From Azoarcus indigens (lineage in GTDB: Bacteria > Pseudomonadota > Gammaproteobacteria > Burkholderiales > Rhodocyclaceae): a DNA stretch of 64,000 nt. The DNA lies in assembly GCF_004361735.1 (NCBI RefSeq), contig NZ_SNVV01000001.1, forward strand, positions 372,001 through 436,000, in the 5' to 3' direction. This document shows, in pieces, positions 1 to 64,000 of the stretch (within the stretch, counting starts at the first letter, position 1; each line of letters begins with the position of its first letter). The notes under the pieces were generated by a model. The model did not search any database, had not been told where the DNA came from, and saw only the letters and a list, made by a program, of their open reading frames with translations. Position numbers and translations under genes: made by a program.

Positions 1-1
1 G

Positions 2-1216
<1,215 letters not shown>

Positions 1217-1376
1217 GAGAAGGATGCGGAGCGGCGCCCCATCCGCCCGGCCGGAGTGACAATCTGCGCCAGCGTGGCCGCAGCAGCGAAAACCAGCGTG
1301 ACATGGCGGCCCACGGCGCGGGTCCAGCGCTTAGAATCCGGGCTCTGCCCTGTCCGATAGGCCGCAAGACGCCGCC

Positions 1377-2882
1377 ATGTTCTCGCCTGTTCTCCCCATC
1401 TATTCCGTCGCCGGCATCCGCGAGATCGAGAAGACCCTCGTACCCACCGCCCGCCCCTCCCTGATGGAACGCGCCGGGCGCGCTGCGGCGGAGGACGCGG
1501 TGCGGCTCATCATGGACCGGCCCGGCCCCATCCTCATCGCCTGTGGCCCCGGCAACAACGGCGGCGACGGCTTCGTCATGGCGCGGCAGCTGCGCCAGGC
1601 CGGCCGCGACGTCACCGTTGCCTTCGCCGGTACGCCGGAAGGTCTGCCGACTGAGGCCGCCAAGGCGCATCACGACTACCTCGCTGCCGGCGGCAGCACT
1701 GTCTGCGACCTCCCGGCCGCGCCAGCGCAGGGCTGGGCGCTGGTGGTGGATGCCCTGTTCGGCATCGGTCTCACCCGCCCCATCGAAGGCCGCCTCGCCG
1801 CCTGGATCCATACCCTCAACGCCCAGCAGGCGCCGCGCATGGCGCTGGACGTGCCCAGCGGCCTGGATGCCGACACCGGCCGCCTGCTGGGCGCCACCTT
1901 CCACGCCACCCACACTACCACCTTCATTGCCCTCAAACCCGGCCTGCTGACACTGGACGGCCCCGACCACTGCGGCGAGATCTCGGTGCAGCGGCTGGAA
2001 GTCGATGGCCCTGCCTGGGTGCCGGCGCTCGGCCGCGCCATCCGCCCCAGCCTGTTCCGCGAACACCTGGTGCCGCGCCCGCGCAACACCCACAAAGGCC
2101 TGCATGGCGACGTCGGCATCCTCGGCGGCGACACCGGCATGGTGGGCGCCGCCCTGCTGGCCGGCCGCGCCGCGCTGTGGCTGGGCACCGGCCGGGTGCT
2201 GATCGGCCTGCTGGACGCCCAGGCGCCTGCCGTCGATCCGCTGCATCCGGAACTCATGCTGCGCAGGGCGGACGCGCTTCCCCAGCGGCTCACCGCCCTG
2301 GCCGTCGGCCCCGGCCTCGGCACCCGGCCGGAAGCCGCGCCCCTGCTGGCAGCCGCCTTGGCGCGCGACATTCCGCTGGTGCTGGATGCGGATGCCCTCA
2401 ACCTGCTGGGCCAGGACGCCAGCCTGCGCGACGCCCTGCTCCAGCGCAGCGCGCCCACCGTGCTCACGCCCCACCCGGCCGAGGCTGGCCGCATGCTGGG
2501 CAGCGACACCGCCAGCGTGCAGCGCGACCGCCTCGCCGCCACGCTGGAACTGGCCCGCCGCTTCCGCTCGCTGGTGGTGCTCAAGGGTTGCGGCAGCCTC
2601 ATCGCCACACCCGAGGGCAAGTGGTATGTGAATGGCACCGGCCACCCGGGCATGGCCACCGCCGGCATGGGCGACGTGCTCACCGGCCTGGTCGTCAGCC
2701 TGCTGGCCCAGGGCTGGCCGGCCGAATCGGCGCTGATCGCCGCTGTCCATCTGCACGGCGCCGCCGCCGACCGCCTGGCGCGGGAAGGCATAGGTCCCAT
2801 CGGCCTCACCGCCGGCGAGGTCATCGATGCCGCCCGCGGCGTCTACAACGGCTGGCTGATCGAGGCCACACGCAGCCGTTGA
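1377..2882 (+). CDS. nnr: Bifunctional NAD(P)H-hydrate epimerase / ADP-dependent NAD(P)HX dehydratase
   Basis: This 501-residue protein repairs NADHX and NADPHX, the hydrated damage forms of nicotinamide nucleotides. The N-terminal YjeF_N epimerase domain (about residues 1-215) carries the ACGPGNNGGDGF loop near residue 57. The C-terminal ribokinase-like dehydratase domain (about 225-495) carries GHPGMATAGMGDVLTGLV, with the catalytic-type Asp in GMGD. Length and domain order match the fused YjeF found in most bacteria. The ATG at 1377 begins MFSPVLPIYSVAGIREIEK, the usual start of the family. A TAGAAT hexamer at 1332-1337 may be its -10 box. The gene stands alone and is followed immediately by a convergent remnant gene. 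Confidence 0.96.
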   Translation: MFSPVLPIYSVAGIREIEKTLVPTARPSLMERAGRAAAEDAVRLIMDRPGPILIACGPGNNGGDGFVMARQLRQAGRDVTVAFAGTPEGLPTEAAKAHHDYLAAGGSTVCDLPAAPAQGWALVVDALFGIGLTRPIEGRLAAWIHTLNAQQAPRMALDVPSGLDADTGRLLGATFHATHTTTFIALKPGLLTLDGPDHCGEISVQRLEVDGPAWVPALGRAIRPSLFREHLVPRPRNTHKGLHGDVGILGGDTGMVGAALLAGRAALWLGTGRVLIGLLDAQAPAVDPLHPELMLRRADALPQRLTALAVGPGLGTRPEAAPLLAAALARDIPLVLDADALNLLGQDASLRDALLQRSAPTVLTPHPAEAGRMLGSDTASVQRDRLAATLELARRFRSLVVLKGCGSLIATPEGKWYVNGTGHPGMATAGMGDVLTGLVVSLLAQGWPAESALIAAVHLHGAAADRLAREGIGPIGLTAGEVIDAARGVYNGWLIEATRSR

Positions 2883-3200
2883 TCAGGCACCGCGCCGCTC
2901 GCCCGGCGTCATGCCGAAGCGGCGGCGGAAGGCCCGGTTGAAGTAGGAAAGGTCGGAGAAGCCGACCGCGTAGGCGATCTCGCTCACCCGCGTCCGACCG
3001 TTGCAGGCCAGTTGCCGCTCCGCCGCCAGCAGGCGCTGCTCCGGCAGATGGCCGGTAAAGGTCCGGCCCTGCTCCTTGAACAGCGCCTGCAGCATGCGCG
3101 GCGCCAGGTTCAGGTAGCCTGCGACCGCCGCAAGGTCCACCGACGGCTCACTCAGGCAGGCACGGATATAAGCGCAGCCCCATCCGTATCGACAAAAAAC
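2883..3200 (-). pseudogene. AraC-family regulator remnant (C-terminal HTH domain only)
   Basis: The reverse strand encodes about 100 residues matching the C-terminal DNA-binding domain of AraC/XylS regulators. It reads AYIRACLSEPSVDLAAVAGYL, then the second helix-turn-helix VSEIAYAVGFSDLSYFNRAF and FRRRFGMTPGERR. The reading frame continues upstream of the only plausible start (GTG at 3140) with AraC-like residues, but the N-terminal sensor domain is missing. Intact family members are 280-330 residues long. I therefore read it as the 3' end of a truncated gene, not as a complete small regulator. It abuts a broken aldehyde dehydrogenase, so a regulator/enzyme pair probably decayed together. 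Confidence 0.75.
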
Positions 3201-3284
3201 CCTGAAGATGAACGCCCCGCACGATCCGCAGCTGCGGGCCTACACTCCCTAGGTCGGCTCCGCGCCTGGGAGTCCCCCGATCAG

Positions 3285-3885
3285 CCGGTCACCCCGGTGA
3301 TCAATCCCTACACCCGCGAGCCCATCGCCCTGGTGCGGCAGGCCACCGCCGCCGACATCGCCGCTGCGCAGGAAGCCTGGGGCAAGACGCTGGCCTCCCA
3401 GCGCGAGGCCATCCTCTGCCGTGCCGCCGACCTCGTCGAAAAGCGCCGTATGGAGATCGCCAAGGTGCTGATCGAGGAAGGCGGCAATGTCTTTGGCAAG
3501 GCGATGCTCGAGTGCGACTATATGATCACCTTCCGCATCGCCGCTGGGCGCGGCCGCCGGCATCGCCCCCTTCCTGCTCACCGGCAAGAAGCTCGCGCCA
3601 GCGCTGGCGGCCGGCAGTGCCTTCGTGCTCAAGCCCTCGCCCTACGCCCCGCCGGCGGCGCTGAAGTTCGCCGAGATCCTGGAGGAAGCCGGCCTGCCGC
3701 CGGACGCATTCAACGTCATCCCGACCACCAATGAAGCGCTGGGCGACGAATTGTTCGCCGACCGGCAGGTGAAGCTGGTGACCTTCACCGGCTCGGCCAG
3801 GACCGGCCGCATCCTCGCCGAGCTCGCCGGCCGCTACATGAAGTGCATCGTGCTGGAACTGGGCGACAAGAGCCCCGTCGTCGTG
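3285..3885 (+). pseudogene. Aldehyde dehydrogenase remnant (internal deletion/frameshift, 3' truncated)
   Basis: Two aldehyde dehydrogenase segments lie in different frames. The first (about 3291-3543) reads VTPVINPYTREPIALVRQAT and continues through AADLVEKRRMEIAKVLIEEG, the N-terminal part of the NAD-binding domain. The second (3541-3885) reads PLGAAAGIAPFLLTGKKLAP, AGSAFVLKPSPY, VKLVTFTGSARTGRI and VLELGDKSPVVV, which is the middle of the fold up to just before the catalytic Glu/Cys region. The expected residues between the two parts are missing and the frame changes at the joint. Everything after about residue 250 of a normal 480-residue enzyme is gone. No function is expected. Confidence 0.85.
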
Positions 3886-3991
3886 CCAAGCTCAAGGCCC
3901 GCCTGCCCTGCCGGGCAAGCGGCGGCCTCGCAACGCTTGCCGGCGCGCCGACGCGGATTACAATCGCTGCAACCCCAAGCAGCCAGAGTTC

Positions 3992-5248
3992 ATGCAGAAA
4001 CTCAGCATCGACCGCCTCCAGCCCGGCATCTTCATTTCCCTCGCCTCCGTGGGCTGGCTGCGCCATCCCTTCCTGATCAACGAATTCCGTCTCTCAAGCG
4101 AGAAGCAGATCCAGGCGCTGCGCGAGATGGGCCTGACCGAGATCGCCTGGGACCCGGCGCGCAGCAGCGCCCAGCCCCTGCCTGAGCGTGCCGTCGGCGC
4201 CGCCCAGGGCGGGCCCGCCGACGAGGAAGATTTCAGCGGCGCCGCCCTGGCCGGCATGCTCGACGAGAAGCGCGGCCGCGCCGCCCAATTGCGCCAGCAG
4301 CGCGAGGGCCTCGCCCGGCGCGAACGCCAGTACGAGCAGGAAGCCATCGCCGCCGGCGAGATCCTCAAAGGCTTCGCCGCCAAGCCGGTGGAATCCCACG
4401 CCAGGGCCAGAAACCTGGTGGGTGGCGTGGTCAGCGGGCTGGTCGGCAGCGAGAGCATGGTCATCCACCTGGTGAACCAGAAAAGCCGCGAGGCCGGCAT
4501 TGCCTTCCACTCGCTCAACGTGATGGTGTTGTCGCTGCTGCTGGGCCGTGCCGCCAATCTAAGCGAGGAAGAGCTGAAGCTGCTGGGCATGGGCGCGCTG
4601 ATCCACGACATCGGCAAGGCGGAGATCCCCGCCCGCGTGCTGCGCAGCCCGGCCCGCACCCCGCCCGAGGAAGCTTTCTACCGCTCCCACATCGGCTACG
4701 GCGTCAAGGCGGTGGCAGCGGTGCGCGACCTGCCGGTACCGGTGCGCAACATCATCGCCTGCCACCATGAGCACTGGGATGGCAGCGGTTTCCCCAACGC
4801 CCTGGCCGGCGAGAAGATTCCACGGCTGGCGCGCTTCGCCGCCATCGGCAACCGCTACGACAATCTGTGCAACCCCTTCGACCTGCGCGAAGCCAAGACG
4901 CCGGCCGAAGCGCTGCGGCAGATGTTCCGCAGCGAGGCGGCCCACTTCGACCCCACGCTGCTGCAGCTCTTCGTCCGTACCATGGGCGTGTATCCGCCGG
5001 GCAGCTTCGTCTCCCTCTCCAACGGCGCCGTCGGCCTGGTGGTGGAGACCCACTCGGACGACCTGCTGCGGCCGCTGGTGATGCTCCACGACGCCGATGT
5101 GCCGCGCAACGAAGCCATGCTGCTGGACCTGAAGGAGGTGGACCTCAAGGTCGCCAGCGCCCTCAGCCCGGCCAAGCTGCCGGTGGAAGTGGTGGAGTAC
5201 CTCGCCCCGCGCGGCCGGGTGGACTACTACGTCGAGGGCAGCAGCTGA
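3992..5248 (+). CDS. HD-GYP domain cyclic-di-GMP phosphodiesterase (DUF3391 N-terminus)
   Basis: The 418-residue protein starts with a DUF3391 domain (about residues 1-130, MQKLSIDRLQPGIFISL). A helical linker follows, then an HD-GYP domain with HDIGK at residue 205 and HHEHWDGSGFPNALAGEKIP. The third residue of the eponymous motif is GFP instead of GYP, a conservative change seen in active members. HD-GYP proteins hydrolyse c-di-GMP at a metal centre and so affect motility, biofilm and secretion. No signal peptide or membrane segment is visible, so it is probably cytoplasmic. TACAAT at about 3959 is a possible -10 element. It follows the decayed aldehyde dehydrogenase with no functional link evident. 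Confidence 0.93.
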   Translation: MQKLSIDRLQPGIFISLASVGWLRHPFLINEFRLSSEKQIQALREMGLTEIAWDPARSSAQPLPERAVGAAQGGPADEEDFSGAALAGMLDEKRGRAAQLRQQREGLARRERQYEQEAIAAGEILKGFAAKPVESHARARNLVGGVVSGLVGSESMVIHLVNQKSREAGIAFHSLNVMVLSLLLGRAANLSEEELKLLGMGALIHDIGKAEIPARVLRSPARTPPEEAFYRSHIGYGVKAVAAVRDLPVPVRNIIACHHEHWDGSGFPNALAGEKIPRLARFAAIGNRYDNLCNPFDLREAKTPAEALRQMFRSEAAHFDPTLLQLFVRTMGVYPPGSFVSLSNGAVGLVVETHSDDLLRPLVMLHDADVPRNEAMLLDLKEVDLKVASALSPAKLPVEVVEYLAPRGRVDYYVEGSS

Positions 5249-5321
5249 GCACTCGCCGGCGCCGCTTTCTCCATCGCTGCACCGGCCAGGCCCGCTCCCG
5301 CCGACAACAAGAACAAGGACC

Positions 5322-6212
5322 ATGCCCGACTCCCCCACCCACCTGCTGCGCGCCGTCCTGCTGCTGCTCGGCGCGCTCGTGCTCTTCGTGCTGCTGGACG
5401 CAACCTCCAAATACCTTGGCCGCAGCTACCCGGTGCCCATGCTGGTATGGACACGCTACGTGGTGCATTTCCTGTTGATGGTGGTGTTCCTCGCGCCGTC
5501 GATGCGGCTGAGGCTGGTGAGCACCCAGCGCCCCGCCCGCCAGGTGGTGCGCTCGCTCTGCCTGCTGGGCACCACCTTCTGTGCCATGGCGGCGCTGTCG
5601 CGCATGCCGCTGGCGGAAACCACCGCCATCGTCTTCGCCGCGCCACTCATCGTCACCCTGCTCGCCCGGCCAGTGCTGGGCGAACGCATCGGCGCGCTGC
5701 GCTGGGCGGCGGTCACCGTCGGCTTCGCCGGCGTGCTGCTCATCGCCCGCCCCGGCAGCGGCCTGGTGGCGGATGGCATCGCCTTCGCCCTCGGCGGTGC
5801 GGTCAGCTACGCCATCTACCAGATCCTCACCCGCCAGCTGTCGCCCACCGAGAACCCGGTGACCATGCTGTTCTACACCGCGCTCATCGGCAGCGCCGGC
5901 ATGTCGCTGGCGCTGCCCTGGGTCTGGGGCGGGCCGGTGCCGGGGCTGGTGGACGGGCTGCTGTTCCTGTCCATGGGCGTGTATGGCGGCCTCGGCCACT
6001 TCCTGCTCATCCGCGCCTTCCGCGACGCGCCGGCTTCGGTGCTGTCGCCCATCCTCTATGTGCAGCTGGTGTGGGCCACGCTGTTCGGCTGGCTGGTGTT
6101 CGACCATGTGCCGGACGGCGCCGCGCTTGGCGGCATCCTGACCATCGCCCTGGCCGGCGCCATCATCGCGCTGGACAGCCGCCGCCCGCGGCCCGCGGTG
6201 GAGCCGGGCTGA
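5322..6212 (+). CDS. EamA/DMT superfamily membrane transporter
   Basis: This 296-residue, strongly hydrophobic protein shows about ten predicted membrane segments arranged as two EamA repeats. It starts with LRAVLLLLGALVLFVLLDATSKY, and the inner repeat begins near GIAFALGGAVSYAIYQIL. Length and organisation match drug/metabolite transporters, which usually export amino acids or small metabolites from the cytoplasm. The substrate cannot be read from sequence. The gene lies alone between the HD-GYP gene and nadC, both on the same strand, with a 73-bp gap upstream. Confidence 0.9.
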   Translation: MPDSPTHLLRAVLLLLGALVLFVLLDATSKYLGRSYPVPMLVWTRYVVHFLLMVVFLAPSMRLRLVSTQRPARQVVRSLCLLGTTFCAMAALSRMPLAETTAIVFAAPLIVTLLARPVLGERIGALRWAAVTVGFAGVLLIARPGSGLVADGIAFALGGAVSYAIYQILTRQLSPTENPVTMLFYTALIGSAGMSLALPWVWGGPVPGLVDGLLFLSMGVYGGLGHFLLIRAFRDAPASVLSPILYVQLVWATLFGWLVFDHVPDGAALGGILTIALAGAIIALDSRRPRPAVEPG

Positions 6213-6283
6213 GGCAGGCCCGGTCCGTTGCGGCCGGGGGCCGGTGCTAAAATCGCCCGGTCCACCTAGAAGCGACTCCACTC

Positions 6284-7132
6284 ATGACTCTTTCCGAGCA
6301 GCTCCGCGTCGAGATCCAGCGCAACGTCGCCACCTCCCTGGCCGAAGACATCGGCACCGGCGATCTCACCGCCCGCCTCATTCCCGCCGGCACCGATGCC
6401 CGCGGCCGCGTCATCACCCGCGAAAACGCAGTGGTCTGCGGTACCGCCTGGTTCGACGCCACCTTCGCCGCCCTGGACCCGGCGTCCACCGTGCTCTGGC
6501 ACGTGCGCGACGGCGACCGCGTCGAGGCCGGCCAGACCCTGTGCGACGTGGTCGCCAACGCCCGCACCCTGCTCACCGCCGAACGCACCGCGCTGAACTT
6601 CCTGCAGCTGCTCTCCGGCACCGCCACCGTCACCCGCCGCTTCGTGGACGCGGTGGCCGGCACCCGCGCCAGGATCATCGACACCCGCAAGACCCTGCCC
6701 GGCCTACGCCTGGCGCAGAAGTACGCGGTGGCGGTGGGCGGCGGCACCAACCACCGCATCGGCCTCTACGACGGCATCCTGATCAAGGAGAACCACATCA
6801 TCGCCGCCGGCGGCATCCGCCAGGTGGTAGAGCAGGCGCGCGCCATCGCACCCTCCAACGTTTTCATCGAGGTCGAAGTGGAGAACCTGGAGGAACTGCG
6901 CGAGGCGCTGGACGCAGGCGTCACCATGGTGCTGCTGGACAACATGAGCATGGAGGAAATGGCCGAGGCGGTGCGCATCACCAATGGCCGCGCCGAGCTA
7001 GAAGCCTCCGGCGGCGTCAGCTTCGACAAGGTGCGCGCCATCGCCGAAACCGGGGTGGACCGCATCTCCATCGGCAGCCTGACCAAGGACGTCACCGCGC
7101 TGGACCTGTCGCTGCGTCACGTCGAGGAATGA
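6284..7132 (+). CDS. nadC: Nicotinate-nucleotide pyrophosphorylase (quinolinate phosphoribosyltransferase)
   Basis: The 282-residue enzyme converts quinolinate and PRPP to nicotinate mononucleotide, CO2 and pyrophosphate in de novo NAD synthesis. The signature [20 protein letters not shown] followed by [20 protein letters not shown] is complete and the length is typical. The ATG at 6284 gives [20 protein letters not shown] and the expected [17 protein letters not shown] hexamer at 6248-6253 is a reasonable -10 element. A strong intrinsic terminator follows at 7167. Together with nnr this is the second nicotinamide-nucleotide gene nearby, though they are not in one operon. Confidence 0.97.
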
Positions 7133-7166
7133 GGCGGCTGTGGCCTGAACCAGCGCGTCGAAAGCA

Positions 7167-7199
7167 GAACGGCCCGCCAATGCGGGCCGTTCGGTTTTT
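7167..7199 (+). terminator. Intrinsic terminator after nadC
   Basis: A perfect 11-bp stem (GAACGGCCCGC / GCGGGCCGTTC) with a CAAT loop is followed by GGTTTTT. It lies 34 bp past the nadC stop, in the gap between nadC and the convergent efflux operon. Confidence 0.93.
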
Positions 7200-7233
7200 C
7201 AGCGCCGGACGTACCGGCTACCGGCGCCATCGT

Positions 7234-8805
7234 TCAATGCCCGGCATCCATCGCCGGAGCGCCACCACCGCCCGCCGGCTGACGCTGCGGCTTGGCCAGC
7301 CAGATCAGCGCCCCCAACCCCAGCAACAGCAGGCCGGACAGCCAGAAGTACTCGTTGGCCGACAGCATGTAGGCCTGGGCGTTGAGCTGGCGCTCGATCT
7401 GCGCCAGCGCCGCGTCCTGGCTCATGCCCAGCGACATCAGGCTGTCCAGGTAGCTGCGCGCCGCCGGCTCGTAGGCATTCACATGCTCCGCCAGCTGGGC
7501 GTGGTGCATGGAAGCGCGGTTCTCCCAGGTGGTGGTGGACACCGAGGTGCCCACCGCCGCCGCCACCATGCGCAGGAAGTTGGACAGGCCGGAGGCCGCC
7601 GGAATGCGGTCCGGCGACAGGCCGGACAGGGTCAGCGAAGTCAGCGGAATGAAGAAGGCCGCCACCGCCGCGCCCTGGATCAGCTGCGGCAGCACCAGCT
7701 GCCACGGCCCCACGCCCAGGGTGAATTCAGAACGCATGAAATTCACCACCGCGAACAGGATGAAGGCGGCGCTGGCGTAGAGCCGCGGATCGGTCTTGTG
7801 CAGCGTCTTGCCCACCACTGGCGACAGGATCATGGCGAAGATGCCGATGGGCGCGGTCACCAACCCCGCCCAGGTAGCGGTGTAGCCCAGGTATTGCTGC
7901 AGCCACAGCGGCATCAGCACCACGCTGCCGAAAAACATGCCGTAGCCCAGCGCGATCGCCACCACGCCGGTGGAAAAGTTGCGCCGCTTGAACAGCGAGA
8001 GATCAACGATGGGGTGCTTCTCGCCCAGCTCCCAGATCAGGAAGAAGCAGAAGCCCACCACAGCGGTCACACCCAGGGCGACGATCTGGGCGGAGGCGAA
8101 CCAGTCCAGCTCCTTGCCCTTCTCCAGCATTACCTGCAGCGCGCCCACCCACAGCACCAGCAAGCCCAGGCCGACCACGTCTATCGGCAGCTTGCGGGTG
8201 GGCGACTCGCGATGACGGAAGATGCGCCAGGTAACCAGGCCGGCGAGCAGGCCGGCGGGCACGTTGATGTAGAAGATCCACGGCCAGGACATGTTGTCCG
8301 AGATCCAGCCGCCGAGGATGGGCCCCAGCACCGGCGCGATCAGCGTGGTCATCGACCAGGCCGCCAGCGCCACGCCCGCCTTGGCGCGCGGAAAGCTCTG
8401 CAGCAGCAGCGCCTGTGACAGCGGAATCATCGGCCCGGCCACCAGGCCCTGCAGCACGCGGAAGGCGATGAGCATCTCCAGGCTGCCAGAGAGGCCGCAC
8501 AGCAGCGAGGCCAGCACGAACAGCAGCACCGAGCCGACGAACAGCCGCACCTGGCCGAAACGCTGGGTGAGCCAGCCGGTGAGCGGCATGGAGATGGCGT
8601 TCGCCACCGCGAAGGAGGTGATCACCCAGGTGCCCTGGCTGGGGCTGACGCCGACGTCGCCGGAGATGGCCGGGATGGACACGTTGGCAATCGTCGTGTC
8701 CAGCACGTTCATGAAGGTGGCGAGCGACAGCGACACCGTGGCGATGGCCAGGGTGCGGCCGCTCAGCGGCGGTGGCGGCGCAGAGGTAGGCGCGGCGGCC
8801 TGCAT
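7234..8805 (-). CDS. emrB: DHA2-family MFS multidrug efflux permease (EmrB type)
   Basis: This 523-residue inner-membrane protein has the 14-segment layout of DHA2 drug:H+ antiporters. The first helix region reads MNVLDTTIANVSIPAISGDV, with the family D and the following motif PSQGTWVITSFAVANAISMP. Motif A is visible at GWLTQRFGQVRLF and motif C-like sequence at GPMIPLSQALLLQSFP. It is the last gene of the reverse-strand operon nodT-emrA-emrB, 14 bp after the membrane fusion gene, so the pump is tripartite. Substrates are unknown; EmrB relatives export hydrophobic uncouplers and antibiotics. Regulation is presumably by the adjacent MarR protein. Confidence 0.94.
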   Translation of the reverse strand: MQAAAPTSAPPPPLSGRTLAIATVSLSLATFMNVLDTTIANVSIPAISGDVGVSPSQGTWVITSFAVANAISMPLTGWLTQRFGQVRLFVGSVLLFVLASLLCGLSGSLEMLIAFRVLQGLVAGPMIPLSQALLLQSFPRAKAGVALAAWSMTTLIAPVLGPILGGWISDNMSWPWIFYINVPAGLLAGLVTWRIFRHRESPTRKLPIDVVGLGLLVLWVGALQVMLEKGKELDWFASAQIVALGVTAVVGFCFFLIWELGEKHPIVDLSLFKRRNFSTGVVAIALGYGMFFGSVVLMPLWLQQYLGYTATWAGLVTAPIGIFAMILSPVVGKTLHKTDPRLYASAAFILFAVVNFMRSEFTLGVGPWQLVLPQLIQGAAVAAFFIPLTSLTLSGLSPDRIPAASGLSNFLRMVAAAVGTSVSTTTWENRASMHHAQLAEHVNAYEPAARSYLDSLMSLGMSQDAALAQIERQLNAQAYMLSANEYFWLSGLLLLGLGALIWLAKPQRQPAGGGGAPAMDAGH

Positions 8806-8819
8806 GGCAGCGTCTCCGC

Positions 8820-10097
8820 TCAGCGCAGCACGGCCAGCGGCGCATGGCCGGCGGGAGTGCCGGCCACCGGGGTGCCGGCCACCGGGGTGCCGGCCACCGG
8901 ACTGCCGGCCACCGGCGCGCCGCGCGACACCGCGGCGCCGAGGTTGGCGGCGACGATGGCCTCCACCCGCTGGCGCGCGCCATCGGCCAGCGAGGGCATG
9001 GCCTCGCTGCTGCGGCGCGCCGTCACCCCGGCGCTGGCCAGCGGCTGGCCGTCACCCGGATCACGCCTGTCCACATCCACCACCATGGAGAGGCCGATGC
9101 GCAGCGGATGCGCCTTCAGTTCCTCCGGGTCCAGCGCGATGCGTACCGGCACCCGCTGCACAACCTTGATCCAGTTGCCGGTGGCGTTCTGCGCCGGCAG
9201 CAGGGCGAAGGCGGAACCAGTGCCGGCGGCCAGGCCGACGACGCGGCCGTGGTACTCCACCTTGCTGCCGTAGAGGTCGGCGGTGAGCACCGCGCGCTGG
9301 CCAGGATGCATGCCGCCCAGCTGGGATTCCTTGAAATTGGCCTCCACCCACAGGCTGTCCAGCGGCACCACCGCCATCAGCGGCTGCCCCGGCGACACCC
9401 GGGTGCCCACCTGCACGCTGCGCTTCACCACCTGGCCGGCGATGGGCGCGGGCAGCCTGGCGCGCTGCAGCGCCAGCCAGGCCTCTTCCACCTTGGCGGC
9501 GGCCTGGGCCACGCTGGGGTGCTGCTCCACCGTGGTGTTGTCGATCAGTGCATGATTGGAGGCGCGCTGCTCGCGGGCATTCGCCAGCGCCGCCTCGGCC
9601 GCGTTCACCGTGCTGCGGGCGTGCTGCAGTTCTTCGCCGGACACCGCGCCAGTGCCGGTGAGCGCCTCGCGCCGGCGCAGGTCGTCGCGGGCGCGGGCAA
9701 GGTCGGACTGGCGCTGCGCCACGGTGGCGTCCAGCGAGGCGCCGGTGGCGAACAAGGTGCGCACCTCGCGCACGGTGCGCGCCAGCGCGGCCTCCGCCTG
9801 GTCCAGCGCCACCTGGGCGTCGGCCGGGTCCAGTTCCACCAGCACGGTGCCGGGTCGCACCTGGTCGGTATCGTCGGCATGGATGGCCAGCACGGTGCCG
9901 GCGATCTGCGGGGTGATCTGCACCACGTCGCCGGCCACGTAGGCATCGTCGGTATCCACATGGTGGCGCGCTTCTATCGCCCACCAGGCGCCCCAGGCGA
10001 TGCCTATGGTGCCGAACACCAGCGCGGTCAGCAGCAGCATGGCGGGGCGCCGGCGCGGCGCGGAACTGGCGGGGGATCGGTTTTCGCTGTCAGACAT
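8820..10097 (-). CDS. emrA: HlyD/EmrA-family membrane fusion protein
   Basis: This 425-residue periplasmic adaptor has one N-terminal membrane segment (MLLLTALVFGTIGIAWGAWW). A lipoyl-type half follows (DAYVAGDVVQITPQIAGTVL), then a long coiled-coil hairpin, the second lipoyl half (LPAPIAGQVVKRSVQVGTRV) and a beta-barrel. It joins the inner-membrane EmrB permease to the outer-membrane NodT channel. The C-terminal 30 or so residues are unusual: a low-complexity run of GTPVA-type repeats encoded by a 15-bp tandem repeat. The gene is 14 bp from the next (nodT) and from emrB, consistent with one transcript. Confidence 0.94.
   Translation of the reverse strand: MSDSENRSPASSAPRRRPAMLLLTALVFGTIGIAWGAWWAIEARHHVDTDDAYVAGDVVQITPQIAGTVLAIHADDTDQVRPGTVLVELDPADAQVALDQAEAALARTVREVRTLFATGASLDATVAQRQSDLARARDDLRRREALTGTGAVSGEELQHARSTVNAAEAALANAREQRASNHALIDNTTVEQHPSVAQAAAKVEEAWLALQRARLPAPIAGQVVKRSVQVGTRVSPGQPLMAVVPLDSLWVEANFKESQLGGMHPGQRAVLTADLYGSKVEYHGRVVGLAAGTGSAFALLPAQNATGNWIKVVQRVPVRIALDPEELKAHPLRIGLSMVVDVDRRDPGDGQPLASAGVTARRSSEAMPSLADGARQRVEAIVAANLGAAVSRGAPVAGSPVAGTPVAGTPVAGTPAGHAPLAVLR
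8857..8916. repeat. 15-bp tandem repeat, four copies, inside emrA
   Basis: Units of GTGCCGGCCACCGGG (plus-strand reading) occur at 8857, 8872, 8887 and 8902. The first two are identical and the last two differ by one and two bases. Since 15 is a multiple of three, the array encodes tandem Gly-Thr-Pro-Val-Ala repeats in the EmrA C-terminus, and copy number can change without a frameshift. Confidence 0.93.
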
Positions 10098-10111
10098 GAT
10101 GTCTCCGGGAA

Positions 10112-11650
10112 TCAGGATCGGGCTGCGGCCGGCGTGGCCGAGAAGCCGCCGCCCAGGGCGCGGCTGAGTTCGATGGCGTTATCGCGGCTGCGGGCGGCCA
10201 GCTCCACTGCCTGGCGGCGCTGCTCCAGCACCTGGGTTTCCACGCTCAGCACGGTGAGGTAGTTGGAAAGCCCTTCGCGGTAGCGCAGCAGGGCGAGGCG
10301 ATAAGCCTCCTCCGCCGCCGCCTGCGCCTGCTGCTGCTCGGCGCGCTGGCGGTCCAGCGCCTGCCAGGACACCAGCCGGTCGGCCACGTCCTGCAGCGCG
10401 CCCAGCACCGCGCCGTTGTATTGCTCCACCGCTTCGTCCTGTTCCGAGTAAGCCTGGGCGAGGCCGGCGCGCAGGCGGCCGCCGTCCAGGATAGGCAGGC
10501 TGAGTGCCGGGGTGATGCCGACAATGCGGCTGTCGCTGCGCAGGAAGTGGTCGAAGCCCACCGCCTGCAGGCCGACAAAGGCGGACAGATTCACGTTCGG
10601 GTAGAAGGCGGCCTTGGCGACATCCACTGTCGCGCCGGCAGCGCGGGCGCGGGCAAGGCGGGCCTGCAGGTCCGGCCGGCGGCCGACGAGGTCTGCCGGC
10701 ACTTCCGGCGGCAGCGTGGCCACCGGCGCCAGCGCCGGGCGACTCAGCTGGCGGCCGCGCTCGGGCCCGGCGCCCACCAGCGCCGCCAGCTGGTTGCGCA
10801 GCAGGGCGATCTGCTCGTCCTCCGCCGCCAGCATGGTCCGGGCGGCGAACACCGCGGACTCGGACTGGCGCAGCTCCACCCGCGTCTCCAGCCCAGCCCC
10901 CTGGCGCGCCGCGGTCAATTCGCCGATGCGGCTGCGCTGGGCCACCGTGTCGGCCGCCAGATCGCGCAGCGCGTAATGATGATCCAGCTCGCCGTAGGTG
11001 CGCACCACCGCGGCAGCCAGCACCAGTTCGGCCTGGCTGCGCTCCAGCTGCGCCGCCTCGACGCCGCTCATTGCCGCCTGCAGGCGGGCACGGTTGCGGC
11101 CCCAGAAATCCAGCTCGAAGCTGAAGTCCAGCGTCGCTTCCGGCGTGTTGGCGTAGTTGCCGGCATAGGGCGCCGGCACCATGCCGTAGGCGCTGTAGCG
11201 CTGGCGGGTGGCCGAGGCAGTGGCGGAAACCGAGGGCTGCAGCGCCGCACCGGCCTGCGCCGCCTGGGCACGCGCCTGGGCGATGCGGGTTTCCGCCACC
11301 CGCAGGTCGGGGCTGCCCTGCAGCGCTTCCTGCACCAGGGCATCCAGCTGCGGATCGCCGTAGGCCCGCCACCAGCCCGCTTCCACCGCTGCGCCGTGGG
11401 CGCCGGTGGCAAGCTGGGCGCCGATGCCGGCGGTATCGCGCAGGCTGGCATTCGGGCCGAGGCCGCCAGGTGAAGCACACGCGGCCAGGGCGAGCGCCAC
11501 TGAAACGGCCAACAGCTGCCGGCCTCTCCGGTTGCGGATGCGGGCAGAAACGGCCTCAGCCAGCCCGTTGGCCGCGGCTTGAGAGCCGCTCAGGCCAGAC
11601 GGCTCTGAGCGCTCCTCTACCGACTTGATTGTAGTTTTGCTGTTTAGCAC
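10112..11650 (-). CDS. NodT-type outer-membrane efflux lipoprotein
   Basis: The protein belongs to the TolC-like RND/EmrAB outer-membrane factor family (two OEP domains). It carries a lipobox, VALALAAC, followed by ASPGG, so the mature protein is a lipid-anchored outer-membrane channel. Typical motifs include WWRAYGDPQLDALVQEAL and LDFSFELDFWGRNRA. The start is uncertain. The GTG at 11650 leaves about 58 residues before the lipobox and lies only 3 bp from the MarR operator. An in-frame TTG at 11512 preceded by GGAGAGG is an alternative, but it would drop the basic n-region RIRNRRGRQ. First gene of the pump operon, 34 bp after marR. Confidence 0.92.
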   Translation of the reverse strand: MLNSKTTIKSVEERSEPSGLSGSQAAANGLAEAVSARIRNRRGRQLLAVSVALALAACASPGGLGPNASLRDTAGIGAQLATGAHGAAVEAGWWRAYGDPQLDALVQEALQGSPDLRVAETRIAQARAQAAQAGAALQPSVSATASATRQRYSAYGMVPAPYAGNYANTPEATLDFSFELDFWGRNRARLQAAMSGVEAAQLERSQAELVLAAAVVRTYGELDHHYALRDLAADTVAQRSRIGELTAARQGAGLETRVELRQSESAVFAARTMLAAEDEQIALLRNQLAALVGAGPERGRQLSRPALAPVATLPPEVPADLVGRRPDLQARLARARAAGATVDVAKAAFYPNVNLSAFVGLQAVGFDHFLRSDSRIVGITPALSLPILDGGRLRAGLAQAYSEQDEAVEQYNGAVLGALQDVADRLVSWQALDRQRAEQQQAQAAAEEAYRLALLRYREGLSNYLTVLSVETQVLEQRRQAVELAARSRDNAIELSRALGGGFSATPAAARS

Positions 11651-11652
11651 GT

Positions 11653-11669
11653 TACTGCCTATGCAGGTA
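11653..11669. promoter_or_regulatory. Putative MarR operator before the efflux operon
   Basis: TACTGCCTATGCAGGTA is an imperfect palindrome with CTGC/GCAG arms. Its 12-bp core CTGCCTATGCAG recurs exactly at 12221-12232, upstream of marR. It sits between the marR stop and the first pump gene, where bound repressor would block transcription of nodT-emrA-emrB. Confidence 0.75.
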
Positions 11670-11684
11670 TTTGCTTAAAAAAAT

Positions 11685-12179
11685 TCAGCTTCCAGAAAAG
11701 CTGATTTCATTATTCGCCAAGATGCGTTTGAGGAAACCGATCAGCATGTCCAGCTCTTCCTGGCTGAAGCCCTGAAGATGGACGTTGAGCAGATCGACCA
11801 CCGGCGGGATCACCTGGGGATACAGCGCCTTGCCGGCCTCGGTCATCTCCAGGTGCACCACCCGGCGGTCTTCCTGGCTGCGCACCCGGCGGATGAAGCC
11901 TTTCTCCTCCAGGCGGTCGACCATCCGCGTCATCGAACCGGTGTCGGTGTTGATGCAGCGGCATAGCTCGGCGGCGGTACAGCCGGGGCGGGCCTGAACC
12001 CGCACCAGCACCAGCCATTGCGCGCTGGTCAGGCCCAGGGGCGCCAGCTTCACGTCCAGGGCGTTGATCAGGCGCGAGCGCACCGAGCCGATGTAGAAGC
12101 CCAGGCTTTCTTCGGCCCGGTAGCCTTCCACGGAGTACAAGGGCCTCGAATCGGAGGATGGGGCTTGGGAGTCCGGCAC
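11685..12179 (-). CDS. MarR-family transcriptional repressor of the efflux operon
   Basis: This 164-residue winged-helix regulator has the MarR core LTSAQWLVLVRVQARPGCTA, the recognition region CRCINTDTGSMTRMVDRLEE and the wing KGFIRRVRSQEDRRVVHLEM. Members usually repress adjacent efflux genes until a phenolic or lipophilic ligand binds. It is encoded directly upstream of the pump genes on the same strand. Copies of one palindrome lie before both transcription units, which supports autoregulation and pump control. The start is GTG at 12179, with no clear Shine-Dalgarno sequence. Confidence 0.94.
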   Translation of the reverse strand: MPDSQAPSSDSRPLYSVEGYRAEESLGFYIGSVRSRLINALDVKLAPLGLTSAQWLVLVRVQARPGCTAAELCRCINTDTGSMTRMVDRLEEKGFIRRVRSQEDRRVVHLEMTEAGKALYPQVIPPVVDLLNVHLQGFSQEELDMLIGFLKRILANNEISFSGS

Positions 12180-12217
12180 AGCGTTTGAACGGAAAACAAA
12201 GAGACGAGGCCGGACAA

Positions 12218-12234
12218 TACCTGCCTATGCAGTG
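12218..12234. promoter_or_regulatory. Putative MarR operator before marR
   Basis: TACCTGCCTATGCAGTG contains the same CTGCCTATGCAG core as the site at 11653-11669, here 38-54 bp upstream of the marR start. Two exact cores flanking a MarR gene are hard to explain by chance. Confidence 0.75.
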
Positions 12235-12272
12235 AATGGCAAGCCAGCCATTAGCTGGCTATGTGAGCCTCC

Positions 12273-13721
12273 TCACACATGCGCGACGATGAAGGCCTTC
12301 ACCGCCTCCACGTCCGGCGCCATCACCTCCACCCGCTGCGGCAGGGTTTCGATGCCGGCGAGGTCGGCCGGGCGCTCCGGTTCCTGGTCCAGCGCTTCGC
12401 GGATGGTCTCGGCGAACTTCACCGGCAGCGCGGTTTCCAGCACCAGCAGCGGTACGTCGGCCGGCAGCGACGGCAGTTGCTCGAAGGCAACCTTGAGACC
12501 GTCGGCGGTGTGGGTATCCACCATGGTGGCGTAATCGGCGTAGACCTTGCGAATGGTGGCCAGGCGGTCGGCATGGGTGCTGCGGCCGGAGGCGAAGGCG
12601 AAGTCGCCCAGGCGGCCGAAGTGCGGCGTGCTGGTGAGATCGAAGGCGCCGCCGGCATCCACCTGCTTCCACAGCGAGGCGACGATTTCAGGATTGCGGC
12701 CGACCAGGTCGTAGACGAAGCGCTCGAAGTTGGAGGCCTTAGAGATATCCATCGACGGGCTGGAGGTGACGTAGGTTTCGGCGGTCTTGCGCGGGCGGTA
12801 GATGCCGCTGCGGAAGAACTCGTCCAGCACGTCGTTCTCGTTGGTGGCGAGGATGAGCTTTGCCACCGGCAGGCCCATCTGGCGAGCGATGTGGCCGGCG
12901 CAGATATTGCCGAAGTTGCCCGAGGGCACGCAGAAGGCGACCTGCTGGTCGTTGTTCCCGGTGGCGGCGAAGTAGCCCTTGAAGTAATAGACGATCTGCG
13001 CCGCGACCCGCGCCCAGTTGATGGAGTTGACCGCGCCGATCTTGTACTTCGCCTTGAAGGCGTGGTCGTTGGACACCGCCTTCACGATGTCCTGGGCGTC
13101 GTCGAACATGCCGGTGACGGCGATGTTGTGGATGTTGTCGTCCTGCAACGAGTACATCTGCGCACGCTGGAAGGCGCTCATCTTGCCGTGGGGTGAGAGC
13201 ATGAACACCCGCACGCCGTGCTTGCCGCGCATGGCGTACTCGGCGGCGGAGCCGGTGTCGCCGGAGGTGGCGCCGAGGATGTTGATGGTCTCGCCACGCT
13301 TGTCGAGCACGTACTCGAACAGGTTGCCGAGCAGCTGCATCGCCATGTCCTTGAAGGCCAGCGTGGGGCCGTTGGACAGCTCCAGCAGGCCGAGGCGGCC
13401 CTGCTCCAGCCAGCGCACCGGGGTGATGTCGGCCGGGTCGTCGCCGGCACGGGCGTGGCGATAGGTGTCGGCGGTGTAGGTCTTGTCGCAGATGGCCTTG
13501 AGATCGGCCGCCGGGATGTCGGTGATGAACTTGGACAGGATGGCGAAGGCCAGCTCGGCGTAGGACAGCGAGCGCCAGGCGTCCAGTTCAGCCCGCGTCA
13601 CCTGCGGATAGGTTTCCGGCAGGTAGAGGCCGCCGTCCGGCGCCAGGCCGCCAAGCAGGATGTCGCAGAACTGGGGGTTGGCGGGCTGGCCGGCGTGGCC
13701 GCGGGTGGAGATGTACTTCAC
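12273..13721 (-). CDS. thrC: Threonine synthase
   Basis: The 482-residue PLP enzyme converts O-phospho-L-homoserine to threonine. Diagnostic segments are MKYISTRGHAGQPANPQFCD at the N-terminus, NGPTLAFKDMAMQLLGNLFE (PLP lysine in FKD), ILGATSGDTGSAAEYAMRGK, and CVPSGNFGNICAGHIARQMG. Length is normal for the long proteobacterial form. In many betaproteobacteria thrC directly follows hom. Here hom lies about 11.7 kb away on the same strand, so thrC needs its own promoter. A hairpin region but no U-tract follows its stop. Confidence 0.97.
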   Translation of the reverse strand: MKYISTRGHAGQPANPQFCDILLGGLAPDGGLYLPETYPQVTRAELDAWRSLSYAELAFAILSKFITDIPAADLKAICDKTYTADTYRHARAGDDPADITPVRWLEQGRLGLLELSNGPTLAFKDMAMQLLGNLFEYVLDKRGETINILGATSGDTGSAAEYAMRGKHGVRVFMLSPHGKMSAFQRAQMYSLQDDNIHNIAVTGMFDDAQDIVKAVSNDHAFKAKYKIGAVNSINWARVAAQIVYYFKGYFAATGNNDQQVAFCVPSGNFGNICAGHIARQMGLPVAKLILATNENDVLDEFFRSGIYRPRKTAETYVTSSPSMDISKASNFERFVYDLVGRNPEIVASLWKQVDAGGAFDLTSTPHFGRLGDFAFASGRSTHADRLATIRKVYADYATMVDTHTADGLKVAFEQLPSLPADVPLLVLETALPVKFAETIREALDQEPERPADLAGIETLPQRVEVMAPDVEAVKAFIVAHV

Positions 13722-13919
13722 GGAACGATCCTCGGAGTCGGAAGGAAGGGAACGCGGCCTGCGCCGGCGTCCGGGGCACCGTCGCGGTGCAAAGGCGGAA
13801 TTCTAGCGGGTAGCGCCGGCGGGTAGTTGTTTGCCGTTTCGCCCGCCAGCAAGCCGCGGGTGCCGCTCCCGCGGCCAGCCAGCGTTTACACTGCGCCCTG
13901 CCCGCTTCCCGCCCATGCC

Positions 13920-15344
13920 ATGACCCGTTACGAAAGCCTCGCCCTGGAAACCGAGCAGCGCATCCGCGACGGCCTGCTGCGCGCCGGCGAGCGCCTGCCC
14001 TCGGTGCGCAAGGCCTGCCACAGCCTGCGGCTGAGCCCGTCCACCGTGCTCAAGGCTTACTACCTGCTGGAGAGCCGCGGGCTGATCGAGGTGCGGCCGC
14101 AGTCCGGCTACTACGTGAAGGCGCGGCTCTCGCGGCCGCTGCCGGAGCCGGAGATGACGCGGCCGCCGGCCACCTCCACCGCGTTGGAGGTGAGCGACTT
14201 CATCTTCGAGATCCTGGAGTCGGTGAAGGACCCGGCGGTGGTGCCGCTGGGCTCCAGCTTCCCCAGCCCCTTCCTCTTTCCGCTGGCCCGGCTCGGCCGC
14301 TTCCTCGCTGCCGCCGCCCGGCACATGGACCCGCTGGCCACCGTCACCGACCTGCCGCCGGGCAACGAAGAGCTGCGGCGGCAGATCGCCCTGCGCTACC
14401 TCGCCCACGGCGGCGCGCTGTCGCCGGACGAGATCGTCATCACCTCCGGCGCCATGGAAGCGCTCAACCTCTGTCTGCAGGCGCTGACCCGGCCGGGCGA
14501 CCTGGTGGTGGTGGAATCGCCCAGCTTCTACGCCGGCCTGCAGGCGATAGAGCGGCTGGGGCTGCGGGTGGTGGAGATCCCCACCCATCCGCGCGACGGC
14601 ATCAGCCTGCCGGCGCTGGCCGAGGCTCTGCAGCGCCATCCGGTGAAGGCCTGCCTGCTGATGGCGAATTTCCAGAACCCGCTCGGCAGCCTGATGCCGG
14701 AGGCGCACCGGCGCGAACTCGTCGCCCTGCTCGCCCGCCACCAGGTGCCGCTGGTGGAAGACGACACCTATGCCGAGCTCTACTTCGGCAAGGAGGCGCC
14801 GCTGGCGCTGAAGTCGCTGGACCGCCAGGGGCTGGTGCTGCATGTCTCCAGCTTCTCCAAGAGCCTGGCGCCCGGCTACCGCATCGGCTGGGTGGCGGCC
14901 GGCCGCTACGCCCGCGCCATCCAGCGCCTCAAGCTCGCCACCAGCCTCGCAACCACGGTGCCGGTGCAGATCGCCCTGGCCGATTTCATGCGCCAGGGTG
15001 CTTTCGACACCCACCTGCGCCGGCTGCGCGGCGCGCTGGAGCTGCAGGAGGCCGACATGGCCGCCGCGGTGGAGCGCCACTTCCCGCCCGGCACCCGGAT
15101 GACGCGGCCGCGCGGCGGCTACTTCAGCTGGGTGGAGCTGCCGGCTGGCAGCGACGCGTTGGCGTTGCACCGCGCCGCCCTCGCCCACGGCATCAGCATC
15201 GCCCCCGGGCCCATCTTCTCCGCCAAGCGGGAATACGGCCACTGCATCCGCCTCAACTTCGGTCACCCCTGGTCCGCCCCGCTGGAGCAGGCGATGGCCA
15301 CCCTGGGCCAGCTCGCCGCGGAAGCCCCCTCCGCGCCGGCCTGA
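13920..15344 (+). CDS. MocR-like GntR regulator with PLP-aminotransferase domain
   Basis: I place the start at the ATG at 13920 because MTRYESLALETEQRIRDGLL begins the GntR winged helix exactly. The upstream in-frame region shows no domain. The roughly 474-residue protein has the HTH at residues 1-70 (ERLPSVRKACHSLRLSPSTV). A fold-type I aminotransferase domain follows, with PPGNEELRRQIA, EDDTYAELYFG and the PLP-lysine segment SSFSKSLAPGYRIGWV. Such proteins (PdxR, GabR and DUF-type MocR) are usually transcription factors that sense a PLP adduct, not enzymes. The target is not evident. It is divergent from thrC and overlaps no neighbour. Confidence 0.92.
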   Translation: MTRYESLALETEQRIRDGLLRAGERLPSVRKACHSLRLSPSTVLKAYYLLESRGLIEVRPQSGYYVKARLSRPLPEPEMTRPPATSTALEVSDFIFEILESVKDPAVVPLGSSFPSPFLFPLARLGRFLAAAARHMDPLATVTDLPPGNEELRRQIALRYLAHGGALSPDEIVITSGAMEALNLCLQALTRPGDLVVVESPSFYAGLQAIERLGLRVVEIPTHPRDGISLPALAEALQRHPVKACLLMANFQNPLGSLMPEAHRRELVALLARHQVPLVEDDTYAELYFGKEAPLALKSLDRQGLVLHVSSFSKSLAPGYRIGWVAAGRYARAIQRLKLATSLATTVPVQIALADFMRQGAFDTHLRRLRGALELQEADMAAAVERHFPPGTRMTRPRGGYFSWVELPAGSDALALHRAALAHGISIAPGPIFSAKREYGHCIRLNFGHPWSAPLEQAMATLGQLAAEAPSAPA

Positions 15345-15368
15345 CGCCTCGACGACGCCGGCCCGGCG

Positions 15369-15397
15369 CTTGATATTCCGCGCCGCCGCAGCCATTT
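15369..15397 (+). promoter_or_regulatory. Possible sigma-32 promoter for cbpA
   Basis: CTTGAT (15369-15374) and AGCCATTT (15390-15397), separated by 15 bp, resemble the heat-shock consensus CTTGAA / CCCCATNT with 5 of 6 and 6 of 8 matches. They lie 45 bp before the cbpA start. Confidence 0.4.
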
Positions 15398-15441
15398 AAA
15401 GGGAGACGGGAATTCCCCGGTTTGCCGCAGGGAGTCTGAAC

Positions 15442-16377
15442 ATGCAGTTCCAGGACTACTACCAGGCGCTGGGAGTGAGTCGGGAAGCCAGCGCGGAGGA
15501 CATCAAGAAGGCTTTCCGCAAGCTCGCGCGCAAATACCATCCGGACGTCTCCAAGGAGCCGGATGCCGAGCAACGCATGAAAGAGGTCAACGAGGCCTAT
15601 GCGGTGCTGTCCGACCCGCAGCGCCGCGCGGCCTACGACCAGCTGTCGCAGGGCCGCCGGCCGGGCGAGGATTTCCGCCCGCCGCCGGATTGGGACGCCG
15701 GCTTCGAGTTCTCCGGCGGCTCGCCCTTCGGCAACGCCGACTTCAGCGACTTCTTCGCCGAGCTGTTCGGCCGCATGAATGCCGGCGCCGCCGGCAGCCC
15801 CGGCGGGCGCCACCGCGGCGAGGACCACCACGCCCGGGTGGTGCTGGACCTGGAGGACAGCTTTACCGGCGCCACCCGGCAGATCTCGCTGCGCGTGCCG
15901 GAGCTGACCGCCGACGGCCACGTCGCCCTGCGCACCCGCACGCTGGAGGTGCGCATACCCCGCGGTGTGCGCGAAGGGCAGATCATCCGCCTCGCTGGCC
16001 AGGGCGCGCCCGCCTTTGGCAACGCGCCGGCCGGCGACCTGCTGCTGGAGGTGAGCTTCCGTCCGCATCCGCGCTTCCGTGCCGAGGGCCGCGACCTGCA
16101 CCTCGGCCTGCCGGTGGCGCCCTGGGAAGCGGCGCTGGGCGCGGTAGTGGAAGTGGCGCTGCCGGAGAGCGCGCTGAAGGTGCGCATTCCCGCCGGCGCC
16201 CAGCACGGCCGCCAGCTCAGGGTGCGCGGCAAAGGCCTGCCCGGCGATCCACCCGGCGACCTGCTGCTGGATCTGCGCATCGTGCTGCCGCCGGCGGACA
16301 CCCCGCAGGCGAAGGCGCTGTATGAAACCATGGCGCGGGACATGGCTTTCGACCCGCGCGCCGAAGCGAGGAGCTGA
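15442..16377 (+). CDS. cbpA: Curved DNA-binding protein / DnaJ-class co-chaperone CbpA
   Basis: This 311-residue class II J-protein has an N-terminal J domain with YHPDVSK (HPD at residues 33-35) and a Gly/Phe-rich linker. Two C-terminal substrate-binding domains follow (VVLDLEDSFTGATRQISLRV and RVRGKGLPGDPPGDLLLDLR). No zinc-finger cysteines are present, which separates it from DnaJ and fits CbpA. It stimulates DnaK ATPase in the cytoplasm. The start is preceded by GGGAG. The modulator cbpM starts 2 bp after its stop, so the two are translationally linked. Confidence 0.96.
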   Translation: MQFQDYYQALGVSREASAEDIKKAFRKLARKYHPDVSKEPDAEQRMKEVNEAYAVLSDPQRRAAYDQLSQGRRPGEDFRPPPDWDAGFEFSGGSPFGNADFSDFFAELFGRMNAGAAGSPGGRHRGEDHHARVVLDLEDSFTGATRQISLRVPELTADGHVALRTRTLEVRIPRGVREGQIIRLAGQGAPAFGNAPAGDLLLEVSFRPHPRFRAEGRDLHLGLPVAPWEAALGAVVEVALPESALKVRIPAGAQHGRQLRVRGKGLPGDPPGDLLLDLRIVLPPADTPQAKALYETMARDMAFDPRAEARS

Positions 16378-16379
16378 CC

Positions 16380-16691
16380 ATGCACAACGACAAGGACATC
16401 CCCACCGGCAGCCCGCTGGAGGACTGCTGGCTGCCGCTGGAACAGGTGGCGGCGGCCTGCGCGGTAGAGCCGGAATGGCTGCTGCGCCACATCGAGGACG
16501 GCCTCTTCGTCGGCATGGCCAGCGTCGGCGGCACCTGGCGCTTCTCCACCGTCGGCCTCGCCCGCGCCCGGCGCATGCGCGAACTGGAACGCAACTTCGA
16601 CGCGGTGCCGGAACTCGCCGCGCTGGTGGCCGATATGCTGGAGGAGATGGACCGGTTGCGCGCCCGTTTGCGCCGCGCCGGGCTGACCTGA
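16380..16691 (+). CDS. cbpM: CbpM-type chaperone modulator (MerR-like)
   Basis: This 103-residue protein has a MerR-like N-terminal helix-turn-helix (WLPLEQVAAACAVEPEWLLR, then GLFVGMASVGGTWRFS) and a C-terminal helical/coiled region (LVADMLEEMDRLRARLRRAG). That is the layout of CbpM, which binds the J domain of CbpA and inhibits it. Size and position immediately after cbpA agree. Sequence similarity within this family is low, so the assignment rests on both architecture and context. Confidence 0.9.
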   Translation: MHNDKDIPTGSPLEDCWLPLEQVAAACAVEPEWLLRHIEDGLFVGMASVGGTWRFSTVGLARARRMRELERNFDAVPELAALVADMLEEMDRLRARLRRAGLT

Positions 16692-16821
16692 GCCGCGCGA
16701 GGGCGCAGGCGCCGCCGGACAGGGCAGTACGGGCGAGCACTTGGAAGATGGCCCCGTAGCCCCAATCTGCAGGCTACCGGCGTCAGCGAGCCATGACATC
16801 ACCCGCCGGCCAGGAGCCCCG

Positions 16822-17256
16822 ATGAACGACAAACTGCACCTCGCTTGCCCCCATTGCGCCGCCATCAACCGCCTACCGGCGCATCGGCTCAGCCAGCAGC
16901 CGGCCTGCGGCAGCTGCCACCAGCCGCTGTTCACCGGCCAGCCGCTGGCGCTGGAGGAGAATGACTTCGACCGCCACCTGCAACGGGAAGAGATACCGCT
17001 GCTGGTGGATTTCTGGGCCCCCTGGTGTGGCCCCTGCCGCAGCATGGCGCCGGCCTTCGCCGCCGCTGCGGCCACGCTGGAGCCCGCCTTCCGCCTCGCC
17101 AAGGTGGATACCGAGGCCGTGCCGCAGTTGGCCGCCCGCTTCGGCATCCGCAGCATTCCCACGCTGATCCTGTTCCGCCACGGCCGCGAAGTGGCACGCC
17201 AGGCCGGCGCCATGGGAACGGCGGATATCGTGCGCTGGGCGCGCAGCCAGGGCTGA
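16822..17256 (+). CDS. trxC: Thioredoxin 2 (zinc-binding thioredoxin)
   Basis: The protein starts MNDKLHLACPHC at the ATG at 16822, giving 144 residues. Two CxxC pairs (CPHC and CGSC) form the N-terminal zinc ribbon typical of TrxC. The thioredoxin fold follows, with active site WCGPC at residues 68-72 and the cis-proline loop GIRSIPTLILF. It is a cytoplasmic disulphide reductase, often peroxide-inducible. It sits between cbpAM and a DegP-like protease in a same-strand series of protein-maintenance genes, but the 130-bp gap upstream suggests its own promoter. Confidence 0.96.
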   Translation: MNDKLHLACPHCAAINRLPAHRLSQQPACGSCHQPLFTGQPLALEENDFDRHLQREEIPLLVDFWAPWCGPCRSMAPAFAAAAATLEPAFRLAKVDTEAVPQLAARFGIRSIPTLILFRHGREVARQAGAMGTADIVRWARSQG

Positions 17257-17304
17257 AGCCGTTCGCAGAATGGTCCACTTCTCGCTGCCGCCCCGGGAGT
17301 GCAG

Positions 17305-18423
17305 ATGAACCGTCCCCCCAGCCCCGCCGCCCGCGTCCTGCAACTGCTGGCACTGGTCGGCGTGCTCCTGCTGCTGTGGCAGGGCTATGCCCTGCTGAGC
17401 ACGCCGACGGCCGAACCCCGTGCCATCACTGCTCGGGGCGACCTCGCCGCCGACGAGCAGGCCAGCATCGCCTTGTTCGAGAACAGCCGGAATTCGGTGG
17501 TCTACATCACCACCCGCAGCCAGGTGCGGGACCCGTGGACGCGCAACGTCTTCTCGGTGCCGCGCGGCACAGGCTCCGGCTTCATCTGGGACGAGGACGG
17601 CCATGTGGTGACCAATGTCCACGTCATCCAGGGCGCCAGCGAAGCCATGGTGAAACTGGCCGATGGCCGCGACTACCGGGCGGTGCTGGTCGGCGCCAGC
17701 CCGGCGCATGACATCGCGGTGCTGCGCATCGCCACCGGCTTCCAGCGCCCGCGGCCGGTGCCCATAGGCAGCAGCCATGACCTGAAGGTGGGGCAAAAGG
17801 TGTTCGCCATCGGCAACCCCTTCGGCCTGGACTGGACGCTCACCACCGGCATCGTCTCCGCGCTGGACCGCTCGCTGGACGGCGGCGACGGCAACACCAT
17901 CTCCCATCTGATCCAGACCGACGCCGCCATCAACCCCGGCAACTCCGGCGGCCCGCTGCTGGATTCCGCCGGCCGGCTGATCGGCATCAACACCGCCATC
18001 TACAGCCCCAGCGGCGCCAGCGCCGGCATCGGCTTCGCGGTACCGGTGGACACGGTGAACCGGGTGGTGCCGGAGCTGATCGCCCGCGGCCGCTACAGCC
18101 GGCCAGCAGTGGGCGTGGAGATAGACGACACCCTCAACCGCCGGCTGGCCGCGGCTTTTGGCCGCGAGGGCGTGTTCGTGCTGCGGGTGGTGCCCGGCTC
18201 CGCCGCCGCCCAGGCCGGCCTCGCCGGCGTGCAGCTGACACCGGAAGGCGCGGTGCTGCCGGGCGACATCGTGGTCGCCATCGACGGCAAGAAGGTGGAT
18301 TCGGTGGGCCGCTTCAGCGCCCGGCTGGACGACTACCGGGTCGGCGACACGGTGACGCTGACGCTGGAGCGCGATGGCAAGACGCGGGAAGTGCAGGTGG
18401 TGCTGCAGCCGGGCGGCGGTTGA
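17305..18423 (+). CDS. DegP/HtrA-like membrane-anchored serine protease with PDZ domain
   Basis: The start is the ATG at 17305 with GGGAG 5 bp upstream. The 372-residue protein has an N-terminal membrane anchor (LLALVGVLLLLWQGYALL) and a trypsin-like S1C domain with His106 (TNVHVIQG), Asp136 (HDIAVL) and Ser214 (NPGNSGGPLLD). One PDZ domain lies near the C-terminus (VVPGSAAAQAGLAG, GDIVVAIDGKKVDSVG). With one anchor and one PDZ domain it resembles DegS/AlgW more in layout than DegP, so it is probably periplasmic and anchored in the inner membrane. A role in envelope stress is an inference; no rseA or mucD neighbours are present. Confidence 0.93.
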   Translation: MNRPPSPAARVLQLLALVGVLLLLWQGYALLSTPTAEPRAITARGDLAADEQASIALFENSRNSVVYITTRSQVRDPWTRNVFSVPRGTGSGFIWDEDGHVVTNVHVIQGASEAMVKLADGRDYRAVLVGASPAHDIAVLRIATGFQRPRPVPIGSSHDLKVGQKVFAIGNPFGLDWTLTTGIVSALDRSLDGGDGNTISHLIQTDAAINPGNSGGPLLDSAGRLIGINTAIYSPSGASAGIGFAVPVDTVNRVVPELIARGRYSRPAVGVEIDDTLNRRLAAAFGREGVFVLRVVPGSAAAQAGLAGVQLTPEGAVLPGDIVVAIDGKKVDSVGRFSARLDDYRVGDTVTLTLERDGKTREVQVVLQPGGG

Positions 18424-18491
18424 GCGGCCTGGCAGCCGGCCGGGCTGCCTGGTCCGCCTGGATCGGGAATGCTCAGGCGCTTTGCGGAAAT

Positions 18492-19475
18492 TCAGCGATT
18501 CACATCCACCACCAAGCGGCCGCGCACCCGCCCGGCCAGCAGTTCGCCGGCAAGCGGGATGGCCTCGCTGAGGCCAACCTCCCGCGTCATCACCTCCAGC
18601 AGCGCCGGATCCAGGTCGCGGGCCAGGCGTTCCCAGGCCTGCAGGCGGTCCGGCCGCGGACACATCACGCTGTCCACCCCGGCCAGGGTCACGCCGCGCA
18701 GGATGAAGGGCGCCACCGAGGCCGGCAGGTCCATGCCCTGCGCCAGGCCGCAGGCCGCCACCACGCCGCGGTAGCGCAGGCTGGCGCAGACGTTGGCCAG
18801 GGTGTGGCTGCCTACGGTGTCCACCGCCGCCGCCCAACGCTCCTTGCCCAGCGGCTTGCCCGGCGCGGATAGTTCGGCACGGTCGATGATGGCGGAAGCG
18901 CCCAGCTTCTTCAGGTAGTCCGCCTCCGCCGGCCGGCCGGTGGAGGCGACCACGGTGTAGCCCAGGCGGGCGAGCACCGCCACCGCCACGCTGCCGACGC
19001 CGCCGGCCGCGCCGGTCACCAGCACTTCGCCCCAGCCGGGCGTCACGCCGTGGCGCTCCAGCACCAGCACGCACAGCATCGCGGTATAGCCGGCGGTGCC
19101 TATGGCCATCGCCTGGCGCGGCGAGAAGGCTGCCGGCAACGGCACCAGCCAGTCGCCCTTCAAGCGCGCCTTCTGTGCCAGCCCGCCCCAATGCACCTCG
19201 CCCACGCCCCAGCCGTTGAGCACCACCTGGTCGCCCCGTTGGTACTCCGGGTGGCCGCTGTGCGTCACCGTGCCGGCAAGGTCGATGCCGGGCACCATCG
19301 GAAAACGCCGCACCACCGGGTTGGTGCCGGTGATGGCCAGGCCGTCCTTGTAATTGAGGGTGGAATAGGCGACGTCCACCATCACGTCGCCCTCGGGCAG
19401 CGCGCCCTCGTCCAGTTCCGTCAGCGCGGCGCGGTAGCCCGCTTCATCCTTGTCGATCCGGATTGCCTTGAACAT
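18492..19475 (-). CDS. acuI: YhdH/AcuI-type NADPH-dependent acrylyl-CoA reductase
   Basis: Start chosen at the ATG at 19475 ([20 protein letters not shown]) because GGAAGGCAGG precedes it. This gives 327 residues, the usual family length. The protein is a zinc-free medium-chain dehydrogenase with a GroES-like half ([20 protein letters not shown]) and a Rossmann half ([20 protein letters not shown]). AcuI reduces acrylyl-CoA to propionyl-CoA and detoxifies acrylate; E. coli YhdH belongs to the same family. It lies 53 bp after a TetR gene on the same strand, matching the AcuR-AcuI type of arrangement, and is expected to be controlled by that regulator. Confidence 0.93.
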
Positions 19476-19528
19476 CCTGCCTTCCTCCATGATGTCGCCC
19501 GGCGCCACCGGGCATCAGGCCGGCCGCT

Positions 19529-20212
19529 TCAGCGGCGCGGCAATGTGGCGATGAAGCCCTCGGCAAACAGGCGCAGCGCCCGCTCGCCGCCCTCCAGCTT
19601 GGCCCTCAGCACCGCGCCTTCCCAGCCAGTCCAGAAATAGGCGGCAAGACGGGCGCAGTCGGCACTCGCCGCCAGTTCGCCGGCCTCTTTCGCCGCCTCC
19701 AGGCAGCCGGCCAGCCGGCCTTCCCAGTCGGCCAGCACCGCGCGCAGGCTCTCCCGGTAGGCCTCCGGCAGCGCGGCGATCTCCTGCCCCAGGTTGCCGA
19801 CCAGGCAGCCGCGGCGGAAGGCGTGGCGCGCCATGCCGGTGCAGGCGTCGTCCACGAAAGCTTGCAGCCGCGCCAGCGGCGACAGCGCCTCGTCGAGGAA
19901 ATGGCGATCCAGCTTGCGGGCGAAGTAGGCGGCGTAGCGCTCTATCAGCGCCGCGCCGAAGGCTTCCTTGCTGTCGAAGTAGTAATAGAAGGAACCTTTG
20001 GGCACGCCGACGCGGCGCAGCAGTTCGTCCAGCCCGCTGGCGACGAAGCCCTTCTCGGTGAGCACCCCCAGCCCGGCGCGCAGCAGGGCTTCCCGCGTAT
20101 CACGGGTGGCATCCACGCGCGGCGGGCGGCCAGGTTTGCGGCGCATCGGAGGGCTGGCGGCCGGGCCGGTCGCGCTACCCACGGGCATGTCGGTCGGGGC
20201 TGATGAGCTCAT
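19529..20212 (-). CDS. TetR-family regulator (AcuR/NemR-like)
   Basis: This 227-residue regulator has a TetR HTH near residues 35-80 (TREALLRAGLGVLTEKGFVA, then RRVGVPKGSFYYYFDSKEAF). Its C-terminal ligand domain has the GCLVGNLGQEIAALPEAYRE segment typical of the AcuR/NemR/YxaF group, which includes sensors of electrophiles such as acrylate. The start at 20212 lies 12 bp from the operator-like palindrome. An internal ATG at 20146 (MRRKPGRPPRVDATRDTREA) is a plausible alternative, as the first 22 residues are low-complexity. It forms an operon with acuI. Confidence 0.92.
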   Translation of the reverse strand: MSSSAPTDMPVGSATGPAASPPMRRKPGRPPRVDATRDTREALLRAGLGVLTEKGFVASGLDELLRRVGVPKGSFYYYFDSKEAFGAALIERYAAYFARKLDRHFLDEALSPLARLQAFVDDACTGMARHAFRRGCLVGNLGQEIAALPEAYRESLRAVLADWEGRLAGCLEAAKEAGELAASADCARLAAYFWTGWEGAVLRAKLEGGERALRLFAEGFIATLPRR

Positions 20213-20223
20213 GCCCGGAATAT

Positions 20224-20238
20224 TAGACCGATCGTCTA
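20224..20238. promoter_or_regulatory. TetR operator upstream of tetR-acuI
   Basis: TAGACCGATCGTCTA has TAGAC/GTCTA arms. It is one base short of the TAGACC-N4-GGTCTA box bound by NemR-type repressors. Its place 12 bp before the tetR start fits autorepression of the tetR-acuI operon. Confidence 0.75.
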
Positions 20239-20274
20239 CAAAATCAAGCCGAGGAGGCTTTTCCCTGCTGGCAA

Positions 20275-20314
20275 ACTGTTACGCTCAGAAATCGAACAGG
20301 CTGACACTGTTACG
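20275..20314 (+). repeat. Direct repeat pair ACTGTTACG upstream of ccoG
   Basis: ACTGTTACG occurs at 20275-20283 and 20306-20314, 31 bp apart, close to three helical turns. Both lie in the tetR-ccoG intergenic region, 90-130 bp before the ccoG start. The spacing suggests a regulator binding one DNA face, but no family can be named. Confidence 0.45.
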
Positions 20315-20404
20315 AATCAGTGCCCGATGGTGTACTGCCGCTGCCGTTCCTCCGGCGCTCGACTCCGGCGTCCGGGCAGGCGGCGCGACGAGGAAAACAC
20401 CACC

Positions 20405-21781
20405 ATGTCAGCATCCACCAGCCGGGCCCACGACGCCCGCATCCTGTTCTACACCAAGACCGGCAAGGTCCATCCCCGCGAAGTGCGCGGCTACTACGAC
20501 AGCCTGCGCTGGGCCATGGTCTGGCTCACCCAGATCGTGTTCTACGGTGCCTGCTGGCTCAGCTGGGACGGCCGCCAGGCGCTGCTGTTCGACATCGCCG
20601 AGCGCAAGTTCTACTTCTTCGGTCTGGTGCTGTGGCCGCAGGACGCGCTGCTGCTGGCCATCCTGCTCATCATCTCCGCCACCGCGCTGTTTCTGGCGAC
20701 GGCGGTGGCTGGCAGGCTGTTCTGCGGCTTCGCCTGTCCGCAGACGGTCTATACCGCCATCTTCCGCTGGGTGGAGGCGCGCATCGAAGGCGACCACCTC
20801 GCCCGCATGCGCCTGGACCAGGCGCCAGCCGGCCCCCGCAAGCTGGCGCTGAAGACGGCCAAGCATGCGTCCTGGCTGGTGATTTCGCTGTGGACCGGCA
20901 TTACCTTCGTCGGCTACTTCACCCCGCTGCAGGGGCTGCTGGCGGAGATAGCGCAGCTCTCGCTGGGCGGCTGGGCAGCTTTCTGGGTGGGCTTCTACGC
21001 TCTCTTCACCTATCTGCAGGCCGGTTTCGCGCGGGAGATGGTGTGCCAGCACATGTGCCCCTATTCCCGCTTCCAGGGGGTAATGATCGACGCCGACACT
21101 TCGACCGTGTCCTACGACGCCCGCCGCGGCGAACCGCGCAAGGCCAAGCGCACCGGCGGCGCGCATGGCGACTGTGTGGACTGCAGCCTGTGCGTGCAGG
21201 TGTGCCCCACCGGCATCGACATCCGCGAGGGCCTGCAGTACCAGTGCATCAACTGCGGCCTGTGCGTGGATGCCTGCGACAAGGTGATGGACAAGGTTGG
21301 CAGCCCCACCGGCCTGATCCGCTTCGCTTCCGAGCGGCAGTTGGCCGGCGGCCAGGCGAAGGCGGTGTGGCTGCGGCCGCGGGTGCAGATCTACGCCAGC
21401 CTGCTGGTGGTGTTCACCGCGCTTGGCGCATGGACGCTGTCGCAGCGCATCCCGCTGCTGGCCGACGTGCTGCGCGACCGCGCGGTGCTGTTGCAGGAGG
21501 CGGCGGACGGCAGCATAGAGAACAGCTACACGCTGAAGCTGATGAACCTGGTGGAAGCGCCGCGCCGCTTCGCGGTGACGGTGGATGGCCCGGCCGGCGC
21601 CCGCCTCGTCGGTAACAGCAGCTTCGACGTGCCGGCGGGCAGCGTGCTGCCGGTGTCGGTCACCGTGGCCGCCGCGCCGGATGCCTCACGCTCCGGCGCC
21701 CAGCCGGTGCGCTTCCATATCAGCGCGGTGGATGATCCGGCGGTGCGCATCGTCGAGCAGAGCTCCTTCCTGCTGCCGTGA
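20405..21781 (+). CDS. ccoG: Cytochrome c oxidase accessory protein CcoG (FixG/RdxA)
   Basis: Start at the ATG at 20405 (MSASTSRAHDARILFYTKTG), giving 458 residues. An upstream in-frame extension has no family match. The inner-membrane protein has several membrane segments with CGFACPQTVY and two 4Fe-4S clusters (CVDCSLCVQVCP and CINCGLCVDACD). A C-terminal periplasmic Ig-like FixG domain is also present. CcoG supports copper delivery to cbb3-type oxidase and acts as a cupric reductase in studied bacteria. The ccoNOPQ genes are not in the window. A direct repeat pair upstream may be regulatory; I found no FNR box here. Confidence 0.95.
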   Translation: MSASTSRAHDARILFYTKTGKVHPREVRGYYDSLRWAMVWLTQIVFYGACWLSWDGRQALLFDIAERKFYFFGLVLWPQDALLLAILLIISATALFLATAVAGRLFCGFACPQTVYTAIFRWVEARIEGDHLARMRLDQAPAGPRKLALKTAKHASWLVISLWTGITFVGYFTPLQGLLAEIAQLSLGGWAAFWVGFYALFTYLQAGFAREMVCQHMCPYSRFQGVMIDADTSTVSYDARRGEPRKAKRTGGAHGDCVDCSLCVQVCPTGIDIREGLQYQCINCGLCVDACDKVMDKVGSPTGLIRFASERQLAGGQAKAVWLRPRVQIYASLLVVFTALGAWTLSQRIPLLADVLRDRAVLLQEAADGSIENSYTLKLMNLVEAPRRFAVTVDGPAGARLVGNSSFDVPAGSVLPVSVTVAAAPDASRSGAQPVRFHISAVDDPAVRIVEQSSFLLP

Positions 21782-21796
21782 GCGCCTGCCCCGCCT

Positions 21797-22828
21797 TCAG
21801 TGCCGCGCATCCAGCATCTCGCGCAGCGGCACTGGCAGGCGGGCACGCAGGCGGGCGACGATGGCTTCCTCGTTGCGCGTCCACAGGATGCCCAGCCAGA
21901 TCACCAGCAGGCCGAGCGCGGTGAGCATGAAGGGGAAGAGCACGCTGTCCTTGAACACGTCGTAGGCGAGGTGGCCGAGGTAGAAAGAGGCGCCCAGGCC
22001 GCCGAAGACGACGAAGACCCGCCGCGCCAACGCCGCACCGATGCCTATCATCGCCAGGTTGATGCAGAAGTAGAGGAACTTGCCGAGCTCGTCATGGGAA
22101 TCCATGGCGCTCAGCCCGCCCCAGAAGGCGACGACGCCGAAGAGATAGAGCCAGAAGGCGAAGTCGCGCTGCTGCCGGGTACGCACATCCACCCAGAAGG
22201 CGAACAGCGCCATCGCCAGCCCGAACCACAGCGAAACCAGCTTGCGCAGCTGCCAGTCGTAGTCGCCATCCAGGCTGAGGTAGGGCACCAGGTCCATGCT
22301 GATGTACCACAGCGTCACCGCCACCGGCATGACCATGAAAGGCAGGCGGTAGCGCCACAGCAGGATGGCGGCGGCGGCCAGCGTCGCCAGCTCCATCATC
22401 AGCCAGCGCCAGTCGATATGGGTATGGTAGGCGCGGAAAGGCCGGCCATCCGCCCACCAGCCCAGGCCCACCTGCAGCCCATATACCGCCAGCGGCACCA
22501 GCACCACGACGAAGGCGCCGGCGATGCCGGCCGGAATCGCCAGCCGCCTGTGCAGCAGGAATTCGACGAAGGCCAGGCCGGCAGCGCCATAGCCGAGCGC
22601 AATCGCCATCAGCCCCCAGCCGCCGAAGCGCTCCCAGCCCAGGTTCATGAACAGCGACATCGCGCCTATCGCCAGCATGCCGCCGAGGTAATAGAGGATG
22701 TGCGCCGCCTTGAAGCGCGGCACGTCCTGGTTGCGCGTTTCCAGGAAGCGCCACAGCGCCTCGGCCTGGCTCTCGCTCAGCACGCCAGCGGCACTCGCGT
22801 CCTGGAGCGCCTTGCGGTTCAGTTCCAT
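21797..22828 (-). CDS. DUF2157-family multi-pass membrane protein
   Basis: The ATG at 22828 (MELNRKALQDASAAGVLSES) is preceded by GAGGAAC and gives 343 residues. The N-terminal 45 residues form a soluble helical part (SQAEALWRFLE) typical of DUF2157 proteins. About eight to nine membrane segments follow, for example FKAAHILYYLGGMLAIGAMS. The biochemical role is unknown. It converges with ccoG, 15 bp away, and is preceded on the same strand by the DUF2167 gene with a 168-bp gap, so co-transcription is possible but not shown. Confidence 0.85.
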   Translation of the reverse strand: MELNRKALQDASAAGVLSESQAEALWRFLETRNQDVPRFKAAHILYYLGGMLAIGAMSLFMNLGWERFGGWGLMAIALGYGAAGLAFVEFLLHRRLAIPAGIAGAFVVVLVPLAVYGLQVGLGWWADGRPFRAYHTHIDWRWLMMELATLAAAAILLWRYRLPFMVMPVAVTLWYISMDLVPYLSLDGDYDWQLRKLVSLWFGLAMALFAFWVDVRTRQQRDFAFWLYLFGVVAFWGGLSAMDSHDELGKFLYFCINLAMIGIGAALARRVFVVFGGLGASFYLGHLAYDVFKDSVLFPFMLTALGLLVIWLGILWTRNEEAIVARLRARLPVPLREMLDARH

Positions 22829-22996
22829 CTCGTTGTTCCTCGATCTTGGAGCGGACGCGCAAGGGTAAGGCAGGAAAGCGCGGCCGCGGTGCAGGGGCCT
22901 GGGACGGCAGTTGGGATGGCCCGCTTTGGGCAATTGCCGCCGCAGGTGCGCCGCGCCCAGCCCCGCGGGCCAAGCGGTGGCGGCCGGCCCCGATGT

Positions 22997-23917
22997 TCAG
23001 ACGCTCTTGTTCTTGCGCCCCAGCCAGCCCTTCACCGCGGCGCCGACGCCCAGCGCGGCCAGCGCGATCACCTTGGCGAACTTGGCCAGGAAGGCGCCCA
23101 TCACCGCCAGCAGGCCCAGCTTCTTCGCCGCAGCGCCGCCCACCAGCGCGGCCAGGCCGTATTCGGCCACCTTGTCCACGCTGCTGTCGAAATCGCCGTA
23201 GCGCTTGCCCTCGTTGAAGCTGAGGCCGGCGAGCAACTGGCGGGCGATCGGCTTTTCCGCCTCGACGCTGGCGAGATCGGTCACCAGGTTCATCGAGTAG
23301 TAGCCTTCGCGGCCGAGCTGGTAGGTGTTGTAGTTCACCCCGGCGCCGCTGTCCTCGGCGGGGTGCTTGTCCCTCACCTCCGCCGACCACACCAGCCTGT
23401 GGGTGCTGGCGTCGTAGGCGGGCTTTTCCACCCAGCCGGCGACGACGAATTCGGCGATGCCGCGGGCAGCGCGCTGCTCGTTGGCCTGCTCGGTGCCGTC
23501 CTTGAGGTTCTGCAGCAGCTCGTCGGCATCCCAGTCCTTGGCGTCGTCGTCCTTCACATAGCCGGCGCGCTCGAAGCGCACGCTGACGAAGCCGTTCATC
23601 TGCTCGCCGATGACCAGGCCGAGGAAATCGCCGTCGGTGAGATTGCCCATGGCATGCATCAGCCGGGCTGCTTCCACCTTGGGGATGAAGGAGAAGCCGG
23701 CCGGCAGGTCGAGTGCGCCCTGGTCGCCCAGGGAAATCAGCGCCGGACCATGTTGCTGCGCCGCCGAAGCGGCCTCGGAAGCAGCTTCCAGCTCGCTGGC
23801 CTGGGAGGTCGCAGCCGCACCGGCGGGCGGGGTTTCGGCGAAAGCGGGAGATGCAAGCAGGAGGGCAAGGGAAGAAAGGCAGGCGGCCAGGCCGTTGCCG
23901 AACAGACGCAGGGACAT
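22997..23917 (-). CDS. DUF2167-family exported/membrane-anchored protein
   Basis: From the ATG at 23917 (MSLRLFGNGLAACLSSLALL) the 306-residue protein has a clear Sec signal peptide ending near SPAFA. Its periplasmic body has the DUF2167 hallmarks: MHAMGNLTDGDFLGLVIGEQ, WVEKPAYDASTHRLVWSAEV and VNYNTYQLGREGYYSMNLVT. A C-terminal hydrophobic segment (LGLLAVMGAFLAKFAKVIAL) precedes a basic tail. Function is unknown. Upstream in-frame sequence to 24082 lacks a signal and overlaps the promoter zone of the next divergent gene, so I reject a longer form. Confidence 0.88.
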   Translation of the reverse strand: MSLRLFGNGLAACLSSLALLLASPAFAETPPAGAAATSQASELEAASEAASAAQQHGPALISLGDQGALDLPAGFSFIPKVEAARLMHAMGNLTDGDFLGLVIGEQMNGFVSVRFERAGYVKDDDAKDWDADELLQNLKDGTEQANEQRAARGIAEFVVAGWVEKPAYDASTHRLVWSAEVRDKHPAEDSGAGVNYNTYQLGREGYYSMNLVTDLASVEAEKPIARQLLAGLSFNEGKRYGDFDSSVDKVAEYGLAALVGGAAAKKLGLLAVMGAFLAKFAKVIALAALGVGAAVKGWLGRKNKSV

Positions 23918-24132
23918 GATGTGGAATCCGCGGGAAAAAGAAAGAGCGCCAAGAGAACAACAAAGGGGAACAGCAAGGGCGAGACAATACGCCGCCGCAA
24001 TCACCGCGTCATCATGACTTTCGAGTGAAGGCCGGCTCCGCCCCTGCGCGGCGGGTTCACCCCGAGCGCATCCCTCGCCCAAAGCCCTTAGAATCGCCCG
24101 CCTCGACTTATCCTTTCCCTGGCGACCCCACC

Positions 24133-25266
24133 ATGATCTCCAGCTTCACCCCGCCGCAACGCATCCTGATGGGCCCCGGCCCCTCCGACGTGCCGCAACG
24201 CATCCTGGACGCGATGGCGCGCCCCACCATAGGCCATCTGGACCCGGCCTTCGCCGAGCTGATGGAGCAGACCAAGACCCTGCTGCGCTACGCCTTCCAG
24301 ACCGAGAACGCGCTGACCTTCCCGGTTTCCGCGCCCGGCTCTGCCGGCATGGAGATGTGCTTCGTGAACCTGGTCGAGCCGGGCGATACCGTCATCGTCT
24401 GCCGCAACGGCGTATTCGGCGGCCGCATGCTGGAGAACGTGAAGCGCTGCGGCGGCGTGCCGGTGGTGGTGGATGACGCCTGGGGCGCGGCGGTGGATCC
24501 CGCCAAGGTGCGCGCCGCCTTCGAAGCCAACCCGCAGGCGCGGATGCTGGCCTTCGTGCATGCCGAGACCTCCACCGGCGCCCAGTCCGACGCCGCGGCG
24601 CTGGCCGCCATCGCCCGCGAGTTCGGCGCCCTGACCATCATGGACTGCGTCACCTCGCTGGGCGGCACGCCGGTGCGGGTCGATGAATGGGGCATAGACG
24701 CCGCCTACTCCGGCAGCCAGAAATGCCTCTCCTGCACGCCGGGCCTGTCGCCGGTGACCTTCTCCGAGCGCGCGGTGGAACGGGTGCGCGCCCGCCGCAT
24801 GCCGGTGCAGAGTTGGTTCCTGGATCTCAGCCTGGTGCTGGGCTACTGGCAGTCCGGCGGCCACCGCACCTACCACCACACCGCACCGGTGAATCCGATG
24901 TACGCGCTGCACGAAGCGCTGGTGATGCTGCGCGAGGAAGGCCTGGAGAACGCCTGGGCCCGCCACCGTGCGATGCACCTGCGACTGAAGGCGGAGCTGG
25001 AAGCGCTGGGGCTGAGCTTCGTCGTCGCCGAGCAGGATCGCCTGCCGCAGTTGAATGCGGTGCATGTGCCGGCCGGCGTGGACGAGGCCGCCATCCGCGC
25101 CCGTCTGCTGACGGAGTTCGACCTGGAGATCGGCGCCGGCCTGGGCGATATGGCCGGCAAGATCTGGCGCATCGGCCTGATGGGCCACTCCGCCCGCGAG
25201 GAAAACGTGCTGCACTGTGCGGATGCGCTGCGCCAGTGCCTGGGCGGCGAGCGCATGGCGGCCTGA
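24133..25266 (+). CDS. Alanine/serine-glyoxylate aminotransferase family enzyme
   Basis: The 377-residue PLP class V aminotransferase starts at the ATG at 24133 (MISSFTPPQRILMGPGPSDV). RILMGPGPSDVPQRIL and the PLP-lysine segment YSGSQKCLSCTPGLSPVTFS are diagnostic, and THHTAPVNP-like sequence (TYHHTAPVNPMYALHEAL) is complete. Members transfer amino groups from alanine or serine to glyoxylate, in photorespiration-like or serine-cycle metabolism. The exact donor cannot be set from sequence. TAGAAT at 24089-24094 is a possible -10 element. It is monocistronic and converges with hom, with a shared hairpin terminator between them. Confidence 0.92.
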   Translation: MISSFTPPQRILMGPGPSDVPQRILDAMARPTIGHLDPAFAELMEQTKTLLRYAFQTENALTFPVSAPGSAGMEMCFVNLVEPGDTVIVCRNGVFGGRMLENVKRCGGVPVVVDDAWGAAVDPAKVRAAFEANPQARMLAFVHAETSTGAQSDAAALAAIAREFGALTIMDCVTSLGGTPVRVDEWGIDAAYSGSQKCLSCTPGLSPVTFSERAVERVRARRMPVQSWFLDLSLVLGYWQSGGHRTYHHTAPVNPMYALHEALVMLREEGLENAWARHRAMHLRLKAELEALGLSFVVAEQDRLPQLNAVHVPAGVDEAAIRARLLTEFDLEIGAGLGDMAGKIWRIGLMGHSAREENVLHCADALRQCLGGERMAA

Positions 25267-25334
25267 GCTCAGCCTGTGCCCGCCGCCCTGCCCGGCTGAG
25301 GCCGGGCTGGCCCCGGGGCCAGCACGCAGAAACG

Positions 25335-25363
25335 ACAACGCCGGCTTTACGCCGGCGTTGTTC
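25335..25363 (+). terminator. Hairpin terminator between the aminotransferase and hom
   Basis: A perfect 11-bp stem (ACAACGCCGGC / GCCGGCGTTGT) with loop TTTAC lies 69 bp past the aminotransferase stop, in the convergent gap. The U-tract is weak on both strands. Confidence 0.65.
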
Positions 25364-25423
25364 CATCCACCTGCTGACGAAAGCCTCAGCCCGAACGGCT
25401 GCCGGCCTTCGCCCGCGCTGGCA

Positions 25424-26734
25424 TCAGAGGTTTTCCAGCCGCAGCCGGGTCACCTTGCCCTGCACCACCGGCAGCGCCTCGATCTTGGCGATGGCGGCGT
25501 TGGCGTTCTTCTCCACCGTCTGGTGGGTCAGCATGATGATGTCGGTCTGGGCTTCGCCCTCGGCCGGCTCCTTCTGGATCATCGCATCGATGGAAATCTG
25601 GCTGTCGGCCAGGATGCGGGTGATGTCGGCGAGCACGCCCGGCTTGTCCTCCACCCGCAGGCGCAGGTAGTAGGAGGTCACGACCTCGTCGATCGGCAGC
25701 ACGGCCACGTCCTGCATCTGGTCCGGCTGGAAGGCCAGGTGCGGCACGCGGTGCTCCGGGTCGGCGGTGTGCAGGCGGGTGACGTCCACCAGGTCGGCGA
25801 TGACGGCGGAGGCGGTCGGCTCGGCCCCGGCGCCCTTGCCGTAGTACAGCGTGGCGCCGACGGCGTCTCCCTGCACCAGCACCGCGTTCATCGCGCCTTC
25901 GACGTTGGCGATCAGGCGCTTTTCCGGGATCAGCGTCGGATGCACCCGCAGTTCCACGCCTTCGTCGCGGCGGCGGGCGATGCCCAGCAGCTTGATGCGG
26001 TAGCCCAGCTGTTCGGCGTAGGCGATGTCCACCGCCTGCAGCTTGGTGATGCCTTCCACATAGGCCTTATCGAACTGCATCGGGATGCCGAAGGCGATGG
26101 CGCTCATGATGGTCGCCTTGTGCGCGGCGTCCACGCCCTCGATGTCGAAGGTGGGATCGGCTTCGGCATAGCCCAGCGCCTGGGCTTCCTTCAGCACTTC
26201 GGCAAAGGGCAGGCCCTTGTCGCGCATCTCCGACAGGATGAAGTTGGTGGTGCCGTTGATGATGCCGGCCAGCCACTGGATGCGGTTGGCCGACAGACCT
26301 TCGCGCAGCGCCTTGATGATGGGAATGCCGCCAGCGACCGCCGCCTCAAAGGCAACCATCACCCCCTTCTTCTGCGCCGCGGCGAAGATCTCGTTGCCAT
26401 GCACCGCGAGCAGCGCCTTGTTGGCGGTGACGACATGCTTGCCGTTCTCGATCGCCTTCAGCACCAACTCGCGGGCAATGCCGTAGCCACCGATCAACTC
26501 GACGACGATGTCCACTTCCGGGTCGGCGACCACGGCGAAGGCATCATCGCTCAGCTTCACCTCGTCACCGGCCGCGACGCTGCGGGCCAGCTCGAGGTTC
26601 TTGTCGGCCACCGTGGTAATTCGGATCGGGCGCCCGGCGCGGCGGGTGATTTCCTCCGCATTGCGTTTGAGGACGGTGTAGGTGCCACCACCTACGGTTC
26701 CGATGCCCAGCAGGCCAACGTTGATCGGTTTCAT
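25424..26734 (-). CDS. hom: Homoserine dehydrogenase
   Basis: This 436-residue enzyme reduces aspartate semialdehyde to homoserine, the branch point to threonine and methionine. The Rossmann motif GLLGIGTVGGGTYTVL is at the N-terminus. The catalytic domain reads LAGIINGTTNFILSEM and GYAEADPTFDIEGVDAAHK. The C-terminal ACT domain (YYLRLRVEDKPGVLADITRI) is the site of threonine feedback in this form. It follows alaC by 32 bp on the same strand, a pairing common in betaproteobacteria. The usual third partner, thrC, is not next to it but is found at 12273-13721. Confidence 0.97.
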   Translation of the reverse strand: MKPINVGLLGIGTVGGGTYTVLKRNAEEITRRAGRPIRITTVADKNLELARSVAAGDEVKLSDDAFAVVADPEVDIVVELIGGYGIARELVLKAIENGKHVVTANKALLAVHGNEIFAAAQKKGVMVAFEAAVAGGIPIIKALREGLSANRIQWLAGIINGTTNFILSEMRDKGLPFAEVLKEAQALGYAEADPTFDIEGVDAAHKATIMSAIAFGIPMQFDKAYVEGITKLQAVDIAYAEQLGYRIKLLGIARRRDEGVELRVHPTLIPEKRLIANVEGAMNAVLVQGDAVGATLYYGKGAGAEPTASAVIADLVDVTRLHTADPEHRVPHLAFQPDQMQDVAVLPIDEVVTSYYLRLRVEDKPGVLADITRILADSQISIDAMIQKEPAEGEAQTDIIMLTHQTVEKNANAAIAKIEALPVVQGKVTRLRLENL

Positions 26735-26766
26735 TCAGTGCTTCCGTGTGTGTCGTTGAGAGTGAT

Positions 26767-28077
26767 TCAGGTGCCGTGGCGCTTGCGGTAGCCGTCGAGG
26801 AAACGGGCAATGCGGCCGATGGCATCCCGCAGGTCATCCTCGTGCGGCAGGAAGACCAGGCGGAAGTGGTCGGGCTTGATCCAGTTGAAGCCGGTGCCCT
26901 GCACCAGCAGTACCCGCTCGGCCTCCAGCAACTCGGCGATGAAGGCCTGGTCGTCGGCGATCGGGTACATCTCGGGATCCAGCCGCGGGAACATGTACAG
27001 CGCCGCCTTGGGCTTGACGCAGCTGACGCCGGGAATGGCGGTGATCAGCTCGTGCGCCAGGTCGCGCTGGCGGCGCAGCCGGCCGCCGGGGCCGACCAGG
27101 TCGTCGATGCTCTGGTAGCCGCCCAGCGCGGTCTGGATGGCGTATTGGCCGGGCACGTTGGCGCACAGGCGCATCGAGGCCAGCATGTTCAGGCCTTCGA
27201 TGTAGTCCTGGGCGTGGCGCTTGTCGCCGCACACCACCATCCAGCCGGCGCGGTAGCCGCAGGAGCGGTAGTTCTTGGACAAGCCGTTGAAGACGATGGT
27301 GAGCACTTCGTCCGACACCGCGGCCAGCGAGGTGTGGCTGGCGCCGTCGTACAGCACCTTGTCGTACACCTCGTCGGCGTACAGGATCAGGCCATGCTGG
27401 CGGGCGATGTCCACGATGCCGCGCAGCGTCTCTTCCGGGTACAGCGCGCCGGTCGGGTTGTTCGGGTTGATCAGCACCAATGCGCGCGTGTTCGGCGTGA
27501 TGCGGCTGCGGATGTCGTCCAGGTCTGGCAGCCAGCCATTGGCTTCGTCGCACACGTAGTGCACCGGCGTGCCGCCGGACAGGCTGACCGCGGCGGTCCA
27601 CAGCGGATAGTCCGGCGCCGGCACCAGCACCTCGTCGCCGGCATCCAGCAGCGCGTTCATCGCCATCACGATCAGCTCGGACACGCCGTTGCCGATGTAG
27701 ATGTCTTCCAGCGTCACACCCTTGATGTGCTTCTGCTGGGTGTAATGCATGATCGCCTTGCGCGCGGCGAAAATACCCTTGGAATCGGAATAGCCGGCCG
27801 AATTCGGCAGGTTGCGGATCATGTCCAGCTGGATCTCTTCCGGCGCGTCGAAGCCGAAGGAGGCCAGGTTACCGATGTTCAGCTTGGTGATCTTGAGGCC
27901 TTCGTCCTCCATCTGCTTGGCGCGGACCAGCACCGGGCCGCGGATGTCGTAGCAGACGTCGGCGAGCTTGGCGGATTTCTTGACCGGACGCGGTACGGCG
28001 GCAGCGGCGGCGGCCTCGGCCTTGACCACCGGTTCCGTGGGTGCCATTGCCAGATTCAAAGTCTTCGCCGCATTCAT
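26767..28077 (-). CDS. alaC: Alanine-type PLP aminotransferase (AlaA/AlaC family)
   Basis: This 436-residue class I aminotransferase has DIRGPVLVRAKQMEDEGLKI, NGVSELIVMAMNALLDAGDE, LINPNNPTGALYPEE and the PLP-lysine region NGLSKNYRSCGYRAGWMV. The closest recognised group is the glutamate-pyruvate transaminases AlaA/AlaC, which make alanine from pyruvate. An N-terminal extension of about 38 residues is Ala/Pro-rich (KAEAAAAAAVPRPVKKSAK) and not part of the fold; a later start is possible but I see none better. It is the promoter-proximal gene of the alaC-hom unit. I am confident of the family; AlaA and AlaC are not separable by eye. Confidence 0.92.
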   Translation of the reverse strand: MNAAKTLNLAMAPTEPVVKAEAAAAAAVPRPVKKSAKLADVCYDIRGPVLVRAKQMEDEGLKITKLNIGNLASFGFDAPEEIQLDMIRNLPNSAGYSDSKGIFAARKAIMHYTQQKHIKGVTLEDIYIGNGVSELIVMAMNALLDAGDEVLVPAPDYPLWTAAVSLSGGTPVHYVCDEANGWLPDLDDIRSRITPNTRALVLINPNNPTGALYPEETLRGIVDIARQHGLILYADEVYDKVLYDGASHTSLAAVSDEVLTIVFNGLSKNYRSCGYRAGWMVVCGDKRHAQDYIEGLNMLASMRLCANVPGQYAIQTALGGYQSIDDLVGPGGRLRRQRDLAHELITAIPGVSCVKPKAALYMFPRLDPEMYPIADDQAFIAELLEAERVLLVQGTGFNWIKPDHFRLVFLPHEDDLRDAIGRIARFLDGYRKRHGT

Positions 28078-28278
28078 GTCCGTAGGGTCCTGTGTCGTGG
28101 AGGTTTGGCACGCGTCGGTGCCGGGAAGCGCGGACCGCCTTCCGGCCGCTGCATCGCAGCTGCCGCCCCCGGCGGGCGCCGCGCGCCGGATCGGGGGAAA
28201 AGGGTGCTATCTTAGCCCTGCCCGCCGCAGCGCGGCAATTGACGCGGAGCCCCCTGCACTCCGCCCGGACCGCCCGCC

Positions 28279-28659
28279 ATGAAGCTCAATCTCGATCGCA
28301 ATTCCACGGCCAACGTCGTCACCGGCTACGGCCCCGGCCACCTCCTGGTCAACAAGGTCCGCCACGACGGCAACCTGCTGCTCACCGCGGACCGCATCGT
28401 CACCGGCTGGGCGCCCGGCGGCTTCGCCGGCCTCACCGCCGAGGACTTCGCCGCGGTACGCGAACTCGGCACCGAGATCGTCATCGTCGGTACCGGCGAG
28501 CGCCAGCGCTTCCCCGCGCCCGCCCTGCTGCGCCCCCTGATCGACGCCCGGGTAGGTTTCGAGATCATGGATCTGGCGGCCGCCTGCCGTACCTACAACA
28601 TCCTCGTCGGTGAAAGCCGCTCGGTGGCCGCGGCGCTGATGTTCGACCCCGCCGGCTGA
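28279..28659 (+). CDS. Mth938-like domain protein (DUF498)
   Basis: This 126-residue protein has the compact Mth938/NDUFAF3-like fold. Recognisable stretches are VVTGYGPGHLLVNKVRHDG, VIVGTGERQRFPAPALLRPL and GFEIMDLAAACRTYNILVGE. Bacterial members are small, soluble and without assigned function, while a eukaryotic relative assists complex I assembly. It is divergent from alaC and is followed 106 bp later by bcp on the same strand, so the two may be linked. Confidence 0.9.
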   Translation: MKLNLDRNSTANVVTGYGPGHLLVNKVRHDGNLLLTADRIVTGWAPGGFAGLTAEDFAAVRELGTEIVIVGTGERQRFPAPALLRPLIDARVGFEIMDLAAACRTYNILVGESRSVAAALMFDPAG

Positions 28660-28765
28660 GCGCGGCGTCATTCCGCTTAGCCCATAGCCTCCAGTCTCCC
28701 GGGCGCGATTGTCAGCCGCGCCCTTTGTCCATTACGCTGCGGTCAGGCCAATCACAGGAGGCAAC

Positions 28766-29221
28766 ATGACCGCAACGTCCGCGCCAGATTTCGACCTGGC
28801 CGCCACCGGCGGCAACACCGTGGCGCTTTCCGCGCTGCGGGGCAGCAAGGTGGTGCTGTACTTCTACCCCAAGGACAACACCCCGGGCTGCACCAACGAA
28901 ACCAAGGATTTCGGCGCGCTCCATCCCGCCTTCGCCGAGGCGGGCTGCAAGGTCTTCGGCATTTCCCGCGACAGTCTCAAGTCGCATGAAAACTTCAAGG
29001 CCAAGCTGGAACTTCCCTTCGATCTCATTTCCGATCCCGAGGAGACCGCCTGCAACGCGTTCGGCGTGATGAAGATGAAGAACATGTACGGCAAGCAGGT
29101 CCGCGGGGTGGAACGCAGCACCTTCGTGATTGCCACCGACGGCACCATCGCCCGCGAATGGCGCGGCGTGAAGGTTGCCGGCCATGCCGAGGAAGTCCTC
29201 GCCTTCGTCCGCTCGCTCTGA
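28766..29221 (+). CDS. bcp: Peroxiredoxin, BCP/PrxQ type
   Basis: A perfect AGGAGG at 28756-28761 fixes the start at the ATG at 28766, giving 151 residues. The AhpC/TSA fold shows the peroxidatic cysteine in NTPGCTNETKDFG, where the +5 position used as resolving cysteine in many BCPs is Lys. Other cysteines are in AGCKVFGIS and ETACNAFGV, so the resolving mechanism differs or is of 1-Cys type. It is a cytoplasmic thiol peroxidase that reduces H2O2 and organic hydroperoxides. It sits between the Mth938-like gene and phoH. Confidence 0.95.
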   Translation: MTATSAPDFDLAATGGNTVALSALRGSKVVLYFYPKDNTPGCTNETKDFGALHPAFAEAGCKVFGISRDSLKSHENFKAKLELPFDLISDPEETACNAFGVMKMKNMYGKQVRGVERSTFVIATDGTIAREWRGVKVAGHAEEVLAFVRSL

Positions 29222-29332
29222 GTCCCCGTGGGCCGGGCGAAGCTCTCCGCCGCAACTGCACGCAACACCCCGATCGCGTACGGAGAAACGACCCGGCCAG
29301 CCCCTCACTTCCCCGCCAGCCAGAGGTCATCG

Positions 29333-30784
29333 ATGCCAGCAGCCGCCACGTCCAAGGAAAAGAAAGCCGCCGCTCCCCGTGCCCGGCGCACGGCCAGCGC
29401 GGCGAAGACCAAGCTCTTCGTGCTAGACACCAACGTCCTGATGCACGACCCCACCAGCCTCTACCGCTTCGAGGAGCACGACATCTACGTGCCCATCATG
29501 ACGCTGGAGGAGCTGGACAATAACAAGAAGGGCATGTCCGAAGTCGCCCGCAACGCCCGCCAGGCGAGCCGGATGATGGACGAGATCGTGTCCTCCTGCC
29601 TCGACAAGATGGAGGCCGGCATCCCGCTCAAGGAGCCGTCCCACGACCTCGCCACCGGCAAGCTCTTCCTGCAGACCGAGGCCATCAACGTCACCCTCCC
29701 CGCGGCGCTACCCACCGCCAAGGGCGACAACCAGATTCTCGCGGTAGTGATGTTCCTCGCCGAGCGCTTCCCCGGCCGGGCGGTCATCCTGGTGTCCAAG
29801 GACATCAACATGCGCATCAAGGCACGCGCCCTCGGCCTGGACGCGCAGGACTACTTCAACGACAAGGTGCTGGAGGACACCGACCTCCTCTACACCGGCA
29901 CCCGCGAACTGCCGGCGGACTTCTGGGAGACCCACGGCAAGGGCATGGAGTCGTGGAAGACCGAGGGCCGGACCCTGTACCGGCTGAAGGGCCCGCTGGC
30001 TCCCAACCTGCTGATCAACGAGTTCCTCTACCAGGACGGTGAAACCCCGCTGGAAGCCTGGGTCAAGGAGAAGACCGGCCGCACGGTGGTCATCGAAACG
30101 CTGATCGACTACAGCCACCAGAAGAACAACGTGTGGGGCATCACCTCGCGCAACCGGGAGCAGAACTTCGCCCTCAACCTGCTGATGAACCCGGAGATCG
30201 ACTTCGTCACCCTGCTCGGCCAGGCCGGCACCGGCAAGACCCTGCTGACCCTGGCGGCCGGCCTCACCCAGGTGCTGGAGACGAAGCGCTATTCCGAGAT
30301 CATCATGACCCGCGTCACCGTGCCGGTGGGCGAGGACATCGGCTTCCTGCCTGGTACAGAGGAAGAGAAGATGGCGCCGTGGATGGGTGCGCTCGAGGAC
30401 AACCTCGACGTGCTCAACGGAACCACAGGCGAGGGCGGCGACTGGGGCCGCGCCGCCACCCGCGACCTGATCCGCAGCCGCATCAAGATCAAGAGCCTCA
30501 ACTTCATGCGCGGCCGCACTTTCATCAACAAGTTCCTCATCATCGACGAAGCGCAGAACCTCACGCCCAAGCAGATGAAGACGCTGATCACCCGCGCCGG
30601 CCCCGGCACCAAGGTGGTCTGCCTGGGCAACATCGCGCAGATCGACACGCCCTATCTCACCGAAGGCAGTTCCGGCCTCACCTTCGCGGTGGATCGTTTC
30701 AAGGGCTGGCCGCACTCCGGCCACGTCACACTGCAACGCGGCGAGCGCTCCCGCCTCGCCGACCACGCAGCGGAAGTGCTTTAA
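29333..30784 (+). CDS. PIN-domain/PhoH-type ATPase (YlaK/PhoH2 family)
   Basis: Start at the ATG at 29333, preceded by AGAGG, giving 483 residues. The protein fuses an N-terminal PIN nuclease domain (LFVLDTNVLMHDP, with acidic site residues) to a C-terminal PhoH P-loop ATPase. The ATPase has Walker A in GQAGTGKTLLTLAAG, Walker B in FLIIDEAQNLTPKQMKTLIT, and IMTRVTVPVGEDIGFLPG. Such PhoH2-type proteins have shown RNA-unwinding and cleavage activity. A basic Ala/Lys-rich leader of about 25 residues precedes the PIN domain. It ends just before an AT-rich non-coding stretch. Confidence 0.94.
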   Translation: MPAAATSKEKKAAAPRARRTASAAKTKLFVLDTNVLMHDPTSLYRFEEHDIYVPIMTLEELDNNKKGMSEVARNARQASRMMDEIVSSCLDKMEAGIPLKEPSHDLATGKLFLQTEAINVTLPAALPTAKGDNQILAVVMFLAERFPGRAVILVSKDINMRIKARALGLDAQDYFNDKVLEDTDLLYTGTRELPADFWETHGKGMESWKTEGRTLYRLKGPLAPNLLINEFLYQDGETPLEAWVKEKTGRTVVIETLIDYSHQKNNVWGITSRNREQNFALNLLMNPEIDFVTLLGQAGTGKTLLTLAAGLTQVLETKRYSEIIMTRVTVPVGEDIGFLPGTEEEKMAPWMGALEDNLDVLNGTTGEGGDWGRAATRDLIRSRIKIKSLNFMRGRTFINKFLIIDEAQNLTPKQMKTLITRAGPGTKVVCLGNIAQIDTPYLTEGSSGLTFAVDRFKGWPHSGHVTLQRGERSRLADHAAEVL

Positions 30785-31070
30785 AGCAGCGCCCCCGGCG
30801 GCAGGCGAACAAGGGCCATCGGGGGCAACTGATTTATTTCTAAAATACTACGCAACAAAGCAATATCAAAAAAATTAAATAAAAATCAATAGTTTGAAAA
30901 AAAGAAAGCAGGCCTTCTGCCCTGAAACCTTCTGAAACACCTGTTTTCCCCTGCTGCACCTCGGGTTATGATCCGCGCGCATAAGTAAAACTACGATTGA
31001 CGGAGCTGCCAGAACGCTGAAAGCCGCGTCTCCACTGGCTGCGCTCGCTGCTCCGCCCCCTGACTGGAGT
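30785..31070. other. Non-coding gap with a strongly AT-rich patch
   Basis: The 286-bp gap holds no credible gene. Positions about 30826-30906 are mostly A and T (for example AAATTAAATAAAAATCAATA), in sharp contrast to the GC-rich surroundings. A TATGAT hexamer at 30967-30972 could be the -10 box for the chemoreceptor gene downstream; its -35 is unclear. GCAGGCCTTCTGC at about 30908 is only a short hairpin without a U-tract. Confidence 0.6.
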
Positions 31071-31082
31071 TTGCAGCACCCC

Positions 31083-32696
31083 ATGGACATGCGCGCAACA
31101 CGTCCTCCCCCTGCCGCCCCCGAGGCGGCCTGGCCCCAGGAACGCTTCCTCGACCCGAAACGCCCCATCGTCACCAAGACCGACCTGGAAGGCCGCATCA
31201 CCTACGCCAACCCGGCCTTCGTCGCCATCAGCGGCTTCTCCCGCGAGGAGCTCATCGGCGCCCATCACAACATCGTTCGCCATCCGGACATGCCGAAGGC
31301 GGCCTTCGCCGACCTGTGGCGCACCGTCCAGGCCGGGCATCCCTGGCGGGGTCTGGTGAAGAACCGCGCCAAGAATGGTGATTTCTACTGGGTGGATGCC
31401 TACGTCACCCCGCTCACGGAGAGTGGTAGAACGATCGGCTACATGTCGGTGCGAAATGCTCCCAGCGGCACGGACCGCGCGGCAGCCGAGGTCCTGTACG
31501 CAGCAGTGGCCAGGGGTACGCAACAATTGCCTCCCACCCCCCTGCAGGGTGGCATGCCGCTGGGCTGGCTGAGCGGCGGCGGCCTTGCGCTTGTCACCCT
31601 GCTGGGCTCAGGCAGCGCCTTTACCACCGGCTTCATATCCTTCAGCCTGCTGGCACTCCAGCTAGCGACGGCGCTCTGCCTCTGGCTGCTGCTGCGAGCC
31701 TCGGTGACCTCACCGCTGCAGGCTGCACTGCAACTCTTCCACCAGGTTTCGGAAGGCAATCTCAAGGCAGAGATAAGCGCCCGAGGCTGTCGTGAGCTGA
31801 GCACCCTGCTCACCTCGGTACGCTCCATGCAGGTGAGCCTGCGCGCCCTGATAGGCGACGTAGTCTCCTCCGCCGGCGACACCGCCCGCGAGGCCGGCCT
31901 GCTCTACAGCAATGCCAGACGCCTGCAGCAGGGTTCTCGGGAACAGGCAGACCAGATCTCTTCTTCGGCCGCTGCCATGCAGGAGCTGGCTGTCTCGGTC
32001 AGCGAGATCGCCGGCACCACCGACAGCAGCGCGCGTGAGGCCGGCGAAGCGCTGCGGGTCACCGAGGAGGGCCAGCGCAACATGAACCACGCGGCCGACA
32101 CCACTCACAAGGTGGCAGACGCGGTGGCGGACAACGAGCGCATGCTGGATGCGCTTTCCGAGTCGGTGGAGAAAATAGGCGCCGTGGCCGCCTCCATCAG
32201 CCAGATCGCCAAGCGCACCAACCTGCTGGCGCTGAATGCCGCCATCGAGGCGGCCCGCGCGGGCGAACAGGGCCGCGGTTTCGCGGTGGTGGCCGGAGAA
32301 GTCACCGACCTGGCCGGCCAGACACAGCAGAGTACCGAAAGCATCGCCAGCCTTGTGGCGGAGATCAATGAACGCCGTGCGGACGTGATCGCCAGCATGC
32401 GCTCGCTGCGCGAAGGCGTCTCCGACAGCGTGGGCACCATACGCACCGTGGTCTCCGAGCTGGAGGTCATCTCCCGCGCCAACACCACGGTGGCCGGCAA
32501 TGCGGTGGAGGTCCGGCACATGCTGCGGCAACAGGAACAGGCCTCCACCGAGGTTGCCAACATCATGGAGCGGATGAGCAGCCTGACCGACGACAACCTG
32601 GATGCGGTCGGCCGGGTGGAGCAGGCGGCCGGCGCACTGGAGACCACTTCCCGCGAGTTGCAGCTGCTGGTCGGACACTTCGAACGCCGCATGTGA
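31083..32696 (+). CDS. Aer-like methyl-accepting chemotaxis protein with PAS domain
   Basis: The 537-residue protein starts at about the ATG at 31083; TTG at 31071 and ATG at 31089 are alternatives. Order: an N-terminal PAS domain (ITYANPAFVAISGFSREELI, VRHPDMPKAAFADLW) like the FAD/haem sensor of Aer; two membrane segments around LALVTLLGSGSAFTTGF; a HAMP-like linker; and a cytoplasmic signalling domain with TNLLALNAAIEAARAGEQGR. It should report redox or oxygen state to CheA/CheW. The conserved tip shows IAKRTN and EVTDLAGQT where most receptors have IAxQTN and EVRxLAxRS. No che genes are nearby. Confidence 0.92.
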   Translation: MDMRATRPPPAAPEAAWPQERFLDPKRPIVTKTDLEGRITYANPAFVAISGFSREELIGAHHNIVRHPDMPKAAFADLWRTVQAGHPWRGLVKNRAKNGDFYWVDAYVTPLTESGRTIGYMSVRNAPSGTDRAAAEVLYAAVARGTQQLPPTPLQGGMPLGWLSGGGLALVTLLGSGSAFTTGFISFSLLALQLATALCLWLLLRASVTSPLQAALQLFHQVSEGNLKAEISARGCRELSTLLTSVRSMQVSLRALIGDVVSSAGDTAREAGLLYSNARRLQQGSREQADQISSSAAAMQELAVSVSEIAGTTDSSAREAGEALRVTEEGQRNMNHAADTTHKVADAVADNERMLDALSESVEKIGAVAASISQIAKRTNLLALNAAIEAARAGEQGRGFAVVAGEVTDLAGQTQQSTESIASLVAEINERRADVIASMRSLREGVSDSVGTIRTVVSELEVISRANTTVAGNAVEVRHMLRQQEQASTEVANIMERMSSLTDDNLDAVGRVEQAAGALETTSRELQLLVGHFERRM

Positions 32697-32789
32697 TGCC
32701 GGCTGACGCCGGCATTGCATCTTCATCCGGGTGAGCGGCTCCGCCACCCGGAACTTGCGCCAGATCAGTCAAGGCGGGAGCGCCAACCC

Positions 32790-32795
32790 TATAAT
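32790..32795 (+). promoter_or_regulatory. Perfect TATAAT -10 hexamer before the DUF294 gene
   Basis: TATAAT followed by CCGCC lies 29 bp before the start at 32824. No good -35 is visible. Similar TANAAT-C-rich elements precede several genes of this window. Confidence 0.45.
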
Positions 32796-32823
32796 CCGCC
32801 GTATTCCATTCGCGGATCGCGCC

Positions 32824-34722
32824 ATGACCGCCACCGCCGCCGAAATGCTGGTCGGAGCCAGTTCGGACTTCCTCAAGCGCTTCTCCCCCTTCAACCGCAT
32901 GGAGGCGGATGCGCTGGCCTTCCTGGCTGGGCGCGCGGTACTCGCCTTCCATCCCAAAGGCAGCGCCATCCTGACGCCCGAGATGGGCCAGGCGCGCAGT
33001 TTCTACATCGTTCAGCGCGGCAAGGTGCAGGCGCGCCAGGTGGGTGCGACCGCCGTCACCGAATACGCCAGCATGACGCTGGGGCCAGGCGAGTGTTTCC
33101 CCATCGGCGCCATCTCCGCCGCCCGCCCCTCCACCAACAGCTACCTGGCGGTGGAAGACAGCTTCTGCTTCCAGATCGGCGCCGATGATTTCCTGCAACT
33201 GATGCAGATGAGCCCGGTGTTCCATCTCTTCTGCACCCAGTACATCGCCAGCCTGCTCAACCAGTCGCGGCAGCAGTTGCAGACCACCTTCACCCAGCGC
33301 GCCGCCGAACAGCAGACGATGACCACGCCGCTGGGCCAGCTCGTCAAGCAGGCGCCCATCCACGTCGCACCGGAAACGCCCACGCGCGGCGCGCTGGAGA
33401 AGATGGCCGAGCACCGCATCGGCTGCATCGTGGTGGCGGACCGGGACAGCCGGCCAGTCGGCATCCTCACCCAGAGCGATCTGCTGCCGCGGGTGGTGCT
33501 GCCGGGCTTCGAATTGTCGCGCCCCATCAGCGAGGTCATGACGGCCAATCCGCACCAACTCCCCACCAGCGCCTCCGCCTACGACGCCGCGCTGGAGATG
33601 GCCACCCACGGCGTACGCCATCTGCTGGTGATCGACAACGACGGCAAGCTGAAGGGCGTGGTCTCGGAGCGGGATCTGTTCTCCCTGCAGCGCATCAGCT
33701 TGCGCCAGATCCGAGCCGGCATCGACAGTGCCCAGGATGTGGAGGCGCTGCAGCGGGCCAGCCGCGACATCCGCGCGCTGGCGCTCAACCTCATCGCCCA
33801 GGGTGTAGGCGCCGAACAGCTCACCCAGTTCATCTCCGCCCTCAACGACGCCCTCACCCGCCGCATCATCGCGCTCGCGCTGGAGCGGCACGACCTCTAC
33901 GGCATCGACCACGCCTGGTTCGCCTTCGGTTCAGAAGGCCGCCATGAGCAGACCCTGTCCACCGACCAGGACAACGGCATCATATGGCAATGCCCGGAAC
34001 TCCAGGACGTGGAGCGTATCCGCCAGCGCCTCATCGCCTTCGCCCGCGACGTCAACGAAAGCCTCGCCGCCTGCGGCTTCCCGCTATGCAAGGGCAACAT
34101 CATGGCCAGCAACCCGGCGCTGTGCCTGACGCTGGACGAATGGAAGGAGCGCTTCAGCCACTGGATACGCGAGCCCGATCCGCAGGCCCTGCTCAACGCC
34201 TCCATCTTCTTCGACTTCCGCGTGCTCCATGGCAACGAACGCCTGGGCGACCAACTGCGCAACTGGCTCAATCGCAACGCCCGCAACACCCCGGCCTTCC
34301 TGCGCATGATGGCCTCCAACGCCCTGCAGGTATCGCCGCCGCTGGGCCGCATCCGCGACTTCGTGCTGGAAGACGACGGCACCATAGACCTGAAGACCTG
34401 CGGCGCCCGCCTGTTCGTCGACGCCGCCCGCATCCTCGCCCTGCGCACCGGCGTGGATTCCAGTTCCACCGCCCAGCGCCTGCGCCAGGCCGCCACCCGG
34501 CTGGGCGGACAGCAGGAGGAGGTTGCCGCCATCCTCGACGGCTTCCACTTCATCCAACTGCTGCGGCTGCGCTCCCAGCACCTGGAAACCGAGCATGGCG
34601 CACCCGGCGACAACAAGATCAATCCGGACAGCCTCAACGAACTGGACAGACGCATCCTCAAGGAAGCCTTCCGCCAGGCGCGCAAGATCCAGCTACGCCT
34701 CAAGCTGGACTACCAACTATGA
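32824..34722 (+). CDS. cNMP-binding/CBS-pair/DUF294 nucleotidyltransferase-like protein
   Basis: The 632-residue cytoplasmic protein starts at the ATG at 32824. Domains in order: cyclic-nucleotide-binding-like (about 20-135); two CBS motifs (about 175-290, RIGCIVVADRDSRPVGILTQ and HGVRHLLVIDNDGKLKGVVS); a DUF294 nucleotidyltransferase fold (FGSEGRHEQTLSTDQDNGI, with the GS and DxD-like residues); and a DUF294 C-terminal helical domain. Relatives resemble GlnD-type transferases but the modified target is unknown. The stop overlaps the next start (ATGA), so it is translationally coupled to the exonuclease-like gene. Confidence 0.93.
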   Translation: MTATAAEMLVGASSDFLKRFSPFNRMEADALAFLAGRAVLAFHPKGSAILTPEMGQARSFYIVQRGKVQARQVGATAVTEYASMTLGPGECFPIGAISAARPSTNSYLAVEDSFCFQIGADDFLQLMQMSPVFHLFCTQYIASLLNQSRQQLQTTFTQRAAEQQTMTTPLGQLVKQAPIHVAPETPTRGALEKMAEHRIGCIVVADRDSRPVGILTQSDLLPRVVLPGFELSRPISEVMTANPHQLPTSASAYDAALEMATHGVRHLLVIDNDGKLKGVVSERDLFSLQRISLRQIRAGIDSAQDVEALQRASRDIRALALNLIAQGVGAEQLTQFISALNDALTRRIIALALERHDLYGIDHAWFAFGSEGRHEQTLSTDQDNGIIWQCPELQDVERIRQRLIAFARDVNESLAACGFPLCKGNIMASNPALCLTLDEWKERFSHWIREPDPQALLNASIFFDFRVLHGNERLGDQLRNWLNRNARNTPAFLRMMASNALQVSPPLGRIRDFVLEDDGTIDLKTCGARLFVDAARILALRTGVDSSSTAQRLRQAATRLGGQQEEVAAILDGFHFIQLLRLRSQHLETEHGAPGDNKINPDSLNELDRRILKEAFRQARKIQLRLKLDYQL

Positions 34723-35306
34723 GCAACTGGCTCACCCGTCTGCTGTCCGGCAGTTCCCGTCCCAACACCGAGCTGCCGCACTTTGAAACCCGCTATGTGG
34801 TAGTGAACACCGAAGCCAGCGGGCTGAATCCCGACAGCGACCGACTGCTCGCGGTGGCCGCCCTCGGGATCGAAGACGGCGTCCTTGATCCCCGGGACAG
34901 CTATTACGCGGCCATCACGCCCTCCGCCGACGACGCCCTCAGCGGCCTGCTCGACTTCATCAGCGGAAAACCGGTGGTCGCCTTCAACGCCGATCTCCAG
35001 CGCGCGCTACTGGGGCACACCCTGGGCAATCGCGCAAATGCCCTGGCGCAACCGCTCTACCTGGACCTCTATTACCTGCTGCCCGCCCTCTTCACCGAGA
35101 AACGGGAGCTGCCCGGCCGATTGGCCGACTGGATGGCGCTGTTGGACATCGAAACCTTCCAGCGCCATCACGCCCTGGGCGACGCCTGGGCCATCGCCCA
35201 GCTTTTCCTCGCCGTCCAAGGGAGGGCGCTGAGCCAGGGCCTGGCCACCGCCAGCGCCCTTGCCGAGGCGGAACACGCCTATCGACAACTACGACGGCAG
35301 GCTTAG
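34719..35306 (+). CDS. DEDD-type exonuclease-fold protein with altered catalytic residues
   Basis: This 195-residue protein matches the DnaQ-like 3'-5' exonuclease fold. The Exo I strand reads VVVNTEASGLNPDSDRLLAV, where active enzymes have DxE; here the Asp is Asn. The Exo II region reads VVAFNADLQRALL where NxxFD is expected, and the Asp there is Gln. The Exo III region HHALGDAWAIAQLFL keeps the His and Asp. Two of the four metal-binding acids therefore appear lost, so nuclease activity is doubtful and a binding or regulatory role is possible. It overlaps the DUF294 gene by 4 bp. Homologues in this position next to DUF294 proteins are usually annotated as exonucleases. Confidence 0.85.
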   Translation: MSNWLTRLLSGSSRPNTELPHFETRYVVVNTEASGLNPDSDRLLAVAALGIEDGVLDPRDSYYAAITPSADDALSGLLDFISGKPVVAFNADLQRALLGHTLGNRANALAQPLYLDLYYLLPALFTEKRELPGRLADWMALLDIETFQRHHALGDAWAIAQLFLAVQGRALSQGLATASALAEAEHAYRQLRRQA

Positions 35307-35416
35307 GCGCCCCCCAACCCCGGCCGTGCCTGGTGCCACGGCCTAATCCTCGGAGGCGCCGGCTCCGGACGGGGTAAGCGTTTACACCTACGTCCTTGAT
35401 GCGTATAGTCCGGCCG

Positions 35417-35947
35417 ATGCGCTTCCGACCTACCCTCCTCGCCCTCGCCCTTTCCGCGGCACTGCTCTCACCGGCGCAAGCCCACGAAGCCGCCGTTCCG
35501 GCCCAGGAAGAGGCACACGGAACGCTGATGTCCGAGTATTCGGATGCGGTTCAGGACCTGGTCAACCAGGGTATGAGCTACCTGGGTATCCGCTATCGCT
35601 TTGGCGGTACTTCCCCCGAAACAGGCATGGACTGCAGCGGACTGGTACAGAACGTGTTCCGGAACGCAGTCGGCCTCGACCTGCCCCGCACCGCCCGCGA
35701 GATGGCGTCCCTGGGCGACAAGATCAATAGGCAGGAGTTGAAGCCGGGCGATCTCGTCTTCTTCAACACCATGCGCAAGGCCTTTTCCCACGTGGGCATC
35801 TACATGGGTGAAGGCCGCTTCCTCCACGCCCCCGCCCGCGGCGGCGGAGTCCGCATCGAAAGCATGTCCACCGCCTACTGGGCCAAGCGCTTCAACGGCG
35901 CCCGCAGGCTGGTGAACGAAGAAGAGGCGCTGCCGCTCGGCCACTGA
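35417..35947 (+). CDS. NlpC/P60-family cell-wall hydrolase
   Basis: From the ATG at 35417 (MRFRPTLLALALSAALLSPA) the protein has 176 residues and a Sec signal peptide ending near AQA. ATG 35399 would add six residues. The NlpC/P60 cysteine peptidase domain has YRFGGTSPETGMDCSGLVQN (catalytic Cys), FSHVGIYMGEGRFLHAPARG (catalytic His) and LKPGDLVFFNT. Members cut peptide stems of murein in the periplasm. No SH3 or LysM domain is present, so it is of the short Spr/MepS-like type. No lipobox is seen. Confidence 0.93.
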   Translation: MRFRPTLLALALSAALLSPAQAHEAAVPAQEEAHGTLMSEYSDAVQDLVNQGMSYLGIRYRFGGTSPETGMDCSGLVQNVFRNAVGLDLPRTAREMASLGDKINRQELKPGDLVFFNTMRKAFSHVGIYMGEGRFLHAPARGGGVRIESMSTAYWAKRFNGARRLVNEEEALPLGH

Positions 35948-36004
35948 GGCCAGCGGCAGCGCCTCTTCCGGCTGCCCGCATCCAGTTCCTTCCAGGCTTT
36001 CGCC

Positions 36005-36343
36005 CTATTTCTTGCGCTTGCTGCTCTTGCAGTTGCCGTTGCATGCACCGCAATCCTCGGTGATGCGCTTGCCCAGGGCCTGCTGCAGCGCACACACCGA
36101 GCGCCGACAACAAACGAACATCACCCCTTCCCGGCTGGCGGCTTCGCGAAAGCGCTGCATCACGTTGTGGCCAAGGAAATCGGTGAAGAGAATCACCATC
36201 TGAATGCCCGAGGGCAGCGGAGCAGTGCGCCGCTGATGGCTGCTGTCACGGCCGCTCACATGCGCGGCGATGCTGATACCAAACTGCTGCAGGACATCCG
36301 GGATATTGCCGAGGCGGTCGGCGCCAACGATCAGTGCGTTCAT
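36005..36343 (-). CDS. DUF2325 domain protein
   Basis: The ATG at 36343 is preceded by AGGAAG and gives 112 residues. The protein reads MNALIVGADRLGNIPDVLQQ, then HVSGRDSSHQRR and IQMVILFTDFLGHNVMQRFR, the DUF2325 pattern. A Cys-rich tail follows (VMFVCCRRSVCALQ, EDCGACNGNC) and a basic end. The clustered cysteines suggest metal or cluster binding, which is an inference. Function is unknown. Its promoter region holds two Fur-like boxes around a good sigma-70 promoter, pointing to iron-responsive control. Confidence 0.88.
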   Translation of the reverse strand: MNALIVGADRLGNIPDVLQQFGISIAAHVSGRDSSHQRRTAPLPSGIQMVILFTDFLGHNVMQRFREAASREGVMFVCCRRSVCALQQALGKRITEDCGACNGNCKSSKRKK

Positions 36344-36358
36344 GCGATCTTCCTGTAT

Positions 36359-36377
36359 GCGAACAATTCTCATCCGC
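36359..36377. promoter_or_regulatory. Fur-like box over the DUF2325 start region
   Basis: On the minus strand GCGGATGAGAATTGTTCGC matches about 11 of 19 positions of the Fur consensus GATAATGATAATCATTATC. It lies immediately downstream of the -10 box and covers the expected transcription start. Confidence 0.45.
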
Positions 36378-36406
36378 ATCATGATCGTAAAACGTGAGTT
36401 TTTCAA
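36378..36406 (-). promoter_or_regulatory. Sigma-70 promoter for the DUF2325 gene
   Basis: On the minus strand TTGAAA (36401-36406) and CATGAT (36378-36383) are separated by exactly 17 bp. The start would fall near 36371, giving a short 5' leader before the ATG at 36343. Confidence 0.6.
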
Positions 36407-36408
36407 CT

Positions 36409-36427
36409 GAGAATTTGTATCATTAAC
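36409..36427. promoter_or_regulatory. Fur-like box upstream of the DUF2325 promoter
   Basis: GAGAATTTGTATCATTAAC matches about 13 of 19 positions of the Fur consensus and sits next to the -35 box. The rest of the 36344-36656 gap is AT-rich near this site and otherwise shows no feature. Confidence 0.55.
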
Positions 36428-36656
36428 AATTAAAAGCGTTTCCCATCTTCCTCCGTTCCGCTCCGGAAACACCGCTGAGGAGAGAAACCATTTCCATACA
36501 ATGGGATAAACCCTCCACGGGCACGGGATGCATAATCCCCAAGACGAGCATCTTCTCTCGCTGCGCCATGCCCTTCCTCTACCGCAACGCCCCGATGTTC
36601 GCCTCTCCCAACCCACCGTCGGCTCCAAAGCCATCGTTCCGGCGGGGGAGCGAGCG

Positions 36657-37364
36657 ATGATCCCCTGGCTCACGGATCGCCCCTGTTTTCCTCCGGTCGA
36701 GCAGGCCCTGGTGGAACCCAATGGCCTGCTCGCCGCCGGCGGCCTATTGAGGCCGGAATGGCTGCTGGCCGCCTACCAGCACGGCATCTTTCCCTGGTAC
36801 AGCGCCGGCGAACCCTTGCTGTGGTGGAGCCCCAACCCGCGCTTGATCCTGGAGCCTGCGGCGATCCGCATCACCCGCTCGCTTCGCAAGACGCTGCGCA
36901 GCCGGCGTTTCGAGGTACGCCTGGACACCGTCTTCGAAACGGTGCTGAAGGAATGCGCCGCGCCGCGCGAGCCGGGCGGCGGCACCTGGATCACGCCGGA
37001 GATGCAGGCGGCCTACTGCCGCATGCATGAACTTGGCTACGCCCACAGTGTGGAATGCTGGCGTGACGGCAGGCTGGTTGGCGGCCTTTACGGCATGGCG
37101 CTAGGCCGCGCCTTCTTCGGTGAATCCATGTTCTCGCGCGAAAGTGATGCCTCCAAAGTTGCGCTGGCCCACCTGGCGCGCTTCCTTGAGCGCCGGGAAT
37201 ATGCCGTGATAGATTGCCAGATGACCACAGCCCACCTGCTCTCCATGGGCGCGCGCGAAGTGCCGAGGCGGGAGTTCTGCGCCGGCCTCGCCCGCTGGAC
37301 CCACGAGGGAGAACCGCCCGCACGCTGGAACAACGAGGCGCTGGTGGACATCGACTGGACCTGA
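36657..37364 (+). CDS. aat: Leucyl/phenylalanyl-tRNA--protein transferase
   Basis: The start is ATG 36657 with GGGGGAG upstream, giving 235 residues. An in-frame ATG at 36528 would add a 43-residue tail that is unlike the family. Aat adds Leu or Phe to proteins with N-terminal Arg or Lys, marking them for ClpS/ClpAP. Diagnostic segments are LLAAYQHGIFPWYSAGEPLL, WWSPNPRLIL, and GGLYGMALGRAFFGESMFSR. It is followed after 32 bp by bpt, forming the bacterial N-degron pair. Confidence 0.96.
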   Translation: MIPWLTDRPCFPPVEQALVEPNGLLAAGGLLRPEWLLAAYQHGIFPWYSAGEPLLWWSPNPRLILEPAAIRITRSLRKTLRSRRFEVRLDTVFETVLKECAAPREPGGGTWITPEMQAAYCRMHELGYAHSVECWRDGRLVGGLYGMALGRAFFGESMFSRESDASKVALAHLARFLERREYAVIDCQMTTAHLLSMGAREVPRREFCAGLARWTHEGEPPARWNNEALVDIDWT

Positions 37365-37396
37365 CGGAGATTGCTCGACGCTGAGCGCGAAGAACG

Positions 37397-38131
37397 ATGC
37401 AGCAGGACTACCCTTACGCGCTGATCCAGTTCTACGCCACCGCGCCCTACGCGTGTTCCTACCTGCCAGACCGCATGGCGCGTTCCCAGGTCGCCACGCC
37501 AGGCCACCTCATTGACCCGCAGGTCTACAGCGAACTGGTGCGCCGCGGCTTCCGCCGCAGCGGCGTGTTCACCTACCGCCCGCATTGCGATCACTGCAAT
37601 GCCTGCGTGCCGGTACGCATCCCCATCGCCCGCTATGAGCCAGACCGCAGCCAGCGCCGCGCCGGCAAGCGCCACGCAGACCTGGTCACCGATGAACATC
37701 CGCTGGTGTTCTCCGAGGAGCACTACATGCTGTATCAGCGCTACCAGGCCTCACGCCATGCCGGCGGCGGCATGGACCAGGACAACCGCGAGCAGTACGC
37801 CCACTTCCTGCTGCAGAGCCATGTGGACACCCGGCTGGTGGAGTTCCGCGAGGACGGCGTCCTGCGCATGGTGAGCGTGATCGACCGCCTTACCGACGGC
37901 CTCTCCAGCGTCTATACCTTCTACGACCCCGAAGTGGCAGGCAGCGCCTATGGCACCTACGGCATCCTGTGGCAGATCGATGCCTGCCGCCGGCTGCGCC
38001 TGCCCTATCTCTACCTCGGCTATTGGATAGGCGAAAGCCGCAAGATGGCCTACAAGGCACGGTTCCGGCCACTGGAAGGCTATCGCGACGGCGACTGGCG
38101 CCTGCTGGACACCTCCGCCCACGAAAGTTGA
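37397..38131 (+). CDS. bpt: Aspartate/glutamate leucyltransferase (ATE family)
   Basis: This 244-residue protein transfers Leu from tRNA to proteins with N-terminal Asp or Glu. The N-terminal ATE domain shows cysteines in [18 protein letters not shown] and [17 protein letters not shown]. These match the conserved Cys positions now linked to Fe-S or Zn binding in ATE enzymes. The C-terminal domain shows [20 protein letters not shown] and [20 protein letters not shown]. Length is typical of bacterial Bpt. It follows aat at 32 bp, consistent with one operon; pyrD follows 53 bp later with its own -10 element. Confidence 0.96.
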
Positions 38132-38172
38132 GCGCCGGTAGCGGGCGGTTCGCCGAGCAAGACGCGAATCGT

Positions 38173-38178
38173 TACAAT
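38173..38178 (+). promoter_or_regulatory. TACAAT -10 element before pyrD
   Basis: TACAAT ends 6 bp before the pyrD ATG, with a weak TTCGCC at 38149-38154 (18-bp spacing). If used, the transcript would be leaderless or nearly so. Confidence 0.35.
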
Positions 38179-38184
38179 CCCGCG

Positions 38185-39204
38185 ATGCTCTACGACCTCG
38201 CCCGCCCTCTGCTGTTCTCGCTGGATGCCGAAACAGCCCACGAACTGGCCATCGCCTCCCTCAACCTCGCCGGCCGCGCCCTGCCCACCTGCAGCACCGA
38301 CGCTTCCGATCCGGTCGAGGTGATGGGCCTGCGCTTTCCCAACCGTGTTGGCCTCGCCGCCGGCCTGGACAAGAACGGTGAGGCGATAGATGGCCTCGCC
38401 CGCCTCGGCTTCGGCTTCATTGAGATCGGCACGGTGACGCCGCGCCCGCAGCCCGGCAACCCGCGCCCGCGGCTGTTCCGGCTGCCGGAGGTGAAGGGCA
38501 TCATCAACCGCATGGGCTTCAATAACCATGGGGTGGATGCGATGGTGGCCAACATCCGTGCCGCCAAGTTCAAGGGCGTCCTGGGCGTGAACATCGGCAA
38601 GAATCTCACCACGCCACTGGAAAACGCCTTCGATGACTACCGCCTGTGCCTGGAGAAGGTCTATCCGTTGGCGAGCTACGTCACCATCAACGTCTCGTCA
38701 CCGAACACCAAGAACCTGCGCCAGTTGCAGGGCGGCAGCGAGCTGGACGACCTGCTCGGCCGGCTGAAAGCGGAGCAGCAGCGCCTGGCCGACCAGCACG
38801 GCCGCTACGTACCGCTGACGCTGAAGATCGCGCCCGATCTCGACGCTGCGCAGATCATCGAGATCGCCGACGCGCTGCGCCGCCACCGCATCGACGGCGT
38901 AATCGCCACCAACACCACCGTGTCGCGCGAGAAGGTACAGGGCCTGCGCTACGCCGAGCAGCAGGGCGGCCTGTCCGGCGCGCCGGTGTTCGAAGCCTCC
39001 ACCGCGGTGGTCGCCCAACTGGCCCAGGCGCTCGCCGGGGAGCTGCCCATCATCGCCGCCGGCGGCATCACCGACGGCCGCTGCGCACGCGCCAAGCTGG
39101 AAGTTGGCGCGGCCCTGGTCCAGCTCTATAGCGGGCTGATCTACCGCGGCCCGGGCCTGATCGGCGAATGCATACGCGCCACAACCGAAGCGCCGGCCAC
39201 CTGA
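38185..39204 (+). CDS. pyrD: Dihydroorotate dehydrogenase (quinone), class 2
   Basis: The 339-residue enzyme starts at the ATG at 38185 ([20 protein letters not shown]). It oxidises dihydroorotate to orotate with quinone as acceptor in pyrimidine synthesis, as a peripheral inner-membrane flavoprotein. The N-terminal amphipathic helix, [30 protein letters not shown] (class 2 catalytic Ser in NVSSPN) and FMN-binding [11 protein letters not shown] are all present. It lies just upstream of the rnf operon with a 163-bp gap. Confidence 0.97.
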
Positions 39205-39367
39205 GCCGCGCCTGAACACCGCGGCCATCGGGGGCGCAAACCAGCCCTTGGAGCGCCCGCCAGGGCTGTCGCCGGCCCCAAGCTCCAACGGTTCCCCCAA
39301 ACGGCGGGCTTGAGCCGCCCGCCCCGGCGGCGCGATAATCCGCCGATTGCAGCCTGCCCCCGGGGCC

Positions 39368-39952
39368 ATGAGCCATTACCTCTTCATCGTCATTGGCGCC
39401 GTCCTCGTCAATAACGTCGTCTTCGTCCGCATTCTCGGCTTGTGCCCCTTCATGGGCGTGTCCAAGAAGCTGGAGACCGCGGTGGGGATGGGGCTGGCGA
39501 CTGCCTTCGTGCTCACGCTGGGCGCCGGCAGCAGTTACCTGATAGACCGCTACCTGCTGCAGCCGAACGATCTCGCCTACCTGCGCACGCTGTCCTTCAT
39601 CGTCGTCATCGCCGCCATCGTTCAGCTCACCGAACTGGTCATCCAGAAGAGCAGCCCGCTGCTGCACCAGGTGCTGGGCATCTATCTGCCACTGATCACC
39701 ACCAACTGCGCGGTGCTGGGCATCCCGCTGCTGAACGTCGGCATGGGCCACGATCTGCTGGAATCGCTGCTATTCGGCTTCGGCTCTTCCGCCGGCTTCA
39801 CCCTGGCGCTGATCCTGTTCGCCGGGCTGCGCGAACGGCTGGAAGGCGCCGACGTGCCGGGGCCGTTCAAGGGCACCGCCATCGCCATGATCACCGCCGC
39901 CTTCATGAGCCTTGCCTTCATGGGCTTCGCCGGGCTGGACCGTTTCCGCTGA
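39368..39952 (+). CDS. rnfA: Electron transport complex subunit RnfA
   Basis: This 194-residue integral membrane protein starts [20 protein letters not shown] at the ATG at 39368. About six membrane segments and [16 protein letters not shown] plus [18 protein letters not shown] match RnfA; the cysteines in the two half-repeats help hold a Fe-S cluster in studied complexes. It is the first gene of a full rnfABCDGE operon that couples ferredoxin:NAD oxidoreduction to ion translocation. ATAATCC at about 39336 is a possible -10 element. Confidence 0.96.
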
Positions 39953-39977
39953 ACGGCCCGCGCCACGAGTTCCCGCC

Positions 39978-40541
39978 ATGCTCTCCGCCCTGCTCGTGAT
40001 GACCGGTATCGCCCTGGCAATCGGCGCCGCGCTGGGCTACGCCGCCGTGCGCTTCCGCGTCGAGGGCGACCCGCTGGTGGAGAAGATAGATGCCATCCTG
40101 CCGCAGACGCAGTGCGGCCAGTGTGGCTACCCCGGCTGCAAACCCTACGCCCAGGCCATCGCTGGCGGCGAGGCGGAAATCAACCAGTGCCCGCCCGGCG
40201 GCGAGGAAGGCATACGCAAGCTGGCCGATCTGCTGGGCCGCGAGTTCAAGCCGCTGTCGGAGGCGCACGGCGTCGAGAAACCCAAGGCGGTGGCGGTGAT
40301 CGACGAGCAAATCTGCATCGGCTGTACCTTGTGCATCCAGGCCTGTCCGGTGGATGCCATCGTCGGCGCGGCCAAGCAGATGCACACCGTGGTCGACAAG
40401 CTGTGTACCGGCTGCGAGCTGTGCGTGGCGCCCTGTCCGGTGGACTGCATCAGCATGGTGACGCAGGCGGAAACCGTGCAGACCTGGAAGTGGCGCTACC
40501 CGGTGGTGCCGCTGCGGGTCGAAGGGAAACGGGCGGCATGA
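39978..40541 (+). CDS. rnfB: Electron transport complex subunit RnfB
   Basis: This 187-residue protein has an N-terminal membrane anchor ([20 protein letters not shown]) and a 4Fe-4S domain with [15 protein letters not shown]. Two ferredoxin-type clusters follow ([14 protein letters not shown] and [14 protein letters not shown]). RnfB is the electron entry subunit that receives electrons from ferredoxin. The size fits proteobacterial RnfB. Its stop overlaps the rnfC start by 4 bp, implying coupled translation. Confidence 0.97.
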
Positions 40542-42424
40542 CGGCGCTGCGCAAGCTGTTCTCCTTCAATGGCGGGATCAAGCCGGAACCGCACAAGGCG
40601 GCCTCCACCGTCGAGCCCATCGCCGTCGCCCCGCTACCGGCGCGGCTGGTGGTGCCCTTGTGGCAGAGCACCGGTGCGGCGGCCTTGCCGCTGGTGCAGG
40701 CCGGTGACCGGGTACTCAAGGGCCAGCGCATCGGTGCGGCCGACGGCGGGCTGTCGGTCGCGGTGCACGCGCCCACCTCCGGCACCGTGCTGCAGATCGG
40801 CCCGCAGCCGATGGCGCATCCCTCCGGCCTGCTGGCGCCCGCCATCGTGCTGGCCGCGGACGGCGAGGAACGCTGGGCGGATCTGGAGCCGGTCAATGTC
40901 GCCGGCACGCCGCCGGACGCCCTGCGCGACCTCCTGCGCGACGCCGGCATCGTCGGCCTGGGCGGCGCCGTTTTCCCCAGCCACCAGAAGCTGCGCCCCG
41001 GCCCGCATGGCACCCGCACGTTGATCATCAACGGTGCCGAGTGCGAGCCCTTCATCACCTGTGACGACATGCTGATGCGAGAACGTGCCGCCGGCATCCT
41101 GCGCGGCGCGGCACTGATGAAGCACATCCTGCAGGCGCGGGAAATCGTCATCGGCATCGAGGACAACAAGCCGGAGGCCCTCGCCGCCATGCAGGCCGCG
41201 GCCGGCAGCGAAGCGGAGGTCGTCGCCGTGCCTACCCGCTACCCGGCCGGCGGCGCGAAGCAGTTGATCCGGGTACTCACCGGCATCGAGGTGCCGCACG
41301 GCCGGCGCTCCACCGATTACGGCGTGCAGTGCTTCAATGTCGGCACCGCCTTCGCAGTCCATCAGGCGCTGGATCTTGGCCGACCGCTGATTTCACGGGT
41401 GGTCACCATAGCCGGCAATGTGGCCCGGCCGCGCAACTACGACGTGCTGATCGGCACGGCGATGCGAGAGGTGGTGGCACTGGCAGGCCCGCAGCCGGAC
41501 ACCGACCGCTACATCATGGGCGGGCCGATGATGGGCCTGCCCATGCCGGACTTCGACGCGCCGGTGGTGAAGGCCACCAACGCCATCCTCGCCAGCAGCC
41601 CGGCGCTGTTCCCGCCGGCGCCGCCGGAGCAGCCCTGCATACGCTGCGGCGACTGTGCCCGCGCCTGCCCGGCCGACCTCCAGCCGCTGGAACTCTACTG
41701 GTTCAGCCGTGCCCGCAACTTCGGCAAGGCGCAGGAATACCACCTGTTCGACTGCATCGAATGCGGCTGCTGCGCCTACGTCTGTCCGGCCCACATCCCC
41801 CTGGTGGATTACTACCGCTACGCCAAGAGCGAGGTCTGGGCGCACGAACGCGAGAAGGAGGCCGCCGACGCCGCCCGCCAGCGCTTCGAATTCCGCAACT
41901 TCCGCCAGGAGCGCGAGGAAAGCGAGAAAGCGGCCAAGCTGGCTGCACGCAATGCAGCTGCAGCCGCCGCGGCCCGCGCCTCGGCAGACAAGCCGCTACC
42001 CACCGGCGAGCCGGCGGATGCAGCCCCCTCCTCCACCGAGGACAAGAAGAAGGCGCTGATCGCCGCTGCGCTGGCCCGCGCCCAGGCCCAGCCGGCCGCC
42101 GCGCCGCCACGCAATACCGACAATCTCAGCGCGGATACGCAGGCCGAAATCGCCGCCATCGAGACCCGCCGCCAGCAAGTCTCCCCCCCGGCAGGAGATG
42201 ATGCCGGGGAGACTTCCGCCACGTCGGCAGCGGCCCCTGGCACCGCCGACAAGAAGGCGCTGATCGCCGCCGCCATGGCCCGCGCCCAGGCGCAGCAGGC
42301 CGCCGCGCCGCCGCGCAATACCGACAAGCTGAGCCCGGCAACACAGGCCGAGATCGCCGCCATCGAGGCCCGGCGCCAACAAGCCGCCAGCCTTCCACCA
42401 GCGCCGCCCGAACCGCCAAAATGA
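40538..42424 (+). CDS. rnfC: Electron transport complex subunit RnfC
   Basis: This 628-residue peripheral subunit carries the NAD(H)/FMN-binding domain ([39 protein letters not shown]). Two 4Fe-4S clusters are in [19 protein letters not shown] and [20 protein letters not shown]. After about residue 445 a charged Ala/Lys/Glu helical tail begins, ending in two 44-residue direct repeats starting [15 protein letters not shown]. Such tails are common but vary in length in gamma- and betaproteobacterial RnfC. The start codon overlaps rnfB and the stop overlaps rnfD. Confidence 0.96.
42047..42382 (+). repeat. Two 132-bp direct repeats in the rnfC tail
   Basis: Copies lie at 42047-42178 and 42251-42382, with 204-bp periodicity. 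They encode 44-residue units of the type [15 protein letters not shown]...[11 protein letters not shown] that differ at about six positions, separated by a non-repeated 24-residue linker. Confidence 0.92.
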
Positions 42425-43428
42425 TGTACTCCCCCTTCCTGAGGCCCGCTCCGGGCGTGCGCGGCGTGATGCTGACGGTGCTGCTGGCCTTGCTGCCGGG
42501 CATCGCCACCTATGCTTGGCAGTTCGGCGCCGGCATCCTGGTCAATCTGCTGCTCGCGAGCTGCGCGGCGATGGCGGCAGAAGCCGCGATGCTGCGGCTG
42601 CGCGGCCGCGCTGCAGGGCTGGCGCTGGGCGATCTCTCCGCCGTCGTCACCGCCTGGCTGGTCGCGCTGTCGCTGCCGCCGCTAGTGCCCTGGTGGCTGA
42701 CGGTGCTGGCGGTGCTGATTGCCATCGTCGCCGCCAAACACCTCTACGGCGGCCTCGGCCAGAATCCCTTCAATCCCGCGATGGCGGCCTACTGCGCGAT
42801 GATGGTGGCCTATCCGGCGCTGATGTCGCAGTGGCCGGCGCCCGGCCAGCTGGATTTCAGCGCGCAGCTGGACCTCATCCTCGGCGGCGCGCGGAACATC
42901 GACGCCATCAGCAGCGCCACCGCGCTGGACGCCCTACGCACCGGCCTGCGCGCGCCCGGCGCCACGGTGGATGCACTACGGCAGACGCCGCCCTTCGGCT
43001 TCCTCGGCGGCAGCGGCTGGGAGTGGGTGGGCGCGGCCTACCTGCTCGGGGGTCTGGCGCTGCTCGCCCGCCGCGTCATCACCTGGCACATGCCGCTGGC
43101 CTTCCTGCTCACGCTGGCGGCCGTGTCCGGCACGGCCTGGCTGATCCAGCCCGCGCAATTCGCCCCACCGTGGTTCCACATCGTCTCCGGCGGCGCGCTG
43201 CTGGCCGCCTTCTTCATTATCACCGACCCGGTCTCCGGCGCTACAACGCCGCGCGGCAAGCTCATCTTCGGCGCCGGCATCGCCCTCGTCGCCTGGCTCA
43301 TCCGCAGCTTCGGCGCCTATCCGGAAGGCCTTGCCTTCGCCGTCCTGCTGCTGAACATCTGCGTGCCGCTGATCGACATGAAGACCCAGCCGCCGGTCTT
43401 CGGCCACCGCGGAGGCGAGTCGCCATGA
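42421..43428 (+). CDS. rnfD: Electron transport complex subunit RnfD
   Basis: The 335-residue membrane protein shows about nine membrane segments and LYGGLGQNPFNPAMAAYCAM, the NqrB/RnfD core motif. ISSATALDALRTG holds the Ser/Thr near which RnfD binds FMN covalently. ITDPVSGATTPRGKLIFGAG is also typical. It is the Rnf channel-forming subunit. It overlaps rnfC by 4 bp and rnfG by 4 bp, so rnfB to rnfG are translated as a coupled block. Confidence 0.96.
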   Translation: MMYSPFLRPAPGVRGVMLTVLLALLPGIATYAWQFGAGILVNLLLASCAAMAAEAAMLRLRGRAAGLALGDLSAVVTAWLVALSLPPLVPWWLTVLAVLIAIVAAKHLYGGLGQNPFNPAMAAYCAMMVAYPALMSQWPAPGQLDFSAQLDLILGGARNIDAISSATALDALRTGLRAPGATVDALRQTPPFGFLGGSGWEWVGAAYLLGGLALLARRVITWHMPLAFLLTLAAVSGTAWLIQPAQFAPPWFHIVSGGALLAAFFIITDPVSGATTPRGKLIFGAGIALVAWLIRSFGAYPEGLAFAVLLLNICVPLIDMKTQPPVFGHRGGESP

Positions 43429-44087
43429 GCAGCGAAGCCACACCAAACGCCGCCCAGACCGCGCTGCGCACCGCGGCCATCATGCTGCTGTTCACCCTGC
43501 TCTTCACCGCGGCAATGGCCTACACCTACCACGCCACCCGGCCAGCCATCGAAGCCTCTCGGGAGCAGGAACAGATGCGGTTGGTGGATGAGGTACTACC
43601 GCCCGCCAGCTACGACAACGCCCTGCTGGAGGACTACGTGCTCGTCGGCCACACGCCGCCGCCGGGCCTGGACAAGGGCGCGCGCGTCTGGCGCGCCCGC
43701 CGCGCCGGCGAACCGGTCGCACTTGTGATGGAAGCCGTGGCGCCGGATGGCTACGCCGGCCGCATCGCCCTGCTGGTCGCCCTGGGCGTCGACGGCCGGG
43801 TGAGCGGCGTGCGCGTCACCGCCCACAAGGAGACGCCCGGCCTGGGCGACTACATCGACCCGCGCAAAGACCGCGACAAGCACGCCCCCTGGATCGCCCA
43901 GTTCGCCGGCCGCAGCAACGAAGCCGCCCACTGGCTGCCGACCAAGGACGGGGGTACCCTGGCCTACCGCAGCGGCGCCACCATCAGCGCGCGCGCCGTC
44001 GGTCAGGCGGTGGGCCGCGCCGCCGGCTGGGCCCAGGCCCAGGGCCCGCAACTCTACCAAGCCCCCGCCGGCAGCCGACTACCCTGA
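43425..44087 (+). CDS. rnfG: Electron transport complex subunit RnfG
   Basis: This 220-residue protein has one N-terminal membrane helix (AAIMLLFTLLFTAAMAY) and a periplasmic FMN-binding domain. The covalent flavin site is the Thr of YRSGATISARAV. VRVTAHKETPGLGDYID is the second family motif. It is expected to pass electrons across the membrane within Rnf. The ATG at 43425 overlaps the end of rnfD; rnfE starts 10 bp after its stop. Confidence 0.96.
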   Translation: MSSEATPNAAQTALRTAAIMLLFTLLFTAAMAYTYHATRPAIEASREQEQMRLVDEVLPPASYDNALLEDYVLVGHTPPPGLDKGARVWRARRAGEPVALVMEAVAPDGYAGRIALLVALGVDGRVSGVRVTAHKETPGLGDYIDPRKDRDKHAPWIAQFAGRSNEAAHWLPTKDGGTLAYRSGATISARAVGQAVGRAAGWAQAQGPQLYQAPAGSRLP

Positions 44088-44097
44088 GGAAGGCGCC

Positions 44098-44814
44098 ATG
44101 ACCCGTCAGGAATTCCGCGAACTCGCCCACAACGGACTGTGGAAGCAGAACCCCGGCCTCGCCCAGCTGCTGGGCCTGTGCCCGCTGCTGGCCATCAGCA
44201 CCAATATGGTCAACGCGGTCAGCCTCGGGTTGGCGACCATCCTGGTGATGGCGCTTTCCAACCTGGCGGTGGCCTGCCTGCGCAACCTCATCCCCTACGA
44301 GATCCGCATCCCGGTCTTCATCCTCATCATCGCCGCGCTGGTCACCGTGGTGGATCTGGCCTTCAACGCTTACTTCCACAGCCTCTACCTGGTGCTTGGC
44401 ATCTTCATCCCGCTGATTGTCACCAACTGCATCGTGCTCGCCCGGGTAGAAGCCTACGCTGCCAAGAACCCGGCGCTCACTTCCACGGTGGATGCCGTCA
44501 TGATGGGCGCCGGGCTGCTGGGCGTGCTCGCGGTGCTCGGCGCGCTACGCGAACTGGCCGCCGGCGGCACCCTGCTGGCCGGCATCGAGATGCTGCTGCC
44601 CGGCGCCAGTGCGCTGCATCTCTTCGGCGACGCCTACCCCGGCTTCCTGCTCGCTGCGCTGCCGCCGGGCGCCTTCTTCACCCTCGGCTGCCTGATCGCC
44701 GCATACAACGCCATCAACCAGCGCCGCGCCGCTCGCCGCCTCCACCCGCCCTCCAACTCGCCCCTTCCGGCGGCAGACGGGCGGGCCGGCGCAAGCGCCC
44801 CGCTCACTTCCTGA
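44098..44814 (+). CDS. rnfE: Electron transport complex subunit RnfE
   Basis: The 238-residue integral membrane subunit is the partner of RnfA. It reads NPGLAQLLGLCPLLAISTNM and IFIPLIVTNCIVLARVEAYA, each with a conserved cysteine, and has about six membrane segments. A non-conserved Pro/Ser-rich hydrophilic tail of about 30 residues follows the last helix. It closes the rnfABCDGE set, and nth begins 12 bp later, as in many proteobacteria. Confidence 0.96.
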   Translation: MTRQEFRELAHNGLWKQNPGLAQLLGLCPLLAISTNMVNAVSLGLATILVMALSNLAVACLRNLIPYEIRIPVFILIIAALVTVVDLAFNAYFHSLYLVLGIFIPLIVTNCIVLARVEAYAAKNPALTSTVDAVMMGAGLLGVLAVLGALRELAAGGTLLAGIEMLLPGASALHLFGDAYPGFLLAALPPGAFFTLGCLIAAYNAINQRRAARRLHPPSNSPLPAADGRAGASAPLTS

Positions 44815-44826
44815 CCGCCGTCCACG

Positions 44827-45468
44827 ATGCCCACGATGAAACGCGACGCGATACGTGAATTCTTCCGCCGCCTCGCCGAAGCCAACCCGGAACCCAAGAC
44901 CGAACTCGAATACGGCAGCGCCTATCAGCTGCTGGTCGCCGTCGTCCTCTCCGCCCAGGCGACGGATAAAGGGGTGAACATCGCCACCCGCAAGCTCTTC
45001 GCCGCGGCGCCAACGCCGGAGGAAATGGTGAGCCTGGGCGAGGCCGGGGTCACCGAGTACATCAAGACCATAGGCCTGTTCCGCAACAAGGCGAAGAACG
45101 TGGTCGCGCTGTCCCGCCTGCTGCTGGAACGGCATGGCGGGGAAGTACCGCAGCAGCGCGAGGCGCTGGAAGCCCTGCCCGGCGTCGGCCGCAAGACTGC
45201 CAACGTGGTGCTCAACACCGTGTTCCGGCATCCGGTGATGGCGGTGGACACCCACATCTTCCGCGTCGCCAACCGCACCGGCCTGGCGCCAGGCAAGGAT
45301 GTGGTGGCGGTGGAACAGGCGCTGCTAAAGCGCGTTCCCAAGGATTACCTGCTGGACGCCCACCACTGGCTCATCCTGCACGGACGCTACGTCTGCGTCG
45401 CCCGCAAGCCCCTGTGCGGACAATGCACCGTGCGCGACCTGTGCTGTTTCCGTGACAAGACCGCCTGA
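44827..45468 (+). CDS. nth: Endonuclease III
   Basis: This 213-residue DNA glycosylase/AP lyase removes oxidised pyrimidines. Visible are VAVVLSAQATDKGVN, the helix-hairpin-helix LPGVGRKTANVVL with the catalytic Lys, VDTHIFRVANRTGLA with the catalytic Asp, and the C-terminal 4Fe-4S motif C-x6-C-x2-C-x5-C (CVARKPLCGQCTVRDLCCF). The start may be 44827 or the ATG at 44836. It is the last or next-to-last gene of the rnf transcript. Confidence 0.97.
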   Translation: MPTMKRDAIREFFRRLAEANPEPKTELEYGSAYQLLVAVVLSAQATDKGVNIATRKLFAAAPTPEEMVSLGEAGVTEYIKTIGLFRNKAKNVVALSRLLLERHGGEVPQQREALEALPGVGRKTANVVLNTVFRHPVMAVDTHIFRVANRTGLAPGKDVVAVEQALLKRVPKDYLLDAHHWLILHGRYVCVARKPLCGQCTVRDLCCFRDKTA

Positions 45469-45495
45469 AGGCGGCCGCCCCTAGGAGAACCGCCC

Positions 45496-45927
45496 ATGTT
45501 CAATCCCAGCCGCGACCAGGTCCGCTCCTTCTTCATCGAGGCCTGGCGCAAGCACCGCGCCCATGAAGTCCTGACTCCGCTGGAGGCCATCGCCGCCGAC
45601 GTCATCGGCCTGCATCCGGAGTACCACGCCGTGGTGGAAGACCCGGACGCCATAGACCGCGACTTCAGCCCGGATGACGGACAGCTGAACCCCTTCCTGC
45701 ACCTTTCGCTGCACCTCGCCATCGAGGAACAGCTCTCCATCGATCAGCCGCCGGGCATACGCGCTGCTTTCAACAGCGCCTGCGAAAAGCGCGGCAGCCG
45801 TCACGATGCGATGCACGACGCGCTGGAATGCCTGGGCGAGACGCTGTTCGACGCCCAGCGCAGGGGCGGCCAGCCGGACGGCGCCGCCTATGTCGGCTGC
45901 GTGCTGAGGCGGGCGGAGCGCCACTGA
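45496..45927 (+). CDS. DUF1841 family protein
   Basis: The 143-residue protein starts MFNPSRDQVRSFFIEAWRKH with AGGAG upstream, and contains HPEYHAVVEDPDAID and NPFLHLSLHLAIEEQLSIDQ, the DUF1841 pattern. It is soluble, acidic and helical, with conserved His residues (FLHLSLHL, HDAMHDALE) that could bind metal; this is speculation. The family is largely restricted to beta- and gammaproteobacteria and is often next to nth, as here (27 bp gap). Function is unknown. Confidence 0.92.
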   Translation: MFNPSRDQVRSFFIEAWRKHRAHEVLTPLEAIAADVIGLHPEYHAVVEDPDAIDRDFSPDDGQLNPFLHLSLHLAIEEQLSIDQPPGIRAAFNSACEKRGSRHDAMHDALECLGETLFDAQRRGGQPDGAAYVGCVLRRAERH

Positions 45928-46028
45928 AGCCCCCTCGGATATCCGCAATTGCATATCCCAAAAGGCAGAATGAAGAATGGCCGGCCGCCCGCTCCGGGCA
46001 TGAAAGCCTCTCCACCGAGGAAACGCCA

Positions 46029-47159
46029 ATGTCTTCATTCCGCCTTCGCATCGGTGCCTGCCTGCTTGCCCTGGCCCCTGCCGCAGCTTCTCTCGCTGCC
46101 TTGCCCGCCCACGCCAGGGAAATCGTCATTGGTCAGGTCGCTCCCTTTTCCGGGTCGCAGGCGGTTACTGGCAAGGCTATCCATGCCGGCGCCAAGCTCT
46201 ACATCGACCATGTGAACAGCCAGGGCGGCATCAACGGCCAGCAGATCCGGCTGGTGACCCGGGACGACGCCCAGAAACCGCAGGAAACCGTGCGGCTGGT
46301 GAAGAGCCTGGTGCAGGAAGAAGCCCCCGTGGCGCTGCTGGGCACGGTCGGAACCGACAACGTGAAGGCCTTGATCGACGATGGCGTGCTGGTGCGCAGC
46401 GCCCTGCCGCTGGTCGGAGCAGTGTCAGGCGCCAGCGCGGTCATCGGTGCGCCTTCCGTCTTCGTGGTCAAGGCCAGCTACCACGATGAGGTGAGCCGGC
46501 TGTTCGAGAAACTCTCCAACCTCACCATCACCCGGGTCGGCCTGGTTTACCAGGACGACGCGCTCGGCCAGGACGTGCTCGCCGGCGCCGACAAGGCCGC
46601 CGCCAGCCGCGGCATCCAGCTTCTGGCCAAAGTCGGATACCCGCGCAATACCACCGAAGTAAGTACCGCGGTGGCCGAGATGCTGAAAACGGAACCGCAG
46701 GCCATCTTCCTCGGCGCCACCACTGCTGCCGCCATCGAATTCGTCCGCCAGTACCGCGCGAAGGGCGGCCTGGCGACCCTCTACGGGCTTTCCATCATCG
46801 ACACCCAGCAGCTGCTGACCCAACTCGGGCCGGAGACCGCCCGCGGCTTCGCCTTCTCGGTGGTACTGCCGCTGGAAAGTCAGCACACCCTGGCGGTGAA
46901 CCGCGAGTACCTGAAGCTGAAGGCCGGCGCGCAAAACCCCGATCTGTCCGCCCGCTCCATCGAGGGCTTCATCGCCGCCAAGGCGCTGGTCACCGCCCTG
47001 CGCCAGAACAGCGCGGCAGGCAGCCCGCTGAAGGCGCTGCAGTCGATGCGCAACCAGGATCTGGGTGGCTATCTGCTGGACTTCGGCACGCCCGGCCGCC
47101 CAGGCTCGGCGCTGGTGGATTTTGCGATGATCGGCAGCGGCGGCCGCATCGTCCATTGA
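46029..47159 (+). CDS. ABC transporter substrate-binding protein (branched-chain amino acid type)
   Basis: This 376-residue protein has a signal peptide (MSSFRLRIGACLLALAPAAA, cleaved near AHA). A type I periplasmic binding fold of the LivJ/Peripla_BP_6 family follows: IVIGQVAPFSGSQAVTGKAI, GGINGQQIRLVTRDDAQKP, and VGLVYQDDALGQDVLAGADK. No permease or ATPase genes flank it, so it is an orphan binding protein. Such orphans may serve a transporter elsewhere or act as a sensor. The ligand is unknown. The ATG at 46029 is preceded by GAGGAAACGCC. Confidence 0.93.
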   Translation: MSSFRLRIGACLLALAPAAASLAALPAHAREIVIGQVAPFSGSQAVTGKAIHAGAKLYIDHVNSQGGINGQQIRLVTRDDAQKPQETVRLVKSLVQEEAPVALLGTVGTDNVKALIDDGVLVRSALPLVGAVSGASAVIGAPSVFVVKASYHDEVSRLFEKLSNLTITRVGLVYQDDALGQDVLAGADKAAASRGIQLLAKVGYPRNTTEVSTAVAEMLKTEPQAIFLGATTAAAIEFVRQYRAKGGLATLYGLSIIDTQQLLTQLGPETARGFAFSVVLPLESQHTLAVNREYLKLKAGAQNPDLSARSIEGFIAAKALVTALRQNSAAGSPLKALQSMRNQDLGGYLLDFGTPGRPGSALVDFAMIGSGGRIVH

Positions 47160-47192
47160 GGTCCGGGCCGGCAGGCTGCCGGCCACCGCGCT

Positions 47193-47600
47193 TCAGATCG
47201 CCAGCTTGATCAGTGGACGGAGCAACTCGATCTCCACCTTGTGCTCGGCCAGGCTCAGCTGATAAGCCACCGCGATCAGCCGCGCCCTCGTCGCCAAGGA
47301 CAGCTGCCGCGGCAGATTGGCCACCTCCAGCTCCACAGCCTCCACGCAGGCCTCCAGCAGTTCCACTGCGATCACCGGCTCGCCGGCCGCAACCTCCACT
47401 GCCCGCCGGCCAGTCAACACATACAGCACGTCCACGCCTTCACCGGCAACCGCCGCCAGGTAGGCCGCCCCAGGCAGGCGCTCCCCTTTCTCGTATTTCA
47501 ATTGCGCTTGCTTCTGCACCCCTGCAAGCGAGCCAAAGTCGGCCTGGCTCATACCCAGACGCAGCCGCTCGCTCCTGAGCCGTTCTCCGATGGAGCCCAT
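47193..47600 (-). CDS. XRE-family helix-turn-helix regulator
   Basis: This 135-residue protein has an N-terminal Cro/CI-type HTH (IGERLRSERLRLGMSQADFG, SLAGVQKQAQLKYEKGERLP, AAYLAAVAGEGVDVLYVLTG) similar to phage-type and genomic-island regulators. A C-terminal helical part (ELLEACVEAVELEVANLPRQ) is probably for dimerisation. It is divergent from a small unknown gene with a 102-bp shared control region that holds an inverted repeat. No integrase or phage structural gene is near, so phage origin is only a possibility. Confidence 0.9.
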   Translation of the reverse strand: MGSIGERLRSERLRLGMSQADFGSLAGVQKQAQLKYEKGERLPGAAYLAAVAGEGVDVLYVLTGRRAVEVAAGEPVIAVELLEACVEAVELEVANLPRQLSLATRARLIAVAYQLSLAEHKVEIELLRPLIKLAI

Positions 47601-47617
47601 TCACATCCTGAAAGAAG

Positions 47618-47646
47618 TTGACAGGTACGCATTCGCGTATCACTAT
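47618..47646 (+). promoter_or_regulatory. Candidate promoter with inverted-repeat operator in its spacer
   Basis: A perfect TTGACA (47618-47623) and a weak CACTAT (47641-47646) are 17 bp apart and read toward the 108-residue gene. The spacer contains TACGCATTCGCGTA (47626-47639), an inverted repeat with 5-bp arms. A bound XRE dimer there would block RNA polymerase. Confidence 0.5.
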
Positions 47647-47702
47647 CTGAATTACGTAAGCTATTTGGAATCCCCATCCGGAGTATTCCGTCCTGAACCG
47701 TC

Positions 47703-48029
47703 ATGCCAGAGCGCACGAACCTGAGCCCGAGCAATGTCGTTCAGCACGGGCTGCAACTCATGGCGGTCTATGCGAATTCCGCGGAATCCGCTGCCGCCCG
47801 TTTTCTGGAGGGCCGGATAGCCGATCTCGAAGTTGCCGCCCAGACCATAGAACGTGACGCGGCCGCATTGAATACGACCTACACCACCATTGCGCGTCTG
47901 CTCGAGTTCGCCAATGCGCCCAATGAGCATCACATCCGCCTGACGACGGCACGTGACGCCCACCGGGATCGTATGCATGCTCTGAATATCGGCATCTTTA
48001 GGGAATACCTGAAGAGAAGATCAGGCTAA
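47703..48029 (+). CDS. Small helical protein of unknown family
   Basis: This 108-residue protein (MPERTNLSPSNVVQHGLQLM) is hydrophilic and predicted mostly helical, with AAARFLEGRIADLEVAAQTI and NEHHIRLTTARDAHRDRMHA. No known domain was recognised, and there is no signal peptide or membrane segment. Base composition is less GC-rich than its neighbours. It faces the XRE gene across a shared control region, which suggests the XRE protein regulates it. A coding gene is supported by the good start region and the uninterrupted frame, but no function can be given. Confidence 0.65.
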   Translation: MPERTNLSPSNVVQHGLQLMAVYANSAESAAARFLEGRIADLEVAAQTIERDAAALNTTYTTIARLLEFANAPNEHHIRLTTARDAHRDRMHALNIGIFREYLKRRSG

Positions 48030-48182
48030 GCCTTTCCGCCCCCTTTGTCGGGGCACTGCTTCATACCCATCGATGATTTGGGCGCAGGCGCGCCGGGCCA
48101 CGTGCGCATGCAGACGCGGCGGGCAAGGAACGGATTATCCGCTCCCCGGCGGGAAAAAACCCTGCTGCCGCAGGGCTTCTCG

Positions 48183-48533
48183 TCAACGCTTGATGAACAG
48201 CCCCTGCTGACTCGCGAACCACGCCGCGAGATCCGCCATGTCCTGCCTGGACAGGGCCTGCACCTGCGCCGCCATGATTGGGTCTTTGCGCTTGCCCGAC
48301 TTGTAGTCATGCAAGGCCTGTAGCAGATAGCCTTCGTGCTGGCCGGCGATGCGGGGAAAATCCGCCGTCTGGCTGTTGCCATCAGCTCCGTGGCAGGCGG
48401 CGCATACGGCGGACTTCTCCTTGCCAGCCGCCGGATCGGCCGCCTCCGATGGCAGTACGTAAAGACAGGCCAGCAGCAACGCCGACAGCGCAAGCGCCGG
48501 CCTGGGGAGGACACTTCTGGCGAGGGCGCTCAT
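48183..48533 (-). CDS. Monohaem cytochrome c (c553/c4-like half)
   Basis: This 116-residue protein has a signal peptide (LALSALLLACLYVLPSEA), one haem site CAACH and the later axial Met region KRKDPIMAAQVQALSRQDMA. The fold is the small class I type with ADLAAWFASQ at the end, like one domain of cytochrome c4. It is periplasmic and probably shuttles electrons to an oxidase or reductase. Its start overlaps the stop of the upstream cytochrome gene (ATGA), so both are made together. Confidence 0.94.
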   Translation of the reverse strand: MSALARSVLPRPALALSALLLACLYVLPSEAADPAAGKEKSAVCAACHGADGNSQTADFPRIAGQHEGYLLQALHDYKSGKRKDPIMAAQVQALSRQDMADLAAWFASQQGLFIKR

Positions 48534-48850
48534 TTCCCACCCCCGTAGTAGGCGGCGAGATCGGCCATGTCCTGATCACTGAGTCCGCCGGCGATGCCCC
48601 GCATGGTGGGATGGCTGCGTGCGCCGCTCTTGTAGGCCTGCAGCGCCCGGACGATGTATTCCGGATGCTGCCCTCCCAGCTTGGGAACCGGGTACACCTC
48701 GGGAAAGGAAGTACGGTAACCCGGTATGCCGTGACAACCGATGCACATCGAGATTTTTCCTTTTGCCGCTTCGGCATTCCCTTCGGCCGCGTTCGCGGGA
48801 CTACAGGTGAGTGCCACGCCTAGGGCCAGAAGCAGATGTCGCTTGAGCAT
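48530..48850 (-). CDS. Monohaem cytochrome c (c553/c4-like half)
   Basis: Start chosen at ATG 48850, with GGAGGCTGC directly upstream, giving 106 residues; a longer frame to 48889 lacks a signal. A signal peptide (LLLALGVALTCSPANA) is followed by haem site CIGCH and the Met-ligand region RSHPTMRGIAGGLSDQDMAD. It resembles the following cytochrome, and the two look like the halves of cytochrome c4 encoded separately. The pair is divergent from a MoxR/VWA operon, with a 142-bp shared region. Confidence 0.94.
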   Translation of the reverse strand: MLKRHLLLALGVALTCSPANAAEGNAEAAKGKISMCIGCHGIPGYRTSFPEVYPVPKLGGQHPEYIVRALQAYKSGARSHPTMRGIAGGLSDQDMADLAAYYGGGK

Positions 48851-48958
48851 GCAGCCTCCTCCGTGTGGGTTGGATGCCGTTTCCGGCACCTTGGACGCAC
48901 CCGACTTCTTCTCGAACCCCGGTCCGGCGGCGGGCAGCGTACCGTTTAAAGCTAGTCC

Positions 48959-48964
48959 TATAAT
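48959..48964 (+). promoter_or_regulatory. Perfect TATAAT -10 before the MoxR gene
   Basis: TATAAT lies 28 bp before the start at 48993, in the cytochrome/MoxR divergent region. No strong -35 is seen. Confidence 0.5.
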
Positions 48965-48992
48965 CGGCGACTACTAATCAGAGGATTCCCCG

Positions 48993-49856
48993 ATGTCCCG
49001 TTCCCAACCCCAACTGCGCTTCGAAGGCTCCAAGGATTACGTTGCTACTCCCGACCTCATGCTGGCGGTCAACGCCGCCATCCGCCTGCAGCGCCCCTTG
49101 CTGATCAAGGGGGAGCCTGGCACTGGCAAGACCATGCTGGCGGAGGAGGTAGCCGCCGCGTTAGGCCTGCCGCTGCTGCAGTGGCATGTGAAGTCCACCA
49201 CCAAGGCCCAGCAGGGGCTTTACGAGTACGACGCGGTTTCCCGCCTGCGCGACTCGCAACTGGGCGACGACCGCGTCCGTGACATCTCCAACTACATCGT
49301 CAAGGGCGTGCTGTGGCAGGCCTTCGAAGCGGAACAGCAGACGGTGGTGCTGATCGACGAGATCGACAAGGCCGACATCGAATTCCCCAATGACCTCCTG
49401 CGCGAATTGGACCGGATGGAATTCCATGTCTATGAGACCCGCCAGCTGGTCCGCGCCCGCCATCGCCCCATCGTCTTCATCACCTCCAACAACGAAAAGG
49501 AGCTGCCGGATGCCTTCCTGCGCCGCTGCTTCTTCCACTACATCCGCTTCCCGGACAAGGAGACGATGCAGCGCATCGTGGATGTCCACTTCCCCGGCAT
49601 CCGCCAGGCGCTGCTCAACGAAGCGCTGGAGGTGTTCTTCGGCCTGCGCGACGTTCCCGGCCTGAAGAAGAAGCCCTCCACCTCCGAACTGATCGACTGG
49701 CTGAAGCTGCTGGTGGCAGAAGAGATCCCGGCCGAAGCGCTGCACAGCAAGGATGGCAAGGTCGCCATGCCGCCGCTGGCGGGCGCGTTGCTTAAGAACG
49801 AGCAGGACATGCATCTGTTCGAACGCCTGGTGTTCATGGCGCGGAACAATCGCTGA
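48993..49856 (+). CDS. MoxR-type AAA+ ATPase
   Basis: This 287-residue cytoplasmic ATPase has Walker A GEPGTGKTMLAEEVA, Walker B VVLIDEIDKADIEFPNDLLR and the sensor region VFITSNNEKELPDAFLRRCF. MoxR proteins work with VWA-domain partners, often as chaperones that insert metal or cofactors into enzymes. The next gene, 15 bp downstream, encodes such a partner. Length is normal for the CoxD/MoxR branch. The client enzyme is not in the window. Confidence 0.95.
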   Translation: MSRSQPQLRFEGSKDYVATPDLMLAVNAAIRLQRPLLIKGEPGTGKTMLAEEVAAALGLPLLQWHVKSTTKAQQGLYEYDAVSRLRDSQLGDDRVRDISNYIVKGVLWQAFEAEQQTVVLIDEIDKADIEFPNDLLRELDRMEFHVYETRQLVRARHRPIVFITSNNEKELPDAFLRRCFFHYIRFPDKETMQRIVDVHFPGIRQALLNEALEVFFGLRDVPGLKKKPSTSELIDWLKLLVAEEIPAEALHSKDGKVAMPPLAGALLKNEQDMHLFERLVFMARNNR

Positions 49857-49871
49857 GGCTGGAGGCGCGCC

Positions 49872-51050
49872 GTGCTGATCGACTTCTTTCTCCACCTCAA
49901 GGCCCGCAAGCTGCCCGTGTCCACCCGTGAGTACCTGAACGTGCTCGATGGCCTGCGCCAGCATGTGTGCGGCCAGTCGCTGGAGGACTTCTATTACTGG
50001 TCGCGCATCTGCCTGATCAAGGATGAATCCCTCTACGACCGCTACGACCAGGCCTTCGGCGAGTACTTCAAGGGCGTCACCGAGCTGCCCGGGCTGGCGC
50101 AGGAACTGCCGGAGGAATGGCTGAAAGCGGCCGCGCGCAGATACCTCAGCCCGGAAGAGCAGGCCCGCCTCGAGAACCTGGGCTGGGACAAGCTGATGGA
50201 GACGCTGCGCCAGCGCCTGGAAGAACAGAAGGAGCGCCACCAAGGCGGCTCCAAGTGGATAGGCACCGGCGGCAGCTCGCCCTTCGGCAACAATGGCACC
50301 CATCCGGAAGGTATCCGCATCGGCGGCGATTCCGCCGGCAACCGCAGTGCGGTCAAGGTCTGGGAGCAGCGCGAGTTCCGCAATCTGGACGACCAGGTGC
50401 AACTTGGCACCCGCAACATCAAGGTCGCACTGCGCCGCCTGCGCCGCTTTGCCCGCGACGGCGCCGCGCAGGAGCTGGACCTGGACGGCACCATCGCCGC
50501 CACCGCCCATAACGCCGGCTGGCTGGACCTGATGATGCGGCCGGAACGCCACAACTCGGTGAGGGTGCTGCTGTTCCTGGACGTCGGTGGTTCGATGGAC
50601 GACCACGTCAAGGTCTGCGAGGAACTGTTCTCCGCCTGCCGCAGCGAGTTCAAGCACCTGGAGTACTTCTACTTCCACAACTGCGTATACGAAAGCGTGT
50701 GGCGAGACAGCCGCCGCCGGCACAGCGAACGCACAGCCCTTGCAGACGTGATCCACCGCTACGGGCCGGACTACAAGCTGATCTTCGTCGGCGACGCCAC
50801 CATGAGCCCCTACGAGATCATGCACCCCCACGGCTCCATCGAACACATGAACGCCGAGCCCGGCGCCGCCTGGCTACGCCGTCTGCTGGACGCCTACCCC
50901 GCCGCCGCCTGGCTCAATCCGGAGCCGGAGCGCCTGTGGGAATACCGGCAGTCCATTGGACTGATCCGGCAACTGGTGGCGGAGAGGATGTATCCGATGA
51001 CGCTGGAGGGGCTGACCCGCGCGATGCAGGTCCTTTCACGCAAGCACTGA
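49872..51050 (+). CDS. CoxE-like VWA domain protein
   Basis: This 392-residue protein starts at a GTG at 49872 with GGAGG upstream. The N-terminal helical region (IDFFLHLKARKLPVSTREYL) is the CoxE-type lead. The C-terminal half is a von Willebrand A domain with RVLLFLDVGGSMDDHVKVCE; the MIDAS reads DxGGS where DxSxS is classical. FVGDATMSPYEIMHPHGSIE follows. It pairs with the upstream MoxR ATPase in the known MoxR-VWA chaperone arrangement. A Gly/Ser linker (GTGGSSPFGNNGTHPEG) joins the parts. The downstream gene is convergent. Confidence 0.93.
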   Translation: MLIDFFLHLKARKLPVSTREYLNVLDGLRQHVCGQSLEDFYYWSRICLIKDESLYDRYDQAFGEYFKGVTELPGLAQELPEEWLKAAARRYLSPEEQARLENLGWDKLMETLRQRLEEQKERHQGGSKWIGTGGSSPFGNNGTHPEGIRIGGDSAGNRSAVKVWEQREFRNLDDQVQLGTRNIKVALRRLRRFARDGAAQELDLDGTIAATAHNAGWLDLMMRPERHNSVRVLLFLDVGGSMDDHVKVCEELFSACRSEFKHLEYFYFHNCVYESVWRDSRRRHSERTALADVIHRYGPDYKLIFVGDATMSPYEIMHPHGSIEHMNAEPGAAWLRRLLDAYPAAAWLNPEPERLWEYRQSIGLIRQLVAERMYPMTLEGLTRAMQVLSRKH

Positions 51051-51088
51051 AGGGCTGCCGCAGCCTTGCACCGCGGCGCCGGCGCCGT

Positions 51089-51859
51089 TCACGGGGCGCG
51101 GTAGCTGTCCTGCGTCATCAGGTCGATGCCGCAGGGCAGGTTCTCGATCCAGGACAGGAAGCGAGCGACCATCTCCTTGCCCTCGAAGCGTGCGCCGTGC
51201 TGCGGCACGATCATCTCCACGTCCAGCGTGCGCACCATGTTCACCCAGTAGCGGCAGATCTTGTTCGACACCATGTAGCGGCGGTGGAAGCCCATCATCG
51301 ACGGGATGTGGGCATCGAAGTCCTTCACCGGCTCGCCAGCCAGCACATGGTCGATCAGGGAAGCGCCCATGTCGCCGGAGAAAAGGATCTTGGCCACCGG
51401 GTCGTAAAACTGGAAATTACCCTCCGAGTGCATGAAGTGGGCCGGCAGGGCCTTGAGCTTGCTGCCGCCCAGCGGGATCAGCATGCCCTCGTCCGGAATG
51501 CCAATGATGCGCTCGGAATAATCGCGGCCGGTGGTGAAATGCGGCAGGAAGCGGGTCCACAGCTTGGAGATGAGGACGCGGCAGCGGGTCGTCACCATCC
51601 ATTTGTTCAGCGAAGCGATGATGTCCGGGTCCGGGTGCGAGGCGAGGATGTAATCCAGGTTGCGCGACGGAAAATAGCGCTGCATGCCCATCAGCAGCCC
51701 GTTGTAGGTCATGTTGCCGCCCGGGTCCACCAATGCGCCGTGGCCGCCATCCACGATCAGGAACTGGTTGCACTGCACCGCATGCTCAGCCTCTTCATCC
51801 ACCAGATCGTAGAAGGCAAGGCAAATATGGGTGCCGTCGTTGTAGAGCTCGACTGCCAT
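51089..51859 (-). CDS. MBL-fold protein of the ODP (oxygen-binding di-iron) type
   Basis: This 256-residue metallo-beta-lactamase-fold protein has DGGHGALVDPGGNMTYNGLL, ligand region ASHPDPDIIASLNKWM, HSEGNFQFYDPVAKILFSGD and PQHGARFEGKEM. This set resembles the di-iron FprA/ODP branch more than hydrolytic lactamases. It has HxDxD where flavo-diiron proteins have HxExDH. There is no flavodoxin or signalling domain attached, so it stands alone, possibly as an oxygen or NO-related sensor or reductase component; that role is an inference. Confidence 0.85.
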   Translation of the reverse strand: MAVELYNDGTHICLAFYDLVDEEAEHAVQCNQFLIVDGGHGALVDPGGNMTYNGLLMGMQRYFPSRNLDYILASHPDPDIIASLNKWMVTTRCRVLISKLWTRFLPHFTTGRDYSERIIGIPDEGMLIPLGGSKLKALPAHFMHSEGNFQFYDPVAKILFSGDMGASLIDHVLAGEPVKDFDAHIPSMMGFHRRYMVSNKICRYWVNMVRTLDVEMIVPQHGARFEGKEMVARFLSWIENLPCGIDLMTQDSYRAP

Positions 51860-52008
51860 TTTTCTCTCTCTCTGCGGAAGGCCGGATGGGGAGGCGGGCT
51901 ACTCTACAGCAGTCGTAACACCCCGTAGCGGGGCATCAGCGCGGGCTTTGATGTCGATCAAAACTCGACGCTTTTTTTCCGTGCGAACAGCTTAAGAAAA
52001 CGTTCAGG

Positions 52009-52038
52009 CGAAAAAAAGGCGGCCCCGGGGGCCGCCTT
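52009..52038 (-). terminator. Intrinsic terminator for the MarR gene (minus strand)
   Basis: A 9-bp stem (AAGGCGGCC / GGCCGCCTT) is preceded on the plus strand by a run of eight A, which is the U-tract of the minus-strand transcript. It lies 112 bp past the marR stop. The rest of the 290-bp gap 51860-52149 holds no gene. Confidence 0.88.
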
Positions 52039-52149
52039 GAAGCTGCTGTCCGCACAAGTGCGAAACGGTGACCGGTGTACCCGCCGGACCGGGCGTGCTT
52101 TCATCCAACGTCATGACCGCCGGGCGGCCATGAAAGAGCAAGACGAGGC

Positions 52150-52662
52150 TCACTCGGTAAAAGGCAGAGGCTGCATGCCAAAGCCCTCGTCCAAGTCCTT
52201 GATCTGCCGCAGTAGTACATCGAGCTCGCGTTGCAGGCGCAGCAGCGCCTCTTCGTCGAGCAGGCGCAGCGCTTCCGGAAGCACGCCCCTGGCCGGAGAA
52301 GGTGCCCGCCCCAGCAGGGCTTCGCCGTCGGTGGTGAGATAGAGCCGGACGACCCGCTGGTCCGCGCTGGTCCGCTCCTTCCGGAGAAGCTTGGAGGTTT
52401 CCAGGCGATCCACCATGTTGGAGGCGGTGGACTGATGCAGTGCCATGCGGTTGGCCAGTTCGCCCACCCGCAGGCCAGGAGCCTCGGCGAGCTCCTGTAG
52501 CGCCCAGAGCTGGGCTCCGGTTACACCACTTTGCCGCTCTATCCACTGGGAGTGACGCTGCGCCGTCCGGATCAGGACTCTGAATCGTTGCAGGACCGAC
52601 AATGGCGTGACCTGCACCCCTTTTTCCCCGGACTTCTTCAAGGCGGTGTTCGACTGCGGCAT
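52150..52662 (-). CDS. MarR-family transcriptional regulator
   Basis: This 170-residue winged-helix protein has SGVTGAQLWALQELAEAPGL, the recognition region ANRMALHQSTASNMVDRLET and the wing SKLLRKERTSADQRVVRLYL. It is not close to the first MarR of the window. Its promoter is very strong and starts only about 8 nt before the ATG at 52662, so translation would be nearly leaderless. An internal GTG at 52617 preceded by a G-rich stretch is an alternative start. It is divergent from the CLC gene, which it may control together with itself. Confidence 0.92.
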   Translation of the reverse strand: MPQSNTALKKSGEKGVQVTPLSVLQRFRVLIRTAQRHSQWIERQSGVTGAQLWALQELAEAPGLRVGELANRMALHQSTASNMVDRLETSKLLRKERTSADQRVVRLYLTTDGEALLGRAPSPARGVLPEALRLLDEEALLRLQRELDVLLRQIKDLDEGFGMQPLPFTE

Positions 52663-52676
52663 GAAAATTGGCTCCG

Positions 52677-52705
52677 ACTATATTTGCTCAAACCATCATT
52701 GTCAA
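52677..52705 (-). promoter_or_regulatory. Strong sigma-70 promoter of the second marR gene
   Basis: On the minus strand a perfect TTGACA (52700-52705) and TATAGT (52677-52682) are exactly 17 bp apart. TTTGCTCAAA and TTGTCAA, short TTG/CAA palindromes, overlap the spacer and -35 and could be the autoregulatory operator. Confidence 0.82.
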
Positions 52706-52887
52706 AAAATTTACCATCCCGTCCGGGGTGGCGTATCGTGTCGATCCTGCGCGCTGAACCGGAATCAGGGCAGCGGCATGGCAGGTAAACGCAGCACCCT
52801 GCGAAAAGGTTTAGCGAAAATGTAATACCCGGCGAAAGTATTTTTCCGCCCCGATTCAGAAGAATAATCTCCGTCCCCCGACCTTCG

Positions 52888-54288
52888 ATGCCGCCCACCG
52901 AGCCCCAGCCGGATAACGCGCCGTATTCCCGCCGAACCCTGACCCAACTTGCCCGCGGCAGCCGGCGCTACGCCCTGCCCTGGTTATCCATAGGCCGATG
53001 GCACAAGCGCCTGCTGCTGGTAGGCGCAGCACTGCTCGCCGGCCTCATCGCCATCCTCTTCGCCATCGGTGCCGAACTGGCAATCGCCTTCCACCACCGG
53101 GTGATGAACTGGGCGCCCTGGCTGACGCTGGTCGTCGCCCCCGCCGGCTTCGCGTTGATGGCCTGGCTGTCGCAGCGTTTCTTCCCCGGCACCGAGGGCA
53201 GTGGCATTCCGCAGGCGATTGCGGCCTCGCTGTCGGACGACGGCCGCATCCGGCGCCAGCTACTATCCTTCCGCATTGCCATCGCCAAGGTGCTGCTGAC
53301 GCTGGGCGGGCTACTGTCGGGCGCCTCGGTCGGCCGGGAAGGTCCGTCGGTGCAGGTGGGCGCCTCGATGATGCACATGCTGGCCGGGCGCCGGCGGCAC
53401 CGCATCGCCTCCAGCCACGATCTCATCGTCGCTGGCAGCGGCGCTGGCATCGCGGCGGCCTTCAACACACCGCTGGGCGGCATCATGTTCGCCATCGAGG
53501 AGATGTGCCGGCACCGCTCCTTCCGCGCCAACAGCACCACGCTGACGGCGGTGATCTTCGCCGGCCTGATGTCGCTGGCACTACTGGGCAATTACACCTA
53601 TTTCGGCCGCACACCCTCTGCCATCCAGTGGCATGAGAGCATCTGGCCCATCCTGATGTGCGGGGCGGTCGGCGGCCTGCTGGGCGGCGGCTTTTCCCGC
53701 CTGCTGATCGCCTCGGCGCGCGGCCTGCCAGGGCAGATCGGCAAGTTCTCCACCGAGCGGCCAGTGGCCTTTGCCGCCGCCTGTGGCCTGGGCACCGCCC
53801 TCATCGGCCTGGCCACAGGCGGCCTCACTTACGGTACTGGCTACGAGGAGTCCAAGGCGGCGCTGGAAGGCACCTCCGCCCTGCCGATGTATTTCCTGCT
53901 CGCCAAGATGACGGTGATCTGGCTGGCCTTCGTCTCCCGCATTCCCGGCGGCATCTTCGCCCCAGCGCTGGCGGTGGGCGCCGGCCTGGGCACGGACATC
54001 GCCATGATGCTGCCCGGCGAACAGGGCTCGGCCATGCTGGTGCTGGGCATGGTGGCTTTCCTCGCCGGCATGACGCAGACGCCCATCACTTCCTTCGTGA
54101 TCGTCATGGAGATGACCGCCAACCACCAGATGCTGCTGCCGCTGATGGCAACAGCGGTAGTCGCCCACGGCTTCTCCAAGTCGGTATCGCCGGTGCCGCT
54201 GTACCACGCGCTAGCGCATCTTTCTTCCCGCCGGGCGGAACGCCGCACCGTACCGATACAGGAAGAGACGACGGCGCTGCAGAAATGA
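52888..54288 (+). CDS. clcA: CLC-family chloride channel/antiporter
   Basis: This 466-residue membrane protein has all three CLC selectivity motifs: GTEGSGIPQ, SVGREGPSVQVG with the gating glutamate, and RIPGGIFAPALAVGAG. FAIEEMCRHRSF contains the second, proton-pathway glutamate region, which suggests a Cl-/H+ exchanger and not a pure channel. About 14 hydrophobic helices are visible, and the C-terminus is short with no CBS domain. It is divergent from marR and convergent with htpG. Acid-resistance or anion balance are possible roles. Confidence 0.94.
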   Translation: MPPTEPQPDNAPYSRRTLTQLARGSRRYALPWLSIGRWHKRLLLVGAALLAGLIAILFAIGAELAIAFHHRVMNWAPWLTLVVAPAGFALMAWLSQRFFPGTEGSGIPQAIAASLSDDGRIRRQLLSFRIAIAKVLLTLGGLLSGASVGREGPSVQVGASMMHMLAGRRRHRIASSHDLIVAGSGAGIAAAFNTPLGGIMFAIEEMCRHRSFRANSTTLTAVIFAGLMSLALLGNYTYFGRTPSAIQWHESIWPILMCGAVGGLLGGGFSRLLIASARGLPGQIGKFSTERPVAFAAACGLGTALIGLATGGLTYGTGYEESKAALEGTSALPMYFLLAKMTVIWLAFVSRIPGGIFAPALAVGAGLGTDIAMMLPGEQGSAMLVLGMVAFLAGMTQTPITSFVIVMEMTANHQMLLPLMATAVVAHGFSKSVSPVPLYHALAHLSSRRAERRTVPIQEETTALQK

Positions 54289-54292
54289 GAAA

Positions 54293-54322
54293 AAGGGCAT
54301 GTCCCTTGCAGGACATGCCCTT
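54293..54322 (-). terminator. Shared terminator between clcA and htpG
   Basis: A perfect 12-bp stem (AAGGGCATGTCC / GGACATGCCCTT) with loop CTTGCA lies 5 bp after the clcA stop and 45 bp beyond the htpG stop. The U-tract is better on the minus strand (TTTTT), so it chiefly ends htpG and may work for both. Confidence 0.85.
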
Positions 54323-54366
54323 CCGCCCCACCAGGCCGACAGCGCCAGCCGGGGAGTCCGCAGGGA

Positions 54367-56304
54367 TCAGTTCGTGCCGCTCATCGCCAGCATCAGCTGG
54401 TTGATCCGCTTCACGAAGGTCGCCGGATCGTCCAGCGTGCCGCCCTCGGCGAGCAGGGCCTGGTCGAACAGCACCTGGGCCCAGTCGTCGAAATTCTTGT
54501 CCTCGTACTTCAGCCGCAGCACCGCCGGATGGTTCGGGTTGATCTCCAGGATGGGCTTGGAGACGGGCGCCGACTGGCCAGCCGCCTTCAGGATACGCGC
54601 CAGGTTCATGCCCATGTCGTGCTCGTCGGCGACCAGGCAGGCGGGCGAGTCGGTGAGCCGCAGCGTCACCTTCACGTCCTTCACCCGCTCGCCCAGGCTG
54701 GCCTTCATCTTCTCCAGCAACTCCTTGTAGTCGTCGGCTGCCTTCTCGGCTTCCTTCTTCTCCGCCTCGTCTTCCAACGCGCCCAGGTCCAGGCCGCCCT
54801 TGGCGACGGAGACCAGTGGCTTGCCGTCGAACTCCGGCAGGTTGCCGATCACCCACTCGTCAACGCGGTCGGACAGCAGCAGCACCTCGATGCCCTTCTT
54901 GCGGAAGATCTCCAGGTGGGGGCTATTCTTGGCGGCGTTGAAGGTCTCGGCGGTGACGTAATAGATCTTGTCCTGACCCTCCTTCATGCGCGAGATGTAG
55001 TCGGCCAGCGACACGGTCTCTTCCGGCGTGTCCGCCTTGGTTGAGGCGAAGCGCAACAGACCGGCGACCTTGTCCTTGTTGGCGAAGTCCTCGCCCACGC
55101 CTTCCTTCAGCACCTTGCCGAATTCCTTCCAGAAGGTGGCGTACTTTTCCTTGTCGCCGGCTTCCTCGCTGGTCGCCAGGTCTTCGAGCAGGCCGAGGAT
55201 CTTCTTGGTGCAGCCGGCCCGGATCGTGTCGATATCCTTGGACTCCTGCAGGATCTCGCGTGAAACATTAAGCGGCAGGTCGGCGGAATCCACCACGCCG
55301 CGCACGAAGCGCAGGTAGGCCGGCAGCAGCTTCTCGGCGTCGTCCATGATGAAGACGCGCTTCACATAGAGCTTCACGCCATGCTTGGCGTTGCGGTCCC
55401 ACATGTCGAAGGGTGCGTGGGCCGGTACGTAGAGCAGCTGGGTGTATTCGTGGCGGCCCTCGACGCGCGAGTGGGTCCAGGCCAGCGGCTCGTCGTAGTC
55501 GTGGCCGACGTGCTTGTAGAAGGCCTTGTACTCGTCGTCGCTGATGTCGTTCCTGGAGCGCGTCCACAGCGCATTGGCCTGGTTGATGGTCTCGTACTCA
55601 TCGCGCAGCACCTGCTCCTTCTTTTCCTCGTCCCACTCTTCCTTGCGCATCACGATGGGCTGGACGATGTGGTCGGAGTACTTGCGGATCAGGCTCTTCA
55701 GTTTCCAGCCGGACAGCAGGTCCTCCTGGCCTTCACGCAGGTGCAGGGTGATCTCGGTGCCGCGGGAGGCCTTGTCCACTGCTTGGACGGAGTACTCGCC
55801 AGCGCTTTCGCCAGTCATCGCGCACTCCCACTTCACACCCTCGGCGGCATCCAGACCGGCGCGACGGCTGAGCACGGTGACCTTGTCGGCGACGATGAAG
55901 GCGGAGTAGAAGCCGACGCCGAACTGACCGATCAGGTGGGCGTCCTTCTTCTGGTCGCCAGTGAGCTTGCCGAAGAATTCCTTGGTACCGGACTTCGCAA
56001 TGGTGCCGAGGTGGGCGATCGCCTCATCCCGGCTCATGCCGATGCCGTTGTCGGCGATGGTGATGGTGCGGGCGCTGCTATCGAAGTCGATACGGATCTT
56101 CAACTCCGAGTCCGATTCATACAGCGCCGGCGTGTCCAACGCCTCGAAGCGCAGCTTGTCGCAGGCATCGGAGGCATTGGAGACGAGCTCGCGCAGGAAG
56201 ATCTCGCGGTTCGAATACAGGGAGTGGATCATCAGGTGAAGCAGTTGCTTCACTTCGGCCTGGAAGTTGAGGGTCTGGGCGGACGCCGCTTTGGCTTCGG
56301 ACAT
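54367..56304 (-). CDS. htpG: Molecular chaperone HtpG (Hsp90)
   Basis: This 645-residue cytoplasmic ATP-driven chaperone starts [20 protein letters not shown], with the ATPase motifs [40 protein letters not shown] and [17 protein letters not shown]. The middle and C-terminal dimer domains are complete. A near-consensus sigma-32 promoter lies 84-111 bp upstream, explaining heat-shock control. The gene is read from its own promoter downstream of greB on the same strand. Confidence 0.98.
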
Positions 56305-56387
56305 GGAACAACTCCGTACAGGTTTCCCGGGGCCGGCGGGCCCCGCGTGTCATTTAGATAAAGGGAAACGGTGAATCGCGCCCGCAG

Positions 56388-56415
56388 AGATGGGGCCGCC
56401 GAAGCGCATTTCAAG
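56388..56415 (-). promoter_or_regulatory. Sigma-32 heat-shock promoter of htpG
   Basis: On the minus strand CTTGAA (56410-56415) and CCCCATCT (56388-56395) are 14 bp apart, matching the heat-shock consensus CTTGAA-N13-15-CCCCATNT at every defined position. It lies between the greB stop and htpG. Confidence 0.9.
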
Positions 56416-56440
56416 CCCCGGGGGCGAATGCAGGCCGGAA

Positions 56441-56995
56441 TTACTCGTACTGGATGGCAGCGACTTCCAGCTCCCGCATGCCGGCAGGGCTCATGAAGCG
56501 GACAACGTCGCCCTCGCGGGCCTTGAGCAACGCCCGCGCCAGCGGCGAAATCCAGCTGATGCGGCCAGCGGAAGCGTCCGCCTCGTCCACGCCGACGATC
56601 TGCCAGCGCTGCTCATTGCCGCCGTCCAGGTCGGTGATGGTCACCGTCGCCCCGAAGAACACCTGGTCTATGCCCTGCTGCCGCTCGGGGTCGACCACGT
56701 CGGCGCTCTCGATGCGCTTGATCAGGAAGCGGATGCGGCGGTCGATCTCGCGCAGCCGCTTCTTGCCGTAGATGTAGTCGCCATTCTCGGAGCGGTCGCC
56801 GTTCGAGGCCGCCCAGGCCACCGTCTCGACCATCTTGGGCCGCTCCACCCGCACCAGATTGTCGAGTTCTTCGCGCAGCACATTGTAGCCACGCCGCGTC
56901 ATGTAATTCTTGCTGCCGGGCGGCAGCCGCAGGGTGGGAGACAGTTCTTCGTCATCGTCCCCACCCTCGCTTTCCTTGACGAATGCCTTGTTCAC
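56441..56995 (-). CDS. greB: Transcription elongation factor GreB
   Basis: This 184-residue protein starts at a GTG at 56995 (VNKAFVKESEGG). The N-terminal coiled coil contains YNVLREELDNLVRVERPKMV and ASNGDRSENGDYIYGKKRLR, with the acidic tip residues of Gre factors. The C-terminal FKBP-like domain ends SPLARALLKAREGDVVRF. The YIYGKKRLREIDRRIRFL stretch and length mark it as GreB, not GreA. It rescues backtracked RNA polymerase. The start is less sure; the upstream frame is open but lacks a family match. Confidence 0.94.
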   Translation of the reverse strand: MNKAFVKESEGGDDDEELSPTLRLPPGSKNYMTRRGYNVLREELDNLVRVERPKMVETVAWAASNGDRSENGDYIYGKKRLREIDRRIRFLIKRIESADVVDPERQQGIDQVFFGATVTITDLDGGNEQRWQIVGVDEADASAGRISWISPLARALLKAREGDVVRFMSPAGMRELEVAAIQYE

Positions 56996-57078
56996 GATGG
57001 GTGTTCCGCTTGCCGGTGAATCCCGCCGATGGTACGGCAAGCGCCACCGGCGGGCCAGGCCGCGGCGTAGGCGCGGCC

Positions 57079-57309
57079 TCAGTGATAGATCGCGGGTTGG
57101 GTCAGCAGCGCATCGTAGTGATCGATGAACTCGCCGAAGTCGTCCGCCTCCTCCGAGTTGGCCAGCAGGCTCAGTTCCTCGCGGAAACGGTGCGCCGCCT
57201 CGGCCCGGATGAGGGTGCCACGGCCGCTGCGCTTGTCTATGACCTCGACCGCATCCTGCGCAGGGTAATCCACCACATACAGCACGGGGTTGTTGCAGAC
57301 GACGTTCAT
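57079..57309 (-). CDS. DUF3567 family protein
   Basis: From the ATG at 57309 (GGGAG upstream) the protein has 76 residues: MNVVCNNPVLYVVDYPAQDA, then VEVIDKRSGRGTLIRAEAAH, FREELSLLANSEEADDFGEF. This matches the DUF3567 family, which is characteristic of betaproteobacteria. It is acidic, soluble and of unknown function. It lies 83 bp upstream of greB on the same strand and may be co-transcribed. Confidence 0.92.
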   Translation of the reverse strand: MNVVCNNPVLYVVDYPAQDAVEVIDKRSGRGTLIRAEAAHRFREELSLLANSEEADDFGEFIDHYDALLTQPAIYH

Positions 57310-57509
57310 GGTTTTCGCTCCCGTCACGACAGTCCCGGTCAAAGCGCCGGGGAAACTGCGTCGACGCCTCCCACATGGGCACGCCGGCACCGCCTTTCAA
57401 GCCCCCGCGCTGAAGTTGTCATTCCGCGGGGCCCCGCATACCATTCGCCAAAGACCCTTCCACCATAGGCGCTATCCCTGCGGGGTACGCTACATCCAGG
57501 CCTTCTTCC

Positions 57510-57725
57510 ATGACCGATGACGCGTTCGACGAGGTGACCAGCCTGCAGGCCCGTCTCGAAGCCCTGCGCGGCGAACACCGCGATCTCGATGAAGCCATCG
57601 CCAGGCTGGCCGACTCACCGTCCGACGACGAACTGCTGCTGCGCCGGCTCAAGAAGCGCAAGCTGGCGATCAAGGACCGCATCACCGTCGTCGAACGCAT
57701 GCTGCAGCCGGACGATCTCGCCTGA
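57510..57725 (+). CDS. DUF465 (YdcH/SlyX-like) small protein
   Basis: The 71-residue protein is a helical hairpin or coiled coil (LQARLEALRGEHRDLDEAIA, LKKRKLAIKDRITVVERML), matching DUF465/YdcH, one of the most common small protein families of unknown role in proteobacteria. No signal peptide. It is the first gene of a forward series with metZ, 88 bp away. Confidence 0.9.
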   Translation: MTDDAFDEVTSLQARLEALRGEHRDLDEAIARLADSPSDDELLLRRLKKRKLAIKDRITVVERMLQPDDLA

Positions 57726-57813
57726 GCAAGCACCGGTCCTGCCGCAGGCAGCGCCACGCCGGCTATCCTTCTCCCTTCAGCCGCCGACCCCAGGCGCGAC
57801 CCCGGAGTTCCCG

Positions 57814-59118
57814 ATGACCCAACCCGGCAGTTTCGGCCGGGAGACGCTGGCCCTGCATGCAGGCCAGTCTCCCGACCCTGCGCATGGCTCGCGCGCAACG
57901 CCCATCCACTTCACCACCAGCTACGTTTTTCCGGATGCGGAGTACGCCGCAGCCCTGTTCAACCAGGAGCGCCCCGGCCACGTCTATTCGCGCATTTCCA
58001 ACCCCACCAACGCGGTGCTGGAAGAACGGGTGGCGGCGCTGGAAGGCGGCGTCGGGGGCCTTGCCGTAGCAAGCGGGCAGGCGGCGCTGCACCTCGCCAT
58101 CGCCACGCTGACCGGCGTCGGCGGCCATGTCGTGGCTTCCCGCGCCCTTTACGGGGGCTCCCACAACCTGCTGGGCTATACCCTGCCCCGCTTCGGCATC
58201 CAGACGACCTTCGTCGATACCGCCGACATCGATGCCTGGCGTGCGGCCATCCGTCCGGAAACCGCGCTGCTGTTCGGCGAGTCGGTCGGCAATCCCGGCC
58301 TGGATGTACTCGACATCCCAGCCGTCTCCGCCCTCGCTCACGAAAACAAGCTGCCGCTGCTGGTGGATGCGACGCTGGTCAGCCCGGCGTTGCAGCAGCC
58401 GCTGGCGCTGGGAGCCGACCTGGTCATGCATTCGGCCACCAAGTATCTCGGGGGCCATGGCGTCGCCGTCGGCGGCGTGCTCGTGGATGGCGGCCGCTTC
58501 GACTGGGAAGCCGCGGGGCGCTTCCCCACCCTCACCGAGCCTTACGACGGTTTCCACGGCATGGACTTCGCCGAAGAATCGCCGGTGGCGGCCTTCCTGC
58601 TGCGCGCCCGGCGCGAAGGCCTGCGCGACTTCGGCGCTTGCCTGTCGCCGATGAACGCCTTCCAGATCCTGCAGGGCCTGGAAACGCTGCCGCTACGCAT
58701 GCGCGCCCATGTCGCCAACACCCGTGCCGTTGCCGCTCACTTGGCCGCACACCCTCTCGTGGAACGTGTTGCCTATCCGGAACTAGAGAGCCACCGTGGC
58801 CACGCCCTTGCCGCCAGGCTATTGCCGGATGGCTGCGGCGGCGTCCTTTCCTTCGATCTGCGCGGGGGCCGCAACGCCGGCAGGGTTTTCATCGGCGCAC
58901 TGAGGCTGTTCTCCCACCTGGCGAATGTGGGCGACGCAAAATCGCTCGTCATCCATCCTGCCAGCACCACCCATTTCCGCATGTCCGCGGCCGACCTCGC
59001 CGCCGCCGGCATCGGCGAAGGCACCATCCGGCTCTCGGTCGGGCTGGAGTCGGCGGACGATCTGCTCGCCGACCTGGAGCGCGGCTTATACGCCGTCGGC
59101 AAACTGCTGAAGAGCTGA
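57814..59118 (+). CDS. metY: O-acetyl-/O-succinylhomoserine sulfhydrylase family enzyme
   Basis: From the ATG at 57814 (MTQPGSFGRETLALHAGQSP) it has 434 residues, the size of the PLP enzyme that makes homocysteine from O-acylhomoserine and sulphide. Motifs include YSRISNPTNAVLEERVAALE and the PLP lysine in HSATKYLGGHGVAVGGVLVD. SHLANVGDAKSLVIHPASTT is also typical of Cys/Met metabolism PLP enzymes. The length favours MetY-type (about 430 residues) over shorter MetZ; the acyl donor cannot be decided. The next gene begins 3 bp after its stop. Confidence 0.88.
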   Translation: MTQPGSFGRETLALHAGQSPDPAHGSRATPIHFTTSYVFPDAEYAAALFNQERPGHVYSRISNPTNAVLEERVAALEGGVGGLAVASGQAALHLAIATLTGVGGHVVASRALYGGSHNLLGYTLPRFGIQTTFVDTADIDAWRAAIRPETALLFGESVGNPGLDVLDIPAVSALAHENKLPLLVDATLVSPALQQPLALGADLVMHSATKYLGGHGVAVGGVLVDGGRFDWEAAGRFPTLTEPYDGFHGMDFAEESPVAAFLLRARREGLRDFGACLSPMNAFQILQGLETLPLRMRAHVANTRAVAAHLAAHPLVERVAYPELESHRGHALAARLLPDGCGGVLSFDLRGGRNAGRVFIGALRLFSHLANVGDAKSLVIHPASTTHFRMSAADLAAAGIGEGTIRLSVGLESADDLLADLERGLYAVGKLLKS

Positions 59119-59121
59119 CGC

Positions 59122-59931
59122 ATGGACATCCAGTTGCAAGGCCACGCCATCCGCCTGTACCACGGCGGCAGCGCCTTCGATAAGAACCGGCCCGCCATCC
59201 TGCTGCTGCACGGCGCCGGCCATGATCATAGCGTCTGGACTTTCCAGGCCCGCCATCTCGCCCAGCGCGGCTTCACCATCGTCGCCCCCGACCTCCCCGC
59301 CCATGGCCGCTCCGCTGGCCCGCAATTGTCTTCCATCGAAGCCCTGGCGGCATGGACCCTGGCCCTGGCGGACGCGCTGGAACTGGATCGCATCCGCCTC
59401 GCCGGCCATAGCATGGGCTCGCTGATCGCCCTGGCCGCCACCGCAGCTGCACCACAGCGCATCACCGCCCTCGCCCTGCTCGGCAGCATCGCGCCCATGC
59501 CGGTGGCGCCTGCGCTACTACTGGCCGCCCAGGAAGACCGCGCCCGCGCCCATGGCATGATCAACCAGTGGTCCTATACCCCGCGCGGTCAGTTGGGCGC
59601 CTCTCCAACGCCCGGCAGCTGGCTTACCGGGGCCAACCTGAGCCTCATGGAGCGCCAAGCGCCAGGGGTGCTGGCCACTGACCTCGCCGCTTGCAACGCC
59701 TGGCAGGACGGCCTGGCCACTGCCGGCCGGGTCGTCTGCCCCACCCTGCTGATCTGCGGCGAACGCGACCAGATGACCCCGCCGCGTGCGGTAAAACCCT
59801 TACGCGATGCCCTGGTCAACGCCCAAGGTGGTGCGCGTATGATGGAGATTCCGGGGGCCGGCCATGCACTGATGGCGGAGGCACCGGATGCGATAAGCGA
59901 TGCGCTGCGGGGGTTCTTCACCGATACCTAG
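59122..59931 (+). CDS. Alpha/beta hydrolase
   Basis: This 269-residue protein has the oxyanion-hole HGAGHDHSVW, nucleophile elbow AGHSMGSLIA with the catalytic Ser, a late Asp in CGERDQMTPPRAV and the catalytic His in PGAGHALMAE. No signal peptide, so cytoplasmic. The fold is shared by esterases, lactonases and C-C hydrolases and the substrate is not readable. It is 3 bp downstream of metY, so co-transcribed; a direct methionine-pathway role, for example homoserine acylation, is not supported because it lacks the MetX length and motifs. Confidence 0.9.
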   Translation: MDIQLQGHAIRLYHGGSAFDKNRPAILLLHGAGHDHSVWTFQARHLAQRGFTIVAPDLPAHGRSAGPQLSSIEALAAWTLALADALELDRIRLAGHSMGSLIALAATAAAPQRITALALLGSIAPMPVAPALLLAAQEDRARAHGMINQWSYTPRGQLGASPTPGSWLTGANLSLMERQAPGVLATDLAACNAWQDGLATAGRVVCPTLLICGERDQMTPPRAVKPLRDALVNAQGGARMMEIPGAGHALMAEAPDAISDALRGFFTDT

Positions 59932-60046
59932 AACAAGAGATCACCGACCAGGCTTTCCGGCGCGCCTTCTGGCGCCGATCCACGCTTGCATCCCCCTGGT
60001 CCGCCCCCGTTCTGCTGCCTGACGACAACCTTGACAGGAGAGAGAC

Positions 60047-60844
60047 ATGTCGCAGCCGAACGATAGCCAGCTCCAGCCTGAGGCCGAGGGCCTGCCCTTC
60101 CCCAGCGTCCGCGACGTTCCGGCCACGTCCCCGCTGCGTTGGCTGGCGCGCGGCTTTTCCGATCTGCGGGCCTGCCCCATCCCCAGCCTGTTCTATGGTT
60201 TCTGCTTCGCCGGCATGGGGCTGTTGATCACCCTGGTGTTCGAGCACGCTTATGAGTACACCTCGGCCCTGACATCGGGCTTCCTGCTGCTCGGCCCTTT
60301 CCTGGCGATGGGTCTTTACGAACTCAGCCGGCGCAAAGAACTGGGCGAGCCTTGCGCGCTGCTGCCGACACTGATGGTATGGAAGCGCAACGCCGGCAAC
60401 CTTGGCATCTTCGCAGTCGTGCTGGGCGTAATCTTCCTCGTCTGGGCGCGTGCATCGCTGATCGTGTTCGCGCTCTTCTATACCAGCGAGCTGCCGAACC
60501 TGAGCGGCTTCCTGGAGCAGATCCTGGCCATGGAGAACCTGGAGTTCCTGCTGGTGTATTTCGGCGTTGGCCTGTTGTTCGCCACCATCGTGTTCGCCGT
60601 CAGCGTGGTTTCCATTCCGCTGATGCTGGACCGCAACCAGGACGCCATCACCGCCATGCTCGCCAGCATTGGTGCGCTGGCCCGCAACCCCGGCGCCATG
60701 CTGGTGTGGGCGGCCTTCATCGTAGGCCTGACGGTGCTCGGTTTCCTCACCTTCCACGTCGGTCTGGTGGTGCTGATGCCATTGATCGGTCACGCAACCT
60801 GGCACGCCTACCGCGACATCGTGGCGCCAGAAGCAAGCCGCTGA
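60047..60844 (+). CDS. DUF2189 family membrane protein
   Basis: The ATG at 60047 is preceded by AGGAGAGAGAC. The 265-residue protein has a soluble N-terminus and about six membrane segments. It contains SPLRWLARGFSDLRACPIPS, GPFLAMGLYELSRRKELGEP and FHVGLVVLMPLIGHATWHAY, the DUF2189 pattern. It is sometimes annotated as a cytochrome-oxidase subunit-like protein but has no haem-ligand evidence here. Function unknown. It is convergent with the EEP nuclease gene, 17 bp away. Confidence 0.9.
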   Translation: MSQPNDSQLQPEAEGLPFPSVRDVPATSPLRWLARGFSDLRACPIPSLFYGFCFAGMGLLITLVFEHAYEYTSALTSGFLLLGPFLAMGLYELSRRKELGEPCALLPTLMVWKRNAGNLGIFAVVLGVIFLVWARASLIVFALFYTSELPNLSGFLEQILAMENLEFLLVYFGVGLLFATIVFAVSVVSIPLMLDRNQDAITAMLASIGALARNPGAMLVWAAFIVGLTVLGFLTFHVGLVVLMPLIGHATWHAYRDIVAPEASR

Positions 60845-60861
60845 TCCAGCTCCGACGCGGA

Positions 60862-61716
60862 TCAATCCTCCAGCGTCAGCAGCAGTGGCTGGTGGTCAGA
60901 CGCCGCCGTCGCATCGACGATTTCCACCGCGCTCAGACGGCTCGCCAGGTCATCGGTAAGAAAGGCGAAATCGCAGCAGTAAGCGCGCTTGGGCCACTCC
61001 GCGCCATGCAGGCCGACACTGGGCGCGTGCGGACGGCTGCCGTGAAGCACAGACCAGGCATCCCGCCATGGCCTTGCTCCCATCTCGTCTGGCGCGATCA
61101 TGGCAGCGTAGTCGGCCGCCCCGGGTTCACAATTGAAATCGCCGCATATCAGTGCGGATGCCGGCCGCGGCCGGGCGGCGAAAGCCGGGCTGCCCTTCTT
61201 CGCCGGAACCGGCTTGCGGGCGACCTCGGATGCCTCGGCCTGGATCTCCCGTAGTGCGGCAATCTGGGCATTGCGCTGGCGGGCAGAGTAGTACTCCAGA
61301 TGCGTCGTCATGATCCGGACCGGGCCCCACGGCAACGTTATCACCGCTTCTATGCACGCCCTCTGCATGCTGGGCAACGTAGTCTCGGCCGGGGCGGGCA
61401 GCAGGCGATGGAAGACCTGCCCGACCGGCAGCCGCGACAGCAGCAGATTGCCGAAGCGCGCACGGCCGCCGTCCTCGCCCGGCACATCCACCGCCGGCCC
61501 CCAGATCGCCAGGTGATCGGGAAAGGCATCACGCAACAAAGCCACTTCGTCCTCAGCGCCACCGCCTGGCAGCCCCGGAAAGCACTGGGCGACCTCCTGC
61601 AGGCAGATCAGCTCCGGCGCGCCCATTTCGCGCAGCGCGGCGATGGTGCGCTCAGGCCGCACCGCACCGTCCGCACCCCGGCACCACTGGATGTTCCAGC
61701 TTACGATTCTCGTCAT
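60862..61716 (-). CDS. Endonuclease/exonuclease/phosphatase (EEP) family protein
   Basis: This 284-residue protein has the EEP active-site elements: RIVSWNIQWCRGADG at the N-terminus, ELICLQEVAQCF with the metal Glu, ALICGDFNCEPGAADYAAMI and DATAASDHQPLLLTLE with the general-base His. The fold covers DNase I-like nucleases, APE1-like enzymes and lipid or inositol phosphatases; here the substrate is not apparent. No signal peptide. The gene is monocistronic, flanked by a convergent and a divergent gene. Confidence 0.92.
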   Translation of the reverse strand: MTRIVSWNIQWCRGADGAVRPERTIAALREMGAPELICLQEVAQCFPGLPGGGAEDEVALLRDAFPDHLAIWGPAVDVPGEDGGRARFGNLLLSRLPVGQVFHRLLPAPAETTLPSMQRACIEAVITLPWGPVRIMTTHLEYYSARQRNAQIAALREIQAEASEVARKPVPAKKGSPAFAARPRPASALICGDFNCEPGAADYAAMIAPDEMGARPWRDAWSVLHGSRPHAPSVGLHGAEWPKRAYCCDFAFLTDDLASRLSAVEIVDATAASDHQPLLLTLED

Positions 61717-61810
61717 CTTCCTTGCCTAGTCGTCACCCTTGGCACGCCACGCATACTCCGCATCCGTGCGAGGCCTCATAATTCGCCACAGTCGGACTAC
61801 CCCTTCCATC

Positions 61811-62815
61811 ATGAAGCATAGTCATCACCACGCGGGCCATGGCGAACATGGCGGACACCCGCATGCGCATGAGCATGCCCACAGCCACGGCTCCCAGGGC
61901 CAAGCCGGCCATGCGCACCATCATGACCACGCGGCCAGCCGCTGGCTGCCGCTGGCACTCACGCTCACCCTGAGCTTCGCCCTGGTGGAGGCGATCGCCG
62001 GCTGGTGGTCCGGCTCACTCGCGCTGCTGGGCGATGCCGGCCACATGGCGACCGATTCAATGGCCCTCGGCCTGGCCGCCGTCGCCGCCCGCCTGGCGAA
62101 ACGCCCGGCCAGCGAGCAACACTCCTTCGGCCTGCAGCGGGTAGAGAGCCTGGCGGCCCTGGCCAACAGCGTGTTCATGCTGCTGCTGGTCGCCGCGCTG
62201 GCATGGCAGGCCGTGCTGCGACTGCTCGCCCCGCGCGAAATCGCCGGCGAAGCGGTCACTCTGGTGGCCCTGGCCGGCCTGGGCATCAATCTGCTGGTAG
62301 CCTGGCTGCTGACCCGCGGCGAGGGCGACCTCAACACCCGGGGCGCATTGATCCACGTGATGGGCGACCTGCTCGGCTCGGTGGCAGCCCTCAGCTCCGG
62401 GCTGGTTATCCAGCTCACCGGCTGGACGCCTATCGACCCGTTGCTGACCATGCTCATCAGCGGCCTCATCCTCGCCTCCACGGTCAACCTGCTGCGCCGC
62501 GCGGTGCACACCCTGCTGGAGGGCGTGCCAGAAGGCATCTCATTGCAGGAGGTCGGTACCGCGATGGCCGGAGTCAAAGGCGTGGCTTCGGTGCACGACC
62601 TCCACATCTGGAGCCTGGACTCCAGGCGTTCGGCATTGTCCGCGCATGTCGTCGTCGCCGACTGGCAACGCTGGCTGCAGATCCTGCCTGCGATGCAGCA
62701 GTTGCTGGCCAGACGCTTCGGCATAGAACATGTCACCCTGCAACCGGAACTCCCGCCTGCCGAGCCTCTGGTGTTCACTCCGCTCGGTTCACGCTCAAGC
62801 GACGATCACGGATAA
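61811..62815 (+). CDS. Cation diffusion facilitator (zinc/cobalt/cadmium exporter) with His-rich N-terminus
   Basis: From the ATG at 61811 the 334-residue protein begins with a 41-residue metal-binding head, MKHSHHHAGHGEHGGHPHAH, rich in His and Gly. Six membrane segments follow, with CDF metal-site motifs GDAGHMATDS and HVMGDLLGSVA. The C-terminal domain (GVASVHDLHIWSLDS) is a ferredoxin-like cytoplasmic fold. This matches CzcD/ZitB-type zinc-proton exporters. A TATAAT-like CATAAT stands at about 61776. The metal is most likely zinc, but Co, Cd or Ni are possible. Confidence 0.94.
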   Translation: MKHSHHHAGHGEHGGHPHAHEHAHSHGSQGQAGHAHHHDHAASRWLPLALTLTLSFALVEAIAGWWSGSLALLGDAGHMATDSMALGLAAVAARLAKRPASEQHSFGLQRVESLAALANSVFMLLLVAALAWQAVLRLLAPREIAGEAVTLVALAGLGINLLVAWLLTRGEGDLNTRGALIHVMGDLLGSVAALSSGLVIQLTGWTPIDPLLTMLISGLILASTVNLLRRAVHTLLEGVPEGISLQEVGTAMAGVKGVASVHDLHIWSLDSRRSALSAHVVVADWQRWLQILPAMQQLLARRFGIEHVTLQPELPPAEPLVFTPLGSRSSDDHG

Positions 62816-62844
62816 TCCGGGCGCTCCCCGTAAGGACCGCAATC

Positions 62845-63702
62845 ATGCATTCGGCTCAGGAACTGGTCAGCCATGTAGAAGCACTGGCGTCGCTGCCCAC
62901 GGTTTACCAACGCATCCGCGAGCAGTTGGACTCCCCAGATGGCTCGGTACTGGAAGTTGCCCGCCTTGTCAGCGCAGACCCGGCACTGACGGTACGCCTG
63001 CTCCGGCTGGTAAACAGCGCGCTCTACGGCTACGGCGGCCAGGTGGATACCGTCAACCGTGCGGTACAGATCCTCGGGCTGCAGCAAGTACATGACCTGG
63101 TTCTCGCCATGTCGGTGAGCGCAGTGTTTTCGGGCATCCAGCCGGAACGCATGGAGATGGGCCGTTTCTGGCGCGGCAGCGTGATGTGCGCCCTGGCAGC
63201 CCGCACCATCGCCCAGGGCTGCGGCCTGCCCTCGGCGGAGCGCCTCTTCGTCATCGGTTTGCTGGCCGATCTCGGCCACCTTGTGATGTACCAGACCGTT
63301 CCCGCCCTGGCCGCTGAGGCGCAGGACTGCGCCGACCGCGGCGAAGAAGCACTGCATATGGCGGAACAACGCATCGTGGGCTGCGATTACGCCGAAGTGG
63401 GCGCCACCTTGATGGACCACTGGCGCCTGCCCCCCTTTTTCGCCGAAGTCGTCGGCGCCCAGATCGTGCCGCGCTTGGGTGGAGACCATTCTTTCGACGC
63501 CGCCATCCTGCACGTCGCCAGCGCCCTTGTGCAGGCGGACCGCCGCGGAGAGGCCAGCAGCGCGGCCGCAGAGCGCATCGCGCCTTCGGTCTGGTCGCAA
63601 CTCAATATGTCCCCCGAAAGCCTCAGCCGCATCCGCGAGGAAGCAGAGCTGAACCTCGCCGCTTATGTCTCTCTTTTCTTCCCTAGCCTGAAGATGCGCT
63701 GA
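62845..63702 (+). CDS. HDOD domain signalling protein
   Basis: This 285-residue protein starts at the ATG at 62845 (MHSAQELVSHVEALASLPTV) and is mostly one HDOD domain (about residues 10-205): LVSADPALTVRLLRLVNSAL, RAVQILGLQQVHDLVLAMSV and LFVIGLLADLGHLVM. HDOD proteins are catalytically degenerate HD-like modules in signalling and chemotaxis or c-di-GMP networks. No GGDEF or receiver domain is fused here, so it acts through partners. It is 29 bp after the CDF gene, which may be chance. Confidence 0.93.
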   Translation: MHSAQELVSHVEALASLPTVYQRIREQLDSPDGSVLEVARLVSADPALTVRLLRLVNSALYGYGGQVDTVNRAVQILGLQQVHDLVLAMSVSAVFSGIQPERMEMGRFWRGSVMCALAARTIAQGCGLPSAERLFVIGLLADLGHLVMYQTVPALAAEAQDCADRGEEALHMAEQRIVGCDYAEVGATLMDHWRLPPFFAEVVGAQIVPRLGGDHSFDAAILHVASALVQADRRGEASSAAAERIAPSVWSQLNMSPESLSRIREEAELNLAAYVSLFFPSLKMR

Positions 63703-63745
63703 GGGAGGGGTAAAGGGCTCTGTGCCCTGGTCAGGCGGCATCACC

Positions 63746-63771
63746 CGCGTTCTGGCTGCAGCCAGAACGCG
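63746..63771 (+). terminator. Hairpin after the HDOD gene
   Basis: An 11-bp stem (CGCGTTCTGGC / GCCAGAACGCG) with loop TGCA, 44 bp after the stop. No U-tract follows on the plus strand (CCCTAAAAA), so termination is likely but not canonical. Confidence 0.55.
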
Positions 63772-63809
63772 CCCTAAAAACCATACTAAATGTAGTGCCT
63801 GGCAACTAT

Positions 63810-63838
63810 ATGAAATACAAAGTTATTTTGTATTTCAT
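63810..63838. repeat. Perfect 12-bp inverted repeat, AT-rich
   Basis: ATGAAATACAAA and TTTGTATTTCAT are perfectly complementary around GTTAT. The patch is AT-rich in a GC-rich genome and precedes the last gene, which suggests a regulator site or a weak stem. Confidence 0.85.
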
Positions 63839-63851
63839 TGATTTAAATCAT
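63838..63851. promoter_or_regulatory. FNR/CRP-type site TTGAT-N4-ATCAT
   Basis: TTGATTTAAATCAT matches the FNR consensus TTGAT-N4-ATCAA at 9 of 10 defined bases, and its core TGATTTAAATCA is a perfect palindrome. A possible -10 TATCCT lies at 63885-63890. It is consistent with oxygen-responsive control of the gene at 63927. Confidence 0.6.
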
Positions 63852-63926
63852 TTTTTTGATTTTGCGTCTTTGGCCGACGCGCGCTATCCTTCTAGGAGTC
63901 ATTCCACGAAGAGGTCGCACTAAACC

Positions 63927-64000
63927 ATGAGCAAGACCGCCGCTGGCCAGACCCTCCGCGACGCCACAACCCTGGTAGCACAAGAGATTTCCGGCGAAGT
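63927..64000 (+). CDS. 5' end of an unrecognised gene (cut by window edge)
   Basis: An ATG at 63927 opens a frame to the window end, reading MSKTAAGQTLRDATTLVAQE for its first 20 residues, then a further five (ISGEV). GAAGAGG at 63908-63914 may be its ribosome-binding site, and an FNR-like site and inverted repeat lie upstream. Only 25 codons are visible, so no family can be named and it may be any protein with a soluble, helical N-terminus. The regulatory setting suggests control by low oxygen. Confidence 0.6.
   Translation, partial: MSKTAAGQTLRDATTLVAQEISGE

Follow-up and report, generated by a model that had tools for sequence, protein, structure and literature searches.

A chromosomal XRE regulator and its divergent 108-residue partner in Azoarcus indigens, best read as a phage immunity switch that was cut loose from its phage and kept, with a different gene as its target

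In the B3-like phage Fc02, the repressor gene (repc) and ner diverge across a 106-bp spacer with the overlapping promoters pC2 and pE, and in phage KS10 the repressor gp13 (156 aa) is divergent from gp14, a DNA-binding protein of 63 aa. Chromosomes can also retain a repressor of phage type: in the DicA-DicC/dicBF system of the Qin cryptic prophage of E. coli, such a repressor controls a small effector operon. Judged by titles and abstract openings, and with queries that left out the type-strain name, no paper was evidently on the locus described below, and the TTM-91 genome paper does not use the words prophage or repressor in its main text.

We analysed a 64,000-nucleotide stretch of the Azoarcus indigens genome (contig NZ_SNVV01000001.1, positions 372,001 to 436,000), hereafter the window. 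A sequence-only reading had pointed to an XRE regulator facing a small frame, with a TTGACA promoter toward the latter and an inverted repeat in the promoter spacer. Both open reading frames are indeed present and divergent, with 102 bp between them by their coordinates, and the promoter and repeat are as described, the -10 element being weak. The features of the pair are as follows.

47193..47600, minus strand: XRE repressor gene, 135 aa, with an HTH at about residues 3-52, recognition helix QKQAQLKYE and a C-terminal region of about 60 residues
47618..47646, plus strand: promoter toward the 108-aa gene, with -35 TTGACA at 47618-47623 (6/6), a 17-bp spacer and a putative -10 CACTAT at 47641-47646 (3/6)
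47624..47641, no strand assigned: putative operator GGTACGC-ATTC-GCGTATC, an 18-bp imperfect palindrome with core TACGC-N4-GCGTA at 47626-47639
47642..47670, minus strand: putative XRE promoter deduced from sequence, with -35 TTCCAA at 47670-47665 (3/6), a 17-bp spacer and -10 GATAGT at 47647-47642 (4/6)
47703..48029, plus strand: 108-aa protein gene (ORF), predicted to be all-helical, the presumed target of the switch

This arrangement resembles that of the B3-like transposable phages Fc02 and PM105, in which an XRE-type repressor is divergent from its target (in Fc02, over a spacer of about 100 bp with overlapping promoters). The PM105 repressor is 65.7% identical to XRE over residues 1-67 and its spacer palindrome is not significant (p 0.262); the likeness to Fc02 is one of layout. 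Unlike in these phages, no Ner-like gene and no transposase are present here; the presumed target is the 108-aa protein, and the chromosomal block that holds the pair is free of phage genes. KS10 and BcepMu share the divergent layout, with a small DNA-binding protein as the partner, which is replaced here. On plasmid pCAR1, the XRE protein WP_017246034 (locus L069; 41.5% identical over residues 1-134) also has a small divergent gene, which differs in being annotated as a DNA-binding protein and in the absence of a matching operator; this pCAR1 pair adjoins an IS5-like element. By analogy, DicA control of dicBF is the nearest precedent for how the pair would work. The likeness is one of function; Lambda-like operators and the Cro-like DicC are kept in the DicA system. 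We give a probability of about 70% to the reading that the pair is a temperate-phage immunity switch, most likely Mu-like, that now stands alone in the chromosome with XRE repressing the 108-aa gene. If so, such a switch can persist in a chromosome as just two genes, acquire a new target and still share its DNA specificity with phages that circulate today.

The regulator scored 24.1 against HTH_3 (Pfam cut-off 23) and matched PHROG 8 (6.7e-12), PHROG 17822 and, by sequence, the dh434, 434 and P22 C2 repressors (E 0.0002-0.007). These matches place its N-terminal HTH in the 434/P22 repressor class. Matches to PADLOC were confined to the HTH region (best RmrA, 3.7e-6; HTH_VI and capH weaker), and no S24 peptidase was matched in Pfam, so that direct SOS self-cleavage is unlikely. 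With tblastn, XRE was matched in 32 of 50,697 phage records (Pseudomonas 17, Burkholderia 10), several of them annotated as repressors, including that of Beetrevirus PM105. These matches span the N-terminal half, and none of the 32 records covered 80% of the protein; among 72,556 plasmid records there were 33 matches, six of them over 80% of its length. At E 1e-12, matches were found in 35 of 297 family genomes and 9 of 369 class genomes (own genome counted), and IMG/VR yielded 16 XRE loci. By eye, the C-terminal pattern resembles those of L006, L007, the pCAR1 locus L069, L070 and L120, of which L007 and L120 are full-length relatives with a PHROG 310-like transposase in the fetched flank. 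Most of the aligned repressors that share the recognition helix differ from XRE in the C-terminal half, and a tree built with the repressors of 61 loci out of the 72 did not single out its nearest relative. By these sequence matches, XRE is a temperate-phage repressor and falls among the short ones.

To relate regulator and operator, 76 XRE loci were submitted and 72 kept (L018, L020 and L025 were without a match at 1e-3, and L146 repeats L145). The 70 loci other than our own were grouped by recognition helix, 14 having QKQAQLKYE as in the window and 56 another helix. The 14 same-helix loci are 13 IMG/VR viral contigs and one plasmid, and partly near-duplicates (L137/L140, L142/L143, L144/L075, L148/L151). 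Thirteen of them carry, at the same offset, an 18-mer with 2-6 mismatches from the window's operator, the best being GGTACGCATTTGCGTACC at L150, with two changes. The fourteenth, L145, has 12 mismatches at this offset and 6 once shifted by one base. With other helices, a single locus of the 56 came within 6 mismatches (L106, helix RKQAQLKYE); the 3,500 shuffled spacers (50 for each of the 70 loci) all had 7 mismatches or more. A regulator-operator-partner module with the operator inside the promoter, as the sequence-only reading had proposed, is supported. This comparison makes a convincing case that the XRE recognition helix pairs with the operator in the promoter spacer, and the repressor-operator part of our reading appears well supported by it. 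The claim of a repressor, an operator and a target is independent of the type of phage involved. The match also leads to an approximate rule at the sequence level, QKQAQLKYE with about GGTACKC-N4-GMGTACC, for predicting the phages that the host repressor would silence, and it opens repressor, operator and target to direct tests. A spacer palindrome as such is common but not universal among the XRE loci. The -35 matched in at least 5 of 6 positions at 60 loci, 58 of them not our own, and of these 58 the palindrome had p < 0.05 in 29 and p < 0.1 in 35. The transposase loci L159-L162 showed neither such a promoter palindrome nor an XRE match in the DNA examined.

At the locus itself, the palindrome alone is near chance against shuffled spacers (p = 0.087; the sister genome has the identical sequence, for which another run gave 0.065), so the operator claim rests on the comparative evidence. 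A search of the whole genome (5,464,470 bases) for GRTACGC-N4-GCGTAYC gave a single exact match. With up to two mismatches there were 87 sites, compared with 138 for a backward control, which does not indicate a regulon and fits regulation of this locus alone. Two near matches at C1:586435 and C3:351910/352156 were set aside, with no XRE match adjoining. Elsewhere in the genome, at L157:2436-2453, a palindrome GGTACTCAAGCGAGTACC resembles the operators of other phages of the group and has no XRE match nearby. Against our reading, the -10 of the 108-aa promoter is poor, and a generic sigma-70 consensus scan of the locus returned no promoter. A further point against it is that the GGAG before the 108-aa start codon is as far as 19 nt upstream. 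The putative -10 of XRE overlaps that of the 108-aa promoter, back to back. From its position, the 108-aa gene is presumed to be the XRE target. We propose that an XRE dimer on the 18-bp operator, between the -35 and -10, would block RNA polymerase and keep the gene off, and that XRE probably tunes its own level, its weak back-to-back promoter adjoining the operator. The 108-aa protein would then be made when the repressor is lost or diluted, for example upon entry into a repressor-free cell, under stress, or when an incoming phage titrates it or counters it by antirepression. A terminator scan of the locus found none, and a hairpin 3' of the 108-aa gene had z -0.7. Between the convergent binding-protein and XRE genes, a strong hairpin at 47160-47192 (-23 kcal/mol, z -2.4) is without a T run. 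Flanking repeats around the locus gave nothing informative.

In many phage relatives, the gene switched on would be Ner-like, with a transposase further on, where here a single 108-aa gene is found. By iterated search, a Ner-like divergent gene was present at 37 of the 72 loci and at 33 of 59 close relatives (approximate counts that include weaker members at E < 1e-3), and at neither own locus. The divergent gene matched PHROG 925 ("HTH DNA binding protein") at L137, L150 and L106, and PHROG 769 was a better fit at L136. Beyond the divergent gene, L137, L145, L148 and L011 have a PHROG 310 transposase, which in L011 also matches PF02914, and a PHROG 310-like transposase was seen in the fetched flank at 11 of 72 loci, an undercount given that many flanks were only 1.5 kb. 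Among the 14 same-helix loci, L144 lies beside an integrase and has a divergent gene that is Cox-like; L075, almost its twin and located on a Serratia plasmid, lies beside an annotated integrase, and L139 beside a primase. A Ner-like gene is missing at L145, L144 and L075. Phage Mana, among the XRE matches, is P2-like. The XRE relatives, as classified by these sequence matches, are thus Mu-like transposable phages and some integrase-type ones. The same helix and operator type in L075/L144 and in transposable phages suggests that the switch moves between phage types as a unit. In L145, an IMG/VR transposable phage with the same recognition helix, the first divergent frame (L145:2417-2908) encodes 163 aa without a PHROG match and is perhaps another swapped partner. 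At our own locus, neither a Ner-like gene nor a transposase was found 3' of the early promoter; the genes after the 108-aa gene are cytochromes c and a MoxR-type gene.

Such variation of the first divergent gene in related phages would fit a decaying prophage remnant without a present role, in which the deletion of a prophage spared XRE and one of the early genes, the 108-aa frame. The phage type of repressor and operator would also fit, as would the lack of a strong Mu-type transposase in the genome (best match to PHROG 310 5.6e-9, on another contig). We regard this as possible but unlikely, because both proteins have changed far less than expected under neutrality since the two carrier genomes split, and operator and spacer are intact. 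The second carrier is the sister genome G003, taken as Azoarcus sp. TTM-91. Between the two, XRE has 3 amino-acid changes in 31 substitutions, where 20.2 are expected under neutrality. Of the 13 substitutions in the 108-aa gene, 5, 0 and 8 fall on codon positions 1, 2 and 3; the codons changed are synonymous in 10 cases and non-synonymous in 3, where the overlapping antisense 105-aa frame reads 2 against 11. With substitutions placed at random, the neutral mean would be 8.8 amino-acid changes (p = 0.0008). The codon pattern indicates that the 108-aa frame is a real gene under purifying selection, and the partner is thus an unstudied gene under selection. The sequence-only reading would have given the frame up as spurious had the pair been absent as a unit in relatives and the frame not been conserved; purifying selection in the sole other carrier genome speaks for keeping it. 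The spacer differs at 2 of 102 positions (98% identity), compared with 4-11% for the seven genes measured. Among the other four spacers (3, 29, 11 and 9%), the one before the binding-protein gene is 97% identical, and the low divergence is no more than suggestive.

Alternatively, the chromosomal XRE could confer superinfection immunity by shutting the early promoter of infecting phages with the same operator. The same helix and a similar operator occur in IMG/VR viral contigs, a similar pair is found in a genome of the same family (L106), and two other genomes of the genus, G001 and G002, have PHROG 310 transposases at 1.1e-181 and 5.5e-74. G003 matched this family at 6.6e-23, and the weak matches may be insertion sequences, since 6 of 14 control genomes matched the family as well. 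However, no phage carrying that operator turned up for this species, and the conserved 108-aa partner would be left unexplained, which makes this explanation rather unlikely.

The view that the 108-aa protein belongs to no recognised family held up in profile, sequence and structure searches: the best E values were 0.22 in PHROGs, 0.051 in NCBIfam and 0.16 among PDB sequences, and Pfam and PADLOC gave no match at E 1. AlphaFold2 predicted helices at 9-71 and 73-107 (pLDDT 86.7, pTM 0.42), with uncertain packing. Foldseek searches of PDB and BFVD with this model gave no match with E below 4, and a VIA-align match to a tubulin-complex chain (Z 6.6) was uninformative at an rmsd of 12.9. The protein has a pI of 8.3 and no cysteine. 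Given the all-helix prediction and the lack of an enzyme or HTH match, it most likely acts by binding another protein. Relatives were sought in 61 related genomes, in genomes of the family (297), the class (369) and the phylum (398) and in GTDB contigs, and G003 alone was found besides the own genome; the conservation depth of the pair, present in two genomes only, is accordingly shallow. Weak matches at E up to 10 in 137 of the 297 family genomes were, the own pair aside, taken as chance. Matches in four genomes of genus g6 (E 0.002-0.05) were discarded as antisense to a conserved 149-aa frame, and when the 2,702 ORFs of 70 XRE loci were searched with phmmer, no match fell below E 0.44. The idea that the pair travels widely between replicons gained no ground, with a best E of 0.3 in phages, no match in plasmids and none confirmed by two pattern-based scans of IMG/VR, whose reach is close relatives.

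A toxin-antitoxin-like pair, with a harmful 108-aa protein and XRE as its transcriptional brake, seems distinctly unlikely. Type II toxin-antitoxin pairs are usually co-transcribed, whereas these genes diverge, and searches of Pfam, NCBIfam and PADLOC linked the 108-aa protein to no known family of toxins with significance. The divergent repressor/target layout is in its favour, as is the precedent of DicA acting on dicBF in E. coli. We consider it very unlikely that the module both represses and answers phages, with XRE recognising the operator of invaders from this phage group, and operators or a Ner-like protein of an incoming phage pulling XRE off its own promoter and so inducing the 108-aa protein, which would act against the phage or through abortive infection. 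A defence role of the protein is possible; the "defence-type" label of the sequence-only reading found no backing in PADLOC, where XRE was matched through its HTH region only. A spurious small frame beside an unrelated regulator would agree with the absence of homologues outside one sister genome but is hardly credible, being already contradicted by the codon pattern, with no change at codon position 2.

The pair lies in a segment inserted between a DUF1841 gene and cytochrome c genes, with the following features.

45928..48182, no strand assigned: inserted block of about 2.2 kb with the ABC substrate-binding protein gene, XRE and the 108-aa gene
46029-47159, plus strand: ABC substrate-binding protein gene (Peripla_BP_6) in the inserted block

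Thirty of the 55 DUF1841 loci found were examined, and two carry the insertion, those of the own genome and G003. In L078 and L079 (same genus) and in L083, L084 and L095 (other genera), the cytochrome c gene comes straight after DUF1841. At the remaining 23, the surroundings were different or undetermined, with no binding-protein, XRE or 108-aa match in the DNA examined. The flanking genes being adjacent in five relatives supports, by sequence comparison, an acquired chromosomal block, in line with the island-like origin suggested earlier. The same reading had called the local sequence less GC-rich, which applies to the spacer (46%) and the 108-aa gene (58%) but not to the XRE gene, whose 65% is ordinary for the 61-65% of the stretch from 47 to 53 kb. 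The GC3 of the 108-aa gene is 0.66; of the eight genes around it, cytB has 0.68 and the seven others have 0.79-0.87, which is weakly consistent with a later arrival. The Peripla_BP_6 gene sits elsewhere on the chromosome in G001 and G002 and may have moved in this lineage. Downstream, at 48183-48889, two small cytochrome c genes with a 4-base overlap lie beside the MoxR-type gene, a trio also present in L078, L079, L083 and L095.
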